A program made the translations under genes and the position numbers. This document shows, in pieces, positions 1 through 64,000 of a stretch of DNA of 64,000 nucleotides (position 1 is the stretch's first letter; each line of letters begins with the position of its first letter). Where the stretch lies: positions 1 through 64,000 of the forward strand of contig RHKP01000009.1 of NCBI GenBank assembly GCA_008363215.1, read 5' to 3'. Below the pieces are notes generated by a model. It made no database searches and was not told the DNA's origin. It saw only the letters and a program-made list of their open reading frames with translations. Source of the stretch: Cyanobacteria bacterium CYA. GTDB lineage: Bacteria; Planctomycetota; Phycisphaerae; Phycisphaerales; UBA1924.

Positions 1-125
1 ATCGGAAACTCACAAAGGGGACAACCTGTGGGAAACGAGGCGCGCGAAAGAAAGTCTCTGTGGTACTGCGGCTGTTCCCTTGGGCATGTCCTGGCAGATT
101 CGGGGCGGGAGGACCCATCCGCCCT

Positions 126-144
126 CGCGCGCGCGCGCGGGGGG
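126..144. repeat. (CG)7 dinucleotide tract followed by a G run
   Basis: Seven uninterrupted CG dinucleotides (126-139) run into a short G homopolymer. Alternating purine-pyrimidine CG tracts can adopt Z-DNA and are prone to slippage. It lies in non-coding DNA at the left edge, upstream of the 15-bp repeat cluster. No function is claimed. Confidence 0.6.
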
Positions 145-159
145 ACTATGTGATTTCGT

Positions 160-255
160 GCGCCCCTTCGGCTCACGTTGTTCTCTTCGCGAAGGGGCGC
201 AGATAAGGGGGTGCTGTGATCTGCGCCCCTTCGGGTTCTAATCTGCGCCCCTTCG
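160..255. repeat. Cluster of four short repeats (core GCGCCCCTTCG), one inverted
   Basis: The core gcgccccttcg occurs at 160-170, in the extended form atctgcgccccttcg at 219-233 and 241-255, and inverted at 190-204. The inverted copy and the 219-233 copy make a perfect 15-bp stem with a 14-nt loop. The two full direct copies are spaced 22 bp apart, and the last one is also the 3' end of the minus-strand ORF at 238-450, encoding its last residues. For a minus-strand transcript the stem could act as a 3' hairpin; no clear U tract follows it. Confidence 0.75.
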
Positions 256-450
256 TGCGCGGACCATCTGCACGATGGCGGCTCTCACCGATTCGGGGAG
301 GGATGGCCACGCCTCGATGACGGTCCGAAGTCCGATGTTGCCGCATTTGTCGCCAGCGTGCTCGGGATCGTCGGAAACTCCCGAGGAATGCGGGGGTTGT
401 TGTGACCCCCGTGGGGTCATTTGCCTTCCCACCGGCGCATCCGCGCTCAC
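238..450 (-). pseudogene. Short ORF resembling the C-terminal tail of planctomycete recombinases (possible remnant)
   Basis: This is a 70-residue reading frame with a GTG start; the frame is closed by an in-frame stop only about 45 nt upstream. The second half, around residues 40-66 (TVIEAWPSLPESVRAAI and onward), has the strong third-position GC typical of real genes here. It resembles, from memory, the short tail that follows tyrosine-recombinase domains in many planctomycete integrases. No catalytic R-H-R-Y domain is present, so it is either a remnant or a small free-standing protein. The last codons (RRGAD) sit inside a 15-bp repeat that is copied again just downstream, suggesting duplication at the 3' end. 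Family assignment is a recollection and should be tested. Confidence 0.35.
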
Positions 451-463
451 AGGGCGCAGAAAA

Positions 464-498
464 GAAGCCTCGGCTACGCCGGGGCTTCGGTATTTTTA
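464..498 (+). terminator. Intrinsic terminator
   Basis: A 10-bp stem (464-473 with 479-488, one T-G wobble) closes a 5-nt loop and is followed by ggtattttta, a good U tract. It implies a plus-strand transcript ending here. No convincing plus-strand protein gene lies between 1 and 464, so the transcript either enters from outside the window or is non-coding. Two further small hairpins lie just upstream (361-385 and 392-410). Confidence 0.6.
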
Positions 499-510
499 CC
501 CCCCCCCCCC
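499..510. repeat. C12 homopolymer tract
   Basis: Twelve consecutive cytosines directly follow the terminator U tract. Long homopolymers are slippage hot spots, and also sequencing-error hot spots. It is not inside a gene, so no reading frame is switched directly. Confidence 0.8.
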
Positions 511-606
511 ACTGCCCGCTCCCCCGCGAGCCGGCCCGTGCCGGGCCCGTCGAGTTCGCCGCTGACTTGCGTACGCGCAGAGTACCGTGGGTGCTCCGGG
601 CCCTGC

Positions 607-837
607 ATGGAGTCCCGGCAGGCGATCACGAATGCTGTCTCTTGCATGGGCAAGCGCGTTTCGTCCAAGACGGCGCCAAAGAAGAATGCGTGCAAGCCAA
701 AGCCCCCGGCCCCGGCCCCCGGCCCGGCTCGGGGCCGCAAGGCCCAGGTCTCCGAGCCGAGCGCGCCCGCGCCGCAGCGTGACACCGCGCCGTCCGCCAT
801 CCATCGATCCATGCAGACCCAAAGGAGGGGCGGCTGA
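607..837 (+). CDS. Possible small basic Pro/Ala/Lys-rich protein (doubtful)
   Basis: An ATG-started frame of 76 residues; an internal ATG at 646 would give 63. The product has KTAPKKNACKPKPPAPAPGP followed by Arg-rich and Pro/Ala-rich segments, giving a strongly basic, disordered composition like the tails of histone-H1-like nucleoid proteins. No Shine-Dalgarno sequence stands out. The stop codon overlaps the descending arm of a perfect hairpin at 824-866. Any GC-rich non-coding DNA can produce such a composition, so this could be spurious. Confidence 0.25.
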   Translation: MESRQAITNAVSCMGKRVSSKTAPKKNACKPKPPAPAPGPARGRKAQVSEPSAPAPQRDTAPSAIHRSMQTQRRGG

Positions 838-866
838 CGGCCGCCCATGCCCAAGGCCGCCCCTCC
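824..866 (+). terminator. GC-rich hairpin, possible terminator without U tract
   Basis: Perfect 11-bp inverted repeat: 824-834 (ggaggggcggc) pairs with 856-866, with a 21-nt loop. It overlaps the end of the doubtful ORF at 607-837. No T run follows, so factor-independent termination is uncertain. Confidence 0.35.
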
Positions 867-1044
867 GAGGAGGGTGGCTGACGCCGCCGGGCGGAGGGAG
901 TGTTCATGCCCTCGTTTCCACTCAGGCCTCTTGCGATCCGCCGTCAATGTGACGAAACAAGGGTCGAGTTTCGTGACGATCGGGCATCACCCTGTCATGG
1001 CCGGCCGGTGGGTTGCGGACAGATGAGTGACCGGAGGGCCAGGC

Positions 1045-1632
1045 ATGAAGCGCATGATGCAGGCGGGGGGGATCGGGGCGGGCGTGGCCGGGCTGATGTT
1101 GGCGCTGGGGACCGGAGCGGTGCGGCCGAAAGCGGATCACCGGCTGGAAGCCGGTCCCGCTGATCCGGTGCTGCGGGAGTTGGGGCTGATCAAAGGGGGG
1201 CTGTTCTGCGAGGGGAGCAGACTGCCGAGCGATCGGGCGAGCAGCATGGAGCAGATGCTCGATCAGCAGGGCGAAATTTTGGCGCGATTGAGCGCGCGCC
1301 TCTCGACGCTGGACCACGCGCGCCTGGAGGCGATCGAGCGCCGGCTCGCATCGTTCGAGCGCACGCTCGACAACCTCGACACGTCGGAGATCGACGATCT
1401 GGAGCGGGAAATCGGGAGTATGAGGCGCACACTCGACGCCGTGGCGCGCGACGTGAGCAACCTGCCGCGGGTCGATCTGTCGGGCATCCATCGGACACTC
1501 GAAGACATCCGGCGGCAAGTGAGCCAGGCGGGCGGTTCAGGGGGATCAGGCGAGCGGGTGTTAGGCCAGGTCCAGTCGACGCTGCGGAGCATCGAGAGCC
1601 AGTTGCGGTCGATCGAGCGGAAACTCCCGTAG
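1045..1632 (+). CDS. Membrane-anchored coiled-coil protein, function unknown
   Basis: A 195-residue protein. Residues about 5-27 form a Gly/Ala/Leu-rich hydrophobic segment fitting a signal anchor or signal peptide. From about residue 65 to the end there are heptad-like, charged helices (LSARLSTLDHARLEAIERRL; LDNLDTSEIDDLEREIG; VQSTLRSIESQLRSIERKL) predicting long coiled coils, broken by a Gly/Ser linker near residue 170. The ATG at 1045 was chosen over an in-frame GTG at 1027 because ggagg sits about 8 nt upstream of it. It is followed 69 nt later by the pyrophosphatase gene on the same strand. No family recognised; a periplasm-facing scaffold is a guess. Confidence 0.75.
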   Translation: MKRMMQAGGIGAGVAGLMLALGTGAVRPKADHRLEAGPADPVLRELGLIKGGLFCEGSRLPSDRASSMEQMLDQQGEILARLSARLSTLDHARLEAIERRLASFERTLDNLDTSEIDDLEREIGSMRRTLDAVARDVSNLPRVDLSGIHRTLEDIRRQVSQAGGSGGSGERVLGQVQSTLRSIESQLRSIERKLP

Positions 1633-1701
1633 GCGGGGAGCCGCTGACCGGTAGGGGCCCAGGCAGGCCACCGGGCGTGTGCCTCCCTACGCTGACGGAC
1701 C

Positions 1702-2268
1702 ATGATTCACCCCTGGCACGACGTTTCGCCCGGCATCGCCGGGCTCGACTTGCCCGACAACTTCAAGGCTGTCATCGAGATCCCCAAGGGCTCCTCGAAC
1801 AAGTACGAACTCGACAAGTTGTCGGGGATGCTGCGTCTGGACCGTGTGCTTTCCAGCGCGGTGTATTACCCTGCGAACTACGGGTTCATACCGCAGACAA
1901 TGGCCGAGGACGATGACCCGCTGGACGTGCTGGTTTTCTGCACGGAGACGATTCCGCCCTTGTGTATCTGCGAAGCGCGGGCGGTGGGCGTAATGACGAT
2001 GGTGGACGACGGGCAGCCGGACCACAAGATTGTCGGCGTGCTCATCAACGACCCGGAGTTTGCGGACTATCACAAGGCGTCGGACTTTCCGCGCCACACC
2101 TTCAAGATGCTCAAGCGGTTCTTCGAGGACTACAAGATGCTCGAGGGCAAGCAGGTGGAGGTGGACGAGATCATGCCGGCCGAAGCGGCGCACTCGATCA
2201 TCGAGAGTTCCCTGACACGGTACGAATCGCTGCGGCGTGTGGGCGGGATCAAGGGGCTGAGCGGGTGA
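1702..2268 (+). CDS. ppa: Inorganic pyrophosphatase (family I)
   Basis: A 188-residue cytoplasmic enzyme that hydrolyses PPi to two Pi, pulling nucleic-acid and protein synthesis forward. The family I signature is clear: KYELDK (substrate-binding Lys/Glu), the [12 protein letters not shown] block, and [10 protein letters not shown], the metal-binding Asp motif. A later region, [13 protein letters not shown], matches the conserved active-site Lys/Asp segment. Length is close to the usual 170-180 residues. It is followed 38 nt later by a Tat-exported isomerase-like gene on the same strand; the two are probably not functionally linked. Confidence 0.95.
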
Positions 2269-2306
2269 GCCCGCCGGGACTATGCTCATCTGAAAGGAGC
2301 AGGCCC

Positions 2307-3257
2307 ATGTCCGATCTGACCAGTCGCGCCCGCGCGGCCGAGGCCCGATGCACGATGGTTTCGCGGAGACAGGCACTGGCGGGACTGCTGGCGGTCGCTG
2401 CGGCCGGGCCGGCGCTGGCTCGCCCGGGGCGAATGCGAGATCCGGCATTTGAGATTTCGCTGGCGCAGTGGTCGTTGCACCGGGCGATCCGGGGCAAGAA
2501 GATTGACCACCTGGACTTTGCGAAGGTGGCGCGGACCGAGTTTGACATCGGGTGCATTGAGTACGTGAACCAGTTCTTCGCCGACAAGCACTCGGACAAG
2601 CAGTACCTGCTCGACATGAAGAACCGTGCGGTCGACTTCAACGTGGTGCAGCGGTTGATCATGATCGACGGCGAGGGGGCGCTGGGCGACGCGGAGGAGG
2701 CGAAGCGCACGCAGGCGATCGACAACCACAAGCGCTGGGTCGAGGCGGCCAAGTACCTCGGCTGCACCATGATCCGAGTCAACTCGCAGAGTTCGGGCAG
2801 TTTCGACGAGCAGCAGGATCGCGCCGCCGACGGGTTGCGGCGCCTCGCCGAGTTCGCCGCCGAGCACGAGATGGCGGTGGTGGTTGAGAACCACGGCGGG
2901 CTGAGCAGCAACGGGCAATGGCTGGCGGGAGTGATGAAGAAGGTCGGGCTGCCCAATCTCGGCACGCTGCCTGACTTCGGCAACTTCAACCTCGGCGACG
3001 GCAAGCAGTACGACCGCTACCAGGGAGTGGAGGAACTGATGCCGTTCGCCAAGGCCGTCAGCGCCAAGAGCCACGACTTCGACGAGCAGGGGAACGAGAT
3101 TCACACCGACTATCGGCGGATGATGAAGATCGTGGTCGATGCGGGGTACCACGGATACGTCGGCATCGAGTACGAAGGCGACAAACTCGACGAGTACGCG
3201 GGCATCCGTGCAACCAAGAATCTGCTCGAGACCATCCGCGACGAAATGAAAGGCTGA
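2307..3257 (+). CDS. Tat-exported sugar phosphate isomerase/epimerase-like protein (AP endonuclease 2 / xylose isomerase-like TIM barrel)
   Basis: A 316-residue protein. The N-terminus carries a twin-arginine signal ([20 protein letters not shown], residues about 18-37), so the folded protein is exported. The rest reads as a TIM barrel of the sugar phosphate isomerase/epimerase superfamily: [17 protein letters not shown] at the start, VVENHGG with the metal-binding Glu near the middle, GTLPDFGNF, an [10 protein letters not shown] segment and VGIEYEGD near the C-terminus. This order of His/Asp/Glu ligands is typical of the Xyl_isom-like fold. The ATG at 2307 is preceded by aaggag. Such exported isomerase-like proteins are numerous in Planctomycetota; substrates are usually unknown, and none is claimed here. 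Confidence 0.85.
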
Positions 3258-3314
3258 GCGATACGGTCTTTGTTGAACCTCGTGCGCCGGCAGCCCTGGG
3301 CGCGCGGGCGCAGA

Positions 3315-4262
3315 TCACTCGACCAATCTCGGCGGATCTTCATCGGTGCCCCGCCCGCTGAACTTGGCGTTGGTCGCTTCGTCGGTGATGGCTTCGAATG
3401 ACCCGTCGCCACGCTTCACGTAGCCAAGAGCCGTTGCCGCATCGGTGCTCACGTGCCCGTCGCACCACGAGAAGTTGGCCTTGCCGCGGTGGCGCTCATG
3501 CGGAGCCGAGCGGTTCTCAGGCGCGCGGTTGCGGATGTCGGCATAATCGCAGTTCTCCGTCATGCGCGGAGGGTCGAGGGCGTAGCCATGCCCTCCTTCG
3601 GCCAGCAGTTGCGGGTCGCGCGAGCCGTCCGGGCGGTTCGGCGTGCGCAGGGCGGCAGGCTTGCCGGCGGCCGTGCCGAGTGAGTCCGCCGCCATGACGG
3701 TGATCGAGGCGTCGAGCGAACTGGCTTTGACCGGGAAGCGGATCAAGCCGCTGGTCGGGTCGTCATTGCGGCGGAAACGGGTGTTGCCCAGGAACTGGTG
3801 GTTGTAGCCATAGGCATAGTTCCGCGTGCTGATCCAGTCGGCGGCGTTGGGGCAGAGGAAGACGTCAGAGCCGTCGACAGGGAGCGAGTGCTCGTCTGAG
3901 ACGTCGACGGAGGGCTGCGAATAGGCGTAAAAGCCCCCGGCCGCCCCGAGCAGGACGAACCAGCGCGGGCGATAGTGCAGCCCGTTGCCGACGTCGTAGA
4001 GGTTGAGTTCGTCCGGGTAATAGCGCCCCGGCTGGGCGGGGACGGAGATGTCGTGGTTCTCGTTGGCGTAGATCTGCCAGCCGGTGGCCACCTCACGCAT
4101 GCGGCTGGCGCACACGATGGTGCGGCCGGACTCGCGGGCGGCAGCCAGGGCGGGAAGGAGGATGCCGATGAGCAAGGCGATGATGGAGATGACCACGAGC
4201 AGTTCGATCAGGGTGAACCCGCCACGGGCCTGAAGCCGACTGATCCACGAGCGAGTACTCAC
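3315..4262 (-). CDS. Type II pseudopilin-like protein with prepilin N-terminus and H-X9-DG motif
   Basis: A 315-residue secreted protein. Residues 13-40 form a prepilin leader and hydrophobic helix ([20 protein letters not shown]), which would be cleaved between G and F and N-methylated by a prepilin peptidase. The C-terminal half has YAYGYNHQFLGN, HGYALDPPR and HRGKANFSWCDGH, the H-X9-DG motif of the DUF1559-like families expanded in Planctomycetota. The GTG start at 4262 is preferred because ggagaggtgg precedes it; the open frame upstream (to 5438) is antisense to metF. It is divergent from metF and convergent with the isomerase gene. It is a clear relative of the protein at 49353-50243. 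Role: surface or secretion pseudopilin, exact function unknown. Confidence 0.88.
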   Translation of the reverse strand: MSTRSWISRLQARGGFTLIELLVVISIIALLIGILLPALAAARESGRTIVCASRMREVATGWQIYANENHDISVPAQPGRYYPDELNLYDVGNGLHYRPRWFVLLGAAGGFYAYSQPSVDVSDEHSLPVDGSDVFLCPNAADWISTRNYAYGYNHQFLGNTRFRRNDDPTSGLIRFPVKASSLDASITVMAADSLGTAAGKPAALRTPNRPDGSRDPQLLAEGGHGYALDPPRMTENCDYADIRNRAPENRSAPHERHRGKANFSWCDGHVSTDAATALGYVKRGDGSFEAITDEATNAKFSGRGTDEDPPRLVE

Positions 4263-4343
4263 GCTCCACCTCTCCCGGGGGCCTCCCCGTTCCAGCATAT
4301 ACTGGGGCACCCAGGCCCGCGTTCTCACAACCATCGGCATTTT

Positions 4344-5261
4344 ATGCACATCCGCGACATCTTCAGCAAGGTCCGCACTACGTTCTCCTTCGAGTTTTTC
4401 CCCCCGCGGGATGAATCGGCGGCCGGTGAACTGTTCGAGAACATCGCCGAACTGGAACAGTTGAAGCCCACCTTCGTGTCGGTGACCTACGGGGCGGGCG
4501 GTTCGACGCGGGAACTGACGCGGAACCTGGTGGTGCGCATCCGCGAGGAGACCGGGCTGGACCCGGTGCCGCACCTGACCTGCGTGTGCCAGTCTCAGTC
4601 CGACATCGAGCAGATTCTGCGGCGTTACGCCGAGCACGGGATAAGCAACATCCTCGCGTTGCGAGGCGACCCACCCAAGGACCGGGGCGACTATGACCCG
4701 AAGCAGGACGCGTTCGGGTATGCGTCGGGGCTGGTGTCGTTCATCCGCAGGTTCGGGGAGGGCGGCGGGCATCCGGATCGACGCGGATTCGGCATCGGGG
4801 TGGCCGGCTTCCCGGAGGGGCACCCGCAGACGCCGAATCGGCTGCTCGAGATCGAGCATCTGAAGGCCAAGATCGACGCCGGGGCCGACTACATCATCAC
4901 GCAGGTGTTCTTCGAGAACCGCGACTTCTACGACTTCCGCGACCGGTGCCGGCTGGCGGGTATCCACGTGCCGATCATCGCGGGGATCATGCCGATCACG
5001 TCGATGCCGGGGATGAAGCGCATGGCCGAACTGGCGCTGGGGGCGCGGTATCCCGCCCCGCTGCTGCGGGCGCTGGCACGGACGGACGGCAAGCCGGAGA
5101 ACGTGCGCCGCGTCGGCGTCCACTGGGCAACCGAACAGTGCCGCGACCTGCTCGACCACGACGTGGCGGGCATCCACCTGTACACCCTGAACAAGTCGAC
5201 AGCCACGCGCGAGATCTACCGCACGCTGGGCGTGCAGGACTCGCGGGCGCTGCAGCAGTAA
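4344..5261 (+). CDS. metF: Methylenetetrahydrofolate reductase
   Basis: A 305-residue flavoenzyme of the methylenetetrahydrofolate reductase family, reducing 5,10-methylene-THF to 5-methyl-THF for methionine synthesis. Hallmarks: FSFEFFPPRD near residue 15 (catalytic Glu), SVTYGAGGSTR, PHLTCV, ILALRGDPP, then GADYIITQVFF (FAD/folate site) and PIIAGIMPI. Length matches the bacterial single-domain enzyme (about 290-310). The start is the ATG at 4344, with only 81 nt to the divergent pseudopilin start, so the two promoters must share this short region. No S-box or other methionine-type leader is visible in that space. Confidence 0.96.
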   Translation: MHIRDIFSKVRTTFSFEFFPPRDESAAGELFENIAELEQLKPTFVSVTYGAGGSTRELTRNLVVRIREETGLDPVPHLTCVCQSQSDIEQILRRYAEHGISNILALRGDPPKDRGDYDPKQDAFGYASGLVSFIRRFGEGGGHPDRRGFGIGVAGFPEGHPQTPNRLLEIEHLKAKIDAGADYIITQVFFENRDFYDFRDRCRLAGIHVPIIAGIMPITSMPGMKRMAELALGARYPAPLLRALARTDGKPENVRRVGVHWATEQCRDLLDHDVAGIHLYTLNKSTATREIYRTLGVQDSRALQQ

Positions 5262-5266
5262 GGCGG

Positions 5267-5285
5267 CCCCGAAGCAATCGCGGGG
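5267..5285. terminator. Weak hairpin between convergent genes
   Basis: ccccg at 5267-5271 pairs with cgggg at 5281-5285 just after the metF stop and just before the end of the opposing secreted hydrolase gene. The stem is only 5 bp with no strong U tract, so it is a weak bidirectional terminator candidate. Confidence 0.25.
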
Positions 5286-5286
5286 T

Positions 5287-7314
5287 TCAAGGCAGTTCGC
5301 CCAGGGCGCGGAGCATTTCGTCGCGGACGAGCGTTCCGGCGGCCGCGGCGGTCGGCGCGTCGCGCAGGTGGTGCAGCGAGTCATCGAGCCAGTCCCACGA
5401 GAGGTCATAGACCTGACCGTCGAACTCGAAGGCGTCAAAGCCGTTGGCCAGCGCCCATGCGTGGAAGGCCTGGTTCACCGGTGCACCGGCGTGATCGTCG
5501 GTGGCGCCGTAGGTGCGGCCCATGAGGCCGAAGATCGAGATGTATGAGGCCCGGGTGTCGACGAGGCAGAGGTCGCGCGCCGCCCAGGCCATTTCGTCGG
5601 CGTTGCGCATCTCGCGATCCCGGTCGCCGTTGATGTGATGCGCGAAGGAAACGACGAAAAGCACCAGCGGCGGGCGCGTCGAGACGCCGTCGAACCAGGC
5701 CAGCGACTCTTCCATGTATTGATCGAGGAAGGCGCGGTGGCCCTCGCGTTCGTTCATCTGGTTGGCGAGCATCACCACTACGACGGGCTGCTGATCGGGC
5801 GAGACCGATCGCGCCAGCAGGTCCGTACGCATTTGCTCGCGCGTGAACTGCTTCTGCCCGTTGGACGGGCAGTTGCAGACCATCCCTTCGTGCTGCCAGG
5901 TGTTGGCGGCCTTCCAGACTTCGTGCGGGCCGGGCAGACGCTGCCCCAGGGCATCGACCTTCTGCACCACGCTGCCCGCGAATATGAGCGAGCGGAGCGA
6001 GGCGGTGCGTTCGGTCTCGACGACGATGCGGTTGCCGGTGAGAGGTGCGATGAAGGGCACCGGCGCCCCCAGCAGTCCCGGGGTCAGACCCGAGCAGTCG
6101 TATGTGACCCCGTTGATTCGTGCGCCGGGCTGCTGGAGCCCTGCGACCGAGCCGAGGAACAACGGCTTGATCTGCACGAGATCCCCGATGTCGATCCACG
6201 GCTCGATGAGCAGGCCGTTGTCAGCAGTGATGCGAATGGAGGGCGTCCAGCCGGTGGCCGCATCATCGATGAACTCCTCGAGACGGGAGGTGGGCACGGC
6301 GTAGTAGGCGCCGGAGCCCTCGTGCATTTCGAACAAGGTCGAAGCATCCACTGGGCGCGAGGTGGTCAGCGCCACCGAGCGCACCAGCCGGGCCGGGTGA
6401 TTCGACAGCCCGTTGGAGTAGGACGTGGGCGTGTACGACGAAACGGACTTGAAGCCATACCACAGCCGGGCCGGAAGTTCCTCGGCGTGCGAATCACCGA
6501 GCACGACGACAAAGGGGTCGCCATGCAGCAGTTCCTGGGCCACCGGGCCCAGATTGCGCGAGGTCGGCGGCACGCAACCGTCGGAAAATAACTGGAGATA
6601 CACCAGCACATCGAAGAAGTCGAAGGTGCCGAAGGGCGTGGCGAAGTCGGAAATCGGATCCTGGTCGGAAAAGCCCTGGAGGAACATCTGCACGTCGAAG
6701 AAGTCGAGCACGCCGTCTTCGTTCAGGTCGGCCGGGCCGCACGGAATGGGGCGGATGTTGACGTTGACACCCTCGATCGTGCCGGTGACCGTGAGGTTCG
6801 GGATGGTGCCGCTGAAGACGGCCGTGTCGATTTCGGGGCTGCCTCCCGAAGGCAGGATCGCGATTTCCGCGGCCGGATCGACCGTCAGGGCATCGAAGAG
6901 AAGCGTCGTGACCAGTGTGCCGCCGGGAACCGCCACGCCCGAGACGCCGGGCTGAGCCCAGGCGATGTACAGCCCGTCTCCGTCCTGCGGCGGCTCGACC
7001 TCGTTGAGCCCGTTCGAGCCGGTCACCGGGAAACCTTCGATGATGAGGTCGACGTCGCCGTTGCCCAGCAACTGCACCAGTTGCACCGACGCGGTGTCCC
7101 ACGCAAGCACAACTTCCATCGCGCTGAAGGTCTGGTCGTCGACGGGATGATCGGAGACGGCGTAGAGGCCCACGACGAACTGATCGCCGACGTACACCAC
7201 GGGCGTTTCCACGCGCAGTTCGAGGTTGATGTCGGCCGCAGCGGCGCTTGCGATCGACGCTGCCACACTCACCGCCGTCCATTGCCAAGGTCTGCGCCAA
7301 CGCCTCATCGCCAT
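5287..7314 (-). CDS. Secreted modular protein: cohesin-like domain, dockerin-like loop, SGNH-type hydrolase region
   Basis: A 675-residue protein with a signal peptide (residues 3-27, ending ASAAAA). Residues about 29-190 form a beta-rich cohesin/CBM-like domain (MEVVLAWDTASVQLVQL; GLNEVEPPQDGDG). Residues 195-248 look like a dockerin: one canonical calcium loop (DLNEDGVLDFFD) and one degenerate partner (GTFDFFD). From 265 on, FVVVLGDSHAEE gives an SGNH/GDSL block-I motif (Ser275), MLANQMNE (515-522) may be block III, and D645-S-L-H648 fits block V. This suggests an esterase or acyl hydrolase, but the Gly/Asn oxyanion residues are not secure. The N-terminal domain is homologous to the whole 203-residue protein at 10432-11043. 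ATG 7314 chosen because a signal peptide follows directly. Confidence 0.8.
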   Translation of the reverse strand: MAMRRWRRPWQWTAVSVAASIASAAAADINLELRVETPVVYVGDQFVVGLYAVSDHPVDDQTFSAMEVVLAWDTASVQLVQLLGNGDVDLIIEGFPVTGSNGLNEVEPPQDGDGLYIAWAQPGVSGVAVPGGTLVTTLLFDALTVDPAAEIAILPSGGSPEIDTAVFSGTIPNLTVTGTIEGVNVNIRPIPCGPADLNEDGVLDFFDVQMFLQGFSDQDPISDFATPFGTFDFFDVLVYLQLFSDGCVPPTSRNLGPVAQELLHGDPFVVVLGDSHAEELPARLWYGFKSVSSYTPTSYSNGLSNHPARLVRSVALTTSRPVDASTLFEMHEGSGAYYAVPTSRLEEFIDDAATGWTPSIRITADNGLLIEPWIDIGDLVQIKPLFLGSVAGLQQPGARINGVTYDCSGLTPGLLGAPVPFIAPLTGNRIVVETERTASLRSLIFAGSVVQKVDALGQRLPGPHEVWKAANTWQHEGMVCNCPSNGQKQFTREQMRTDLLARSVSPDQQPVVVVMLANQMNEREGHRAFLDQYMEESLAWFDGVSTRPPLVLFVVSFAHHINGDRDREMRNADEMAWAARDLCLVDTRASYISIFGLMGRTYGATDDHAGAPVNQAFHAWALANGFDAFEFDGQVYDLSWDWLDDSLHHLRDAPTAAAAGTLVRDEMLRALGELP

Positions 7315-7424
7315 ACACCCCTGTCTGACCGGGCCCGATGCGCCCGAACGTGGTTGAAACCGAAAATGTAAACGGGGGAAGAGGCGTTGGCCCCTTCCTC
7401 CCGAGAGGAGGCTCAACGGCGGCC

Positions 7425-10319
7425 TCAGTTGCCGAACGTCATGCCGACGCGGTTGACGATGAACTGGAGATCCTCGATGGTGATCCAGCCGTCGCCGTTC
7501 ATGTCATACGGCAGGCCCATGCGCTCGTTCATGTGAGCGGTGACCAACTGAACGTCGAAGAAGTCGACGCGCCCGCTGTTGTCCACGTCGGCCAGGTGAT
7601 CGGGGCGGGCCCCCATCGCAAACTCGGCCACGTCGGCGGTGTCGAGCATTCCGTCAGCGTTGAGGTCGGCGGCGATCAGATCTTCCAGCCCGAGGCGGCG
7701 AAGTTCGTCGACCGAAATGCTGGTGACGGGGCGGGCCATCGGCTCGCCGGCATCGGCCAAGCGCAATCCGCCGAACGATGGCAACGGACCAGTGCACAAG
7801 GCCTCGTTGAACTGAAGGAAGTTGATCTGGATGAAGGTGAAGTCGCCGGTGGTGACCTGTCCATCGCCGGTGATGTCGGCGTGCGGGCCGACGGTGCCGC
7901 AGGGGGTGTCGGCGCCGATCGACTGTCCGAACTGTCCGACGAGCGTGCCGAAGTCGAGGATGTCGATGTAGGTGTCGGCGTTGAGGTTGCCGCCGATCAG
8001 GACGTCGCCGCCGGTGAACTCGGAGACGTAGTACGTGCCTGAGACGCCGAAGTCATCCGAATCGGTGGAGCGCAGGGTGTGCAGCCCGTCGCGCGCCGTG
8101 ATGCAGGTGTAGTCGCCGCAGGGAACGAGGATGGAGTCGATGGCGATGCCGCCGTTGAACGTCATGGTCGCGTTGACCGTGACGACGGGCCCGCTCACAG
8201 GCGTCAGTTCAAAGGTGATGCAACGGTCGAACGGGCCGGCGTCGACGACGCCCTGGAGTTCGACGGTCACGTCAAGCCAACTGTCGCCCTCCACATCGAC
8301 GTATTGCGTCGCGCTGGTCGTGTTGCCGCAGGCGTCGGTGGCCGACCAGGTCACCGGCGTGGTGCCGACCGGGAACGGATCGCTCATGCTCAGCCCGTCC
8401 GGGCGTTCGAAGGTGACAAGCACCTCCGAGCAGGTGTCGGTGGCGATGGCGCCCTGCGGCCCGACGATGATGTCGTCCCACAACGCGTCGTAGTCCTCGC
8501 CGAAGTTGTAAGCCTGCATGATGATGTTGCCGGCCCGCACGCTGCCGAAGGTCAGGATGTCCGTGTAGGTCAGGACGACCGTGCCGGTGTCATCGATGAG
8601 GCGGGCGATGTAGGCCCCGCTGGTCATCTCAACCTCCAGAGTCCACCACCGGTTGTAGGAGAAGCCCGAGGGCAGTCCGAGATCCACCCAGTCGGCCGTG
8701 TAACCGTTCGAGGGATCCTGGTCCGTGTCCTGCGAGAACCATCGGAAGCGCGGCGACGGGCTGACGGGGTCGGGGTTCGTCGGGTCGGCCGGATCGTTGC
8801 AGACGAAACCGAAGATCGGGTAGCCCGAAATGACGTTCTGGCTGTCGAACGTGGTCGCCCAGATGTCCGAGCGGCGCGCGTCGGTTCCCCAGTCGCTCGG
8901 GATGTACAACTTGCCTGACCACTTGGCGCCAACAGGCAGATCCACGTCGTACTTGCGCCCCTGGGTGTTGTAGAAGGCGCTGCTGTACCCGCCGGGGCGA
9001 TTGCTCTGCGAGTCGGCATCGTCGATGCCGATGCGCAGACGCCCGCTGAGACTTTCAAATGCCGCCGGCGGATATCGATCTGTGTACCAGCACCCGGGTG
9101 ATTGGGTGGCCGACGTGCAGATCGCAGACTCGAAGTTTTCCACGCTGTCGATGATCGCCGAGCAGTAGCCCGCGTCGGCATACAGGTTCAGATCGGGCGG
9201 CGGGGTGACGACCGGCGCGACGCTGTCACGCGTCACCTTGTGCAGATTGACCAGATTGGGCTGGATATCGGCGCCGTTGTCATCGGTCAGGCGCGTCGGG
9301 AGGGCGCCGGTGCGGAACGTCACCAGATCATCCACGGCGCAGAAGTCGCCCAGCACGTCGAACGTCAGGCGCGCCATGGTCGTCTCGGTGTCGGTTCCCA
9401 CGCCGGAGAGGTCGCCGGTCGAGTACGTGATCTCGCCCGCGCCCTCATCGACCAACTCGAACACCTCGGTGGTGAACGGCGCGTCGCCGGCGTCGGCCGA
9501 CACGAAGTCCAGCCTGGTCTTGTCGTAGGACAGGAAGAACTGACCCCCGACGATGACGTCCTGAGCGTTGGCCAGGTTGATCTCGACCACCACCTGCGTG
9601 TCGCCCCCGTCCAGACAGGCGTTCTGCGCGTCGAGCGTCAGCGACGCGACGACGGCGTCGATCACGCGAACATGCTGAGATACGGCGACAGTGCTGCCGG
9701 CCTTGGGCCCGCCGACAGGAACAGCCGCGAACTTCAGTTCGTAGTCGCCCACCGGCAGGACGGAGCCGTTGAGGAAGCCGAAGTCGGCCCGCCACGACTG
9801 GCTGAAAACGTAGTCGATGTCATCGGTGGACCAGGCGCCTCCGCCGGGGTTGACGAAGTAGCCGTCGTTCTCGTCCCAACTGTTATTCGGGTCGGCGTCG
9901 GCGTCGAAGAACGGATTTGAAACGACCTTGAAGTTGGTGCCCGCAGTCGGGTCGACGTCCACGAACAGGGTGAGCAGGTAGTTCTGCCCGTTGACGACGT
10001 CGGCCAGTTCGGGAGTGAACTGGAAGTCGAAGGACCACCACGAGGCTGTCGCATGTCCCGGAGCCAGACCGCTGAGCACCGTGGCGGTGTTTGCGTTCAG
10101 AGCCAGGGGGTCTCCGCCGGCGCGGGCGCGGGCCTTCATGTAGACAGACACGTCGGCCGTATGGGCCTGAAAGTCATTGCCGGGAATACCGGAGCCGGCG
10201 ATGAAGTCCCCATTTGCCTTGGTGGGGTCGACGGTGACCTGGGTGAAGGCCTGCCCGGCGCAGGCGGCCAGTGCGGCAACACAAATGCCGCGAACCAGAC
10301 GCATCTTCTTTCCCTGCAT
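7425..10319 (-). CDS. Large secreted multidomain protein: cohesin-like, split HYR domain with lectin-like insert, multiple dockerin-like calcium loops
   Basis: A 964-residue protein with a signal peptide (residues 1-26); gggagga lies just upstream of the ATG. Residues 30-220 are an uncharacterised beta domain. Residues 222-365 are cohesin-like (TQVVVEINLANAQDVIVGGQ; FFLSYDKTRLDFVSADAG). A HYR-type domain begins at 368-388 (APVVTPPPDLNLYADAGYCS) and resumes at 627-677 (TDTCSEVLVTFERP; FPVGTTPVTWSATDACGNTT). The intervening ~240 residues resemble a concanavalin/LamG-like sandwich (WTLEVEMTSGAYIARLIDDT; ALWDDIIVG). Residues 777-840 hold two dockerin-like loops (NLNADTYIDILDF, DITGDGQVTTGDF), and 885-951 hold three more. 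No catalytic site is seen; it is probably a binding or scaffold protein at the surface. It is 110 nt upstream of the SGNH-type gene on the same strand. Confidence 0.82.
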   Translation of the reverse strand: MQGKKMRLVRGICVAALAACAGQAFTQVTVDPTKANGDFIAGSGIPGNDFQAHTADVSVYMKARARAGGDPLALNANTATVLSGLAPGHATASWWSFDFQFTPELADVVNGQNYLLTLFVDVDPTAGTNFKVVSNPFFDADADPNNSWDENDGYFVNPGGGAWSTDDIDYVFSQSWRADFGFLNGSVLPVGDYELKFAAVPVGGPKAGSTVAVSQHVRVIDAVVASLTLDAQNACLDGGDTQVVVEINLANAQDVIVGGQFFLSYDKTRLDFVSADAGDAPFTTEVFELVDEGAGEITYSTGDLSGVGTDTETTMARLTFDVLGDFCAVDDLVTFRTGALPTRLTDDNGADIQPNLVNLHKVTRDSVAPVVTPPPDLNLYADAGYCSAIIDSVENFESAICTSATQSPGCWYTDRYPPAAFESLSGRLRIGIDDADSQSNRPGGYSSAFYNTQGRKYDVDLPVGAKWSGKLYIPSDWGTDARRSDIWATTFDSQNVISGYPIFGFVCNDPADPTNPDPVSPSPRFRWFSQDTDQDPSNGYTADWVDLGLPSGFSYNRWWTLEVEMTSGAYIARLIDDTGTVVLTYTDILTFGSVRAGNIIMQAYNFGEDYDALWDDIIVGPQGAIATDTCSEVLVTFERPDGLSMSDPFPVGTTPVTWSATDACGNTTSATQYVDVEGDSWLDVTVELQGVVDAGPFDRCITFELTPVSGPVVTVNATMTFNGGIAIDSILVPCGDYTCITARDGLHTLRSTDSDDFGVSGTYYVSEFTGGDVLIGGNLNADTYIDILDFGTLVGQFGQSIGADTPCGTVGPHADITGDGQVTTGDFTFIQINFLQFNEALCTGPLPSFGGLRLADAGEPMARPVTSISVDELRRLGLEDLIAADLNADGMLDTADVAEFAMGARPDHLADVDNSGRVDFFDVQLVTAHMNERMGLPYDMNGDGWITIEDLQFIVNRVGMTFGN

Positions 10320-10431
10320 GTGATCCTCCCAAACCGAGATGGTTTGACCGCCTGCCGAGTCGGAAACTCGGAGAACGGCACGACGAAATGGCCTTGCGCG
10401 TCCCCACGCCTGTCGCAAGGACGCTCGATTC

Positions 10432-11043
10432 CTACATCCGCCTTCGGGGCCTGCCCATCCGCATCAACCCCGGAAGCAAGAGACACCATCCCGCGCCCGG
10501 CGCGGGCACAATGCGAATCGAAGTCCCGATCAGCGCACCGGTCGCATCGGCGTTGGGCACTGCGCCATCAAACACGCTCGTATGCACCATCGGATTGCCC
10601 GCACGGGCGAGCATGCACACCGAGGCCGCCGCGGCGGGCGACCAGGCATGAAACACAAACGTCGTCAGCCGCACGCCTTCGGTGGCGTCGATCGGCGCCC
10701 CCAGCATGGCCAGCGCCCGGTACATGCCGTCACCATCACCGGGCGGCGAAGTCTCGTTCAGCCCGCCGGAGTTGACGCTGGGAAACCCGGAAGTAAGGAA
10801 AGGCGCACCGCCGGCGTGGTCCAGCCCGAGCAGATGCAGGCGGGGCTGGTCCCAGGCAAATACAAGTTCGACCGCCGAGATGGTCTGCCCATATCCCTGC
10901 CCGTTCCACGTAGCAAACAGCCCGACGCGTGCGATCTGGCCCACGCTGACGACTTCGCTTTCGGGGCGAAACTCGAGGGTGACTTCCGCGCGCGAGGTCT
11001 GCCCACCGATCACAGCGGCCAGAATCAGGCAAAGGGTGCGCAT
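10432..11043 (-). CDS. Secreted cohesin-like domain protein with PEP-CTERM-like C-terminal anchor
   Basis: A 203-residue protein. The signal peptide is MRTLCLILAAVIGGQTSRA; gaggagag lies about 8 nt before the ATG. The body (residues 20-180) is a single beta-rich domain matching the N-terminal domain of the 675-residue protein at 5287-7314 (SAVELVFAWDQPRLHLLGL; GLNETSPPGDGDG; TSVFDGAVPNADATG). The C-terminus reads VPAPGAGWCLLLPGLMRMGR then RRR: a proline motif, a short hydrophobic stretch and a basic tail, the architecture of PEP-CTERM/exosortase sorting signals with PAP in place of PEP. If processed, the protein would be displayed on the envelope. An upstream AT-rich patch with promoter-like sequences lies at 11251-11337. 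No exosortase gene is in the window. Confidence 0.78.
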   Translation of the reverse strand: MRTLCLILAAVIGGQTSRAEVTLEFRPESEVVSVGQIARVGLFATWNGQGYGQTISAVELVFAWDQPRLHLLGLDHAGGAPFLTSGFPSVNSGGLNETSPPGDGDGMYRALAMLGAPIDATEGVRLTTFVFHAWSPAAAASVCMLARAGNPMVHTSVFDGAVPNADATGALIGTSIRIVPAPGAGWCLLLPGLMRMGRPRRRM

Positions 11044-11250
11044 GTCCAGATCTCTCCTCGATCGCACAGAAGCCACACCCGACCTGGCGCGCAGCGAGGT
11101 CGATGCACTTCGAACGTTTCGCCCCCGGAACCTCCCCCGGCGCACGCGTCTGTCTCTGCCCGCCCACGTATAGCAATACACAGGCAGGCACCCGCGGGTG
11201 TCGCACCCTCGCGCCCCTGGGCGGCGCGTGCCCGACCACCAGGGAATCGC

Positions 11251-11278
11251 ATCATAGCAAGAAACGCACGAGTCGCAA
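11251..11278 (-). promoter_or_regulatory. Candidate sigma70 promoter for the cohesin-like cluster
   Basis: On the minus strand TTGCGA (11273-11278) is separated by 16 nt from TATGAT (11251-11256). The -10 matches 5 of 6 and the -35 4 of 6 consensus positions, in an unusually AT-rich patch. It would give a leader of about 200 nt before the gene starting at 11043. Confidence 0.4.
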
Positions 11279-11309
11279 CGATATGGCGATGAAGTTGCTG
11301 AAATTCGGT

Positions 11310-11337
11310 ATTGTACCTAGTGGGCCGGTCCCGATAA
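11310..11337 (-). promoter_or_regulatory. Second, weaker promoter candidate for the same cluster
   Basis: On the minus strand TTATCG (11332-11337), a 16-nt spacer and TACAAT (11310-11315). The -10 matches 5 of 6 positions, the -35 only about half. It lies about 60 nt upstream of the other candidate, so the two could be tandem promoters. Confidence 0.25.
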
Positions 11338-11466
11338 GAATCCTTCCATGCAATACCAGGCCGCGACTGCGGTGTCGTCCGATTCGGCCGCTGCGTTGAC
11401 CGACAAGACCGAGGTTCAGCGGCGAAACTCGACACAAGATCGCGCGAAATGCATATAGATCAGCGA

Positions 11467-12150
11467 TCAATCGCACATGTGTGTGGCCGCGCGCACAAAT
11501 CGGCGCAACAGACCCGGCCCGTTTGCGGCATCGTCCGTGCGCTCCGGGTGCCACTGCACACCGACGTAGAATGCGCGCGACCGGTCCCCCACCGCCTCGA
11601 TCACGCCGTCCTGCGCTCGCGCCAGCACGCCCAGTGACCCGGGCTGCACGACGGCCTGCTTGTGTCGGCTGTGCACGGCACCCGGCCCGAGTGCACAACC
11701 AGGTTCGGGCATGATTTCGTGCATCTTGTCCCAGTGATCGCCCGCGCTGGGCAGCGTGGCGGGCAGGTGCTGATCAAGCCGTCCGCCCGCGACCAGCGAC
11801 ATCAACTGCATGCCGAGACACACGCCCAACACCGCGGCCTCGGGACGCTCCTGCTCCAGCGCCCGCAGCAATGCCACCTCAAACCGCTGGCGATCAGGAT
11901 GCATGGGCGTGGCGCGCGGGTCGGTCGCCTGCCCAAACTCCTCCGTGCGAGGATCATCGCCCCCGCTGAAGAGAAACCCGTCCAGCCGCCCGATCAGCCA
12001 GGGGATGCTGTCCACTTCCTGCGTGAGCAGCACGGGCGCGGCGCCGGCCTCAACCAGGGCCCGCGCGTAGGACGGGTACATCGCCGAACGCACGCGGGAT
12101 TCATGTACGATGACGTCGGTGGTGATCCCGATGAGCGGGCGGTCGGGCAT
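11467..12150 (-). CDS. Gamma-glutamyl-gamma-aminobutyrate hydrolase family protein (peptidase C26, class I glutamine amidotransferase fold)
   Basis: A 227-residue cytoplasmic protein. It starts RPLIGITTDV, then has the conserved YARALVEAGAAPVLL segment, FLFSGGDDPRTEEF, the nucleophile elbow VLGVCLGMQLMSLVAGGRL (Cys nucleophile) and GVQWHPERT with the His-x-Glu pair of the catalytic triad. This is the PuuD-type peptidase C26 family, which cleaves gamma-glutamyl bonds. No other putrescine-pathway genes are near, so the substrate is unknown. aaggga precedes the ATG at 12150. The gene is divergent from the DUF4340 gene, with 40 nt between starts. Confidence 0.9.
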   Translation of the reverse strand: MPDRPLIGITTDVIVHESRVRSAMYPSYARALVEAGAAPVLLTQEVDSIPWLIGRLDGFLFSGGDDPRTEEFGQATDPRATPMHPDRQRFEVALLRALEQERPEAAVLGVCLGMQLMSLVAGGRLDQHLPATLPSAGDHWDKMHEIMPEPGCALGPGAVHSRHKQAVVQPGSLGVLARAQDGVIEAVGDRSRAFYVGVQWHPERTDDAANGPGLLRRFVRAATHMCD

Positions 12151-12190
12151 GTCGGCTCCCTTCGGCTCTCCTGGGCTTAGAATCGCCCCG

Positions 12191-13579
12191 ATGTCGGAGC
12201 GTAGCGTCGTGATCGCCGTCGGCTTTGCCCTGGTCATGCTGGGGCTGTGGGTGGGCATCGACCTTGTGTCTCGTACCCCGGCCCGCGAACCGGAGCCACT
12301 TCTTGCCTTTGACCCGGCGCAGGTCGATCGGCTGGAAGTGGAGGATGGCGGACGACGAGCCTGGCTGGAGCGTGACACCTGGTTCGGCGCTCCCATGTGG
12401 GTTGTGCGATGGGGGCAGGGAGGGGCCGAGCACTCCTGGCCGGCCGACGAGTCGCGCGTGCGGGCCGCGTTGCGAGTGCTGGCGACCACGACTCTGGAAC
12501 CGGGCGAGAACCTCGATTCGCCCGGCGCGACGCTGACGCTGCGGACCGGCAATGGGACGATGCACGTGGTGCGGTTTTCCGATCGGGCGATCGCGGGCAA
12601 GATCGGCGTGCAGGTGGACTCAGGCGGGAAGCAGGTCAGCGGGCTGGTCGACTCAGCCCTCTTTGACGCATTCGTCCGCACGGGGCTGAGCGCGTGGCGC
12701 GACATGCACGCGCTGCTCTCGCCGGGAGTCGGCCCCTCGCGCGTGTTGATCTCGGCCGGCGACGGCGCGCTGGCGCTGGCGCGGCGGGAAGGACGCTGGA
12801 CGCTGTTCGAGCCGCTGATCGTGCCGGCCGAACCAGAGCCGACAGGTGAACTGGTCAAGAACGTGTCGGGCCTGCTGGTCGAGCGATTCATCGACGAGAT
12901 GCCGATGAGCGACGAGCGGGCGGGGTTTTCGCAGCCCTTGGCGCGGGTCGAGGCCGAGCACGATCTGCGCATCGGGCGCGAGGGCGGGACGGAGTCGCGG
13001 CTCGTGCGCCAGGTATTGACGGTGGGCGGTCCGACGGATCTGTCCGGGCAGTCGGTGTACGGGCTGGTGGAGTGGACAGTGACGGGAGCGGACGGTTCGA
13101 CCAGGGCGCTGGCCGGGCCGATGGTGGTCGCATTGCCGACCGAGTCGCTCAACCGACTGACAACGCATCCCGAGCCGTTGATCGCCCGGACATGCACGTC
13201 CGCGTCGCCCGGGTCGTTTCAGCAGGTTGAACTGGCGCTGGGCGGCAAACGCCTGCGGCTGGAGCGGTTCGGATCCGGCTGGGCGGTCAGGAGCGAGTCT
13301 GCTTTGCCGGATGACGCTGAGGCCCTTGAGTCGCTGTGCCGCCTGGTTGCCCAGCGTCCGGCGGACAAGGTGACGCTGGGTGAGGTTCCCGAAGGCGTCG
13401 CGCCTCTGGAGATTCGGCTGGGCGGCGGCGGGGCCGCGGTGCAGGTGCAACTGTTCGCCACGTCGCAACCGCCGGGGCTCTGGGTGCAGGAAGGCCCGGT
13501 GCAGCGTTTCCACTCACAACAGGGCGGATTGGCGGGCCGACTGTCCTCGATCGTCGAGCGGCTCGGCACCGGCGAATGA
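12191..13579 (+). CDS. DUF4340-like membrane-anchored protein
   Basis: A 462-residue protein with one N-terminal transmembrane helix (residues 5-26, VVIAVGFALVMLGLWVGIDL), followed by a long exported beta-rich region with repeated units: a lysine/arginine-poor strand, then GxWxLFEPL- or GSGWAVR-type turns (GRWTLFEPLIVPAE; ERFGSGWAVRSE). The pattern of FDPAQVDRLEVEDGGRRAWL after the helix, with repeated cores, fits the DUF4340 family, which usually accompanies GldG-type ABC transport genes. Here no ABC genes adjoin it, so it is an orphan. Family assignment is moderate. A 7-bp hairpin (13628-13647) follows the gene without a U tract. Confidence 0.65.
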   Translation: MSERSVVIAVGFALVMLGLWVGIDLVSRTPAREPEPLLAFDPAQVDRLEVEDGGRRAWLERDTWFGAPMWVVRWGQGGAEHSWPADESRVRAALRVLATTTLEPGENLDSPGATLTLRTGNGTMHVVRFSDRAIAGKIGVQVDSGGKQVSGLVDSALFDAFVRTGLSAWRDMHALLSPGVGPSRVLISAGDGALALARREGRWTLFEPLIVPAEPEPTGELVKNVSGLLVERFIDEMPMSDERAGFSQPLARVEAEHDLRIGREGGTESRLVRQVLTVGGPTDLSGQSVYGLVEWTVTGADGSTRALAGPMVVALPTESLNRLTTHPEPLIARTCTSASPGSFQQVELALGGKRLRLERFGSGWAVRSESALPDDAEALESLCRLVAQRPADKVTLGEVPEGVAPLEIRLGGGGAAVQVQLFATSQPPGLWVQEGPVQRFHSQQGGLAGRLSSIVERLGTGE

Positions 13580-13788
13580 ACGCACACGGTTTCCCGTTGT
13601 TTCTGCTGGACGAAGGGACGCCGGGCCGGCGGACGTCTTTGTCCGCCCGCGGGGGTCAGGCATCGGCGCCTGTCCGGGACGTCGGGCCGATCAGACCCGG
13701 AGAGGCGCCCACGGGCGGGTGCATGCCCGGCGTCCGGATGGACCCGCAGCCCGGTGGAATTGCAAAGTTGAACAGAGACAAGGTGTGG

Positions 13789-14847
13789 TCAGCGGCCCGT
13801 TTCGCGCAGTTCACGCAGGATTTCGCGCATGCCTTCCAACTGTGCATCGACCTCGACGATCTCGCGCAGGGCTTCGTCGCGCATGGCGCGGAACTGGTCG
13901 CGCTGGTCGAGGTTGCCGGCTGTGTCGGCATGCCGCTCCAGCGTCTGCGCGCGTTCGTCGAGCAGGGCCCGCTGACGGCTGAGCGAGCGGATGCGATCGA
14001 CCACGGCGGCCACGGTCGAGTTGTGCTCCCGTGCGCCGATGGTCTCATCGAGCAGCAGCGCCGGCTCGACGAAAGCCTGGTGCCAAGCCAGGGACGTGCG
14101 CGGCTGCCCGCCAAAGCCGACGATGCGTGAACCCGATTCGCGCGTCAGGGGCCAGGGGCGGGCAGAGGCTGCGGGGGCGCCGGCTTCGACCTGCGCCCAC
14201 TGCTCGATGCTGATTTCAGCCCCGATGATCGGCTCGCCCGCCGTCGGCGTGCCGACTCGGCGTTCCCATCGCACGGCGAAGGCGCGGGCCAGGTCGACGT
14301 CCGTGGGAGGCAAGGCGTTGGGCAGGTCAGAGAACCTGCCAAGGTGACATTCGGCGACCAACACCAGCCCATTGCGGGAGTATTCGATTTCCAGGACGTC
14401 ACCGACGTCCTGTGAAAGAATCAGCCAGCGCACGTCGTCCTGGGTCGTCACACGGCGCCCGTTGACGGCCCGGATGGTGTCGAGCGGCTGGAAGACATCG
14501 TCGGCCGGGAAGCCGGGGATCGTTTCCTGGATGATCACGCCGTCGGTGCCGAACCCGCCGAACTGCACACCCAGCCCGGCGAGCGGACGCGACTTGAACA
14601 ACTGGCGACCGACTTGCCGCAGACGCAGACGCTGTTCGGGCGAGAGACCTGGGCGTTTGGAAAGCGCTTCGAGATCGGTGAGGCGAAAGTCCGACGAGTT
14701 GGCCAAAGCGACTTCGGCCGCATCGCGCTCGGTCAGCACCGAAGAATCCAGCCGGGTCAACTCGGCATCCACGTCGATCGGCGCGGTCGCGCCGACGGTC
14801 GCGATGAGGGCTTGCCCCGCCAGAATCAACGCTTCACGGGCGATCAT
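13789..14847 (-). CDS. Secreted PDZ-domain protein with C-terminal coiled coil
   Basis: A 352-residue protein. It has a short hydrophobic N-terminus (LILAGQALIATVGATA) compatible with a weak signal peptide. Residues about 90-175 form a PDZ-like fold: LAGLGVQFGGFGTDGVIIQE, then the ligand-groove region PADDVFQPLDTIRAVNGRRV and DVGDVLEIEYSRNG. The C-terminal 90 residues are a charged helical coiled coil (IRSLSRQRALLDERAQTLER; RDEALREIVEVDAQLEGMRE). No protease domain is visible, so it probably serves as an adapter. Its start overlaps the end of the upstream kinase gene by 14 nt, implying a shared transcript. Confidence 0.75.
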   Translation of the reverse strand: MIAREALILAGQALIATVGATAPIDVDAELTRLDSSVLTERDAAEVALANSSDFRLTDLEALSKRPGLSPEQRLRLRQVGRQLFKSRPLAGLGVQFGGFGTDGVIIQETIPGFPADDVFQPLDTIRAVNGRRVTTQDDVRWLILSQDVGDVLEIEYSRNGLVLVAECHLGRFSDLPNALPPTDVDLARAFAVRWERRVGTPTAGEPIIGAEISIEQWAQVEAGAPAASARPWPLTRESGSRIVGFGGQPRTSLAWHQAFVEPALLLDETIGAREHNSTVAAVVDRIRSLSRQRALLDERAQTLERHADTAGNLDQRDQFRAMRDEALREIVEVDAQLEGMREILRELRETGR

Positions 14848-15931
14848 GCGAGGATTGTACCAAGAGGCGTTCCGGCAGCGAAGAGGCCTGGTCGCGGAGC
14901 CACACGCACTTGCGGGCGATCATTCGCAGGCAGGTCTCCGCGTCCAGCGTCCCGAATCGTCCGGTTTCGAGGATCGGGCGGACGGCTTCGGCCACCAGTA
15001 ACTCGATCATCAGCCATGGCACCAGTTGGGCGTCGGACGCCGCGTCGACCCACTCTCCGGCGTGTCCCACGTAACTCTTCCAGAAGATCCGCAGGCGCTC
15101 CTCGTCGGGCTCGTGAGGCCAGCGGGCCGGGTCGGGCCCGAACCGGGTCATCGAGAACTGCAACATCCCGTTGGCCAGTTCGACGATCGGAGGGGCGTAC
15201 TTGGCCGAGTCAAAGTCGAGCACGGCGACGACGCGCTGGTCGCGGAAGATCAGGTTTCCCGGGTGCCAGTCACCGTGGATGATCCGAACTTCGCGATGGG
15301 AAAGCCCACTGAAGTCGAGGTAGCGTCGGGCCTGCTCGATGGCCGGGGCGAGTTCGTGCAGCACCGCGCGACAGTTGGGGTGGCGTGACTCGATGATCTG
15401 CATCGCCAGTTCAAGATCGACTCCCACACGCCCCGGCGGCTGGGGCATGACCCAGGTCGGGGTGTGGTCGACGATGAGCGCGTGCAGGCGAGCCATGGCC
15501 AAAGCCGCTTCGGCCACTTCGGCATCACGCGCGCCGTAGGGCTCGCCCTCGACGAACTGGAACATCTCGTACACCATGCCCTGGCGCTGGAGCATCGAGT
15601 TATTGTCGTCGCGCGTGCCGATGATGCGGGGCGTCGGGTAGCCCAATGCGTTGAGGAACAACTGCACGCCGTGAACGAACGCGACGCGGAACGGATCACT
15701 GGTGCGCGGGCTGCGGCGTTTGAGCAGGAAGCGCCCGCGCACCGACTCGATGACCAGTTTGGGCGCCTGCGGCGAGCCCCGGTTGAACTCCCGGATGGAG
15801 GTGATCTGCCCGAGTTCAAACCGGGCACACACGTCGGCGATTTCGCGGGGGGCAAAGCGACCCGGCTCGACACCCGTGGTCGACGCCAGGTCGAGCGGCT
15901 CGTGCCTGGGAGATGTGCGGGGCTGGGTCAT
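14834..15931 (-). CDS. APH-fold phosphotransferase (aminoglycoside phosphotransferase / CotS-like kinase family)
   Basis: A 365-residue cytoplasmic kinase-like protein. Catalytic loop: IIHGDWHPGNLIF (HxDxxxxN, Brenner motif). Metal-binding loop: VAVLDFDSAKYAPPIVELAN. The N-lobe contains RFLLKRRSP, carrying the ATP-binding lysine. The APH fold phosphorylates small molecules such as sugars, homoserine, choline or antibiotics; nothing local identifies the substrate. Order on the minus strand is yicC, this gene, PDZ gene, with 22 nt to yicC and a 14-nt overlap with the PDZ gene, so a three-gene operon is likely. Resistance function is not implied. Confidence 0.85.
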   Translation of the reverse strand: MTQPRTSPRHEPLDLASTTGVEPGRFAPREIADVCARFELGQITSIREFNRGSPQAPKLVIESVRGRFLLKRRSPRTSDPFRVAFVHGVQLFLNALGYPTPRIIGTRDDNNSMLQRQGMVYEMFQFVEGEPYGARDAEVAEAALAMARLHALIVDHTPTWVMPQPPGRVGVDLELAMQIIESRHPNCRAVLHELAPAIEQARRYLDFSGLSHREVRIIHGDWHPGNLIFRDQRVVAVLDFDSAKYAPPIVELANGMLQFSMTRFGPDPARWPHEPDEERLRIFWKSYVGHAGEWVDAASDAQLVPWLMIELLVAEAVRPILETGRFGTLDAETCLRMIARKCVWLRDQASSLPERLLVQSSHDRP

Positions 15932-15953
15932 CGCCTGCGCCTCGCCGCCGATT

Positions 15954-16844
15954 TCACTCGACGTTCTGCACCTGCTCCTTGATTCGGTCGATCGCGCCCT
16001 TGATGTCCACGATCAGCCGAGCCATCTCGGCGTTGGGGCTCTTGCTGGCCATCGTGTTCGCTTCACGCAGCATCTCCTGCGCGAGGAAGTCAAGCGTGCG
16101 CCCCACCGGCGTGGCGTCGTCGCCCACCAGCAGATCCTCGAAATGCCTCAGATGCTCGCGCAGACGCGTCACTTCCTCGCGAATGTCCGTCTTCTCGGCG
16201 TACACCGCGATTTCACGGATCAAGTCGGGCGGCTCGGCCACCAGTTCGGCGTCCTGAAGCAGAAGTTCCACGCGGGCCTTCAGCCGCCTCTCGTACTCAG
16301 CAACCACCTCGCCCGCCCGAGCGTCGATCCGCTCCAGACGATCGCTGATGACCGACAGGAGCGCACGCAACTCCGTCGCCAGGGCCTCGCCCTCACGCCG
16401 GCGACGCTCGATCAGCGCCTCGCAGCAGCGTTCGGCCAGCGCGCGCAGCACCCCGCGAGCCCGCCGGAGACGCTCCTCTTCATCAGACCTGGGCTGCAGC
16501 ACACCCGGGAGCGCGAGCAGTGAGGCCAGGTCCAGCCCGACCGGGCCCCTGGCGACGGCCGGCGCCTGCAGCAACTGGTCCACGTAGCGTTGCAGCGCCT
16601 CGTGGTTGATCTCCAGTGCCGCATCGGCCGACTCGTCCGACACCGACACCGACAGCGTCACCGTCCCGCGATGCAGCGCGTGCCGCAGGATCGACTCTAA
16701 CTCGGCTTCCAGAGGCTGGAGCGCGTCGGGCAGGCGCAGGACGGCCTTGAAGTACTTGTTATTGAGCGCACGGACCTCGGCGAAGTAGTGCGTCCCCTGC
16801 TCATGGGCCGACGCGTCGCCGAATCCGGTCATGCTGCGAATCAC
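15954..16844 (-). CDS. yicC: YicC family endoribonuclease
   Basis: A 296-residue protein starting MIRSMTGFG, the family hallmark, with VRALNNKYFKAVLRLP in the YicC N-terminal domain and the C-terminal DUF1732 block (EKTDIREEVTRLREHLRHFE; GRTLDFLAQEMLREANTMAS; VDIKGAIDRIKEQVQNVE). Length is the usual 290. Known members act in RNA decay and small-RNA turnover. It lies 15 nt from the upstream secG gene on the same strand. In many bacteria yicC sits next to gmk and rpoZ; that context is absent here. Confidence 0.95.
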   Translation of the reverse strand: MIRSMTGFGDASAHEQGTHYFAEVRALNNKYFKAVLRLPDALQPLEAELESILRHALHRGTVTLSVSVSDESADAALEINHEALQRYVDQLLQAPAVARGPVGLDLASLLALPGVLQPRSDEEERLRRARGVLRALAERCCEALIERRRREGEALATELRALLSVISDRLERIDARAGEVVAEYERRLKARVELLLQDAELVAEPPDLIREIAVYAEKTDIREEVTRLREHLRHFEDLLVGDDATPVGRTLDFLAQEMLREANTMASKSPNAEMARLIVDIKGAIDRIKEQVQNVE

Positions 16845-16858
16845 GCGGCCTCCTCTAC

Positions 16859-17362
16859 TCAGCCGCCGGCGCCGTCGTTGCCGGGCTGGGTCTGACCTTC
16901 ATCACTGGTCGGCGTATCGCCCGGAGGCAGGTCGCCGGCGGGCTGCTCGCCTTGAGGCGCCTGCCCGGAGTCGCCGGAACCCGGCGTGCCCGCGCCGGGC
17001 TGGGGCTCGGGCGTTTCAGGCGGATTGCTCGATTCATCAGCGTTCCCGTCGGTCGGCGTCGGGGCGCCCGACGTGACGGCAGCGGGCGCAGGACCGGAGC
17101 CGGGACGCGCCGCGTACTGAAGACCGATCGCCAAGGCGAGGTACAGGACGAAAACCCCGATGGTGGCGATGGTCAGCGCATCGCCGGTCTTGGCGCCAAA
17201 GGCCGTCTGCCCTGAGCCACCCCCCGCCCCGAAGGCGCCGCTCAGGCCACCGCCCTGCGGCCTCTGGATGAGAACGATGAGGATGAGCAGCACGCACACG
17301 CACAGGAACAACGCGATAAGCAGCGCTGCGATGACCTGACTGATACCCAACGTGAGAACCAT
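16859..17362 (-). CDS. secG: Protein translocase subunit SecG with extended acidic/proline-rich tail
   Basis: A 167-residue protein. The first ~75 residues are SecG: helix 1 (VIAALLIALFLCVCVLLILI), the conserved loop QRPQGGGLSGAFGAGGG...FGAKTGDAL, and helix 2 (IATIGVFVLYLALAI). The remaining ~85 residues are low-complexity Pro/Gly/Ser/Glu, unlike the compact 75-110 residue textbook SecG, and probably disordered. aaggag precedes the ATG at 17362. It sits 38 nt downstream of tpiA, the same tpiA-secG order seen in many bacteria, supporting both calls. Confidence 0.93.
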   Translation of the reverse strand: MVLTLGISQVIAALLIALFLCVCVLLILIVLIQRPQGGGLSGAFGAGGGSGQTAFGAKTGDALTIATIGVFVLYLALAIGLQYAARPGSGPAPAAVTSGAPTPTDGNADESSNPPETPEPQPGAGTPGSGDSGQAPQGEQPAGDLPPGDTPTSDEGQTQPGNDGAGG

Positions 17363-17400
17363 GTCTCGAGGCTCCTTGCCGGCCGAGGCGCCGGCGGGCG

Positions 17401-18192
17401 TTATCTGGCCCGTCTGGCCGAATCCGGGCACGTGGCCCGCACGATCTTGACGAACTCAATGGCGTCCAGGGACGCACCCCCGATCAGCCCGCCGTCGATG
17501 TCGGGCTGGGCGAACAGGTCCATGGCATTGCTGGACTTGACCGACCCCCCGTACACGATGCGCGTGCCCGCCGCCACTTCCGCATCGAACATCGCTTGCA
17601 CGACCCCGCGGATCTTCGCGTGGGCGTCCTGTGCATCGTGCGGGGTCGAGGTGTGACCGGTGCCGATGGCCCACACCGGTTCGTACGCGATGATCACCTG
17701 CTGCATCTGCTCTGGCCCGACGCCTTCAAGCCCCAGTGTCACCTGCCTCTGGTTGACCGAGTCGGTCTGCCCCGCCTGACGCTGAGCGAGCGTTTCGCCG
17801 ACGCACAAAACCACCTCAAGCCCGGACTCCAAGGCGTGAGAGACCTTGTTGTTGATCAGTTCGTCGGTCTCGCCGATCAGGTGCCGGCGCTCCGAGTGCC
17901 CCACCAGCACGGTCCTGACTCCGCAGTCGCGGAGCATTTCGGCCGAGACTTCACCTGTAAAGGCTCCGTTCGGACGATGGTACAGGTCCTGGGCTCCGAG
18001 CAGGATGCCGGCGCCGCGCTCCCTGAGGATTGACGCGACACTGAGCAAATAGGGAAAGGGAGGGAAGATGGCCACGTCGACCGGTGGTCGATCGGCCAAG
18101 TCCCCGGCCACGCCGCGAGCCAGTGCTCCGGCCGACAGCAGCCCGGTGTTCATCTTCCAATTGCCACCAACGAACGGCTTGCGGTTTTTCAT
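17401..18192 (-). CDS. tpiA: Triosephosphate isomerase
   Basis: A 263-residue glycolytic enzyme interconverting dihydroxyacetone phosphate and glyceraldehyde 3-phosphate. All catalytic elements are visible: GGNWKMN with the active-site Lys, VLVGHSERR with the catalytic His, AYEPVWAIGTG with the catalytic Glu and loop 6, and RIVYGGSVKSSNA plus GGLIGGASL forming the phosphate site. The ATG at 18192 starts MKNRKPFVGGNWK, the standard N-terminus, with gagga directly upstream. It is followed by secG. The frame open further upstream (to 18405) has no family match and is ignored. Confidence 0.97.
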   Translation of the reverse strand: MKNRKPFVGGNWKMNTGLLSAGALARGVAGDLADRPPVDVAIFPPFPYLLSVASILRERGAGILLGAQDLYHRPNGAFTGEVSAEMLRDCGVRTVLVGHSERRHLIGETDELINNKVSHALESGLEVVLCVGETLAQRQAGQTDSVNQRQVTLGLEGVGPEQMQQVIIAYEPVWAIGTGHTSTPHDAQDAHAKIRGVVQAMFDAEVAAGTRIVYGGSVKSSNAMDLFAQPDIDGGLIGGASLDAIEFVKIVRATCPDSARRAR

Positions 18193-18557
18193 TCCTCGGC
18201 CTTGTGAACAGGGCGAAAGCGAACCGTAGCACCCCCGGGCGCTTCCCGCGCCGGCAGACCACCCGGAAAGCACCGCCCGGGCCTGCAACAGAGGAAGACA
18301 CGTGGTACCCGCGCAGGGGTCTGGTAGTGTAGGAGCCGACTGCTCCCGGGGGCAGCACGATGGGTCGCCTTGCGCCGTCGCCCGGCCTCGGAAGGGGAGC
18401 GCCATGGAGTGGCTTCAAATTCCCCAAGTCGCGGTTGCCGGGGCCCTGGCTGTGCCGGCACCGTCAGCATCGGGCGCTGAGAAGCCCTTCGTTGACCAGG
18501 CCGGGGTCCGCGGCGTCAACGACACCACGTGGGCCGCAGATCACATGCGAACCGGTC
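18193..18557. other. 365-bp intergenic region between pckA and tpiA
   Basis: This is GC-rich space with only frames that look like shadows. It should contain the tpiA promoter and the pckA terminator. No convincing -10/-35 pair, hairpin with U tract, or small gene was found by eye. Confidence 0.4.
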
Positions 18558-20153
18558 TCACCCCTGCGGCCCGGCGGCCAGCACATCGGCGGGAATCTCG
18601 AACTTGGCGGCGTTGGCGCGGAACAGGGAGGCCAGTTTGACCGCCTGCTCGTGATACGCCTTCTTGTTCTTCCACGTGCTGCGCGCGTGCAGCATGTCGC
18701 TCGGCACGCCATCGACCTGCCTTGGAATGTGCAGCCCGAACACCTCGTCGGTCTCGAAGTCGGCGTGTGCAAGTTTGCCCGCCAGGATTTCCGACACCAT
18801 CCGCCGTGTGTACTTGAGCGAGAAACGCTGCCCCACGCCGTACGGCCCACCGGTCCAGCCCGTGTTGAGCAGCCACACGTTGGCGCTGTGCTCCTCGATC
18901 CGGTCAGCGAGCATGCCGGCGTATTCGCTGGGGCGACGCGGAAGGAACGGGCCGCCGAAGCATGGGCTGAAGTTGGGCTGCGGCTCGGTCACGCCTGCCT
19001 CGGTCCCCGCGAGTTTTGACGTGTACCCGTTGATGAAGTAGTACATCGCCTGCCTGGGCGTCAGACGGCTGACCGGCGGCAGCACGCCGAACGCGTCGGC
19101 CGTCAGGAAGATCACGTTCCTGGCGTGCGTGCACACGCTGGGGATGATCGCACCTGGGATGAAATCCACCGGGTAGGTCACGCGCGTGTTCTCGGTAAGC
19201 GACCCGTCGTCATAGTCCGGCACACGAGTCTGGGGATTGATCACCACGTTCTCGAGCACACTGCCGAAGCGAATCGCGTCCCAGATCTGCGGCTCGCCCT
19301 CGCGACTGAGCCGGATGCACTTGGCGTAACACCCGCCTTCGAAGTTGAAGATGCCGCCGGGCCCCCACCCGTGCTCATCGTCGCCGATCAGCGCCCGGTC
19401 CGGGTCGGCCGACAGCGTCGTCTTGCCCGTACCTGAAAGGCCGAAGAACAGAGCGACGTTGCTCGGATCCTTGCGGTCGACATTGCACGAGCAGTGCATG
19501 GGAAGCACGCCCTGCTCAGGCATGTCATGGTTCATCGCGTAGAAGATGCTCTTCTTGATCTCGCCGGCGTACTGCGTGCCCAGGATCACCACCACGCGCC
19601 GTTCCAACGACTGTGCGATCAGCACCGGGCTCTTGAGACCCAGTTCGGCCTGCTCGGCGCCGGTCAGTTCGCGATTGCCCGCCGCCAGGATCGTCCAATC
19701 GTGCCGCCACGACCCGTCGCCCGCGTCGGACGCCGATCCGGGCTTGATGAACAGCGTCTGCGAAAACAGCGAGTGCCAGGCCATGCCCGACACCACGCGC
19801 ACGCCCAACCGGTGCCGCAGGTCGGCGCCGGCAAAACCCTCGAACACATACGCGTGCTCGAGCCCGTTGAGATACTCGGTGGCGATCTCGACCGCGCGGT
19901 CAAACTTGGACCGCTCCAGCGGCTTGTTGACCGCGCCCCACCAGATCTTCTCACGCACAGCCTCGTCGTCGCTGAGCAACTTGTCCGCCGGGCTGCGACC
20001 CGTCCGCGAACCCGTCCCGCACACCAGCGCCCCATTGGCCGCCAGGGTACCTTCGCCGGCCCGGAGCGAGCGCTCAACCAGTTCGGCCGTCGAAAGGTTC
20101 ACCAGAGCATGCTCGCGGGAAAGGTCAAGTAATGTATCGAGCCGCATCGCCAT
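18558..20153 (-). CDS. pckA: Phosphoenolpyruvate carboxykinase (ATP)
   Basis: A 531-residue gluconeogenic enzyme converting oxaloacetate plus ATP to PEP, CO2 and ADP. The ATP-type signature is present: NGALVCGTGSRTGRSPADKL near the N-terminus, the P-loop LFFGLSGTGKTTLSADPDR, GDDEHGW, and NFEGGCYAKCI. Later YTSKLAGTE and RMVSEILAGKL agree with the family. Length is typical (about 530). The start at 20153 (cggag upstream) gives MAMRLDTLLDL; the second Met is an alternative. It is transcribed divergently from the tRNA-His gene. Confidence 0.96.
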   Translation of the reverse strand: MAMRLDTLLDLSREHALVNLSTAELVERSLRAGEGTLAANGALVCGTGSRTGRSPADKLLSDDEAVREKIWWGAVNKPLERSKFDRAVEIATEYLNGLEHAYVFEGFAGADLRHRLGVRVVSGMAWHSLFSQTLFIKPGSASDAGDGSWRHDWTILAAGNRELTGAEQAELGLKSPVLIAQSLERRVVVILGTQYAGEIKKSIFYAMNHDMPEQGVLPMHCSCNVDRKDPSNVALFFGLSGTGKTTLSADPDRALIGDDEHGWGPGGIFNFEGGCYAKCIRLSREGEPQIWDAIRFGSVLENVVINPQTRVPDYDDGSLTENTRVTYPVDFIPGAIIPSVCTHARNVIFLTADAFGVLPPVSRLTPRQAMYYFINGYTSKLAGTEAGVTEPQPNFSPCFGGPFLPRRPSEYAGMLADRIEEHSANVWLLNTGWTGGPYGVGQRFSLKYTRRMVSEILAGKLAHADFETDEVFGLHIPRQVDGVPSDMLHARSTWKNKKAYHEQAVKLASLFRANAAKFEIPADVLAAGPQG

Positions 20154-20223
20154 GGGGTATGAACTCCGCTTTGTCGGTTGGCTTGGATCGTAGACGCACT
20201 ATCGGCCAAGAACAGACCGGCGA

Positions 20224-20253
20224 TTGACCCAGAGCGTCGGTCGCTCGTACCCT
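20224..20253 (+). promoter_or_regulatory. Candidate promoter of tRNA-His
   Basis: TTGACC at 20224-20229 (5 of 6 to consensus), an 18-nt spacer, and TACCCT at 20248-20253, ending 24 nt before the tRNA 5' end. The spacing fits a tRNA promoter; the -10 is weak. Confidence 0.4.
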
Positions 20254-20277
20254 ATCGAGCGGAGAAATCCGCCTGTC

Positions 20278-20352
20278 GGTGATCGTAGCTCAGTCGGTTA
20301 GAGCACCTGGTTGTGGTCCAGGAGGCCGCGGGTTCGAATCCCGTCGATCACC
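20278..20352 (+). tRNA. tRNA-His (anticodon GUG)
   Basis: A complete cloverleaf. The acceptor stem gtgatcg (20279-20285) pairs with cgatcac (20345-20351). The extra G at -1 (20278) opposite C73 (20352) is the histidine identity signature. The D arm has agctcagtcggttagagc, the anticodon stem is cctgg/ccagg with loop ttgtggt, and anticodon GTG is at 20313-20315. The T arm has ggttcgaatcc. CCA is not encoded. It decodes CAC and CAU. Confidence 0.97.
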
Positions 20353-20362
20353 CTTTTCCCTT

Positions 20363-21220
20363 TCAAAACCCGCACGCATCGATTTCTCGCACCAGCGGGT
20401 CGATGTACCCGTCGCCGAAGAGCGATACGTGGACCAGCAGCGGGTACACCCTGTATGCGTGAATTCGCTGCTCGAAGAAGCCGTCGCGGAGCGGGCGGTG
20501 TTCGCAGTAGGCGCTCCAGAATCGATCCCCGAACGAGCCGAAGAGTTCCATGAAGGTCAGTTCGACTTCGCGTTCAGCGTAATAGACCGCGGGGTCGATG
20601 ATCCCCGCGACCAGCCCGCCCCGCCACAACACGTTGCCTGCCCACAAGTCCCCGTGGATCAGGCACGCCCCCTCGCCGGGGCCGAGCAGGTCACCCATGC
20701 GGTCGGCCAGGCGTTCGCAGCGGGTGAGCAGGCCGGCGGGCAACTGTCCTTCGCGGTGGGCGTGCCGTGCAAAATGACGCACACGCTGCTCGGCGTAAAA
20801 CGCTGCCCAGTTGTCGGTCCACTGATTGGGCTGCTCCAGCGGGCCGATCAGTGTGTGGCGATCCAGCCCGTACCCGGGCCCGGCGATGCCGTGCAGATCT
20901 GCGACCAGGCGGGCCAACTGTTCACGTCCGGCGTCATCGGGCCCGCCTTCGTGCGTGATGTACTCCATCGCCAGCAAGCCGGGCTCACAGGCGATCACCT
21001 CAGGCACGGGGAACGCCGATCGTTCACGCAGCATGCCCAGCATGAACCCTTCGCGATCAAGCATCGCCCGCGGCCGGCGATCAATCTTGACCACCATCCG
21101 CCGTCCGCCGGGAAACTCGGCCAGGTATACCTCGGCTACGCACCCGCCGTACAGAGGCGACACTCGCACCGGCGACAGCCCGAGCGTCTGCGCGATCCGT
21201 TCACTGGCGCCGCGGGTCAT
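20363..21220 (-). CDS. Fructosamine kinase family protein (ketosamine-3-kinase-like)
   Basis: A 285-residue cytoplasmic kinase of the FN3K/YniA family, which phosphorylates ketosamines on glycated proteins to trigger deglycation. Motifs: GGCVAEVYLAEFPGGRRMVVKI (ATP lysine), LLAMEYI hinge, ACLIHGDLWAGNVLW catalytic loop, and the family-specific IIDPAVYYAEREVELTFMELFG. The C-terminal RIHAYRVYPLLVHVSLFGDGY segment is also typical. It ends 10 nt past the tRNA-His 3' end on the opposite strand and starts 30 nt downstream of the PilZ-REC-Hpt gene, so it may be co-transcribed with it. Confidence 0.93.
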   Translation of the reverse strand: MTRGASERIAQTLGLSPVRVSPLYGGCVAEVYLAEFPGGRRMVVKIDRRPRAMLDREGFMLGMLRERSAFPVPEVIACEPGLLAMEYITHEGGPDDAGREQLARLVADLHGIAGPGYGLDRHTLIGPLEQPNQWTDNWAAFYAEQRVRHFARHAHREGQLPAGLLTRCERLADRMGDLLGPGEGACLIHGDLWAGNVLWRGGLVAGIIDPAVYYAEREVELTFMELFGSFGDRFWSAYCEHRPLRDGFFEQRIHAYRVYPLLVHVSLFGDGYIDPLVREIDACGF

Positions 21221-21250
21221 GGCTTGACTCTACCCGCCTCGCGAGCCGGT

Positions 21251-22402
21251 TCAGGCGGCGTTGCGCGACTGACGGCACGCCAGCGCCAGTTTGCGGACGA
21301 TCCGTCCCACTGTTTCCAGAGGCTGTCCCCGTCCGAGGGCATCGGACACTTCGCCGGCGATGTTCCCGACTTTCGTGAACCCCAGCGACAGGGCCGTACC
21401 CTTCAGATCCGTCGACAGGCGGAATACCTCGTCCGGATCGTGGGCTTGGATGGCTTTCTCGAGATGGTCGGCCGCGTCTCCCAGCGTGCGCGCAAACGCC
21501 ACCGCCAGGTCTTTCATGTCCTCGCGCATCTCCGTCGACCTCTGTTCCTGACGCCGACTGTCGGGCGCCAGAAACTCGGCGATCGCGCTGAGCAGCAGAT
21601 CCGCGTCTACCGGCTTGTCCAGGAAAACGTCGATCGGGCTGCGCCGGATCATTTCCACGGCCGCGGGAGAGCGGTTCCCGCTCACCACAATGATCGGCTG
21701 CGGATATCCGTCGGCCCGCAGCGCCAGCGAGAGCGTCGCCGCGTCCTGCGAGACGAGGTTGAACTCGCACAGAATCAGGTCGCACCCGCGCTCGATGAAG
21801 GTCATTGCTTCCTCGATCGACTCGCACCCTCGGATCGACAGCGCCGAATCGCGCAGCGCGTGCCGTACGATCTGCCGGTCGATCTGCGACGGGTCGATGT
21901 GCAGGATCGTTCCCGTCAGATCCTGCGGGCGGACATTCTCAAATGCCAGCGCGGCATCGAAGGGGTCTGACTGCTTGAACTCGCGCAGGTTGATCAGGTC
22001 ATCAAACTTGATGCCGATCTCGTGGATTGTGCCGCGCACGTGCGCACAGCGCACGATCTTGCCCTTGATCCGTGAGACTCCCTGTGTGGCGCGGGGGAGA
22101 TGGACCGCCACCACCGTTCCCGGATGCAGGAATGAGTTGTGCAGCACGCTCATCCCGCCCACCGAGAGGTTGCGACAAGCCAGAGACAACCGCACCTCGC
22201 CGCCGTCCGGCTGCGTCAGCAGGGCCTGGATCGAGCCATGACGGAACGGCCATCGCACGTGCGTACGGTGGGTCGCCGTGCGCCCTTCATGAGCCTTGTC
22301 CAGTTCATCGAGCAGGACGTCCAGGCCGCGACCCTGGGCTCCGAGCGTGTTCAGTCGGCCGGCATTGGAGACGCGGGTGGTCTTACGTTCGATTCGTGCC
22401 AT
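21251..22402 (-). CDS. PilZ - receiver-like - Hpt-like protein with substituted phospho-acceptor residues
   Basis: A 383-residue protein. Residues 45-140: PilZ domain with an intact c-di-GMP motif, R46-THV-R50 and N78-L-S80-VG-G83. Residues 164-279: receiver-like fold; the phospho-acceptor Asp position reads CDLILCEFNL, with E213 in place of Asp, while S241 and K263 are kept. Residues about 295-375: Hpt-like helices; the signature A-H-x-L-K-G reads S-T331-D-L-K-G, lacking the phospho-His. Both phosphorelay sites are therefore substituted while the ligand-binding PilZ motif is intact. It probably acts as a c-di-GMP effector that has dispensed with phosphotransfer. It lies 181 nt downstream of gyrB on the same strand. 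Confidence 0.85.
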   Translation of the reverse strand: MARIERKTTRVSNAGRLNTLGAQGRGLDVLLDELDKAHEGRTATHRTHVRWPFRHGSIQALLTQPDGGEVRLSLACRNLSVGGMSVLHNSFLHPGTVVAVHLPRATQGVSRIKGKIVRCAHVRGTIHEIGIKFDDLINLREFKQSDPFDAALAFENVRPQDLTGTILHIDPSQIDRQIVRHALRDSALSIRGCESIEEAMTFIERGCDLILCEFNLVSQDAATLSLALRADGYPQPIIVVSGNRSPAAVEMIRRSPIDVFLDKPVDADLLLSAIAEFLAPDSRRQEQRSTEMREDMKDLAVAFARTLGDAADHLEKAIQAHDPDEVFRLSTDLKGTALSLGFTKVGNIAGEVSDALGRGQPLETVGRIVRKLALACRQSRNAA

Positions 22403-22486
22403 GGATCACGACCCCCTGGGCAAACGCACCTACGTTTCGGCACGAATCTGCGTGGTCTTGGGTCAGGCGATCGACACCCCGGCCCG

Positions 22487-22522
22487 GATCGGGCGCCGTC
22501 GTCTGCGCCCGGTCGCCCGATC
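22487..22522 (-). terminator. Hairpin downstream of gyrB, possible terminator
   Basis: gatcgggcg (22487-22495) pairs perfectly with cgcccgatc (22514-22522), 18-nt loop, about 60 nt beyond the gyrB stop. No T run follows on the minus strand, so it may instead be an attenuating structure before the PilZ gene. Confidence 0.3.
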
Positions 22523-22583
22523 GGCACAAACGGGAGGGACGGCCCGCTCGGCTCGCCGCCCTTGCGGCGTTTTCGGACCTGAC

Positions 22584-25809
<3,226 letters not shown>

Positions 25810-27198
25810 TCACGGCACGATCTGCACGATGCTGATGCCGTCTTCGAGCAGTTCGTACACCAGCGCAATGTCGTCGGGCAGCAGGCGCACGCACCCTAGT
25901 GACATCTGTTTGCCGATGCTGTCGGGTTCGATGGTTCCATGGATGCCATACCCCGTGTGTGCGGCCGCGGGGCCCTGACCTTCCAGCCCCAGCCAGAACT
26001 CACCGATCGGGTTGCGAGGATCGTCCTTGTCGTACTTTTCCAGTGAGTTCTGAGGATTCACCCAGCCTGGGTTCTCCACCTTCGAGTTGCGTGCGACCAC
26101 GAACGTCCCGGTCGGCGTGCCGTCGCCCTTGCCCAGGCCCACGTTGAACGAACGGACGTAAATCCAGGTTTCGGGCGAGCCCGGCGGCCCGTTGTAGACG
26201 TCCAGCCGATACTCGCTCTTGTCGATCACCGCGTGGAAAGGCCCCCGCACCAGTTTCAACTTCTGCCCCACCTGGATGCGACCGGGATCCTTCAGCCCGT
26301 TGATGCGCTGAATCAGCCTCCAGTGCGTTGCCAGTTCGCGACGATCGCAGATCTTCGACAGGCGGTCGCCGCCTTGCACCTCGTACACCTCGGCCATCGA
26401 GTCGCCCGGCGTCAGTTTCGGGCCGAACACCAGATCCTGGTTCAGTTCGGCCATCTTCGTGCGGATGGTGATCCGGTCGGTGTCGCGCAGCGATGCGTCA
26501 CGCATGGCATCGTTGAGCACGCGACGGGCGCCCAGTTTGTCTCCCTTCGCAATCATCTGGTCGGCTTCGATCACCCGCGCCGGCAGACCGCCGGCAGAGT
26601 TGCCCGGCGTCACACTCGGGCCCCCCGGCGGCGTGGCGCCGGCGCCACCCGGCACGATCGGCCCCTGCCCATCCGTCGCAAGCACCTCGTCACCGGTCGG
26701 ACGACCGGCCCCCGACTTGCGCAGGTCGCCGCCACTGCCCGATTGCTCAATGCCCTCGCGAAGCACGTTGCGCCGGGTGACCGCCTCACCCGACTCGTCG
26801 GGTTCGTCGGCCGGAACCGTTCCGGCCGGACTCCCCTGCACGATCTCGCTTGGCAACGACGGCGTTGGAGTCTGGCGTGAGCCGGCGCCAGGGCTGCCGG
26901 ACGGGCTGCCCCGGTTGTTCTGACGCGAGAGCCCCAACGGGTCGCCCAATTGGCGCAGTTCATCATCGCGCGGATCGCCTGCTTCGACGATCTTGCCGGA
27001 CCCGGGGCCCGATTCGGTCTCGCGCGGGCCGTCAAAGACTCCGAGCACCCACAGCAGCCCGTAGATCCCCAGTCCAAGGGCGGCCGCGCCACCCAGCAGC
27101 ACGGGCAACCCGCCCTGCGGGTGCTTGCGCTTGCGGTGCGACGAGTAGATCCTTCCGGCGGTGGTCGTCGGACGACCCGATTGCGAAGGCAGAGCCAT
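25810..27198 (-). CDS. LysM and L,D-transpeptidase (YkuD) domain protein
   Basis: A 462-residue cell-wall enzyme. Residues 30-52 are a transmembrane anchor (LPVLLGGAAALGLGIYGLLW). A Pro/Gly/Ser-rich linker follows to about 200, then a helical hairpin. A LysM motif (YEVQGGDRLSKICDRREL; INGLKDPGRIQVGQKLKL) binds peptidoglycan. The YkuD domain carries AHTGYGIHGTIEPDSIG and MSLGCVRLLPDD with the catalytic Cys; Ldt enzymes make 3-3 cross-links or attach proteins to peptidoglycan. It lies 12 nt downstream of the cyclo-ligase gene, last in the rarA operon. Confidence 0.93.
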   Translation of the reverse strand: MALPSQSGRPTTTAGRIYSSHRKRKHPQGGLPVLLGGAAALGLGIYGLLWVLGVFDGPRETESGPGSGKIVEAGDPRDDELRQLGDPLGLSRQNNRGSPSGSPGAGSRQTPTPSLPSEIVQGSPAGTVPADEPDESGEAVTRRNVLREGIEQSGSGGDLRKSGAGRPTGDEVLATDGQGPIVPGGAGATPPGGPSVTPGNSAGGLPARVIEADQMIAKGDKLGARRVLNDAMRDASLRDTDRITIRTKMAELNQDLVFGPKLTPGDSMAEVYEVQGGDRLSKICDRRELATHWRLIQRINGLKDPGRIQVGQKLKLVRGPFHAVIDKSEYRLDVYNGPPGSPETWIYVRSFNVGLGKGDGTPTGTFVVARNSKVENPGWVNPQNSLEKYDKDDPRNPIGEFWLGLEGQGPAAAHTGYGIHGTIEPDSIGKQMSLGCVRLLPDDIALVYELLEDGISIVQIVP

Positions 27199-27210
27199 GC
27201 TTGCTGTTCC

Positions 27211-27792
27211 TCACCCGGGCAGGCGCTCGAAGCGCCGCACGGCTTGTTCCGTCACGAGCACATCAACCGACTGGTCCCACGGTTCGACCGGCAGGCGATC
27301 GACCACCCGGCGCTCGAATCCGACCCCCACGCGAATCGTCTGCGGCCCGAGCCTTGCCAGGAACCGATCATAGAAGCCCCCGCCACGTCCCAGCCTGCCC
27401 CCGCGCAGGTCGAATGCCACGCCGGGCACGAGCACGACGCGCAACTCCCCAATCGGCACAATGCTCGTTCCGGCTACAGGTTCGCGCACGCCATATCGAT
27501 GACACGACAGCCCCTCGCACCCGCCGAACACCCCCGCTTCCATCGATCCGCTTGCCCAGTCCACCATCGGCACGCCCGGGCGCGCGCCCCGCGCGAGCAG
27601 ACTCTCCAGCACCGCATCGATGTTCGGCTCGCCGACAATCGCCAGATACCCCAGCACGCCGGTTGCGAACCCCACCTCCGGCAACTCCAGCAGCGATTCC
27701 GAGATGCGGGCCGAGGCAGCCGCATCGCCCGGCAAGGCGCCCTCCGCCCGGAACCGGGCCCGCACCTGCTGCTTGGAATCCGGAGTCGTCAC
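27211..27792 (-). CDS. 5-formyltetrahydrofolate cyclo-ligase
   Basis: A 193-residue enzyme converting 5-formyl-THF and ATP to 5,10-methenyl-THF. The signature is LVPGVAFDLRGGRLGRGGGF followed by YDRFL; the N-terminal region keeps KQQVRARFRAE, with the ATP-contacting basic residues. The middle (GVPMVDWASGSMEAGVFG) is in the expected place, but the usual PR/K triad there is not obvious. It overlaps the end of rarA by 4 nt (ATGA), so translation is coupled. Together with metF elsewhere in the window it covers folate one-carbon flow. Confidence 0.92.
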   Translation of the reverse strand: MTTPDSKQQVRARFRAEGALPGDAAASARISESLLELPEVGFATGVLGYLAIVGEPNIDAVLESLLARGARPGVPMVDWASGSMEAGVFGGCEGLSCHRYGVREPVAGTSIVPIGELRVVLVPGVAFDLRGGRLGRGGGFYDRFLARLGPQTIRVGVGFERRVVDRLPVEPWDQSVDVLVTEQAVRRFERLPG

Positions 27793-29183
27793 GGACGCTC
27801 CCCACGACGCTGGGCCCGCATCCGCCGAATCTCCTCCAGACGCTCCTTGAGCACCTTCTCCGCTCCGTGGTCGGTCGGCTCGTAGTAGCGCTTTTCGACG
27901 CCGAGATAGTCCTGCCCGGTCACCCCGCTCTCGGCGTTGTGGCTGTACTTGTACTTTTCCCCTTCGCGATCGCGCATCCGCACGCCTTTGCCGCTGTCGC
28001 CGGCCGCGGGCGAAGAGTTGGAATCGCGCAGGTACATGGGCACGGGCAGCACGCGCCCATCCCGCACATCGGCAAAGGCGCTTTCAATGGCCCTGTACGC
28101 AGCGTTGCTTTTTGGCGCACAGGCCAGGTAGGTCGCGCATTGCCCCAGTGTGATGCGGGCCTCGGGCAAGCCGATGCGCTCAACAAGATCCCAGGCCGCC
28201 TGCGCGATCATGATGGCCCGCGGGTCGGCGTTCCCGACATCCTCGCTGGCCAGGATCGCCAGACGCCGGGCGATGAACCGGGGATCTTCCCCCGCTTCGA
28301 GCATGCGGGCGACCCAGTACACAGCAGCGTCAGGGTCCGAGCCGCGGATGCTCTTGATCATCGCGCTGGCCGCGTCGTAGTGCCCGTCGTCGCCGTAGAC
28401 GGCGATCTTCTGCTGGATCGATTCTTCGGCCAGATGCTCGTCGATCACCAAGAGTGCAGGCGGGCCGGAGCCCTCGCTTCCGCCGAGGCCTTTTTGCCTG
28501 CGGCGCATGGACTCGATCGCCACTTCCAAAGCCGACAACGCCCGGCGCGCGTCCCCCTCACTCTTGACCGCCCACACGCGCAGCGCGGCGTCGTCCACCT
28601 CGATGGGCAAACTCCCATAGCCCCGCTCGCGATCGGCGATCGCTCGGCGCAGCACATCGATGATTTCCTCCTCGCTCAACGGCTCCAGACGGAACAGCGT
28701 GCTACGGCTGATGAGAGCGCTGTTCACCGCAAAGAGGGGGTTCTCCGTGGTCGCGCCGATCAGCGTGATCAGCCCGCGCTCCACGTCGCCGAGCAGCACG
28801 TCCTGCTGGCTCTTGGAGAACCGGTGGATTTCATCGAGGAAGAGGATGGTGCGCACAGCGCTCGACTCGAGCACGCCCGTGGCCTCGTCGATGATCTCGC
28901 GGATGCGCTTGACTCCCACCGACGCCGCGTTCTCACGCACGAACCGTCTGCGTGTGGCGTTGGCGATGACTTCGGCCAGGGTTGTCTTCCCCGTACCGGG
29001 CGGGCCGTGGAGAATCAGTGAGGTGATCGCGTCTGCCTGAATCATGCGGCGGAGCAACTTGCCCTCGCCGACGATCTGTGACTGACCAACCAGTTCATCG
29101 AGCGAGCGCGGGCGCATGCGCAGCGCCAACGGCTCCACGGACTGCCTGGCCCTGGCCCGAGTCTGGTTCCACAGGTCACTCAC
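27789..29183 (-). CDS. rarA: Replication-associated recombination protein A (AAA+ ATPase)
   Basis: A 464-residue clamp-loader-like ATPase (RarA/MgsA family) acting at stalled forks. N-terminal PLALRMRPRSLDELVGQ, Walker A HGPPGTGKTTLAE, Walker B ILFLDEIHRFSKSQQD, sensor 1 IGATTENP, and the GDARRALSALE sensor-2 region. The C-terminal tetramerisation domain is recognisable: YDAASAMIKSIRGSDPDAAVYW, EDVGNADP, and LGVEKRYYEPTDHG. The GTG at 29183 is preferred (ggag about 10 nt upstream); an ATG at 29240 would add 19 residues with no Shine-Dalgarno. First gene of a three-gene operon and divergent from the acyltransferase gene. Confidence 0.95.
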   Translation of the reverse strand: MSDLWNQTRARARQSVEPLALRMRPRSLDELVGQSQIVGEGKLLRRMIQADAITSLILHGPPGTGKTTLAEVIANATRRRFVRENAASVGVKRIREIIDEATGVLESSAVRTILFLDEIHRFSKSQQDVLLGDVERGLITLIGATTENPLFAVNSALISRSTLFRLEPLSEEEIIDVLRRAIADRERGYGSLPIEVDDAALRVWAVKSEGDARRALSALEVAIESMRRRQKGLGGSEGSGPPALLVIDEHLAEESIQQKIAVYGDDGHYDAASAMIKSIRGSDPDAAVYWVARMLEAGEDPRFIARRLAILASEDVGNADPRAIMIAQAAWDLVERIGLPEARITLGQCATYLACAPKSNAAYRAIESAFADVRDGRVLPVPMYLRDSNSSPAAGDSGKGVRMRDREGEKYKYSHNAESGVTGQDYLGVEKRYYEPTDHGAEKVLKERLEEIRRMRAQRRGERP

Positions 29184-29265
29184 CACAACAACTCCAAGCC
29201 CTTGTGAAGGAAAGGCGTTGTGAGACTGGTCCGACAGCATTGGTAGACGCTAACATACGCCCGCG

Positions 29266-30042
29266 TTGCACATCGTACTTTTCACAATCCTGGCCTTTTC
29301 ATCCCTCGTTGTGGTAGGGTATTGCACGCGCCGGCTTCTCGACAATCCTCGAGGCGACTTCGAAACTGGCGTGGCGTACCTCCTCGGGCGAGCGTATGTC
29401 CGCCTCGTGCATCATCTCGAAGCCCACGGTAGCGATCATATACCGAACACGCGCAAACCCGGGCCCCTCATCGTCGTCGCGAACCACACCTCCGGCGTGG
29501 ACCCGCTGCTCATCCAGGCGATGCTGCCCTTCGCGGCCCGGTGGGTGATGGCTGAGGACATGCGCGCTCCGGCACTCGAGTGGTTCTGGAGGTGGCAGGA
29601 CGTGATCTTCGTCGGCAAGCCGGGGAGCGAGGCGATCGGACTGCGGCAGGCGATGCGGCACCTGCGCGACGGGGGTGTGGTGGGGATCTTCCCGGAAGGC
29701 GGGATCGAGCGCCCGGTGCGTCACATTCTGCCGTTCTACCCCGGGCTGGGGGCGCTGGTGCGAAGCACGGGTGCGTCGGTGCTCCCGGTGCTGGTCGAGG
29801 GCACGCCGCAGGTTGATCCGGCGTGGGCGAGTTTGTACCACCCGAGCCATTCGCGGATCACCTTCGGACCGATCATGCGCGATTTCACGGGCACGCCTGC
29901 CGAGGTTTCAGATCAGATTCGCCAGCATTACCTGGCCTGGACGGGCTGGGAGCGCAATGACGAACCGGCCGTGGTGGACGCAACGACCGGGAAGCCTCCT
30001 CGCTCGGCGCGGCGTCCGCCTGATGAACTTTCAGCCGCCTGA
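29266..30042 (+). CDS. 1-acyl-sn-glycerol-3-phosphate acyltransferase family protein (PlsC-like)
   Basis: A 258-residue membrane-associated acyltransferase. The N-terminal hydrophobic helix (IVLFTILAFSSLVVVGYC) anchors it. Motif I is VANHTSGVD (HX4D catalytic pair), motif III is GIFPEGGIER, and the later VLPVLVEGTPQ is motif IV. It should acylate lysophosphatidate or a related lysolipid. The annotated start is TTG at 29266, with no strong Shine-Dalgarno; a downstream start is possible. The gene ends inside the 3' end of the convergent TPR-zincin gene (12-nt overlap). Confidence 0.9.
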   Translation: MHIVLFTILAFSSLVVVGYCTRRLLDNPRGDFETGVAYLLGRAYVRLVHHLEAHGSDHIPNTRKPGPLIVVANHTSGVDPLLIQAMLPFAARWVMAEDMRAPALEWFWRWQDVIFVGKPGSEAIGLRQAMRHLRDGGVVGIFPEGGIERPVRHILPFYPGLGALVRSTGASVLPVLVEGTPQVDPAWASLYHPSHSRITFGPIMRDFTGTPAEVSDQIRQHYLAWTGWERNDEPAVVDATTGKPPRSARRPPDELSAA

Positions 30043-32634
30043 TCGCAGCACGCGGACGGCTTCAAGCCGCTTGCGATGCTGCTCACGATCGGGTTCGAGG
30101 TTGGTCAGCGCCTGAATGTGCCGCTCCGCGGTGTCGTAGTCCTTGCCCAGCAGGGCCGCCCGGGCCGCCTGCTCGCGCAAGCCTGCGTCGAAAGGAGCGA
30201 CAGCGGTGGCGCGCTCGGCCTTGAGCGAGGCACGTTCGTAGTCGCCCGATCGCAGATACAAATCAGCCAGTTGGGCGGCGAACTCTGCCCCCGTCGTGTC
30301 GCGCGCGTCGAGAAACTCCAGGTGGGGGATGGCCTGGAACTGCGCCGCCCGATCATCGCGCGTCAGGTACCAGCGTGCCAGCAGGCGGTGGGGCAAATCG
30401 TCGACCGGGCAGACCTCCGCGTAGCGTGCAAGCAGCGGGAGCATCTCCTCCGTCGGCTCGCCCGAGCCCTGCTCGGACAGCGCGAGGATGAGGGCTTCAA
30501 GCACTTCCGGGTGATCCGGGTGGTCGCGCTGGATCGCACGCAGGGCTTCGATCCGGGCGGCCGCGTCCGGCGCCGTCCCGGCCTGGGCCCAACTGTTCGT
30601 CCACGGCTCGATCAACTCGGTCAGGTCCGGCACACCATCGGGCAGCAAGAGGCCCCTCGCTCGCAGTTGATCCTCGGCCCAGGGCTTGAAGGCCTCGAGG
30701 AACCGGGCATGGTCGAGACCGAGCGAGGCCTGGAATGCCTGGTCAGGCAGAACGCCCTCGGCCGCGCGATCCATCAGGTCGAGCGGGGCACGCGGGCCGA
30801 AACGCTCGATGATGAACTCGTACATCCAGTGACCCTGTGCATAGGCCTGAGCCCGGTCGGTCGGCTTCTCGGGGCGGACGAAGGCGAAGTTGATCTCGTC
30901 CATGTCGAACAGCGCGTCGGTCTTGAATGCGTGGGCGAGCAGTTTCCAGGTGTCGGCGTCACGCGGGGAATCTTCGAGATAGACGGCCGCGGCCTCGGTC
31001 ATCCAGTGAGCGATGCGGTTGTTCGTGCGTGAAAGGGTGACGGTGTGGGTGTATTCGTGCTGGACGACGCGGGCCCAGTCGTAGGAGCCGGCCTGCGAGC
31101 CGGCGCCCTCGCGCGGAGACTCCATCGCAATCACCGGCCCGGTGGAGGCGGCCATGGTGTGGATGTTGGGCATGCCGGTGATGCGCACCGCGAAGGTCTC
31201 GTGCGTGGGCATCAGTTCGAGGACGGTCTTGTGTGCCGGTTCATGGTCGATGCCGCCGGGCTGGTCGCCACAGACGCGGGCGTGAATGCGCTCAAGCACG
31301 GCGGGCATTTCGCGGGCGAGCACCTCGTCCACTCCGGGGCGGCACTTGATGATGAAATGCGCACTCTCGAAGCGGGCGAAGTTAGCCAGTTGCTCGATCA
31401 GGCGCATGCTGTTGGCGGCGCGGGCGTTGAAGGGGTCGAGCGCCATCGCACGCTGGAGCGCATCCAGCGCGCGGTCGTCGCGCCCGGACTGCATCTCCAT
31501 CAGACCCAGTTCGATCAGCGGGGCCGACCAGTTGGGCAGACGCCGGTGAGCGGCTTCGAGACTGGCGGCTGCGGCTTGGTATTGCCGCGTTTCCGATTGC
31601 ACGCGTCCGACCTGGTAGAGCGCCAGCGGGTGCGCGGGGGAGAGTTGGTCAAACTGGGCGAGCAGGGCGCTGGTGCGAGAGTCGTCGTAGCGACCGGCCG
31701 CGACGGCAGCGCCCAGCGCCAGCCCCTCACGGTGCATGGGGTAGGCGCCGAGCAGTCGCTCCAGCGGCTCATCGGCTTCGTCGGGCTCACGCTGGCGCAG
31801 CAGCGAACGGATGCGGATGATCTGGGCGTCGGGCGACACCGCGTCCAGCAGCCCGGCCAGTTCATCCATGTGCTCGGCGATCTGTTCGGCGCCGTCGAAG
31901 TCGAAGCCGGCGACCTTCAACTCCCCGAGCAGAGCCCAGGCACGCTGACAGCGCGGGTTGAGCGAGAGGGTTTCGATCGCGGCGGCCGCGGCCTCGCCGG
32001 CGTTGTGGCGCGAGTGCAGCAGTTCAGCCTCGGCGAGACGGACGGGCCACGCGAGGCGGTCCATTTCGTCGCGAGCCTTGTTGATGAGCGAGAGGACCTG
32101 GCGATAATCGGTCCCGTCGCCGCGCGCCGGCCCGCGGATCTGCATGCGGAGCAGCAGCCCGCGCACACCCTCGACCAGTTCCAGCGCGTCGAGTTTCTGC
32201 GTAAACATCATCTCGACAAGCGAGTCGAGGGCCGCGTCGGATTCGTCGAATCGACCCAGGCCGGCCAGCGCATCGGCCCGCAGGCGGATGCCGCGGATGG
32301 CCCCCTCACCCTCGAGCAACGTAAGGGTCTCTCCAAGTTCGCCGCGAAGGAGCATGGCTTCGGCGCGGTCGAGCACCGGCGCCTGAACGTCGTGCAGCCA
32401 GGGGTGGTCAATCGCACCCAGTGTCAGCGCCGCGGCGGCGCGCCGCGCGGGGGTGTCCAGGTCGGCATCCTCCCACAGACCATGAAAAACACGGAGGTTC
32501 TTGCGTTCCTCGTCTGCGAGAAAGGTGGCGCCGAGTCGCTGTTCGACGGCCGGGGAAAGCGGCACATCCTGCGCCGGAGTCGGCGCGGACAGCCCGCAAA
32601 GGGCGATCAGGAGCGCCGCGAAGGGTCGTCTCAT
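30031..32634 (-). CDS. Secreted TPR protein with gluzincin-type peptidase domain (HEYTH)
   Basis: An 867-residue protein with a signal peptide (residues 1-21, ending APTPAQ). Residues about 50-410 and 640-865 are TPR-like helical repeats (for example PLALYQVGRVQSETRQYQAA; GDYERASLKAERATAVAPFD). Between them lies a peptidase MA-like gluzincin core: VVQHEYTHTV with the zinc motif at 526-530 and, about 25 residues later, HWMTEAAAVYLED supplying the third ligand Glu. It is likely an envelope metallopeptidase or a TPR scaffold carrying one. Its ATG overlaps the end of the LolA-like gene by 4 nt, so the two are coupled. Confidence 0.85.
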   Translation of the reverse strand: MRRPFAALLIALCGLSAPTPAQDVPLSPAVEQRLGATFLADEERKNLRVFHGLWEDADLDTPARRAAAALTLGAIDHPWLHDVQAPVLDRAEAMLLRGELGETLTLLEGEGAIRGIRLRADALAGLGRFDESDAALDSLVEMMFTQKLDALELVEGVRGLLLRMQIRGPARGDGTDYRQVLSLINKARDEMDRLAWPVRLAEAELLHSRHNAGEAAAAAIETLSLNPRCQRAWALLGELKVAGFDFDGAEQIAEHMDELAGLLDAVSPDAQIIRIRSLLRQREPDEADEPLERLLGAYPMHREGLALGAAVAAGRYDDSRTSALLAQFDQLSPAHPLALYQVGRVQSETRQYQAAAASLEAAHRRLPNWSAPLIELGLMEMQSGRDDRALDALQRAMALDPFNARAANSMRLIEQLANFARFESAHFIIKCRPGVDEVLAREMPAVLERIHARVCGDQPGGIDHEPAHKTVLELMPTHETFAVRITGMPNIHTMAASTGPVIAMESPREGAGSQAGSYDWARVVQHEYTHTVTLSRTNNRIAHWMTEAAAVYLEDSPRDADTWKLLAHAFKTDALFDMDEINFAFVRPEKPTDRAQAYAQGHWMYEFIIERFGPRAPLDLMDRAAEGVLPDQAFQASLGLDHARFLEAFKPWAEDQLRARGLLLPDGVPDLTELIEPWTNSWAQAGTAPDAAARIEALRAIQRDHPDHPEVLEALILALSEQGSGEPTEEMLPLLARYAEVCPVDDLPHRLLARWYLTRDDRAAQFQAIPHLEFLDARDTTGAEFAAQLADLYLRSGDYERASLKAERATAVAPFDAGLREQAARAALLGKDYDTAERHIQALTNLEPDREQHRKRLEAVRVLRSGG

Positions 32635-33548
32635 TCCTGCGTCTCGTCTGTGATTTCCACGTGATACCCTTCGCTGGGCGCCGGCGGATCGACGCTGAAG
32701 ACACCCTCGGGCAGTGCGGCCCGGGTTTCATTGATGTCGATCGCGAACAACTCAAAGACGTCGACGTCACCGAGGCGATCGACTGCCAGCGAGGCGCGGG
32801 GCAGCAGAGTCTGCGGGTCGTACCAGATGCGGATAAGCGAAAAGTCTTCGACCTGCTGCATGCCGGGCTTGGGAGCCAGTTCGAGTTGGATAAGCCCTTC
32901 GAGTTTGCCGGCCAGCGACTTGAGCAACTGGTCGCGCTTGGGGTCGTACTCGTCGGAGAGCCCCTCAGCCGAGGGGCGCAGCGCCGCGGTAAAGTAGAGT
33001 TCCATGTCTTCTCGCCGCTGCCCCACGGGCACGAAGAAGGGCCCTTCGCCCACGCGGAGCGGGTCGAACACCTGCCCGGGGCGAACCATGCGGCGCTTCA
33101 GGAACTGCTTCTCGACCGGGTCTTTTTCGACCAGCCATTGTCCGTCAAAGACCCAGAGTTTCTCCTGCTTGTCACTGCGCAGCCCGGCGATGAACTGCTC
33201 GAAGCGCACGGCCACCCAGCGACGCCGTGCGGTGGGCTGCTCGGAGTTGACCTCGGCCGGTGGGTCGGTCCGAAAGTACAGACGCCCGATGCGCGTCTGA
33301 ATGTCGTTTTCGATCTCAAACAGGCGCGTGTACCGGATCTGCGAGGAGAAGGTGCGGATGTCGCGGTCAGCCCTTTCGAGTGCGGCCAGCAGGTCGCCCG
33401 CGGTCGCGAAGCCGGCGACGGGCTGATCGGGCCTGGCTTCCGGCGGCTGGACCTCGATCTGCGTAGTCAGCGCGTCTTCGGCCGGCGGCTCGGGGGAGTG
33501 CAACAGGCTTGTCACAAGGCAGGCGAGGATGGCAATCAGCAGGCCCAT
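32631..33548 (-). CDS. LolA-like / outer-membrane lipoprotein-sorting-like secreted protein
   Basis: A 305-residue protein with a short signal peptide (MGLLIAILACLVTSLLHSP). After an acidic linker the body looks like the unclosed beta-barrel of LolA/LppX-type lipid-binding proteins: DIRTFSSQIRYTRLFEIEND, GRLYFRTDPPAE, EKLWVFDGQWLVEKDP, then QVEDFSLIRIWYDPQTLLPR. This alternation of DG-turn strands is how LolA-type domains usually read, so this is fold inference, not a firm family match. aaaggag precedes the ATG. Coupled by a 4-nt overlap to the TPR-zincin gene, so the pair may work together in the periplasm. Confidence 0.6.
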   Translation of the reverse strand: MGLLIAILACLVTSLLHSPEPPAEDALTTQIEVQPPEARPDQPVAGFATAGDLLAALERADRDIRTFSSQIRYTRLFEIENDIQTRIGRLYFRTDPPAEVNSEQPTARRRWVAVRFEQFIAGLRSDKQEKLWVFDGQWLVEKDPVEKQFLKRRMVRPGQVFDPLRVGEGPFFVPVGQRREDMELYFTAALRPSAEGLSDEYDPKRDQLLKSLAGKLEGLIQLELAPKPGMQQVEDFSLIRIWYDPQTLLPRASLAVDRLGDVDVFELFAIDINETRAALPEGVFSVDPPAPSEGYHVEITDETQE

Positions 33549-33610
33549 CGGGCTCCTTTCGCACGGCGCTTCCCGCGCAGACCGCCGAGTGAACCGGCCG
33601 TCCTGACAGG

Positions 33611-34054
33611 TTATTCGGCTCGATCGTCCAGGAAACTGCGGAGGATGGCCGCGGCTGCCAGCGCGTCGCGCCGCTTCTTCTTCTGCCCGTGGGTCAGCCC
33701 GGTTCGCGCCATGCGCTTGTCGGCCTCGACTGAACTGAGGCGCTCGTCGTGCAGGTGGACCCGGCGGGCGGAGGCGCCGGCCAGTCGCTGGGCGAACGCC
33801 TGCACGAGTTTGGCGCGGGGGCCCTCGGACCCGTCCATATTCAGCGGCAGACCGACGACAATCTCTCCACCCGAACCGGGCGGACCGAGTTCACGCTCGA
33901 TGGCGTTGAGCAGGGCGGCCAGCAGGTCGTCGCCGGCGCGGCGGTCGATCGGGATCTCGATCGTCTCGACCGGGGAAGCGATGCCCGTGATGGCATCGCC
34001 CAGGGCCAGCCCCGTCCGCCTGTCGCCCAGATCGATGGCAAGGTAGCGCATCAC
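33611..34054 (-). CDS. ruvX: Putative pre-16S rRNA nuclease / Holliday junction resolvase-like YqgF
   Basis: A 147-residue RNase H-like protein: YLAIDLGDRRTGLALGD at the N-terminus (first catalytic Asp), IVVGLPLNMDGSEGP, and VHLHDERLSSVEADKRM with the further acidic residues, ending with a basic helix (GQKKKRRDALAAAAIL). The family matures 16S rRNA ends in E. coli and has been proposed as a Holliday junction resolvase. It starts MMR at 34054, 9 nt after the ABC-like gene stop, so it sits within the same transcript. Confidence 0.93.
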   Translation of the reverse strand: MMRYLAIDLGDRRTGLALGDAITGIASPVETIEIPIDRRAGDDLLAALLNAIERELGPPGSGGEIVVGLPLNMDGSEGPRAKLVQAFAQRLAGASARRVHLHDERLSSVEADKRMARTGLTHGQKKKRRDALAAAAILRSFLDDRAE

Positions 34055-34063
34055 GGACCTAGG

Positions 34064-35848
34064 TTATTCCGAAAGGTCCGGTTCCAGGGAATCGACCGGT
34101 TCCCGCGTGCCGGAGCGGCCGGCTTCGGCACGCAGGCGCTCGCGCAGCGGGTTCTTCACCCAGTCGGAAATGGTTCCGCCCCACACGACGCGGTCTTCGT
34201 GTACGACGACGGCCGAAGTCGGGTGGGTGCATCCGCTGCGATAGTCGGGAGCGATGAAGATGACGGCCGTGGAGTCCAACGCGGCCAGGAGCGCGCACGC
34301 CGCGTCCGTCGGTGTCTGATTGATGATGACCACGTCGAGCAGCAGGACGCGGGGGGCGGCAAAGACGGCCGGCCCGGCTTGCAGCAGCGCGCGCTCGCAT
34401 GGGCCCAGATCATCCCAGCAGGCGTACTCGACCTGTCGGGTCAGCCGCGCGTCGGGATCAATGCCCATGCGGCGTGCCAGTTCCTCAAGGCGGCGAAGAT
34501 CCGAGGGCGACGGATCGGTCTTTCCCGTCGCAAGTTGGGCGAAGGTCGCGCCGGAGGGGCAGTAACGCCGCCCGACCAGCCAGGCCGAAACCAGCGAGGC
34601 CGCTCCTTCCTCTACGTGCGGCAGCAGCGCCTCGAACAGTCGCCACAGCACGTGACGACCCACGCGGCGTCCGGTGTAGAGCAGCACGGGTGAGCCGGGG
34701 CGTGCTTCGATGCGCCGACTTTCGATCTGAAGAACGGGGAATACGTCGGCTTGGGCACAGGCCGGTCGCGGCTCGGTCCGCACGTGCTCGTCGAGGCGCA
34801 TGTAGGGCTCCACCTGCGTGTAGGCGCGGTTGAGCATGGACAACTGCGAGATGATCGACTCGCCGCGCGAGACCGCCTGGAGCAGCAGGACGATGTACGC
34901 GACCACCTCCGGCCATTCAGAACGGCCCGATGTCACGGACGTGCCCAGAAGCAGCAGGCCCAGCACCAGCAGGATGGGGCGAAAGAGCGACGTGATGAGC
35001 ACCGAACGCTGCGCCGCCAGCGCGATGTCGTCGTAGGTGTCGAAGAAGGACAGAGTGTCGGGCGACTGTCGATAACTATCGGCGACGGCCTGCCCGATCA
35101 GATCGGAGTCGAATCGGTGCTGGTCGATGGTGCCCATGGCGCGCCCGACGGCCGAGCCGAATCCGAGGGCGGCTTGATCGTAAAAGGTGCGCGCCGACTG
35201 GCGCACGCCCTGGTTGAATCGGAGCAGGATGATCGCAGGAACGAGGATGGCCGGCACGAGCAGGGAGGTCGTGCGCGCGTCGAGGTAAAGCAGCGCGGCG
35301 AGCAGAACGATCAGTTGAGCCGAGGGCTCGATGAGTTTGACGGCCTGTTCGACGGCCAAGCCCATCAGACGGCTGGCGCGCACGCCCAGCGAGCGCGGCG
35401 CCTGGTCGTCAAAACCGGCGGGCAGTCGCTGCGCCCGCGTGAGCAGGCTGAACAGGCGCAGGACCGATGTTTCTGTCGTGGCGCGCCCGATGGCGCGGGC
35501 GCGACGGGTGGAGAAGTAACTGGACAGCGCCGCGATGGCCAGCAGCCCGGCCAGCACCCCGCCGACGATCATCAGCCCGCCCAGCCCCGGCGCCAGCGTC
35601 AGCCCGTGCCACTGGAGCAGGTGTCCGTCCTGATCCTGCGAGAGCATGCGAAGGAACTCGAGCAGGGCGGCCACGGCGCCGATCTGAGCCATCGCCCCGA
35701 CCACCCCGAACACAACGACGACGATCAGGTCGATCTTGCGATCGCGGACGGCATACCAGAGGAGGCGGGCGAAGAGGCGCACGGCCCGCACGCTGCGCGA
35801 AACGCGCTGCCCGCGCCCGGACCGGCTTCGAATCGCCAATTCGCTCAT
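34064..35848 (-). CDS. ABC-exporter-like membrane protein with degenerate ATPase domain
   Basis: A 594-residue protein. Residues about 38-345 contain the hydrophobic helices of an ABC transporter transmembrane domain (LIVVVVFGVVGAMAQIGAVA; LLVPAILVPAIILLRF; PILLVLGLLLLG), with the coupling-helix-like FDSDLIGQAVADSYRQ. The C-terminal region keeps the topology of a nucleotide-binding domain but not its motifs: at the Walker A position LLYTGRRVGRHVLWRLFEAL lacks GK[ST], the LSGGQ loop is replaced near 480 (DDLGPCERALLQAG), and Walker B is VLLLDVVI without the catalytic Glu. It probably cannot hydrolyse ATP. Its start overlaps asnB by 4 nt (ATGA), giving tight coupling. Confidence 0.8.
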   Translation of the reverse strand: MSELAIRSRSGRGQRVSRSVRAVRLFARLLWYAVRDRKIDLIVVVVFGVVGAMAQIGAVAALLEFLRMLSQDQDGHLLQWHGLTLAPGLGGLMIVGGVLAGLLAIAALSSYFSTRRARAIGRATTETSVLRLFSLLTRAQRLPAGFDDQAPRSLGVRASRLMGLAVEQAVKLIEPSAQLIVLLAALLYLDARTTSLLVPAILVPAIILLRFNQGVRQSARTFYDQAALGFGSAVGRAMGTIDQHRFDSDLIGQAVADSYRQSPDTLSFFDTYDDIALAAQRSVLITSLFRPILLVLGLLLLGTSVTSGRSEWPEVVAYIVLLLQAVSRGESIISQLSMLNRAYTQVEPYMRLDEHVRTEPRPACAQADVFPVLQIESRRIEARPGSPVLLYTGRRVGRHVLWRLFEALLPHVEEGAASLVSAWLVGRRYCPSGATFAQLATGKTDPSPSDLRRLEELARRMGIDPDARLTRQVEYACWDDLGPCERALLQAGPAVFAAPRVLLLDVVIINQTPTDAACALLAALDSTAVIFIAPDYRSGCTHPTSAVVVHEDRVVWGGTISDWVKNPLRERLRAEAGRSGTREPVDSLEPDLSE

Positions 35849-37914
35849 ACTGCTGGTTCGACCGGCTCCCCGGTGCAGATACCCGGACGTGCCTCGCGCA
35901 TGTTCTGCTCGGGCGCGAGCGAAGGACCGTCGGTGTAGTGCCGCTGGATCCACTCTATGCTCAGGAGCGACCAGATGAGCAGGCGGTGGTTTCTCCTGCC
36001 CTCGAAGTGCTCGTTCAACTTACTCGTCATCACGTCGCGGTCGAACCAGGGGCGCGTGAGCGTCTGCGGATCGAGCAGGATGCTCTTGATGTAGTCCATC
36101 GACGGGCCGCGATACCAGTTCTCGTCCGGCGGGCTGAACCCCTGCTTGCGGTTGTACACGAACTCGGCAGGCAGGTAGCGCTCCATGGCGCGGCGCAGGA
36201 CATGCTTGCCGTCGGCGGAGTCGACAAAGTTCGATCCGCAGCACCCGCGCAGCCCGTCCATGCGCAGTTTGACGCTGGGGGGCAGTTGCCAGGCAAGGTC
36301 AGCCAGCGCGTTGTCGAGGAACGGCACACGCGTCTCGAGGCTGTGGGCCATCGAAATGTGGTCGTCAGTCACGAGCAGGCCGTGCAGGAAGGTGGCGGCC
36401 TCGAAGTAGAGGGCGCGATGCACCAGATTCTCACAGGCGGGCGCCGCGTCGAGCCACGCCGGGGCCTGGCTCATGACCTGGTCGAAGCGCTGCCGAGGCA
36501 CACCTGCCAGCACACGCAGGTCGGCGCTGAAGAGCGTCTGGAGTTCGGGCGACGGGAGCAGGCGACACCACGAGGCGAACATTGCATCATCGAACGTGCG
36601 GGCGTCGGCGCACTGGAAGGCCGGGCGATAGCGCCACGGGTATCCCGCGAACAACTCATCGCCCCCCGTACCGGCAAGGCACACCTTCACGAACCGGCTG
36701 GCCAGTTTGGCCGCGTACCAGTTCTGGTGACACATGCCCACACGCGGGTCATCCATGTGCCAGGTCAGGCGCTCCATGGCCGCCGGCATGTCGCCCGCGT
36801 GCAGCACCACATCGTAATGCTCGGTCTGGAGCAGGTGACTGAGTTGCTCGGCCATGCGCCGTTCGTCGAAGCCCTGCTCGATGCCGTTCACGTTGGTCAG
36901 ATCGAATCCGCCGGTGAAGGTGTGCAGGCGGGAAATCTCCTTGCCCGCGACGGCGACGATCGAGCCCGAGTCCATGCCGCCCGACAGGTAACTGCCCACC
37001 GGAACGTCGGCGATGAGTTGCCGACGCACGGCCTGCCCGAACACTTCGGCCACGCGGCGGACGGCTTCTTCAGAGTCGCACGCTCCCTCTTCCAACTCGG
37101 CGCCGGGCAAGTGATATCGCCGCAGCGTGGGCGCGGCACCCGAGCCTGGTTTGACGCAGAGCATCTCACCCGGCTGAAGGATGTGCACGCCGCGCCAGAT
37201 CGTCTGACGCGTAAACGTGTTCTGGAAGGTCATGTACTCGACCAGCGTTTCGGGGTCGATCTGCGCTTCGAGCAGGCGACTGGCGAACAGGGCCTTGGCC
37301 TCGCTTGCGAAGATGAACATGCCGTCGACCACGGCGTAGTACACCGGCTTGACGCCGAAGCGGTCACGGGCCAGGGTCAGCGTGTTGTCGCGCCGATCGT
37401 AGATGGCAAAGGCGAACATGCCGTCGAGCATGGAAAGCGCCGCATCGCCGAACTCCTCCCACAGGGCAAGGATGACCTCCGTATCCGTGCGGGTGCGGAA
37501 CTTGTACCCGCGCTGTTCGAGGTCGCAGCGCAACTGCGGGAAGTTGTAGATCTCCCCGTTGTGCGTCACCCACAGCAGCCGGTCGGGCGAACACATGGGC
37601 TGGTGCCCGGCCGGCGAAAGGTCGAGGATGGACAAGCGCCGCTGCCCCAGCGCGACGGTGAAGTCGTGCTCACGCAGTTCGGTGCGCGAGTACTCGCCGC
37701 CGAACACCGGCAGATGCTCGTTGATGTGCCGGAATCTGGCGTCGCAGAAGCGCAGCCAACTCGAACCCTGCCCCGAGGGCGTGCGCCCGTGGTGAAAGAA
37801 GACGTACCCGGCGTCGTCCGGCCCGCGGTGGGCGATCTGGTCGCACATCCGCTTGGGCGTGTTGGGATCAACCGGTCTGCCGCTCAGGCTCACGATGCCC
37901 GCGATGCCGCACAT
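35845..37914 (-). CDS. asnB: Asparagine synthetase (glutamine-hydrolysing), AsnB type
   Basis: A 689-residue two-domain enzyme. The N-terminal glutaminase begins MCGIAGIVSL with the catalytic Cys2, and has HRGPDDAG, LGQRRLSILDLS, VTHNGEIYN and FAFAIYD. The synthetase domain has VGSYLSGGMDSGSIVAVAG (PP-loop), HTFTGGF, and VCLAGTGGDELFAGYPWRY. It should aminate aspartate or a related carboxylate using Gln and ATP. At 689 residues it is larger than E. coli AsnB (554) and resembles the AsnB-like amidotransferases seen in polysaccharide clusters. It is 52 nt downstream of an NAD-dependent epimerase gene and coupled to the ABC-like gene, which favours a modification role over plain Asn supply. Confidence 0.92.
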   Translation of the reverse strand: MCGIAGIVSLSGRPVDPNTPKRMCDQIAHRGPDDAGYVFFHHGRTPSGQGSSWLRFCDARFRHINEHLPVFGGEYSRTELREHDFTVALGQRRLSILDLSPAGHQPMCSPDRLLWVTHNGEIYNFPQLRCDLEQRGYKFRTRTDTEVILALWEEFGDAALSMLDGMFAFAIYDRRDNTLTLARDRFGVKPVYYAVVDGMFIFASEAKALFASRLLEAQIDPETLVEYMTFQNTFTRQTIWRGVHILQPGEMLCVKPGSGAAPTLRRYHLPGAELEEGACDSEEAVRRVAEVFGQAVRRQLIADVPVGSYLSGGMDSGSIVAVAGKEISRLHTFTGGFDLTNVNGIEQGFDERRMAEQLSHLLQTEHYDVVLHAGDMPAAMERLTWHMDDPRVGMCHQNWYAAKLASRFVKVCLAGTGGDELFAGYPWRYRPAFQCADARTFDDAMFASWCRLLPSPELQTLFSADLRVLAGVPRQRFDQVMSQAPAWLDAAPACENLVHRALYFEAATFLHGLLVTDDHISMAHSLETRVPFLDNALADLAWQLPPSVKLRMDGLRGCCGSNFVDSADGKHVLRRAMERYLPAEFVYNRKQGFSPPDENWYRGPSMDYIKSILLDPQTLTRPWFDRDVMTSKLNEHFEGRRNHRLLIWSLLSIEWIQRHYTDGPSLAPEQNMREARPGICTGEPVEPAV

Positions 37915-37966
37915 CTCGCCCCCTCCGCCCTCTACGGGGTGGTCGACGCATCAGGAAGTCTGGATC

Positions 37967-38971
37967 TCACGAAGCCAGGATGCCTCCGGTGGCGCGCTGC
38001 TTGGCCGCCAACGCCTCTTCATGGCTGCGACGCCACTCGATCAGACTCCGCATCCCTTCCGGCAGGTCCACGGTCCAGCGAAAGCCAAGATCCTGCTCGG
38101 CCGCCTTCGGGCACCCGATGCGATTGGTCACGAAGGTCAGGCCCGCAGGCTCGTACTTGATGGGCAGGTCGCTGTCGGTCAGGTTGAGCAGCAGTTCGGT
38201 CAGATCCTTGATGCTCGTGCCGATGCCGCGCCCGACGTTGTAGTTCCTGCCGCCCACGCTGGACTGCATGGCCAGCACGTTGGCACGCGCCACGTCGCTG
38301 ACGTGAACGAAGTCGTATTGCTGGCTCCCGTCGCCGAAAACCACCGGGCTCTGCCCGCGCTCGATCCGGTCGAGAATCTTGTGCATGACGGCGATGTAGG
38401 CGCCCTTGTAGTCCTGGCGCGGACCGTAGACGTTCATGTAGCGCAGCCCGACCCAGTCGAGTCCGTAGCGCTTGCCCAGGCTCTTGAAGAAGTGCTCTCC
38501 GGCGATCTTGCTGGCGCCGTAGAAGGTGTCGTTGTTGTAGGGGTGATCTTCGGTCATCGGGAGTTCGACCGCGTCGCCGTAGACCGAGGCCGAGGATGAG
38601 TACACCACCCGCTTCACCTTGTTGCGGATGGCGGCCATGATGACGTTGAAGGTGCCGCGCACGTTGACCTCGAACGCGGTCTCTGGGTACTCGTGGCACT
38701 GGAGGATCCACAGAGCAGCGAGGTGGAAGACGCCGTCGACGCCCTCCATCGCGCGGTTGAGGATGTCCACGTGGAGGATGTCGCCGCCGTGGGGCGAGAT
38801 GGTGACGCGGGGGTCTGTCAGAGCCTCGGAGAGGTTGTCGTAGGAGCCGCGGAAGAAGTTGTCGTAGACCACGATTTCACGAACGTCGGTCTTGAGGAGT
38901 TCGTCGACGACATGAGAGCCGATGAGTCCGGCGCCGCCAATGACCAAAACCTTCTTACCGGCAATGTCCAC
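37967..38971 (-). CDS. NAD-dependent epimerase/dehydratase (extended SDR, UDP-glucose 4-epimerase-like)
   Basis: A 334-residue sugar-nucleotide enzyme. The NAD-binding motif is VLVIGGAGLIGSHVVDELL; VYSSSASVYGDAVELP follows, then YGASKIAGE (catalytic Tyr-x3-Lys), then RYMNVYGPRQDYKGAY and FGDGSQQYDFVHVSDVARA typical of GalE/WbpP-type extended SDRs. C-terminal GIGTSIKDLTELLLNLT completes the family. Substrate undetermined. First gene of a minus-strand series leading into asnB. About 240 nt separate it from the divergent ffh gene. Confidence 0.93.
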   Translation of the reverse strand: MDIAGKKVLVIGGAGLIGSHVVDELLKTDVREIVVYDNFFRGSYDNLSEALTDPRVTISPHGGDILHVDILNRAMEGVDGVFHLAALWILQCHEYPETAFEVNVRGTFNVIMAAIRNKVKRVVYSSSASVYGDAVELPMTEDHPYNNDTFYGASKIAGEHFFKSLGKRYGLDWVGLRYMNVYGPRQDYKGAYIAVMHKILDRIERGQSPVVFGDGSQQYDFVHVSDVARANVLAMQSSVGGRNYNVGRGIGTSIKDLTELLLNLTDSDLPIKYEPAGLTFVTNRIGCPKAAEQDLGFRWTVDLPEGMRSLIEWRRSHEEALAAKQRATGGILAS

Positions 38972-39213
38972 GGAAAACCCTCCAGGTATCGAATGGAATG
39001 AAGCCCGAGACTAGAGGCGGGCCGGGGGTTTGTCAAACTCAGCGGGCGTGGACCCACCACCTTGGGGCATCGGGCAGACGCATCCCCAAAGTATGGGTCA
39101 ACTGCCCGGTTGATCGGGCGACGGCGAGGATGAGCGACCGGAGCGCGGGCCTGTCCGAGGCGGCGCAGGGCTACTGTCCTGCGGTCAAGCCCCGGCCAAA
39201 GCCGAGGGAAGTC

Positions 39214-40704
39214 ATGTTTGAACGCATCAGCGAAGGTTTTCACGGGGTCTTCCGCAGACTCTCCGGACAGGCGAGTATTTCCGAGTCGAACGTCCGCGAG
39301 GCGATGGAGGATGTGCGCACGGCACTGCTCGAGGCCGACGTGCATCGGGCGGTTGTTGATCGCTTCTGCGACGAGGTGGTCAGAGATGCGCTGGGACAGG
39401 AGGTAACCAAGAGCCTCAAGCCCGGGCAGGAGATGATCGGGATTGTCCACAAGCGTCTGGTGGACCTGCTGGGCGGCGCAGAGGAACCGGCCGGGATCAT
39501 GAAGGTCAGCCCGGGGCCGACCGTCGTGATGATGTGCGGGCTCCAGGGATCGGGAAAGACCACCACGTGCGGCAAACTGGCCGCCTACCTCAAGAAGCGG
39601 GGACGTTCGGTGATGGTGGCGGCGGCCGACCTGCAGCGACCCGCGGCCGTCGAGCAGTTGCAGACTGTCGCCACCCAGGTGCGCGACGAACTGCCGGGCA
39701 CCGCCAATGTCCACTTCTACGGCGAGCCGGACAAGTGTGCGGCCTACGGCAAGGCGGTGGGCGTGGCGGTCAGCGTGTGCCAGAACGCGTTGAAGGAAGC
39801 ACGGGATCTCGGGGTGGAGGTGCTGATCCTCGACACAGCCGGACGGCTGCACGTCAACGACGAACTGATGGGCGAACTGCGTTCAGTGCAGCGGGCGCTC
39901 AACCCGCACCACGTGTTTCTCGTCGTCGACGCGATGACCGGGCAGGACGCGGTGAACAGCGCCAAGTCGTTCCACGAGCGACTGGAAGTCGATGGGATCA
40001 TCCTGACCAAGTTCGACTCAGACACGCGGGGCGGGGCGGCGCTGTCGGTCAGGCAGGTGACGGGCGCCAAGATCCGGTTCATCGGCGTGGGGGAGAAGTT
40101 GGACGCGATCGAGGAGTTCCACGCCGAGCGCATGGCCGGTCGCGTGCTCGGAATGGGAGACGTGGTCAGTCTGGTCGAGAAGGCCCAGCAGGAGGTCAGC
40201 GAGGAAGAGGCGGCCGAACTGGAAGCCAAGATGGCCAGGGGCGAGATGACGCTGGACGACTTTCTCAAGCAGTTGCGGACGATGCGGCGTATGGGTCCGA
40301 TGAAGCAACTGCTCGGTTTACTCCCGGGTCTTGGTCCGATGCTCAAGGACGCCCACATCGACGAGAAGCAGTTGGACCGCACGGAGGCGATGATCCACTC
40401 GATGACGCCGGAGGAACGGCGCAAACCGGCCACGATCAATCCGTCGCGGCGTCGGCGCGTGGCGTCGGGCAGCGGGACCGACGTCAACGAGGTCGGGGGA
40501 CTGGTCAGGCAGTTTGAGGCGATCAGCAAGTTGACCAGGCAGATGGCAGGAATGAACGCGCGGGCCAAGGTGGACGCGGTGAAGCAGTTGCAGCGCTCCG
40601 GCACGATGGGCGACATGATGCCGGGGCTGGGAGCGTTTGCGGGAAAGGGATCGACGCGCGCTCGGCAGAGCAGCGTGAAGCAGCGGAAGAAACGGAGCCG
40701 TTGA
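39214..40704 (+). CDS. ffh: Signal recognition particle protein (Ffh/SRP54)
   Basis: A 496-residue GTPase that binds signal peptides and 4.5S RNA for co-translational membrane targeting. N domain helices; G domain with MMCGLQGSGKTTTCGKLA (G1), DLQRPAAVEQL, LILDTAGRLHVN (G3), ILTKFDSDTRGGAAL (G4) and IRFIGVGEKLDAIEEF. The M domain carries the Met-rich segment RRMGPMKQLLGLLPGLGPML and an RRRRVASGSGTDVNEVGGLV RNA-binding motif. A basic C-terminal tail follows (VKQRKKRSR). ATG 39214 gives the standard MFERISEGF start; gaggga lies upstream. Confidence 0.97.
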   Translation: MFERISEGFHGVFRRLSGQASISESNVREAMEDVRTALLEADVHRAVVDRFCDEVVRDALGQEVTKSLKPGQEMIGIVHKRLVDLLGGAEEPAGIMKVSPGPTVVMMCGLQGSGKTTTCGKLAAYLKKRGRSVMVAAADLQRPAAVEQLQTVATQVRDELPGTANVHFYGEPDKCAAYGKAVGVAVSVCQNALKEARDLGVEVLILDTAGRLHVNDELMGELRSVQRALNPHHVFLVVDAMTGQDAVNSAKSFHERLEVDGIILTKFDSDTRGGAALSVRQVTGAKIRFIGVGEKLDAIEEFHAERMAGRVLGMGDVVSLVEKAQQEVSEEEAAELEAKMARGEMTLDDFLKQLRTMRRMGPMKQLLGLLPGLGPMLKDAHIDEKQLDRTEAMIHSMTPEERRKPATINPSRRRRVASGSGTDVNEVGGLVRQFEAISKLTRQMAGMNARAKVDAVKQLQRSGTMGDMMPGLGAFAGKGSTRARQSSVKQRKKRSR

Positions 40705-40839
40705 ACGCGGCACGAGGAGAGGATGCCATCCCCGATTCGAGGCTTCTAGACACGCATCTCCGTTACCGCTATATTGCCACCCTCGTAACTCACGGAACGG
40801 CAGCAGGTTAGAGGGAAAAAACCCGAAGGAGATCCAAGG

Positions 40840-42186
40840 ATGCGTTTTCCGTCCGGTGCGGTCATTCTGTCGACCGCGATGCTGTCGCTCGGCGCTGAAG
40901 GACAATGCGAGTACAGCGCCAAGCGTTCGATGGGTCCGAACGTGTTGATCGCCCAGCAGGGAATCCCCTTGTCGGATGACCTTCCGATGTACGGACTGCT
41001 GCGTACCGACGCGTTTCTGATCGGCGGGAGTGTGTACTGCGCGGGCACCCCCGATCACGTGGCCTACTCGCTGGAAGACTTCCTGACGCGCACCGACGAG
41101 CAGTTGGCCCAGGCGATGGACAACTTCATCGAGACGCGCTTCCCCAACGACTTTCAGGTCGCCTACGACCCCGAGAGGGAGGAGTATTACAGTTACGTGC
41201 CCGAACACGCATTTCGCGGCATGATCATCATGGACATCGAGGGCAACGGGCTCGTCGCCCACCCGGACAACCTGCTGGACCACTACCGCTACAGTTCCAT
41301 CCTGGGCATGACCGGGCATGAACTGGTGGACGCGATCATGGCCCAGTACGGCAAGTGCGCCGACTTCACCCGGCGCGGCTTCCCGGAATCGCGGATCGGT
41401 CTGTTCGGAGTCATCCGCGGAAGGCGCAACGGCAACTCGTCGGAAGAACTCGTCCGCAAGGTCGAGTTCTTCAAACTCAAGGCCGCAGACCCGCGCAACT
41501 GGTTGCGCAACGTCGACTACCTCTGCCCGGTGGTGTTCAGCGGATGGTCGCCGACGGACGAAGTGCAGTCGTGCTCGGGCAGCAATCCCATCCGCAGTTG
41601 TTCGGCTCGGTATCTGGGCATGATCGACGTGACCGTCCGCGCCCTGACGCGCGGCCCGCTCGTCGAGCACGGCGACTGCGGAGGCTCACCATGGGAGCCC
41701 GATTCCGGGTGTGCCAACGTGGCCCCGGAACTGTGGACCTCGTACGAGCCGGTACGCGACGCGGCAGGCAACCGCTTCGGTATCTGCCCGCTTCTGTCCG
41801 TCAAGATTTTCAACCAGACTTCGTGCGATGATGACCGCTATTTGGTGGAGGAGGGCGTCGATCCGACGCTGGAAAACACACTGGGCGTGATCTCAGGCTA
41901 TCTGAACCGCCTGGTGTTCGAACGGCCTGCGTGCGTGGTCGACTGCTACGCGTACTGGATCGACCAGGAGATCGACCAGAACCAGTTGCGCCAAACCATG
42001 ACACGACTGGCGTACCCGATCCTCGGCGACTACAACGACGACCGACGGGTTGAGCATCAGGACAATCAGATCTTCACCAGTCACTGGATCGCCGGGCGAC
42101 CGGCGGCAGACATGAACGGCGACGGCGCCATCGACGCTCAAGACCGCTGCGTCATGAATGAATTGCTCGGCATCAACTGCCCGTGA
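40840..42186 (+). CDS. Secreted protein with C-terminal dockerin-like repeats, function unknown
   Basis: A 448-residue protein with a signal peptide (residues 1-22, LSTAMLSLGAEGQ). The large middle part (about 25-390) has no family I recognise; a strand-like series (GMIIMDIEGNGLV, SRIGLFGVIRG, VDYLCPVVFSGW) could be a TIM-barrel-like fold, unproven. Seven or more Cys residues suggest disulfides. The C-terminal ~55 residues hold a dockerin-type pair: DYNDDRRVEHQDNQ and DMNGDGAIDAQDRC. gaaggagatcc sits before the ATG, and tatatt (40770-40775) is a possible -10. It is followed by a strong terminator at 42265. A possible partner for cohesin-like domains elsewhere in the window, by inference only. 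Confidence 0.75.
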   Translation: MRFPSGAVILSTAMLSLGAEGQCEYSAKRSMGPNVLIAQQGIPLSDDLPMYGLLRTDAFLIGGSVYCAGTPDHVAYSLEDFLTRTDEQLAQAMDNFIETRFPNDFQVAYDPEREEYYSYVPEHAFRGMIIMDIEGNGLVAHPDNLLDHYRYSSILGMTGHELVDAIMAQYGKCADFTRRGFPESRIGLFGVIRGRRNGNSSEELVRKVEFFKLKAADPRNWLRNVDYLCPVVFSGWSPTDEVQSCSGSNPIRSCSARYLGMIDVTVRALTRGPLVEHGDCGGSPWEPDSGCANVAPELWTSYEPVRDAAGNRFGICPLLSVKIFNQTSCDDDRYLVEEGVDPTLENTLGVISGYLNRLVFERPACVVDCYAYWIDQEIDQNQLRQTMTRLAYPILGDYNDDRRVEHQDNQIFTSHWIAGRPAADMNGDGAIDAQDRCVMNELLGINCP

Positions 42187-42264
42187 CGTGCACACGCTTC
42201 GGGGCGCGGGAGCACTCGGTCAGTCTCGCTCTCTGAACACGCACGGCACGCAGGCACAAATCAC

Positions 42265-42306
42265 CGGCGGCGCACCGCGAGAGACCTCTCGCCGGGCGCC
42301 GCCTTT
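42265..42306 (+). terminator. Intrinsic terminator after the dockerin-type gene
   Basis: ggcggcgc (42266-42273) pairs with gcgccgcc (42296-42303), with a second inner stem gcgagag/ctctcgc, then ttt. A long GC-rich two-part hairpin with a short U tract, 80 nt past the stop. Confidence 0.65.
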
Positions 42307-42520
42307 CGTATCAGGGTGGTCCATTCCGATCGGAATCGAAACTCGGGAGTGCGGGGACGCTGGAGACGCGCCCGTCCTCGGGCACCGCTTCATTGGACTC
42401 CGTGGGAAGCCTGCCGGGTGAAAGTGTGTCCGCGGGGGTCGCCAAGGTCAGGCCCGGGGCAAGCAGCGTCGCATCCTGACTCGAATATGCCCGCCTTGGT
42501 GTGCCAAGCCGGGCGTGGAG

Positions 42521-42610
42521 TCACCTTCTGCGGAATGGCGTGAGCAGGCCGCCGAGCCCGAGCATCAACCCGACCGCGCCGCCCGAACCGTACCTGAGAC
42601 GACCCTGCAT
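42521..42610 (-). CDS. Candidate 29-residue membrane micropeptide
   Basis: ATG at 42610 and TGA at 42521-42523 give a 29-residue product: MQGRLRYGSGGAVGLMLGLG, continuing GLLTPF and ending RRR. It has a Gly/Leu-rich hydrophobic stretch (about residues 10-24) and a basic end, the layout of a small membrane peptide or of a detached PEP-CTERM-like tail. ggagagg sits 6-12 nt upstream of the ATG, a good Shine-Dalgarno. An imperfect palindrome lies further upstream at 42669. It is isolated in about 730 bp of otherwise gene-poor DNA (42187-42922), in which I see nothing else apart from the terminator. Chance cannot be excluded for so short a frame. Confidence 0.35.
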   Translation of the reverse strand: MQGRLRYGSGGAVGLMLGLGGLLTPFRRR

Positions 42611-42668
42611 GTGGCCTCTCCAGGAACCAGGCATTGTGGATCAGACTTGATATAGATGCCGGTGCAAG

Positions 42669-42690
42669 CCCCAAAACCCGGGAATTGGGG
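42669..42690. repeat. Imperfect 22-bp palindrome upstream of the micro-ORF
   Basis: ccccaa and ttgggg arms flank aacccgggaa. It lies about 60 nt upstream of the micro-ORF ATG, where an operator would be expected, but could also be a chance GC-rich palindrome. An AT-rich stretch (tatatc on the minus strand) lies between the two. Confidence 0.4.
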
Positions 42691-42922
42691 GCATCCTTGA
42701 AACTACCTTCGGTTCGGGGCAATCGTCGCGGCGGTTCGCGTGACAGCAGGCAAGGCTCTCGGACTCCCGACGCGTCGCGCTGTACCGGCTCCTCCGGCGG
42801 GGTTCTGTCGGTTTATTCACTGAGACAGAATGATCGACGGGTGTCTGGCACAAAACGCACGAACTCCAAGGCCCACGCCGCTTGCCAACAGGCTCCGTCC
42901 CTCGACAAGCCGAGGCGAGTAC

Positions 42923-44434
42923 TTACTCGCCTGCGCGCAGATCCGACGCATTGACCTGGAAGGTCCACGCATCCTTTGAGCCGCGGGCGAAAGCCTCATT
43001 CATCTCCAGCAGTGTCACGATGGACCAGCGCGTCTTGATTCCCGAGGGCGTCTTCACGTCGGCCTCCACGAGCAGCCACAGCGCACGCTCGTTGCGGGGC
43101 GCCTTCGAGTTCATGTAGTCGCCGTCGAGCGTGACCGACGCACCCGCGGCGGCGGCCATCGGCTCGGCGTCCTCGGCGACGCGCTGAACGCGGGCATCGC
43201 GCCCTCCGCCCGGCTTGGCCCGGTAGACGCGCACTCCCTCAACCGCCGCGCCGTCACCGGAGACGACCTGCAGAATCAGTTGCCGGGGCACCCACTGCCA
43301 CATGTGTCCGAAAGGCTGCTCGGGATTCTCGCACGCGCCGACGCGAGAGACGCCCTTCTTGCTGTTGACGATGGTCGCGCTGAGCCACGAGAGTTCCGGC
43401 GCGGTGTAGGGGTCGTTCATGATCTCGTGGAGGAGATAGGCGGTGCTGGGCGAAGAACCGAGTTTCCAGCCTTCGGGAGAGCGCCCGGGCAGGCTGCCGG
43501 CGGGGATGTTATAGATGTAGAAGTCGGGTACGCCGCGATAGTGGAAGATCTCGTGCCACAGGGCCTGTTCGCCCCAGTTGGACCAGATGCCCTGCTTTTC
43601 CGCTCCGCCGCGCGCGCTGAGAAAGTTGTGTCCGATCGAGTGGTAGTGCAGGCTGTCGCCGTCCTCAAGCCAGAAGCAGCACAGCGGGCCGCCCTCGTTG
43701 ACCGCGATGACCAGGTCGAACTCGGGATGCTCGGCGAACAGGGCCGGCGTACCCGCGTCGGGGTCGAAGGTCTCGACATGCTCGATGCGGAAGCGGTCGG
43801 TGATGACCGGGCGCGACTCGTCTCCCATCGGAATGCCGGGCACTTCCTGCACATCGTAGAGAGACTCGAGATCCTCCAGACTCTTGCGGAAGCGCCGCAC
43901 CATCGAGCCGAAGCGCGTGTCGCCGTCTTTCCATGAATCCTCGGTGGCGACCAGCGCGATGCGATGGGCGTCGGGCCCGTGCATGGGGAACTGATCGTAA
44001 ATCTCCGGCGTGTCGGCCGGCGAATCGACTGCCGCTGACAGCGTGAGCGACTTGCCGTAGGGAATATCGACGGTCTTCATCGCCACCGTCACGGTCTGGC
44101 GCTGCCCCGGCGTCATGGATGCGACGGGCAGGCCTTCGGGCAGGTCCGGCAGCCCGAGGATCAGCATCACGCCTGTGTCCTTGTCGCCCGCGTTGCGCAG
44201 CACGATCTCAAGGCCGGCCTCATCCGATTCCGGCGCGCGGGGCTTGTCGCCCAGTTTGCGCACCTCCGCACGCGGCGTGATGCCGACCCACTCGATCACC
44301 GGCCCGTTCCACCGGACATTTCTGGGGTTGGAGGAGTCTCGGTCCGAGGCCTCGACCGGGACGGGCGGGGCTCCGAAGGCGGTGGCGATCAGGCCGATAA
44401 ACAGCGATACGACGATCGCGATGTGGGTACTCAT
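42923..44434 (-). CDS. Secreted protein with HEIFH zinc-peptidase-like motif
   Basis: A 503-residue protein with a signal peptide (MSTHIAIVVSLFIGLIATAFGA). Residues about 40-130 look like an Ig-like beta domain. The middle contains ALWHEIFHYRGVPDFYIYN, an HExxH motif at 294-298, preceded by YHSIGHNFLSA. The C-terminal 110 residues are beta-rich and include a carboxypeptidase-regulatory-like segment (QVVSGDGAAVEGVRVYRAK). The usual third zinc ligand is not obvious, so family and activity are uncertain. The gene stands apart, 42 nt downstream of the next minus-strand gene. Confidence 0.65.
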   Translation of the reverse strand: MSTHIAIVVSLFIGLIATAFGAPPVPVEASDRDSSNPRNVRWNGPVIEWVGITPRAEVRKLGDKPRAPESDEAGLEIVLRNAGDKDTGVMLILGLPDLPEGLPVASMTPGQRQTVTVAMKTVDIPYGKSLTLSAAVDSPADTPEIYDQFPMHGPDAHRIALVATEDSWKDGDTRFGSMVRRFRKSLEDLESLYDVQEVPGIPMGDESRPVITDRFRIEHVETFDPDAGTPALFAEHPEFDLVIAVNEGGPLCCFWLEDGDSLHYHSIGHNFLSARGGAEKQGIWSNWGEQALWHEIFHYRGVPDFYIYNIPAGSLPGRSPEGWKLGSSPSTAYLLHEIMNDPYTAPELSWLSATIVNSKKGVSRVGACENPEQPFGHMWQWVPRQLILQVVSGDGAAVEGVRVYRAKPGGGRDARVQRVAEDAEPMAAAAGASVTLDGDYMNSKAPRNERALWLLVEADVKTPSGIKTRWSIVTLLEMNEAFARGSKDAWTFQVNASDLRAGE

Positions 44435-44476
44435 GTGAGAGTCTAGGACTCGGGCGGCGCCCGCCACGGGCACACT

Positions 44477-45247
44477 TCAGGCGGGCGCGACACACCTGAC
44501 GAGTTGTTCGCAGGCTGTGGCCGCCTCGTCGATCGCGCTCTGCGACTCGTGCAGCACGCCGTCGGCCGCGGCGGACCAGGCGCGGTTCACCTTCCTCTCG
44601 GCGGCGGCGAAGAGGTCCATGACGCGGGCGTAGCCGCCCAGCCCGCGCTGGGCGATGAGCACCGGGCGCGTCTCGACAAAGGCGGGAACCAGCGCCGCCT
44701 GCACTTCGCCGAGTTGCTCGATGATGGCACGCAGACGGGCCGCATCGTCGCTCAGCCCTGGCAGGCGGGCCCGCAGCGCGGACAACTCATCGCGCAGCCG
44801 CACCACCAGATCTTCGGGGCGCTGGACGGTGTGTTCACCTGCCGACTGCACCGCTGCCCTGCGGGCAGCACGGCGGATGAGAAAAGCGCCGACAAGCAAT
44901 CCACCCACAGCCGACAGGAAGACCCATTTACCCGACCACCTGCTCAACAGCGCCCCGCCCGCGCCGGCAGGGTGCTTGACCATGACGCGCGCAACGCCGG
45001 CCTGGCGGATGTCGGCCAGCGTGGACGGATCGAGCGCCGCGTCGGACCGGGCGACCACGGCGCCCTCCGGCGACTTGACGTCGCGGAGCAGTTGGGCCCG
45101 GCGTCTTTTGCCGTCTGCCCCGACACCGAGTTCGAACCGCACGTCTGCCGAGGCGTCGGCGCCGACGGGCCATGTGTAGATGGACGTCGCAGCCAGGAGC
45201 CCGATAGCCAGGCAGATCCACACGAGCAGGTTGCCGATCAGTCGCAT
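44477..45247 (-). CDS. Membrane protein with two transmembrane helices, downstream of the OPT transporter
   Basis: A 256-residue protein. Helix 1 is MRLIGNLLVWICLAIGLLAA; a periplasmic domain of about 85 residues follows, then helix 2 (KWVFLSAVGGLLVGAFLI), an RRAARRAA stop-transfer, and a long cytoplasmic helical region. No family was recognised. The ATG at 45247 is 10 nt before the OPT stop, and its aaagg Shine-Dalgarno lies inside the OPT gene end, so translation coupling is likely. An accessory role for the transporter is a reasonable guess. Confidence 0.65.
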   Translation of the reverse strand: MRLIGNLLVWICLAIGLLAATSIYTWPVGADASADVRFELGVGADGKRRRAQLLRDVKSPEGAVVARSDAALDPSTLADIRQAGVARVMVKHPAGAGGALLSRWSGKWVFLSAVGGLLVGAFLIRRAARRAAVQSAGEHTVQRPEDLVVRLRDELSALRARLPGLSDDAARLRAIIEQLGEVQAALVPAFVETRPVLIAQRGLGGYARVMDLFAAAERKVNRAWSAAADGVLHESQSAIDEAATACEQLVRCVAPA

Positions 45248-45257
45248 GCCGGACCTT

Positions 45258-47798
45258 TCAACCCGTGGCGAGCACGACGCCGTTGATGAGCAGGGCGAGG
45301 ATCGACTCGCCGACGATGAGACCGGCCGCGAAGGGGACACCCCACTCTTCGCAGAAGCGTTTGCCCTTGACGGCGCTGAGCAGCATGTTGGTGACGCAGC
45401 CGATGCCGTAGGTGGAGATGTAGTAGAAGGGCAGGTACATGGAGAGCCCGACCAGCACGCCGAGCCCGGCGAAAGAGCCGAGCCCGAGCAGCACCCCGAG
45501 CAGAGCGCCGACGCCGTAGAGGGCATAGGGCATCATGCCTCCCTGCACGCCGGTGATGACAGCCTGGAGGGCCTGGGCCTGGGGAGCGGCGGTGGGCGTG
45601 CCCGGTCCCATCGCCGCGCCGTACTGAGTGAGGTTGACCTGGGCGATGAGGACGAGCGTGAACATGCACACCAGCGGGCCGATCCAGACCACGCACAGTT
45701 CGGCGATCTGCTGACGGCGTGGGATGGCGCCGACGAGGTGCCCGGTCTTGAGGTCGGCCATCATGTCGGCCGCCAGCGTGACGGCCACACACAGCGCCGC
45801 GCCAATGAGCACCGCGCCCACCACGGCGCCGGTGCCGGCCATGAGCAGGACAAGCACGACCGTGAGCAGGGCCATGCCGGAGATGGGCGACCAGTCGGTC
45901 ATGCCGGTACATTGGGCGATGATGATGCCGGTGAACCAGATCCACACGCAGCCGACCAGCGCGATCAGAATGGCTCGCACGTGCGGGCTGAACGAGGCCA
46001 GCCAGCCGGGCTTGGCGTGGTACTGCGCGAGGAACGCGTCCTTGGCCTGGTCCGACCACTGGCTCTCCCAGATCTGACGCGATTCGAGGCTGTCGAAGCG
46101 GATGAGATAGCCCTTGTACTGGGCGGGCTCGGCCTCGGCGGTCACTTCCAACTGCGTCACCGGGCACAGCCCGCCTTCGTTCAGCGGCTTGTTGCCCGTG
46201 AAGTCGGCGGCGAGGAAAAGCAGGACCGCGGCGGCGAGGATGGCCACGCCGAGTGACGTCAGCCCCATTTCCTCGCGCCCCCCGACCTTGGCCGAGGCGA
46301 TGGACTTGAGGGCAGCGCCGATGGCGGGCAGCGCCGCCATCACGCCCATGATGGCCCCGCCGAGCAGCAGCCCGATGCCCAGCGGCCGGTTGAAGAGTTC
46401 AAAGGACAACTGCGGAGCGGCGTGCGCGGGGGTGCCGGGCGGAAGGTATCCGGCCGAGAAGACAAAGGGGTTGATGACGAAGTAGGCCAGAATGCCGCCC
46501 GCGAGCACCATCAGGCCCGGTCGCCCGGTGATGAATCCGGCTCCCAGCGCAAAGGGCGCGATCGCGAAAACCAGTTGCCACTGGTCGGGCAGCCCGAGCA
46601 ATCGTCCCGCATGAAGGCGATCGTCGGTCAGCGCCAGGTCAGCGCGGGCGTTGGAGTCGCGATCGAGGCCAGGGTCGAGTGTCCGGTCGGCACTTGCGTC
46701 GCGGCCGAGGCGCCATTGCAGATCGGCATAGCCGGGCAGGGGGTCCGAAGCCCAGCCGAGTTCCTTGCTCACGAGGCTGGTCCAGGGCAAACCCTCTGTG
46801 ACGATCCGATGTACCGCGAACAACACCTCCGGCGAGCAGGGCTTGCCGGGCGCGTCGGCCAGTCGCTGCCCGGCGTCGGCGCAGCGCGCCTTCAGGTCGG
46901 CGATCTGCTGCCTGAGCGAGGTATCGACCGGCACCACATCGAGCAGGTCGATCTTCCGGTTGAGATCTTCGCGCAGCGCACGCAGTTCGGTCGCGATCTC
47001 GGCCCGCTGCACCACGTCTGCGGGCGCTTGCCCGGCCCTGATCCACGAGGCCAGATCGCGCGTCGTCTGGGCCGCCGCGACTGGGACTCGCTCTTCGTAG
47101 ACCAGTTCGTCAAGCCCGTCCATGACGAGCATGACGCCGGCGGGTGAGCCGGCAGCAACGGCCGCCAACTCCGCCACGGTTCGCTGCTCGGCGTGCTCAA
47201 CCGCATCAATCGGGACCGTCAGGCGGATGGCCGGCAACCCGGCGGGCAGATAGATCAGCGCTCCCGAGGCGATGCCCGCGAGCAGGACGATGGTCTTCCT
47301 GATGCCCGCACCTGGCGATTTCAGGATGGTCGCCACGCCGGTGGCGCTGGGAAACCGGAGACGCTCGATATCGATCATCTGCTTGCGCAGCGGGACAATG
47401 AACGCGGTGCCGAGCATGCCCCCGGCGACGCACGCCAGCGTGATAAGCCAGAAATCCAGGCTCCTCCAGTCCAGTGTGTAGCCGAACAGCAGCAGCACCG
47501 GCACCGTGAAAATGACGCCCGAGTTTGAGGTGTTGACCGCCGAGGCGACAGTCTGCGCCACGTTGGTCTCAAGGATCGTGCCCTTGCGGAGCAGCCCGCG
47601 CAGGACGCCGAAGCCGAGCACCGCCGCGATCGCCGAGCCGCCGATCGTGAAGCCGATCTTCAGCCCGGCGTAGGTGATGGCGGCGTTCATCACCAGCCCG
47701 AAGACAATACCGAAAGCCATCGCTGCTACGGTCACTTCGCGATAGCGAGGCGCCGACTCGTGCATTCGATCAGAAGTCGCTGGTCGGTCGTGGTCCAT
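45258..47798 (-). CDS. OPT-family oligopeptide/metal-chelate transporter with large soluble insertions
   Basis: An 846-residue multi-pass membrane protein. N-terminal helices with YAGLKIGFTIGGSAIAAVLG and NVAQTVASAVNTSNSGVIFT, the SATGVATIL segment, and later GFITGRPGLMVLAGGILAY and DLKTGHLVGAIPRRQQ are OPT family features; ~14-16 helices are likely. Members import oligopeptides or metal-chelates by proton coupling. Two soluble insertions are unusual: residues about 192-405, and a ~95-residue loop around PVTQLEVTAEAEPAQYKGYL. The ATG at 47798 was chosen; an upstream in-frame GTG (47831) is possible. Followed by a coupled two-helix membrane protein. Confidence 0.85.
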   Translation of the reverse strand: MDHDRPATSDRMHESAPRYREVTVAAMAFGIVFGLVMNAAITYAGLKIGFTIGGSAIAAVLGFGVLRGLLRKGTILETNVAQTVASAVNTSNSGVIFTVPVLLLFGYTLDWRSLDFWLITLACVAGGMLGTAFIVPLRKQMIDIERLRFPSATGVATILKSPGAGIRKTIVLLAGIASGALIYLPAGLPAIRLTVPIDAVEHAEQRTVAELAAVAAGSPAGVMLVMDGLDELVYEERVPVAAAQTTRDLASWIRAGQAPADVVQRAEIATELRALREDLNRKIDLLDVVPVDTSLRQQIADLKARCADAGQRLADAPGKPCSPEVLFAVHRIVTEGLPWTSLVSKELGWASDPLPGYADLQWRLGRDASADRTLDPGLDRDSNARADLALTDDRLHAGRLLGLPDQWQLVFAIAPFALGAGFITGRPGLMVLAGGILAYFVINPFVFSAGYLPPGTPAHAAPQLSFELFNRPLGIGLLLGGAIMGVMAALPAIGAALKSIASAKVGGREEMGLTSLGVAILAAAVLLFLAADFTGNKPLNEGGLCPVTQLEVTAEAEPAQYKGYLIRFDSLESRQIWESQWSDQAKDAFLAQYHAKPGWLASFSPHVRAILIALVGCVWIWFTGIIIAQCTGMTDWSPISGMALLTVVLVLLMAGTGAVVGAVLIGAALCVAVTLAADMMADLKTGHLVGAIPRRQQIAELCVVWIGPLVCMFTLVLIAQVNLTQYGAAMGPGTPTAAPQAQALQAVITGVQGGMMPYALYGVGALLGVLLGLGSFAGLGVLVGLSMYLPFYYISTYGIGCVTNMLLSAVKGKRFCEEWGVPFAAGLIVGESILALLINGVVLATG

Positions 47799-48090
47799 GA
47801 TTGCGACGCAGGGGTAACCGGGCGGAGCCACAGCCTACCGAGTTGGCACGCGGATGCACAACCCCGAATCACAAGGTCAGAATGAGAAAGCCGCTCGCCC
47901 CGGGGGCAGCGCTCGACCACCGATGCAGTTCAATGGGTCAACCACCGGCCGTAGACCTGCCGATCTTCGGGTACATATCCGGCTCGGGCTGATCGGGCAT
48001 TCGCAGGCACAAGGCGTAGGACGCGGACCCGGTTCGAGGATTCACACAGATCCTGTCTCCAGCCGAGCGCACGTCCAAACGGTAGTTGCA

Positions 48091-48225
48091 TCAGACGTTC
48101 GTGAGTTTCCGGCCGATGCGGCGACGGTTGCTGAGGATCTTGCGCCCGCCTTTGGTGGCCATGCGAGCACGGAAGCCGCTTTTGCGGACCTTCTTGATGC
48201 GGCTGAGTCTGTGGGGGTAATGCAT
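48091..48225 (-). CDS. rpmH: Large ribosomal subunit protein bL34
   Basis: A 44-residue basic ribosomal protein. The core [20 protein letters not shown] matches the bL34 signature [19 protein letters not shown], and IGRKLTNV closes it. The N-terminus ([15 protein letters not shown]) differs from the usual KRTYQPSKxKRxxxH, a divergence I recall in planctomycetes. rnpA, which normally follows rpmH, is not in the 290 bp downstream: no frame there is long or basic enough. Dispersed from gyrB (23 kb away), so this is not a classic origin region. Divergent from rnc. Confidence 0.95.
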
Positions 48226-48474
48226 GGGTGGTTCTCGTCCGGGTTGGGCCCGAACCTTATCCCCTCAAGTGGCACAGTTCCACACTCAACCCCCTTGCCC
48301 CGGGACCCGATGATCTGCAATGATGGGTATGCCGGTCTCGGCCGGAGGTCTTGGCCGTGACCGCTCGACAAGCGACCTCAATGGGGGGTCGAATGTGGAG
48401 CGCTCGCGTCCAACGCTTGTCAAGGTCTGTGTGGGGACCCCTACGGAACCCGGGAAACTCCCCGAGTTCGGAGC

Positions 48475-49233
48475 ATGACAGGTATGGATGAGTCTGTTTT
48501 GTCGCGCGCTGAGGAAACTCTCGGGTATCGGTTTCTGGACCGCTCGATCCTGGAACAGGCTCTCACCCACGCTTCAATCGCCGAAAGTCGCCTGCGGTCC
48601 AACGAGCGGCTTGAGTTCCTGGGCGATGCCATCCTCGGGCAAATCGTCTGCGAGATGATCTTCATCCGCTACCCGGCGCTGCTCGAAGGCGAAATGACCA
48701 AGATCAAATCGACGGTCGTCTCACGTCGCACCTGCGCGCGCCTGGCGCGACAACTCGGACTCGATGAACTGCTCGACATGGGCAAGGGCATGCAGGCCCA
48801 CGCCGAACTCCCGCCCTCCCTGGCCGCGGCGGTGCTCGAGTCGATCATCGCTGCACTCCACCTCGACGGGGGGCCGGAGGTGTCGCGCCGATTCATCGAG
48901 CGGATCGTCGAGCCCATGATCGAACGGGCCGCCCGCAGCGGACACCAGCAGAACTTCAAGTCCGTGCTCCAGCAGCACGCGCAGCAGACCTATCAACTCA
49001 CCCCCTGCTACCGGGTGCTGGACGAAAAGGGCCCGGACCACGCCAAGGCGTTCAAGATCGCGGTGGAACTCAACGGGCGCCGATTCGAGTGGGCATGGGG
49101 GCAATCGAAGAAGCAAGCCGAGCAGCAGGCCGCCCTCAAGGCGTTGTGCCAACTGGGCATCATCGAGCGGGACGAATCAGGCGAGCCGACGGTGGTAGCC
49201 GAACCGGCAGGACCGCGAGAGGACGCAGAGTAG
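48475..49233 (+). CDS. rnc: Ribonuclease III
   Basis: A 252-residue double-strand-specific endoribonuclease. Signature SNERLEFLGDAILG carries E44, E47 and D51. The second catalytic block reads AAAVLESIIAALHLDGG: E122 is kept, but the Asp three residues before it (D114 in E. coli, D107 in Aquifex) is alanine (A119). The dsRNA-binding domain (NFKSVLQQHAQQTYQLTPCY...GQSKKQAEQQAALKAL) is complete. ATG 48475 or 48484 (MDES) are both possible starts. It should process rRNA precursors and regulate mRNAs; whether metal binding is altered by A119 is uncertain. Confidence 0.93.
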   Translation: MTGMDESVLSRAEETLGYRFLDRSILEQALTHASIAESRLRSNERLEFLGDAILGQIVCEMIFIRYPALLEGEMTKIKSTVVSRRTCARLARQLGLDELLDMGKGMQAHAELPPSLAAAVLESIIAALHLDGGPEVSRRFIERIVEPMIERAARSGHQQNFKSVLQQHAQQTYQLTPCYRVLDEKGPDHAKAFKIAVELNGRRFEWAWGQSKKQAEQQAALKALCQLGIIERDESGEPTVVAEPAGPREDAE

Positions 49234-49279
49234 GGATTCGTACCTAGTTCAGGTGCAGCAGTTTCATTTGCAGGGAATA

Positions 49280-49308
49280 TTGAGACTGAGACTCAGTCGC
49301 AATACGAT
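49280..49308 (+). promoter_or_regulatory. Promoter with perfect 15-bp palindrome in the spacer
   Basis: TTGAGA (49280-49285, 5 of 6), a 17-nt spacer and TACGAT (49303-49308, 4 of 6). From 49284 to 49298 the sequence gactgagactcagtc is a perfect palindrome (7+1+7), overlapping the -35 and filling most of the spacer. This is a typical position for a repressor operator. It drives the pseudopilin-like gene at 49353, about 40 nt downstream. Confidence 0.6.
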
Positions 49309-49352
49309 TCGATCGGCGCCGGTGCGTGACCCCCCGCCGCGAGGAGACCTGC

Positions 49353-50243
49353 ATGAACTCCGTCACCACCAGCCGTCGGCGCGCGGGCTTCACGCTCATC
49401 GAACTGCTCGTCGTGATCGCCATCATCGCGCTGCTCATCGGAATCCTTCTGCCGGCGCTCGGGCAGGCGCGGGCGGCCGGACGCACGACGGTCAACCTGT
49501 CGAATCTGCGCACCCTCGGTCAGGGGCTGACGATGTACGTCAACGACCGCGGCATGTTCCCACCTCTGCGCCTGCCCTCGGGGCAGGTCCATACCGAGAC
49601 CGGGCGTCCCCGGGCGCGCTGGCACTGGGCGGTCGGGGAATACGTCGGGAGGCCGTACAGCCCGCGCAACGCCGCCGAGCACGCCGACTTCCTCACTTCG
49701 AGCGACTTTCCGCGCCTCGACAACCCGGTGTTCCAGGATCCATCACAGGACGTCGAGGACATGCGCTCGTTCGAGAACGGGCAGATCCAGGTGCTCCGCT
49801 GCGGGAGTTACGGGTACAACTACCAGTACCTGGGCAACTCGCGCACGACGGGCGGGCGGTTCGTCAACTATCCCATCCGCGATCACAAGGTGCAGGCGGG
49901 CTCGATGACCGTCGCGATGGCCGACAGCGGGGGCTCACAGTTCCTGCGCACCACCGAGGGCTTCCGCGAGCATGCTTACGCACTCGATCCTCCCCGGCTC
50001 GACCTTCGACGAAACGGGGGCACGACCGCATGGTCACACGAGACCGGTCCGGTGGTCGCCGCACTGCGACACCGCGGAAAGAACACAACCGCCTTTGTCG
50101 ACGGGCACGCCTCGCTCAACACGCTCGAAGAACTCGGGTATCGCGTCGTTGATCGATCGAGGTGGCTGGTCGAGGTCGATGCGGGCGACAACGCGCTGTG
50201 GAACGGGCTGGGGTATGACGATGGAGCGACCGTCGAGCCCTGA
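49353..50243 (+). CDS. Type II pseudopilin-like protein with H-X9-DG motif
   Basis: A 296-residue paralogue of the protein at 3315-4262: prepilin leader and helix [20 protein letters not shown] (cleavage after Gly), then [24 protein letters not shown] and [17 protein letters not shown] (H-X9-DG). gaggag lies about 8 nt before the ATG. Such proteins are abundant in Planctomycetota and may form pseudopili or surface fibres. It is convergent with the FG-GAP gene. The promoter carries a palindrome, so it is probably regulated separately from the other paralogue. Confidence 0.88.
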
Positions 50244-50268
50244 GTGGAGCGAGCACCGCCCGCTCCTT

Positions 50269-51732
50269 TCACTCCGTCGGGGAGTCTTGCGCGGCGCGGA
50301 GCACCAGTATCTGATCGACGCCCGCCCGCGGAAGATCCACGCGCAAGCCGTCCGGCCAGCGGATCTCGATCGCCACCGGATCGGCGTGCGTGCCGAGCCC
50401 GAAGTGCAGGACGGGGCTGTTGGAGTTTCCCTCGCCGGTGCCGAACTCCACCTGGCGCGTGAGAACGCGGAGGTCGCCCGTCCGCACGCGCACCTGCGCC
50501 CCCACCGCGTCGCGCCCGCCGGCGCCCGGCTTGTCGTTGACAAGCCGAACACCGAGCCAGTGACTGCCCGGCGTCCCCTGGTTGACAAACAACCGGCCGG
50601 CTGTCACCAGGTCGAGGTCGCCGTCGGCGTCGAAGTCGGCCCAGGACGCCTGGTAGGTCGGCGGCAGTTCCCCCAGCCCCGATCCCTCTGTCGCGTCGGC
50701 AAAGGCCCAGCCCGCCCCGTGGGCGCCGTCGTTGCGGTAGAGCACGGGGTAGTTCTTGCGTCCGAATGAGGCGTCGGCGTAGACGGTGGTGAAAAAGAGA
50801 TCGACGTCGCCGTCGTTGTCGAAGTCGCCCGCGCCGGGGCTGGCGTAACTCTCCTGGTACCAGACGCCGCACTCGTGCAGGTCGTCGAACTTCCAGCCCG
50901 CGTCGGGCCCGAGATTGCGCAGGAAACGCGACTTGGGCTGGTCGCCGCGGGAGTCAACGTGGGCGAAGTTGCCGGCGAAGAGGTCCAAGTGCCCGTCATT
51001 ATCGAAGTCGGCAAAGCACGCGCCGATGGAGTGCCCGCCCTCGAAGCCCTCGCTGGTCGCCCGCACGTTTCGTTCGCCGGCCCTGTCGGTCAGCCCCCCG
51101 CTGCCGTCGTTGACCCAAAGCACGTTGGGCTGGAGCCGGTAGTTGGAGACGTAGATATCAAGATCCCCGTCCTCATCGAAGTCGCACGCGGTGACACCGC
51201 GGGCGCGAAAACGGTCAAAGGTCATCGCCAGCGTGAATCGTTCGCCCTTGTCGCTCATCAGCAGCAGATCGGGATAGGTCACCTGCGGCTCCCACACCTC
51301 GTAGCCTCCGATGTAGACGTCGAGGAACCCGTCGTTGTTGTAGTCACCCACCGCCGCCCCGCGGCTGGAGGTCTCGGGCAGTTCGGGCAGCGGCACGGGC
51401 TCGAAAACAGGGGGCGCGCCGGGGCTGGGCGCGATATTGCGATAGACGGCGACGGGTGCAAAGCACACCAGGTCGGCGTCGGCATCGTTGTCGATATCGA
51501 CCAGGAATCCGGTGGCGGGAGCGTCGAATCGCTCGAACGCCTTGCCGTGGCGATTGATCCAGACCGCCCCGGCGTTGCACAGGTCCGGCCACCCGTCGTC
51601 GTTCACGTCGCCCCACATCGCAACGCCGTTGTCCAGCGCCAGTCCCAGATCGGCGGCGTGATCGACGAACTGCGGCTGGGCGAGTGCGGACGAGCCGGCC
51701 AGCAGCACCTGGGCGACGGGAGCGCGTTTCAT
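50269..51732 (-). CDS. Secreted FG-GAP/VCBS and ASPIC/UnbV domain protein (CRTAC1-like)
   Basis: A 487-residue exported protein with an N-terminal signal segment (VAQVLLAGSSALA). About seven calcium-binding FG-GAP blades follow: GDVNDDGWPDLC, GDYNNDGFLDVYIGG, CDFDEDGDLDIYVSN, ADFDNDGHLDLFAGN, GDFDNDGDVDLFFTT and ADFDADGDLDLVTAG, folding as a seven-bladed propeller. The C-terminal ASPIC/UnbV region is VGAQVRVRTGDLR...FGLGTHADPVAIEIRWPDG. Such proteins bind ligands or act in adhesion; no enzyme motif is present. It starts at 51732, divergent from the NfeD-like gene. Confidence 0.92.
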   Translation of the reverse strand: MKRAPVAQVLLAGSSALAQPQFVDHAADLGLALDNGVAMWGDVNDDGWPDLCNAGAVWINRHGKAFERFDAPATGFLVDIDNDADADLVCFAPVAVYRNIAPSPGAPPVFEPVPLPELPETSSRGAAVGDYNNDGFLDVYIGGYEVWEPQVTYPDLLLMSDKGERFTLAMTFDRFRARGVTACDFDEDGDLDIYVSNYRLQPNVLWVNDGSGGLTDRAGERNVRATSEGFEGGHSIGACFADFDNDGHLDLFAGNFAHVDSRGDQPKSRFLRNLGPDAGWKFDDLHECGVWYQESYASPGAGDFDNDGDVDLFFTTVYADASFGRKNYPVLYRNDGAHGAGWAFADATEGSGLGELPPTYQASWADFDADGDLDLVTAGRLFVNQGTPGSHWLGVRLVNDKPGAGGRDAVGAQVRVRTGDLRVLTRQVEFGTGEGNSNSPVLHFGLGTHADPVAIEIRWPDGLRVDLPRAGVDQILVLRAAQDSPTE

Positions 51733-51954
51733 GGAGATTCCCCTGGCATTCAGGCAGCATACCGCCGCCGCGGAGCGGCATTGCGGGATCGAAACGCCGG
51801 GCCGGACATTCCGAACAATCGACTGAGCAGCGGGCCGAAGGGTGTGGATGAAGGCCTCGCAGCGCGATTTAGGGATCCCGCTCCGTCGATCCGGGCCCAC
51901 GTCCGGGTCGTGATGAGGTATGATCGCGCGCAGGCCGCGTCAGGAGACCGAGCA

Positions 51955-52527
51955 ATGATGGAAGGGCTTTTCGGAGGCATGGCTCCGTGGTTCACGGCCC
52001 CGGCGCTGCTGGGGACCGGGTATCTCCTGCTTCAGTTAGCGCTGGGGCACCTGGGCGGCGACATCGACGCCGACCTTGACGTCGGCAGCGGGCACGGCAT
52101 GGACAACCCCGGCGCTGAAGCCCGGTGGCTGAGCCTGGAAACAGTCTCGGCGTTCTTCGTGGGATTTGGCTGGATCGGACTGGCGGCGCATCGCGCCCTG
52201 GACATGACCTTCCTTTCTTCATCACTGGCGGGCCTGGCCGCCGGCCTGGGAGTGGCGTGGATGGTCATTTCCCTCACGCGCCAGGTGATGAAACTTCAGT
52301 CAAGCGGCAACCTGGATCTCAACGCGACGGTGGGACGCGAGGCGCCGGTCTACATCGCCATTCCGCCGGCCGACGCGGGCACCGGGCGCATCACGCTGGT
52401 CGTGAACAACACGCAGCACGAAGTGAGCGCCCGGCAGTCGGGCCATGAAGCGATCGCCACCAACACGCTGGTGCGCATCATCGAAGTGGACGCGGCGACG
52501 GGCACGGTGGTGGTCGAGCGGGCATAA
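51955..52527 (+). CDS. NfeD/YuaF-like membrane protein with OB-fold domain
   Basis: A 190-residue protein. Hydrophobic segments at about 10-30 (FTAPALLGTGYLLLQLALG), 60-80 and 85-107 (SLAGLAAGLGVAWMVISL) are followed by a C-terminal OB-fold-like domain (LDLNATVGREAPVYIAIPPA; GRITLVVNNTQHEVSA; ATNTLVRIIEVD), as in NfeD/YuaF proteins. caggagacc precedes ATG 51955. It is followed 51 nt later by a flotillin; in many bacteria NfeD-type proteins pair with flotillin and help organise membrane domains, so context supports the call. Confidence 0.85.
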   Translation: MMEGLFGGMAPWFTAPALLGTGYLLLQLALGHLGGDIDADLDVGSGHGMDNPGAEARWLSLETVSAFFVGFGWIGLAAHRALDMTFLSSSLAGLAAGLGVAWMVISLTRQVMKLQSSGNLDLNATVGREAPVYIAIPPADAGTGRITLVVNNTQHEVSARQSGHEAIATNTLVRIIEVDAATGTVVVERA

Positions 52528-52578
52528 CGCGGAAACAGCACACCGGGCCTGATGCGGCCCGAGGGAGGAAAGCCAGTC

Positions 52579-54186
52579 GTGGATCAGATGCTTTTGCTGG
52601 CACAGACGGCGGGGCAAGCCGGCGTCGTCATCATTATCTCGGTCGTGGTCGTCCTGTTCGTTCTGCTCTGCCTGATCATGTTCTACGCGGCGCGCTACAA
52701 GCGGTGCCCGTCGAACCGAATCCTGGTCATCTGGGGACGGGCGGGCAAGCAGTCGGCGCGGTGCTTCCACGGCGGCGGGCAGTTCATCTGGCCGATTTTC
52801 CAGGACTATGCGTACATGAGTCTGGAGCCGCTGGTGATCGAGATACCGCTGGAGGGCGCGCTGTCGCTGAACAACATTCGCGTCAACGTGCCTTCGACGT
52901 TCACGGTGGGGATTTCCAAGTCTCCGGTGATGATGGCCAACGCCGCCGAGCGCCTGCTGGGGCTGGACGGGCAGTCCATCCGCGAGCAGGCGCAGGACAT
53001 CATCCTGGGTCAGTTGCGTCTGGTGATCGCGACTCTGTCGATCGAAGAGATCAACAAGGACCGCGAGAAGTTCATGAGTCTGATCAACGAGAACGTGACG
53101 CAGGAGATCAACAAGATCGGTCTGGAACTGATCAACGTAAACATCCGCGACATCACGGACGAATCGGGCTACATCGTGGCGATCGGGCAGCGTGCTGCGG
53201 CCGAGGCGATCAATCGCGCCAAGGTCGAGGTGGCCGAGCAGGACCGCGAGGGCGCGATTGGACAGGCGCAGGCGGTGCGAGAGCAGAACGTGCGGGTGGC
53301 ACAGGAGAAGGCACTGTCCGAGCAGGGACAGAAGGAAGCCGAGCAGAAGAAGCGCATCGCAATCGCGGCGTACGAAGCCGAGGCTGTGCGCGGCGAGGTG
53401 CAGTCCAAGCGTGACCTCGAGATCGCCACGGCCGAGCGGAAGGCCGAGACGGTGGCGGCCAGCAAGCGCGCCGAGCAGGAGCAGCGCATCCAGGTGGCAT
53501 CGGCTGAGGCGTTGGCGGTGACGGGCGAGAACGAGAGTTCGGCCAAGGTGGCCGAGTCGAACGCGATCCTGGCGGAGATCCGGGCTGAAGCCAGTCGTCG
53601 CGCCGACGTGGCGCAGGCTGAGGCAAGGCAGAAGATTTTCCTGGCACAGCGTGAAGAGGAGTTGGCGCGGCTGGCCAAGACGGAACTGGCGCCGCAGGAG
53701 ATTGAGAAGAAGCGGATCGAGATCCAGGCCGAGGCCGAGGCCGAAAGGCAGCGTCGCGAAGCGCGGGGTCAGGCCGACGCGATTCTGGCCAAGTACATGG
53801 CCGAGGCGGAGGGCATTCAGAAGGTTCTGGAAGCCAAGGCCGAGGGATACCGCAAGTTGGTGGAGGCGTGTGCCGAGAATCCGCAGGTGGCGCCGACGCT
53901 GCTGATGATCGAGCAGTTGCCGCACCTGGTTGCCGAGCAGGTCAAGGCGATCCAGAACCTCAAGATCGACAAGATCACGGTCTGGGACAGCGGGCGAGGT
54001 GGGTCGCAGGTGGAAGGCAAGGGCGGAACCCGCGGCGCTACGGCCGACTTCCTCAGCGGGCTGATCGGGTCGCTGCCGGCGGTGCACGAACTGGCTAATC
54101 AGGCCGGGGTCGAACTGCCCGGGGCACTTGGGAGAGTGCGCAGTTCGGACCAATCCCCCCGCGCCGGAGAGGAATCGAAGAAGTAG
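52579..54186 (+). CDS. Flotillin family protein (SPFH)
   Basis: A 535-residue membrane scaffold. One N-terminal membrane segment (VVIIISVVVVLFVLLCLIMF), then an SPFH domain (RYKRCPSNRILVIWGRAGKQ; NNIRVNVPSTFTVGISKSPV; INKIGLELINVNIRDITDES). A long Ala/Glu/Lys coiled coil follows, with repeated EAE and QAE units (AEAEAERQRREARGQADAIL), the FloT tail pattern, and a C-terminal LLMIEQLPHLVAEQVKAIQN. The GTG at 52579 has gggagg 10 nt upstream. It would organise membrane microdomains with the NfeD-like partner. A strong terminator follows at 54232. Confidence 0.93.
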   Translation: MDQMLLLAQTAGQAGVVIIISVVVVLFVLLCLIMFYAARYKRCPSNRILVIWGRAGKQSARCFHGGGQFIWPIFQDYAYMSLEPLVIEIPLEGALSLNNIRVNVPSTFTVGISKSPVMMANAAERLLGLDGQSIREQAQDIILGQLRLVIATLSIEEINKDREKFMSLINENVTQEINKIGLELINVNIRDITDESGYIVAIGQRAAAEAINRAKVEVAEQDREGAIGQAQAVREQNVRVAQEKALSEQGQKEAEQKKRIAIAAYEAEAVRGEVQSKRDLEIATAERKAETVAASKRAEQEQRIQVASAEALAVTGENESSAKVAESNAILAEIRAEASRRADVAQAEARQKIFLAQREEELARLAKTELAPQEIEKKRIEIQAEAEAERQRREARGQADAILAKYMAEAEGIQKVLEAKAEGYRKLVEACAENPQVAPTLLMIEQLPHLVAEQVKAIQNLKIDKITVWDSGRGGSQVEGKGGTRGATADFLSGLIGSLPAVHELANQAGVELPGALGRVRSSDQSPRAGEESKK

Positions 54187-54231
54187 TTTGCCGGAGCGGC
54201 CCACCGCCGTCTGGAGCCGTGATGCGACACA

Positions 54232-54272
54232 CCGGAGCCCTGCCCGAGCGGCGGCAGGGCTCCGGCGGTTTT
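54232..54272 (+). terminator. Intrinsic terminator after the flotillin gene
   Basis: A perfect 13-bp stem: ccggagccctgcc (54232-54244) with ggcagggctccgg (54253-54265), 8-nt loop, then cgg and a T-rich tail (ttttctt). The best intrinsic terminator in the window. Confidence 0.85.
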
Positions 54273-54308
54273 CTTGCGAACCCGCGCGTCCGGCGCGTGC
54301 GAAGGCGC

Positions 54309-55106
54309 CTACTGCCCGTCGATCATGTTGAACACCCCGCCGAGCACCGAACCCTCCCCGACGCTCTTGCCGCCCTGCGACGGGGCGGCGGCGATGATGC
54401 GGTTGGCCAGGCGGCTGAAGGGGAGCGTCTGGAGCCAGACGGTTCCCGGTCCGCGCAGACGGGCGTAGAAGAACCCCTCTCCGCCGAAGAGTTTGTTCTT
54501 GATGCCCTTGACCATTTCGATGCTGTAATCGACCGATTTCTCAAACGCGACGATGCAGCCCGTGTCGACCTTGAGCGTCTCGCCGGACGCCAGAGTGCGT
54601 TTCAAGACGGTGCCTCCGGCGTGGCAGAACGCCAGCCCCCTCCCATCGGGCGCATGCAGGCGCTGGAGGATAAACCCTTCACCGCCGAACAGACCGGCCC
54701 CGAAGCGTCTGGTGAACGCGATGCCGACCTCAACCCCGCGGGCGGCACACAGGAACGAGTCCTTCTGGCACAGGAGCTCTCCGCCGAACTCGCCCAGTTC
54801 GAGCGGCACCACGTGCCCGGGATAGGGGGCCGCAAAGGCGCAGTCCCGCCTTTGCGAACTCTCGTTGGCGAACATGGTGATGAAGAACGACTCGCCGGTG
54901 ACCATGCGTTTGCCGGCCTCGAACAGGCGACCCATGATCCCGCCCGAGTCCTTTTTCATCGACAGCGACGTGGCCATCTCCACACCTTGCTCGAGGTACA
55001 TCATCGCCCCGGCTTCGCCGACCACGGCCTCGCCGGGGTCCAGCGTCACGATTACCGCCTGAAGGTCGTCGCCGATGATCTGATAGTCAATCACGTCCGC
55101 GCTCAT
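54309..55106 (-). CDS. AIM24/TIGR00266 family protein
   Basis: A 265-residue all-beta protein. The family signature is clear: VIDYQIIGDDLQAVIVTLDP, GEAVVGEAGAMMYLEQGVEM and RMVTGESFFITMF. Repeated GGEGFILQR, GGEGFFYARLRGPG and LASGETLKVDTGCIVAFE strands complete the fold. Function in bacteria is poorly known; eukaryotic AIM24 is a mitochondrial inner-membrane organiser. Convergent with the flotillin gene, so the shared context is with membrane-domain proteins, but expression is separate. Divergent from the cytochrome c gene. Confidence 0.93.
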   Translation of the reverse strand: MSADVIDYQIIGDDLQAVIVTLDPGEAVVGEAGAMMYLEQGVEMATSLSMKKDSGGIMGRLFEAGKRMVTGESFFITMFANESSQRRDCAFAAPYPGHVVPLELGEFGGELLCQKDSFLCAARGVEVGIAFTRRFGAGLFGGEGFILQRLHAPDGRGLAFCHAGGTVLKRTLASGETLKVDTGCIVAFEKSVDYSIEMVKGIKNKLFGGEGFFYARLRGPGTVWLQTLPFSRLANRIIAAAPSQGGKSVGEGSVLGGVFNMIDGQ

Positions 55107-55171
55107 GTGGTTCTCCCGTGTGGCGGGCGCTGCCGGCGCATCCCCGGGGCCCGCGTCTATTCTTGGTCATC

Positions 55172-55594
55172 ATGCCTACCCGGTTTCCCGTCGTTCTGAT
55201 CGGCCTGATCGCGCTGCTGGCCGGTCCTCCGGCCTGCGGCGAGAAGCCGACCGCCCCGGCCGCGCCGCGCCAATCTTCGCCCGAGAAGGGACGCCTGCTC
55301 TTCATACAGGTATGCACCCAGTGCCACGGCGCCGACGCCCGGGGCGTGGACTTTCTCGGTGCCGATCTGAAGGCCAGCGCGTTCTTCAACCAGAGCGACG
55401 AGCAGGCTGTCATCGACCTGATCGTCCGGGGCAAGCCCGCCACTGCGGATCGCCCGGCGATGCCCCCCAGGGGGGGACGACTCAGCATGACCGAGGACGA
55501 CATCCGCGACATCATCGCGTATATCGACTCTCTCCCTGGCCCGAGTGTGCCGCAGGCCCCGCCCGCCGAGGCATCGCCGACCACCGCTCCCTGA
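55172..55594 (+). CDS. Secreted mono-heme c-type cytochrome
   Basis: A 140-residue protein with a signal peptide (PVVLIGLIALLAGPPA). The Cys after it could be a lipidation site, but the lipobox is poor. The heme motif CTQCHGADARG (CxxCH) comes at about residue 50, and a Met ligand is available in RPAMPPRGGRLS. The C-terminal helix DDIRDIIAYIDSL is typical of cytochrome c class I. It ends with a Pro/Ala-rich tail. An electron shuttle of unknown partner: no oxidase or dehydrogenase is adjacent. The ATG at 55172 is preferred to an upstream start at 55118. Confidence 0.88.
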   Translation: MPTRFPVVLIGLIALLAGPPACGEKPTAPAAPRQSSPEKGRLLFIQVCTQCHGADARGVDFLGADLKASAFFNQSDEQAVIDLIVRGKPATADRPAMPPRGGRLSMTEDDIRDIIAYIDSLPGPSVPQAPPAEASPTTAP

Positions 55595-55616
55595 TGGCCC
55601 CGTCCCACGAGCAGAC

Positions 55617-56534
55617 GTGCCCGAACCAACCCACATTCCGGTGCTGATGGACGAGGTGCTGGCAGCGCTTGAGCCCAGGCCGGGTCAGACGCTGGTCGAC
55701 TGCACCGCCGGACTTGGGGGGCATTCTGCCCGCATCGCCGAGCGACTCGGACCTGCCGGGCGCGTGGTGCTTTTCGACCTTGACCCGGACAACCTCGCCC
55801 GGGCGACCGAGGCAGTGGGGCGCGCGCTGGGCAACCCGTCGAGGGTGGTCGCGGTGCACGGGAGTTTCGCCTGGATTGGGCGCGAACTGACGCGTCGGGG
55901 GCTGGTGGGCGATCTGCTGCTGGCCGACCTGGGGTTTGCATCTAACCAGATGGACGATCCACAGCGTGGGTTCAGTTTTCGTCAGGATGGCCCGCTGGAC
56001 ATGCGGCTGGATCCGTCGGGCCCGGTGACGGCGGCGGATCTGGTCTCCCAACTGTCCGAGCGCGAGTTGGCGGACCTGATCTTCCGGTACGGCGAGGACC
56101 GGTTGTCGAGGCGGATCGCGCGGGCCATTGCGGAGGAACGTCAAAAACAGCCGATGTCCACCACAGGAAGACTGGCATCGGTTGTTGAGCAGGCGTATCC
56201 GCCGGCGGCGCGGCGGGGTCCGATCCATGCGGCCACGCGCACCTTTCAGGCGTTGCGCATCGCGGTGAACGACGAGATCGGGAACCTCGAGTCGCTGCTT
56301 GCCGGCCTGGTCGGCCAGTCGGAGTCGCATGAGTGGCTGTCGGCCGGAGCGCGTGTTGCGATCATCTCGTTCCACAGTCTGGAGGATCGCCCGGTGAAAC
56401 AGACGTTCGCCCAACTCGCGTCGGCGGAGAAGGCGCGTCTTATCCACCGCAAGGTGGTTTTTGCATCAGAATCGGAGATCACGAACAATGCGCGTGCCCG
56501 ATCTGCTAGACTCAGAGCGCTCGAGTTGCTGTGA
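55617..56534 (+). CDS. rsmH: 16S rRNA (cytosine1402-N4)-methyltransferase
   Basis: A 305-residue methyltransferase (formerly MraW). HIPVLMDEVLAALEPRPGQT and VDCTAGLGGHSARIAERL form the N-terminal SAM-binding block; LLADLGFASNQMDDPQRGFS is the family motif, and GARVAIISFHSLEDRPVK is near the C-terminus. It methylates C1402 of 16S rRNA in the P site. The GTG at 55617 gives VPEPTHIPVLM, the conserved start. This gene opens a division/cell-wall cluster together with ftsL and ftsI; mraZ is not upstream. Confidence 0.96.
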   Translation: MPEPTHIPVLMDEVLAALEPRPGQTLVDCTAGLGGHSARIAERLGPAGRVVLFDLDPDNLARATEAVGRALGNPSRVVAVHGSFAWIGRELTRRGLVGDLLLADLGFASNQMDDPQRGFSFRQDGPLDMRLDPSGPVTAADLVSQLSERELADLIFRYGEDRLSRRIARAIAEERQKQPMSTTGRLASVVEQAYPPAARRGPIHAATRTFQALRIAVNDEIGNLESLLAGLVGQSESHEWLSAGARVAIISFHSLEDRPVKQTFAQLASAEKARLIHRKVVFASESEITNNARARSARLRALELL

Positions 56535-56638
56535 GAGGATGTCGTCGCTCGGGCGTCGTTTCCGGAACGTGAGCCAGGACGGCAATCGTGCCGGAGTGGG
56601 GATTTCCGCAAGCGTCATGGAAGCAAGGATGCTCATTC

Positions 56639-57523
56639 GTGACCCGTGAACACAAACTCGCACTGATTGTTGGTTTCTCACTCGTCCTCGTGGTCGGGAT
56701 CCTGATCTCGGACCACCTCTCGCCGGCCTCGCTTGATGAGCCGCTGGAGACGCTGTCCTTCAACCTGCCGCTGGCCGACCCGGAGGCGTTCGTGGTGCCG
56801 TCGCCTCGCTCCTCTCTGCCGACCAACCGGATGATCGAGGAGCAGCCTGCCGAGCCGATCACACCCGGCGACAGGGGTTCTTCCCAACTGCCGATCGAGT
56901 CGTTGGCGGACGATGCCTCATCCGAGCCTGGCCCGGCACCGCAGGACGAAGTCAAGCCATTCGAGATCGTGCAGGGCACGGGTGGCCGGAACGTCGAGCA
57001 GCCCGGCGGGCGCCGCGGCGACTCGCCGCGGATCCCGGGCTTCGTGCCGGTCGGAGGCGAGCGTCAGGGCGGCGCGCCCAAGCCTCCGACTTACACCGAG
57101 TACGTGGTGAAGAAGGGCGACACTCTGGCCGGGATCGCCCGGCGCTTTCTCGGCTCGGACGAGCGGTGGCCCGAACTCCAGGCGCTCAATCCCGGGCTGG
57201 TCTCGCCCGAGGGCGGCGTGAATGCCGACGTGAAACTGAAGATCCCGGTGCTGGTCAACTCGAACGAGGGGACGCCGGCGCGCGTGGACACCACGCCGGC
57301 GCACAAGCCCGAGGTCAAGCCCGAACAGAAGCCCCGCAACGACACCAGGCCCGCCAGCGCGCGGACCTACGTCGTCAAGGCGAATGACACCCTCTCGCAG
57401 ATCGCCCAGCGCGAACTGGGCTCCAAGAATCGCATGGCCGAGATCCTCAAACTCAATAAGGACAAGATCTCCAACCCGGACGAGATCTACGAGGGTTTGA
57501 AGTTGATCCTGCCGGCCGCTTGA
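56639..57523 (+). CDS. Membrane-anchored protein with two LysM domains
   Basis: A 294-residue protein. A transmembrane segment (KLALIVGFSLVLVVGILI, about residues 6-23), then a disordered Pro/Glu-rich region, then LysM 1 (YVVKKGDTLAGIARRFLGSD...LKIPVLV) and LysM 2 (YVVKANDTLSQIAQRELGSK...GLKLILPAA). LysM binds N-acetylglucosamine polymers. The GTG at 56639 has aagga about 10 nt upstream. It sits between rsmH and ftsL in the division cluster and may help connect septal peptidoglycan to the membrane. Confidence 0.9.
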   Translation: MTREHKLALIVGFSLVLVVGILISDHLSPASLDEPLETLSFNLPLADPEAFVVPSPRSSLPTNRMIEEQPAEPITPGDRGSSQLPIESLADDASSEPGPAPQDEVKPFEIVQGTGGRNVEQPGGRRGDSPRIPGFVPVGGERQGGAPKPPTYTEYVVKKGDTLAGIARRFLGSDERWPELQALNPGLVSPEGGVNADVKLKIPVLVNSNEGTPARVDTTPAHKPEVKPEQKPRNDTRPASARTYVVKANDTLSQIAQRELGSKNRMAEILKLNKDKISNPDEIYEGLKLILPAA

Positions 57524-57533
57524 GAGGGTCGGG

Positions 57534-57848
57534 TTGTTCTGCAAGTTGCTGGCCATCATCATTGCGATCGGACTCACCGCGTGTGGGTTGCTCTCGATGC
57601 GCCAGGCCCGGCTCCAGGCGGTGCATGAACTGGCCGACGCGCAGTTGCGCATCTGGCGGCACGATGAACGACTGCTGCTGCTGCGGGCGAAGATCGCCCA
57701 GCGGATCACGCCCGACGGAGTCCGAGAGATGCTGGCCCGCTGCGCGGACCTGCCCGAACTGATCGATGCGGCCGACGCCGGGTGGGTTTCGCTGCCTGAC
57801 GAAGCGCCGGTTGACCCCTGGGCCCGTAGGCCGGAGCAACACCCGTGA
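57534..57848 (+). CDS. FtsL-like small bitopic protein
   Basis: A 104-residue protein: one N-terminal membrane helix (LLAIIIAIGLTACGLLSM), then a leucine/glutamine-rich coiled coil (QARLQAVHELADAQLRIWRH; LLLLRAKIAQRI) and a short tail. This is the architecture of FtsL/DivIC. Position supports it: directly upstream of ftsI with a GTGA overlap, in the same place ftsL occupies in other division clusters. The start is TTG at 57534 with a gagaggg Shine-Dalgarno. Sequence alone is too short and variable to be decisive. Confidence 0.7.
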   Translation: MFCKLLAIIIAIGLTACGLLSMRQARLQAVHELADAQLRIWRHDERLLLLRAKIAQRITPDGVREMLARCADLPELIDAADAGWVSLPDEAPVDPWARRPEQHP

Positions 57849-59914
57849 ACCCGCGTGCGTGGACACGCGAGTTCGCCGCCGGGCTTCTGGTCGCGGGCTT
57901 TTTCACCATGATGCTGCTCGCCGTAGCGGCGCGCATCGTCATGCTCCAGACCAGCCCGCCTCAGCCGCTGCGCCCGTTCCTGAGCGAACGGGCGTCCAAC
58001 CGCAACATCCAGCCGTTGCGTGGCGACCTGCTCGACCGCCGCGGGCGGGTGCTCTCGACCACCTGCTTCTCGTACCGCGTCATCGTCGACCCGGTCACGT
58101 TCGCCGATCCGCCGGACGAGGCGATCGTCAAACTGGCCGAGGCCTCCGGGCTTGATCCCGGCGTAGTCGGGCAGCGCGTGGTGCTGGCGCAGGGTGAGAA
58201 TGATCTTCGACAGGCTGCCCTTGATGAGTGGAACGGCGCGGGGCAGGAGCCAGAAAGTCCCAAGGGACTGTTGGCTACCCTCTCCTGGCGGCTGCGTGCG
58301 CGCCAGCCCGACGCGGGCGTTGAGGGCCCCGGCATAACCCCGTGGGCCGAGCAGGCCGGTCAACCTCCGCCGCTCATCCGCTACCTGCCCATCGATCCGC
58401 CGCTCGATCGCGAGCACGCCGACCGTGTGCTGGGGGCGCGTCTCTCCGGCGTCACGATCGAAACGCAGCCGATGCGCGCCTACCCCGGCGGCACGCTGGC
58501 CTCCTCCGTCGTCGGCAAGGTGGGCTTCGGGCACGTCGGTCTGCTCGGCGCCGAACAGATGCTCGACACACGCCTCTCCGGTGAGCCGGGCCACATGCGC
58601 TACGTCCGCGATGCGTCCGGACGCCCGCTGTGGGTCGGACGTGGCGACTGGGTGAGCCCGACCCGCGGCGACGACGTGCGCCTGGCTGTCGACCTGGAGA
58701 TCCAGCGCATCGCCAGCGAGGAACTGATCAGGGGCGTACACGACGCCGACGCGGCCGGGGGACGCATCGTGATCATTGACCCTCGCACGGGCGAACTGCT
58801 GGCGATGGTCGATTATGTGCGCGATGATGTAGACGCCGTCCCCTTCCCGTGGGTGCCCAAGGACTCGAAAGAGACGCCGTCCGTCAATCCCGATCGCTCA
58901 ACCTGGCCCCGCTATCGCGTGATCCAGCCCGACCTTGCGAGGGCGACCGACCCTTCGCTGGGGCGCAATCGGTGCGTCGAAGACGTATACGAACCGGGTT
59001 CGACCTTCAAGCCCTTCGTCTGGGCGCTGGCACGCCAGGAGGGCAAACTGCCCGACGGGGAGGTCATCACCTTCGACCCGTCCAACTATCGCACCCCGTA
59101 TGGACGGGCGCTGGCCGACGTAACCAAGCGGGCCCAACTCACCTGGCCGGAAGTGCTGGTGTTCTCCTCGAACATCGGCATGTCGAAGGCGGCCGAGCGG
59201 ATCTCGCACCAGCAGACGCGCTCGCTGGTCCGGCGTCTGGGCTTTGGGCAGCGCACCGAACTGAACTTTCGCGGTGAAACCGGCGGGCTGGTCACCAGCG
59301 CGCGCGACTGGACCGAGTACACGCAGACTTCCGTGGCGATCGGCTACGAGATCGGGGTCACGCCGGTGCAGATGGTGCGCGCGTTTTCCGCCTTTGCCCG
59401 CAACGGCGACTTGAGCGGCACCATCCCCTCGCTGCGACTGACCGCCTTTGACCCTGAAGAGCCGCTGGCCGGGCTGCACGAGCGCGTGTTCGAGCCGCGC
59501 ACGGCGATGGAAGTGCGTCGCGCCATCACCGGCGTGGTCGATCGCATGGACCAGATGCGCCTGCTGCGCGACAAGGAAGACGTGCCGGTGACGTATCAGA
59601 TGTTCGGGAAGTCGGGCACGGCCAAGATCGCCGTCACGCCGCCGCCCGGGTTCCGGCGTCCCAGGCACGCCAAGGGCTACTTCGAGCGTCAGTACAACTC
59701 GAGTTTCATCGCCGGTGCGCCGTTCGACGACCCTCGCCTGGTCGTGCTGGTCATCATCGACGATCCGTCGCCCGAACTGGTGCGCATCCAGCGCGCCTAC
59801 GGCTCGGCCGTCGCCGGACCGGTGGTGCGCCGCGTCATGGAGCGGGCGCTGCGATACATCGGCGTCCCGCCTGACGCGCCCAAGGGCGACGGCATCGCTG
59901 CGGCGCAGCCATAA
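57845..59914 (+). CDS. ftsI: Penicillin-binding protein, FtsI/PBP3 type (class B transpeptidase)
   Basis: A 689-residue division transpeptidase. N-terminal membrane anchor (AGLLVAGFFTMMLLAVAARI), then the N-terminal dimerisation module (NIQPLRGDLLDRRGRVLS; SSVVGKVGFGHVGLLGAEQM). Catalytic motifs: EPGSTFKPF (Ser386, SxxK), FSSNIGMSK (SxN at 441-443) and GKSGTAKIAV (KSG at 589-591). It cross-links septal peptidoglycan. It begins with GTG at 57845, overlapping the FtsL-like stop. No PASTA domain. The product is longer than E. coli FtsI (588) because of insertions between the anchor and the transpeptidase core. murE, murF and the rest of a dcw cluster do not follow. Confidence 0.94.
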   Translation: MNPRAWTREFAAGLLVAGFFTMMLLAVAARIVMLQTSPPQPLRPFLSERASNRNIQPLRGDLLDRRGRVLSTTCFSYRVIVDPVTFADPPDEAIVKLAEASGLDPGVVGQRVVLAQGENDLRQAALDEWNGAGQEPESPKGLLATLSWRLRARQPDAGVEGPGITPWAEQAGQPPPLIRYLPIDPPLDREHADRVLGARLSGVTIETQPMRAYPGGTLASSVVGKVGFGHVGLLGAEQMLDTRLSGEPGHMRYVRDASGRPLWVGRGDWVSPTRGDDVRLAVDLEIQRIASEELIRGVHDADAAGGRIVIIDPRTGELLAMVDYVRDDVDAVPFPWVPKDSKETPSVNPDRSTWPRYRVIQPDLARATDPSLGRNRCVEDVYEPGSTFKPFVWALARQEGKLPDGEVITFDPSNYRTPYGRALADVTKRAQLTWPEVLVFSSNIGMSKAAERISHQQTRSLVRRLGFGQRTELNFRGETGGLVTSARDWTEYTQTSVAIGYEIGVTPVQMVRAFSAFARNGDLSGTIPSLRLTAFDPEEPLAGLHERVFEPRTAMEVRRAITGVVDRMDQMRLLRDKEDVPVTYQMFGKSGTAKIAVTPPPGFRRPRHAKGYFERQYNSSFIAGAPFDDPRLVVLVIIDDPSPELVRIQRAYGSAVAGPVVRRVMERALRYIGVPPDAPKGDGIAAAQP

Positions 59915-60159
59915 TAGGGGTTTGCAAGAGCGCGTGCGCTCCAGCCGGGCGGTGCGACAGATCGCACGCCTGCTCGATTGCTGCTGCGATTGCGTCGCAG
60001 CCTGGGTACGCGCGGTTGCTCAGGTTGCGGCTGCGCATCCGCGCCTGCTTCACCTGGCCTGATCGGAGTTGCACCGTTCTTCACGCACCGCCATCGCTGC
60101 CAAACGTCCCTGCCTTCTATTTGCGCCGCGGGAAAGACGATCTGAAGGTTTCTCCCGCC

Positions 60160-62751
60160 TCAGCCTCCCGCGCCCGCCGCCGCAATCCAGCCTTCCAGTC
60201 TCTCCCGATCGCCGGGGTTCTTCGTCCGCTCCAGGCGCGCGTTGAGCAGGTCGGTCGCCCACTGCCCGCCGATCGCGGCAATCTGCTCGGCCGCCGCTTC
60301 CCACGCGCGGCGCTCGCGGTCGCCCATGGTTTCAGCAAGCATCGCGCGCACCGCCGCGTCGTCATGCACCATGAGCCTCTTCGCAGCCGCGATGGCCACC
60401 GGTCGCGTGCGATCGTGCGCGCCGGGCCGCGCATACCGCAGCACCACCGACAGCCCTTCGGGCATGTTCAGTTGGCCGAGGCTTTCCAGCGCCGCACGCC
60501 GGATCGCGTCCTGCGGCGAATCGACATCGGCCGCCATCAGCACGATCTTGCCCGCCCCCGTCGCCCGCATGACGCCCAGCCCGCGAATGGCTGCGGCCCG
60601 CACCCGGGAACTCGGATCGTTGAGCGCCCGCTCGACGAGCAGCGCGATGATCTGCTCGCGTGCCTTGCCCGTCGAACCGGTCGGGTGCTCGTAGCCCATG
60701 CGCCCCAGCGCCGCCATGATCTCCTCCCGCACCGAGGGCGACCCGATCGAGCCAGGCCTGCTCGGCGGCACGAGGAAGAACACGCGCGACAGGTCGCCCT
60801 GCGCCTCGAGGGCCTTGACTGCCGCGAGGCGCAGCGCCTCGGGCAAAGTCTCATCGCGTGCCGTCGCGAAGAGCAGCATCGCGCCGGGCGTTCCCTGGGC
60901 GTTGGCGAAGGCCCGCGCCGCCTGGATCTTCGACGCCACCGTCGGGCCCGAAGCCAACTGCTCGAGCCACAATGACGCCGGCTGATCGATCTTCAGTTCG
61001 GCCAGCACCGCAAGGTCGTGGTTATACGCGACGATGTCCGGGCGCGCCGGCAGCGCGATCCGCACCGATGCCGTGCGATCACTCATCGGCAGCGTCTCGA
61101 CGCGCGTCTGCACGCCCCGCTCGCCCGGAAACCGCAGCCAGATCGGCAGGTCGAACACGAATGCCGGGTTCTGCTCGTTGATGGTCTGCGTTTGTTCGAC
61201 GTTGACCAACAGTTCCGACGCCGCCTCGTCCCACACCGTGCTGATCGCCAGGCGCGGGATGCCGGCGCGATACACCCACTGCTGGAAGAACTGATCGAGT
61301 GATTCCCCGCTCACGTCCTCCATGGCCTGCCGGAAGTCGTCGGTCTCCACCGTGGTCAGCCGGTGTCGATTGATATATTCGCCCACGCCGGCAAAGAATC
61401 GCTGGTCCCCCAGTTTCTTCCGCAGCATGTGCAGGATGCTCGCGCCCTTCGGGTAGGGATTGGCCGCCCGCCCGAAGGCCTCCCACGGGTGGTCATAGAT
61501 CTTGCTGGCCATGCCGGGCGTGTTCGGGGCCGTGCCGCGATCGTTTGCGATGATGGCGTCCATGCTGCCCATGATGCCGGCCAGGTAGCCGGCCGGGCCT
61601 TCTTCACGCTCGCGCCACAGGTGGCTCATGTAGGTCACAAATCCCTCGTTGAGCCAGATGTGCTCCCACGAGTTGCACGTGATCAGATCCCCGAACCACT
61701 GGTGCCCCAGTTCGTGCGCGATCAGCCCGTCGAAGTCCTGGTCGATCGCGTCGGCCTGGCTGAAGATCGCCCCGTCGAACATCGACGTGGCGCTGGTGTT
61801 CTCCATCCCGCCGGCCCCGAAGTTCCACACCAGCACCTGCGCGTACTTCGACCACGGATACGGCTCGTCGAGGATGCGCCCGAAATACTCGATCATCTCC
61901 GGAGTGCGGCCGTACGTCACTTCCACGTCGCCGCCCCGCCCCTGCGGCGCATACACCGGCATCGGCAGTTCCGGCGTACCGAGGTCCACCACGTCGAACT
62001 TGCCGACCACCAGCGTCACGAGATAGGGCGTGTGGTTCCCACCGGCCTGCTCGTCCTGCGACCAGTGCCACAGGTCGTACCACTTGAGATCATGCTGCCC
62101 GTCGAGGTCGACGCTCCTGACCACCTTGCGGTCCTTGCCTACAAGCCGCCCGTTTGACACCACCTGGTAGCCCTGCGGACTGGTCACGATCAACTCGGTC
62201 GTGAGCCGGTCGTTGGGAAAATCGTGGCACGGGAACCAGAAACTGTTGCTCTCCGGCTGCCCCTGCGTGTGGATCTGGGCCGCCCGCCCCGGGAACGCCG
62301 GGCTCTGCGTCGTCCACATCAGCCCACGCGGCGGGTCCACGATCCGGTAGTGCGTGATCAACTCCACCTGCTCGCCCACCGGCGCCGGCGGAACAAACCT
62401 GACCACCAGGGTGCGACCGTCGGCCTCAAAACTCGTCTGGTAGCCCGGCGCCTCCACCGACGCGATCTCCAGCAACTGCGCGTCCAGCGTCAGTTCCGAC
62501 AGTTCGTACGCCGTCGGACGCAGGAACAGGTGCTGCACCGCCGACATCTCCGGTGTGTTCATGTCCTCTATTTCCAGTTCCAGCCGCATGTGCTCAAAGT
62601 CCGCTTCCAGCGGCGGCGGGAAGTTCAACGTCCCGGCCTGCGTCTCCTGGCGCGGTCGCGGATCCGGCCCGTGCCCGCACCAGCCGTCGGCATGACAGAA
62701 AGCGCCGGCCGAGGCGAACAGCCCGAAAAGCACACTCGCGTATGTCGTCAT
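60160..62751 (-). CDS. Secreted M1 family aminopeptidase with C-terminal HEAT-like repeats
   Basis: An 863-residue exported protein (signal peptide about residues 1-21, SVLFGLFASAGAF). N-terminal beta domains, then the exopeptidase motif GGMEN (314-318) and the zinc site HELGH (346-350) with the third ligand E369 in HIWLNEGF. The catalytic alpha domain continues through ASILHMLRKKLGDQRFFAGV and a typical VSGESLDQFFQQW. From about 640 the protein has HEAT-like repeats (EEIMAALGRMGYEH; RVRAAAIRGLGVM; IRRAALESLGQLN). It removes N-terminal amino acids; the repeats may bind partners. Its ATG overlaps the stop of the upstream M1 gene by 4 nt (62748-62751). Confidence 0.95.
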   Translation of the reverse strand: MTTYASVLFGLFASAGAFCHADGWCGHGPDPRPRQETQAGTLNFPPPLEADFEHMRLELEIEDMNTPEMSAVQHLFLRPTAYELSELTLDAQLLEIASVEAPGYQTSFEADGRTLVVRFVPPAPVGEQVELITHYRIVDPPRGLMWTTQSPAFPGRAAQIHTQGQPESNSFWFPCHDFPNDRLTTELIVTSPQGYQVVSNGRLVGKDRKVVRSVDLDGQHDLKWYDLWHWSQDEQAGGNHTPYLVTLVVGKFDVVDLGTPELPMPVYAPQGRGGDVEVTYGRTPEMIEYFGRILDEPYPWSKYAQVLVWNFGAGGMENTSATSMFDGAIFSQADAIDQDFDGLIAHELGHQWFGDLITCNSWEHIWLNEGFVTYMSHLWREREEGPAGYLAGIMGSMDAIIANDRGTAPNTPGMASKIYDHPWEAFGRAANPYPKGASILHMLRKKLGDQRFFAGVGEYINRHRLTTVETDDFRQAMEDVSGESLDQFFQQWVYRAGIPRLAISTVWDEAASELLVNVEQTQTINEQNPAFVFDLPIWLRFPGERGVQTRVETLPMSDRTASVRIALPARPDIVAYNHDLAVLAELKIDQPASLWLEQLASGPTVASKIQAARAFANAQGTPGAMLLFATARDETLPEALRLAAVKALEAQGDLSRVFFLVPPSRPGSIGSPSVREEIMAALGRMGYEHPTGSTGKAREQIIALLVERALNDPSSRVRAAAIRGLGVMRATGAGKIVLMAADVDSPQDAIRRAALESLGQLNMPEGLSVVLRYARPGAHDRTRPVAIAAAKRLMVHDDAAVRAMLAETMGDRERRAWEAAAEQIAAIGGQWATDLLNARLERTKNPGDRERLEGWIAAAGAGG

Positions 62752-64000
62752 TGGTTCGTCCCCGCTGATGATTCGGCCCCGCCCGCGGGCTGGAGGCTCT
62801 TGACAATGTTGTACTCGCCCGCCACCGTCATGTTCGGATCGATCCTCACATCCACCGGAGCACGCCCGAGGCGAAAGGCCTGCCGCGCCATCGGGCCTTC
62901 GACGTTCACGTACACGTATCGCCCGGAGCCATCGGCGAACTGAACGTAGATCGGCAGCAGGAAGTGGTATGCCGGATTGATCGCGTCGATGCGCTGGGTC
63001 TGCACCACCTCAACGCTCATACTCGATTCGTCCCAAGTGAAGCCCACGTCCAGCCGCGCGATGCCCGGCCTCATGCACCACTGCTCGAAAAACCGCTCAA
63101 GACTGCGACCACTGGCCTCTTCAAGCGCGCGGCGGAAGTCGCCTGTCTCGGCCTGGCCGAAACGCATCCGGTCCAGGTAGCCCCGCGTGCCGGCGAAGAA
63201 CACTTCGTCACCCAGCCCCATCCGAAGCATGTGCAGCACCCACGGACCCTTGGAGTAGGGGTTGTCGACCTTCATGAACGGCTCGTCGGGATTGGCGTAG
63301 AAGTTGGACACCAGCGGTGCCTGCTCGGGTGACGAGCCGAAGTTGCCTCTACGCTGCGCGTCGGCCCACTCCGCCACCGTCGACAGGTAGGCCGAGCGGC
63401 GGGCCGCCGGATCGTCTCCGGCCAGTTCCTCGTTCCACAGCGCCTCGGCGTAACTGGCCCATCCCTCGTTGAGCCAGATGTGCTCCCAGCCTTTGCAGGT
63501 GACCAGATCCCCGAACCACTGGTGCGCCAGTTCGTGCGCCACGATGCTGCGCAGTTCGTCCCGGCTCTGGTAGGCGGCATAGGGGTAGAACGTCGTCGCC
63601 GATGTATTCTCCATCGCGCCGAAGTCAAACCCGCGCGTGATGACCTGGTCGTACTTGTCCCAGGGATACGGCTCGTCGAACAGACGCTCAAAATAGGCGA
63701 TCATCGCCGGCGTCTCGCCGAATGCCTCCCGCACATGCTCGCCGCGACCGATCGGCGCCCACACCCCGATCGGCAGCCCCGGGCGCGCCGAGTCGGCCCC
63801 GCCCAGTTCCACACGCTCAAGAGCCCCGATCACCATCGTCACCAGGTAGTTGACGTGCGGCTGGCTCTGGAGCCAGTGGAATCGCGTCCGACCGCCCGCC
63901 AGACTCTTGCGCTCCACCAACGTGCCGTTGGACACCACCTGGAGGGGGTCGTCGACGGTGACGATCAGTTCGGTCGAGAGCCGCTCATTCGGGAAGTCGT
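62748..64000 (-). CDS. M1 family aminopeptidase, partial (runs off the right edge)
   Basis: A C-terminal fragment of about 417 residues; the reading frame continues to position 64000 with DFPNERLSTELIVTVDDPLQ, so the N-terminus lies outside the window. Motifs: FGAMENTSA and HELAHQWFGDLVTCKGWEHI followed by WLNEGWASY (zinc site). VKPE-type regions are absent, but YSKGPWVLHMLRMGLGDEVF and the SLERFFEQW block match the neighbour. It ends without HEAT repeats, in an Ala/Gly-rich tail. It is paralogous to the 60160-62751 protein and coupled to it by a 4-nt overlap. Confidence 0.94.
   Translation of the reverse strand, partial: DFPNERLSTELIVTVDDPLQVVSNGTLVERKSLAGGRTRFHWLQSQPHVNYLVTMVIGALERVELGGADSARPGLPIGVWAPIGRGEHVREAFGETPAMIAYFERLFDEPYPWDKYDQVITRGFDFGAMENTSATTFYPYAAYQSRDELRSIVAHELAHQWFGDLVTCKGWEHIWLNEGWASYAEALWNEELAGDDPAARRSAYLSTVAEWADAQRRGNFGSSPEQAPLVSNFYANPDEPFMKVDNPYSKGPWVLHMLRMGLGDEVFFAGTRGYLDRMRFGQAETGDFRRALEEASGRSLERFFEQWCMRPGIARLDVGFTWDESSMSVEVVQTQRIDAINPAYHFLLPIYVQFADGSGRYVYVNVEGPMARQAFRLGRAPVDVRIDPNMTVAGEYNIVKSLQPAGGAESSAGTNQ

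Follow-up and report, generated by a model that had tools for sequence, protein, structure and literature searches.

A scaffold and a small cohesin-fold protein conserved together in Phycisphaerae: a candidate cell-surface complex

Our analysis reveals a conserved gene module of the Phycisphaerae whose products most likely assemble on the cell surface through cohesin–dockerin contacts between inferred partners, a reading to which we assign a probability of roughly 45%. The conserved core of the module, found across uncultured planctomycetes of this large class, is a scaffold together with a small cohesin-fold protein; the full trio of genes in which we encountered it is a genus-level arrangement. 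The trio lies in a 64,000-nucleotide stretch of DNA (the window), where P0003, P0002, and P0001 follow one another on the minus strand, separated by spacers of 112 and 110 bp (Table 1). An earlier, sequence-only reading had proposed three minus-strand genes of these lengths at 5287-11043, and translation reproduced both. The upstream neighbour of the trio is a class I glutamine amidotransferase-like gene and the downstream neighbour is a convergent methylenetetrahydrofolate reductase-like gene (both identified by inspection), and shuffled sequence contains promoter-like and terminator-like sites at least as often as the trio does. Elsewhere in the window, the large frames sampled between positions 22584 and 62751 are mostly housekeeping genes (DNA gyrase B, SRP54, asparagine synthase, penicillin-binding protein, flotillin, and oligopeptide transporter); for two further frames Pfam gives nothing at E up to 1e-5, namely a 448-residue protein at 40840-42186 (plus strand) with a stretch towards its C-terminus that weakly resembles a dockerin, and a 516-residue open reading frame at 42923-44473 (minus strand).

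Table 1. Features of the three-gene locus in the window
Feature	Position in window	Strand	Description	Basis
P0003	10435-11043	-	203 aa; signal peptide, cohesin-fold domain (residues ~19-182), PEP-CTERM-like tail VPAPGAGWCLLLPGLMRMGRPRRRM	Translation, predicted structure
P0002	7428-10319	-	964 aa; secreted, scaffold-like	Pfam, predicted structure, modules homologous in relatives
P0002, order of modules			N-domain, cohesin, HYR split by LamG-like domain, beta domain, two dockerin-type regions	
P0002 cohesin	9222-9650	-	Residues ~223/224-366	PF00963 and structure match
P0002 dockerin-type C-terminal region	7428-8000	-	Residues 774-964	PF00404; loops align with relatives
P0001	5290-7314	-	675 aa; signal peptide, cohesin-fold domain, internal GC-type dockerin, SGNH-like domain	
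P0001 GC-type dockerin	6574-6741	-	Residues 192-247	NF041540
P0001 SGNH-like domain	5290-6555	-	Residues 254-675	GDSH 273-276, DSLH 646-649

The predicted structures reveal a cohesin fold in both P0003 and P0002. Specifically, the model of P0003, built from an alignment of 36 family members, is a beta sandwich (pLDDT 88.5, pTM 0.82) whose top matches among solved structures are nearly all cohesins. The best match is the GH33 cohesin of C. perfringens (2vo8; Z 15.8, 2.2 Å over 135 residues), and the C. thermocellum cohesin of 1ohz matches with a Z of 13.4. The model of P0002 residues 223-366 likewise has cohesins as nearly all of its top matches; it matches 2vo8 best (Z 16.4) and cellulosomal cohesins with Z of about 14-16. 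By sequence, PF00963 scores 23.3 bits at residues 241-325 when P0002 is searched as a whole protein (cut-off 24.1) and 27 bits, above the cut-off, in the genome search, where it finds one cohesin in the whole genome. P0003 has no Pfam or NCBIfam match, and the N-terminal domain of P0001 has no library match, PF00963 included. The latter domain is a paralogue of P0003 (37-39% identity) and is predicted to have a cohesin fold through this homology. A sequence-only PDB search returned nothing useful for P0001, the small-cohesin profiles, or the SGNH-part profile. Modelling, with Z of about 16 for P0003 and P0002, and homology to P0003 in the case of P0001 thus bear out the cohesin-like domains claimed earlier and exclude, by prediction, that the locus has no cohesin fold.

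The small cohesins form a divergent group, as judged from their weak profile matches and from invariant residues of their own. In particular, PF00963 gives weak matches in 4 of 36 small-cohesin relatives (best E 0.05), the comparison of small-cohesin with PF00963-type cohesin profiles detects weak sequence similarity (E 2e-4 in one comparison, probability 44%), and the small-cohesin signature comprises invariant W64, N96, D103, G104, G123, and F131 (P0003 numbering). Pfam-based cohesin surveys consequently overlook an entire subfamily, the small P0003-like cohesins. The fold that these proteins share with cohesins does not in itself establish dockerin binding.

P0002 combines its cohesin with dockerin modules. 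Dockerin_1 (PF00404) scores 45.2 bits (cut-off 22.9), and five calcium-type loops, two at residues 774-842 and three at 866-964, align with those of relatives, so that the cohesin-like domain and five calcium loops originally read from this gene both hold. HYR scores under the Pfam cut-off in P0002 and above it in the relative from genome G012. In the predicted structure, residues 392-621 look like a jelly roll of the concanavalin type, as in GH43 enzymes (Z 12.6). This LamG-like domain (residues ~392/396-621; window 8457-9134) is inserted within HYR, and several relatives are without it or have another insertion there. P0002 and its relatives typically have one cohesin each, and a locus holds one to four copies of the scaffold (cohesin, HYR, beta domain, and dockerin loops), in tandem in some genomes.

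The scaffold and the small cohesin occur together well beyond the window. Of the 163 genomes of the GTDB family, 10 contain strong matches to the small-cohesin profile, 12 in all, and a P0002-like gene shares the locus with 12 of 12. In a sample of 397 genomes of the class, the small cohesin occurs in 64 and the scaffold core in 67; both are present in 60, the small protein alone in 4, the scaffold alone in 7, and neither in 326 (Fisher p about 5e-58, uncorrected for shared ancestry). At least 49 of the 90 matches examined lie no more than 5 kb from a listed scaffold match, all 49 on the same strand; this count is a lower bound, the remainder including short contigs and unlisted matches. A scan of named genomes yielded 44 scaffold loci, about 30 of which also have a small cohesin gene. 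Nearly all are from Phycisphaerae or other Planctomycetota, with one from Armatimonadota and one from Fimbriimonadales. The records from the latter two groups (L166, Fimbriimonadales; L178, Armatimonadota) contain scaffold-like genes, in L166 beside a small cohesin with a canonical PEP-CTERM tail, which suggests that the genes crossed between phyla or that contigs were wrongly binned.

This association bears on a rival reading, according to which the three products are ordinary secreted adhesion or matrix proteins made from shuffled modules and do not assemble together. Modules of the HYR, LamG, cohesin, and dockerin-like types turn up in many proteins, and scaffold N-domains differ from copy to copy. 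Moreover, the loci contain no recurring enzyme family that we could find, and the search for a recurring third gene family near them returned, besides antisense artefacts, nothing but kinases and signalling genes, none of them in more than 6 loci. These observations all suit such a reading, but random shuffling would not place scaffold and small cohesin together on one strand across the class, and we regard it as quite improbable.

The SGNH-like part of P0001 is the element of the trio that is not conserved. In the sister genome, G001, gene order and flanks of the trio are as in the window, and there the SGNH-like part is a truncated remnant, with a stop soon after GDSH and about 1 kb (window 6292-5273) missing. 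Relatives of the SGNH-like part were found in 4 of 298 genomes (G008, G101, G027, and G439); those in G008 and G101 each have their own C-terminal dockerin, and no dockerin was found in that of G027. An SGNH enzyme as a conserved third component was rejected on these counts. The proposal that the three genes are conserved together accordingly survives for scaffold and small cohesin across the class, and for the trio in the sister genome, but fails for the SGNH part. The SGNH identity of P0001 residues 254-675 is itself putative and based on motifs: the GDSH and DSLH motifs noted earlier are present, and five aligned relatives all share GDS and one C-terminal His, but conservation of the DxxH Asp is not strict and neither Pfam nor a PDB sequence-profile search gives a match. 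Most simply, an SGNH-type gene would have been fused, late, behind a cohesin–dockerin protein in this genus and would already be decaying in the sister lineage.

The C-terminus of the small cohesin proteins is of two kinds, a PEP-CTERM-like tail or a dockerin-type tail. P0003 belongs to the PEP kind. Its tail is a VPAP variant with a short hydrophobic stretch that matches no curated PEP-CTERM model; it aligns with the PEP-CTERM tails of relatives, and tails placed like it in the relatives L166 (20 bits) and L227 (17.4 bits) exceed the 16-bit cut-off of TIGR02595. The PEP-CTERM-like tail previously assigned to P0003 is therefore upheld in pattern and position and through its relatives, while P0003 itself passes no model. 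An exosortase is encoded in the genome (PF09721, 154 bits) and in 160 of 163 genomes of the GTDB family. The P0001 domain clusters, in the tree, with proteins ending in a GC-type dockerin, and in the GTDB family tree a single switch divides PEP from dockerin tails (support 90/93). Across the class, a 41-sequence tree implies 11 changes of tail, at least 4 of them forced by well-supported branches, with tail labels assigned by pattern and many branches weak. PEP-tailed and dockerin-tailed cohesin paralogues are adjacent in five loci (the window, G001, L143, L146, and L147). Loss of exosortase as the cause of the tail switch was ruled out, as the 160 exosortase-bearing genomes include dockerin-tailed ones. 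The repeated exchange of PEP-CTERM and dockerin on one carrier suggests that both tails may do similar jobs. It is compatible both with a complex and with dockerins that act as sorting tags, because direct anchoring and plugging into an anchored cohesin reach one surface.

The GC-type dockerins themselves are far more widespread than the locus. The single dockerin-like loop formerly noted in P0001 proved to be part of a GC-type dockerin that is complete, with both loops (NF041540, 38.4 bits; cut-off 29). NF041540 has 82 matches in the genome, 76 of them above the cut-off, and GC-type dockerins occur in 100 of 100 family genomes, usually in more than 50 copies (mostly at least 53 matches each), as against PF00963 cohesins in at least 12 of 100, a lower bound because Pfam misses the P0003 group. 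Since dockerins are universal and small cohesins are present in 10 of 163 family genomes, dockerin proteins do not depend on the locus. A role of the locus as general receptor for GC-type dockerins was rejected, most dockerin-bearing family genomes having neither PF00963 nor small cohesins, and the broader notion of these cohesins as partners for the dockerins of the organism loses support. In a home-made profile search of the genome, 69 of 78 distinct GC-type dockerins end 0-3 residues from the stop; that of P0001, which has the GC end in a position that is not C-terminal, is the sole one of the 78 with a further domain behind it (428 residues). Outside the window, on contig C19 of G000 (108887-130837), a dense secreted-protein cluster packs about eleven genes with GC-type dockerins into 22 kb.

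The extreme C-terminal position of GC-type dockerins, their abundance relative to PF00963 cohesins, and the swapping of PEP-CTERM and dockerin tails on small cohesins would all be expected if the dockerin-type tail were a C-terminal sorting or anchoring tag like PEP-CTERM, with the cohesin folds binding glycan, each other, or another surface protein. Against this stand the retention of exosortase in the same genomes, which would make a second tag redundant, the persistence of the dockerin in P0001 although it is internal, and the combination of cohesin and dockerin modules in the scaffold; the rarity of cohesins, moreover, is a lower bound, P0003-like cohesins being missed by Pfam. On balance we consider a sorting tag somewhat unlikely. 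A combined proposal, in which the Phycisphaerae dockerin would be a cohesin-independent sorting tag interchangeable with PEP-CTERM and the Pfam-unseen cohesins with their dedicated scaffold would form a separate surface assembly, is speculative, and we hold it to be unlikely.

In the complex that we favour, P0003 would be anchored in the envelope via its PEP-CTERM tail and exosortase and would act as receptor, and P0002 would be the adaptor, its dockerin end plugging into an anchored cohesin and its cohesin receiving a dockerin from the protein that follows in the chain. The LamG, HYR, and N-domains of P0002 may contact substrate or matrix. P0001 would be a dockerin-tailed cohesin protein, which in this genus may have gained an SGNH-type hydrolase as cargo, and tandem scaffold copies in relatives may lengthen or vary the chain. 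In favour of a complex are the predicted cohesin folds, the dockerins above curated cut-offs, the trio kept in G001, the pairing of scaffold and small cohesin on one strand, the presence of exosortase, and the adjacency of PEP-tailed and dockerin-tailed paralogues. Several observations count against it. With dockerins universal and recognisable cohesins rare in the family, most dockerins there have no recognisable cohesin partner. G012 keeps the scaffold/small-cohesin pair, yet has just 3 GC-type dockerins. The single cohesin per scaffold and the shortness of the P0003 tail, together with its failure to pass a curated model, weigh in the same direction. Of the anchored receptor, scaffold, and hydrolase initially proposed as a surface complex, the folds, the dockerins, and the conserved core thus lend support, whereas the SGNH part, which is not conserved, and the notion of a general dockerin receptor do not. 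Planctomycete genomes contain many dockerins; the locus provides small, defined cohesin-fold proteins, conserved with one scaffold, as candidate partners, which makes the question of what these dockerins bind directly testable.

The module can be compared with several known systems. It resembles the cellulosome, with its type I/II cohesin–dockerin scaffolds, in its cohesin fold and dockerin modules, and anchored, adaptor, and cargo roles are conceivable for it; it differs in that a scaffold usually has a single cohesin, that the locus encodes no cellulase, and that anchoring would be by PEP-CTERM and exosortase rather than by S-layer or sortase. A cellulosome proper was rejected, as we encountered no scaffoldin with several cohesins here and the whole genome has one PF00963 match. 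The noncellulosomal cohesins of C. perfringens glycoside hydrolases (2vo8, 2jh2, and 2w1n) are among the closest structures (Z about 15-16), but they are modules in secreted enzymes, whereas the cohesins here stand alone with a tail or are part of a scaffold, and identity is 8-16%. With PEP-CTERM/exosortase proteins, P0003 shares the position and pattern of the tail and the presence of exosortase, and it differs by the VPAP variant and the short hydrophobic stretch. P0001 residues 192-247 score above the cut-off of the NF041540 family and differ from it by their internal position.

The closest published counterpart is the planctosome, a surface complex proposed for freshwater Phycisphaerae (Nemodlikiaceae, that is, CL500-3), with a secreted adaptor comprising cohesin, HYR, and dockerin, a 2,210-residue lamin-tail anchor that has P-domains and a single cohesin, and peptidases as cargo (Andrei et al. 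2019, PMC6461901); three later papers use the term, among them one that cites the idea without further development (PMC8542988). P0002 has the module set of the adaptor, as compared with the published description rather than with adaptor sequences. A lamin-tail anchor with P-domains and a cohesin is absent at the locus, where the small proteins consist of cohesin and tail only; the putative anchored partner here is instead a small cohesin that ends in PEP-CTERM or dockerin, and in place of peptidases there is a single enzyme-like part, of SGNH type. In the literature searched, we found no paper combining dockerin, cohesin, and PEP-CTERM and no description of a module of scaffold and small cohesin. 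The module has a planctosome-like adaptor logic with a different anchored partner, is spread over many lineages of the class, and provides a second, differently built candidate beside the one published planctosome model.
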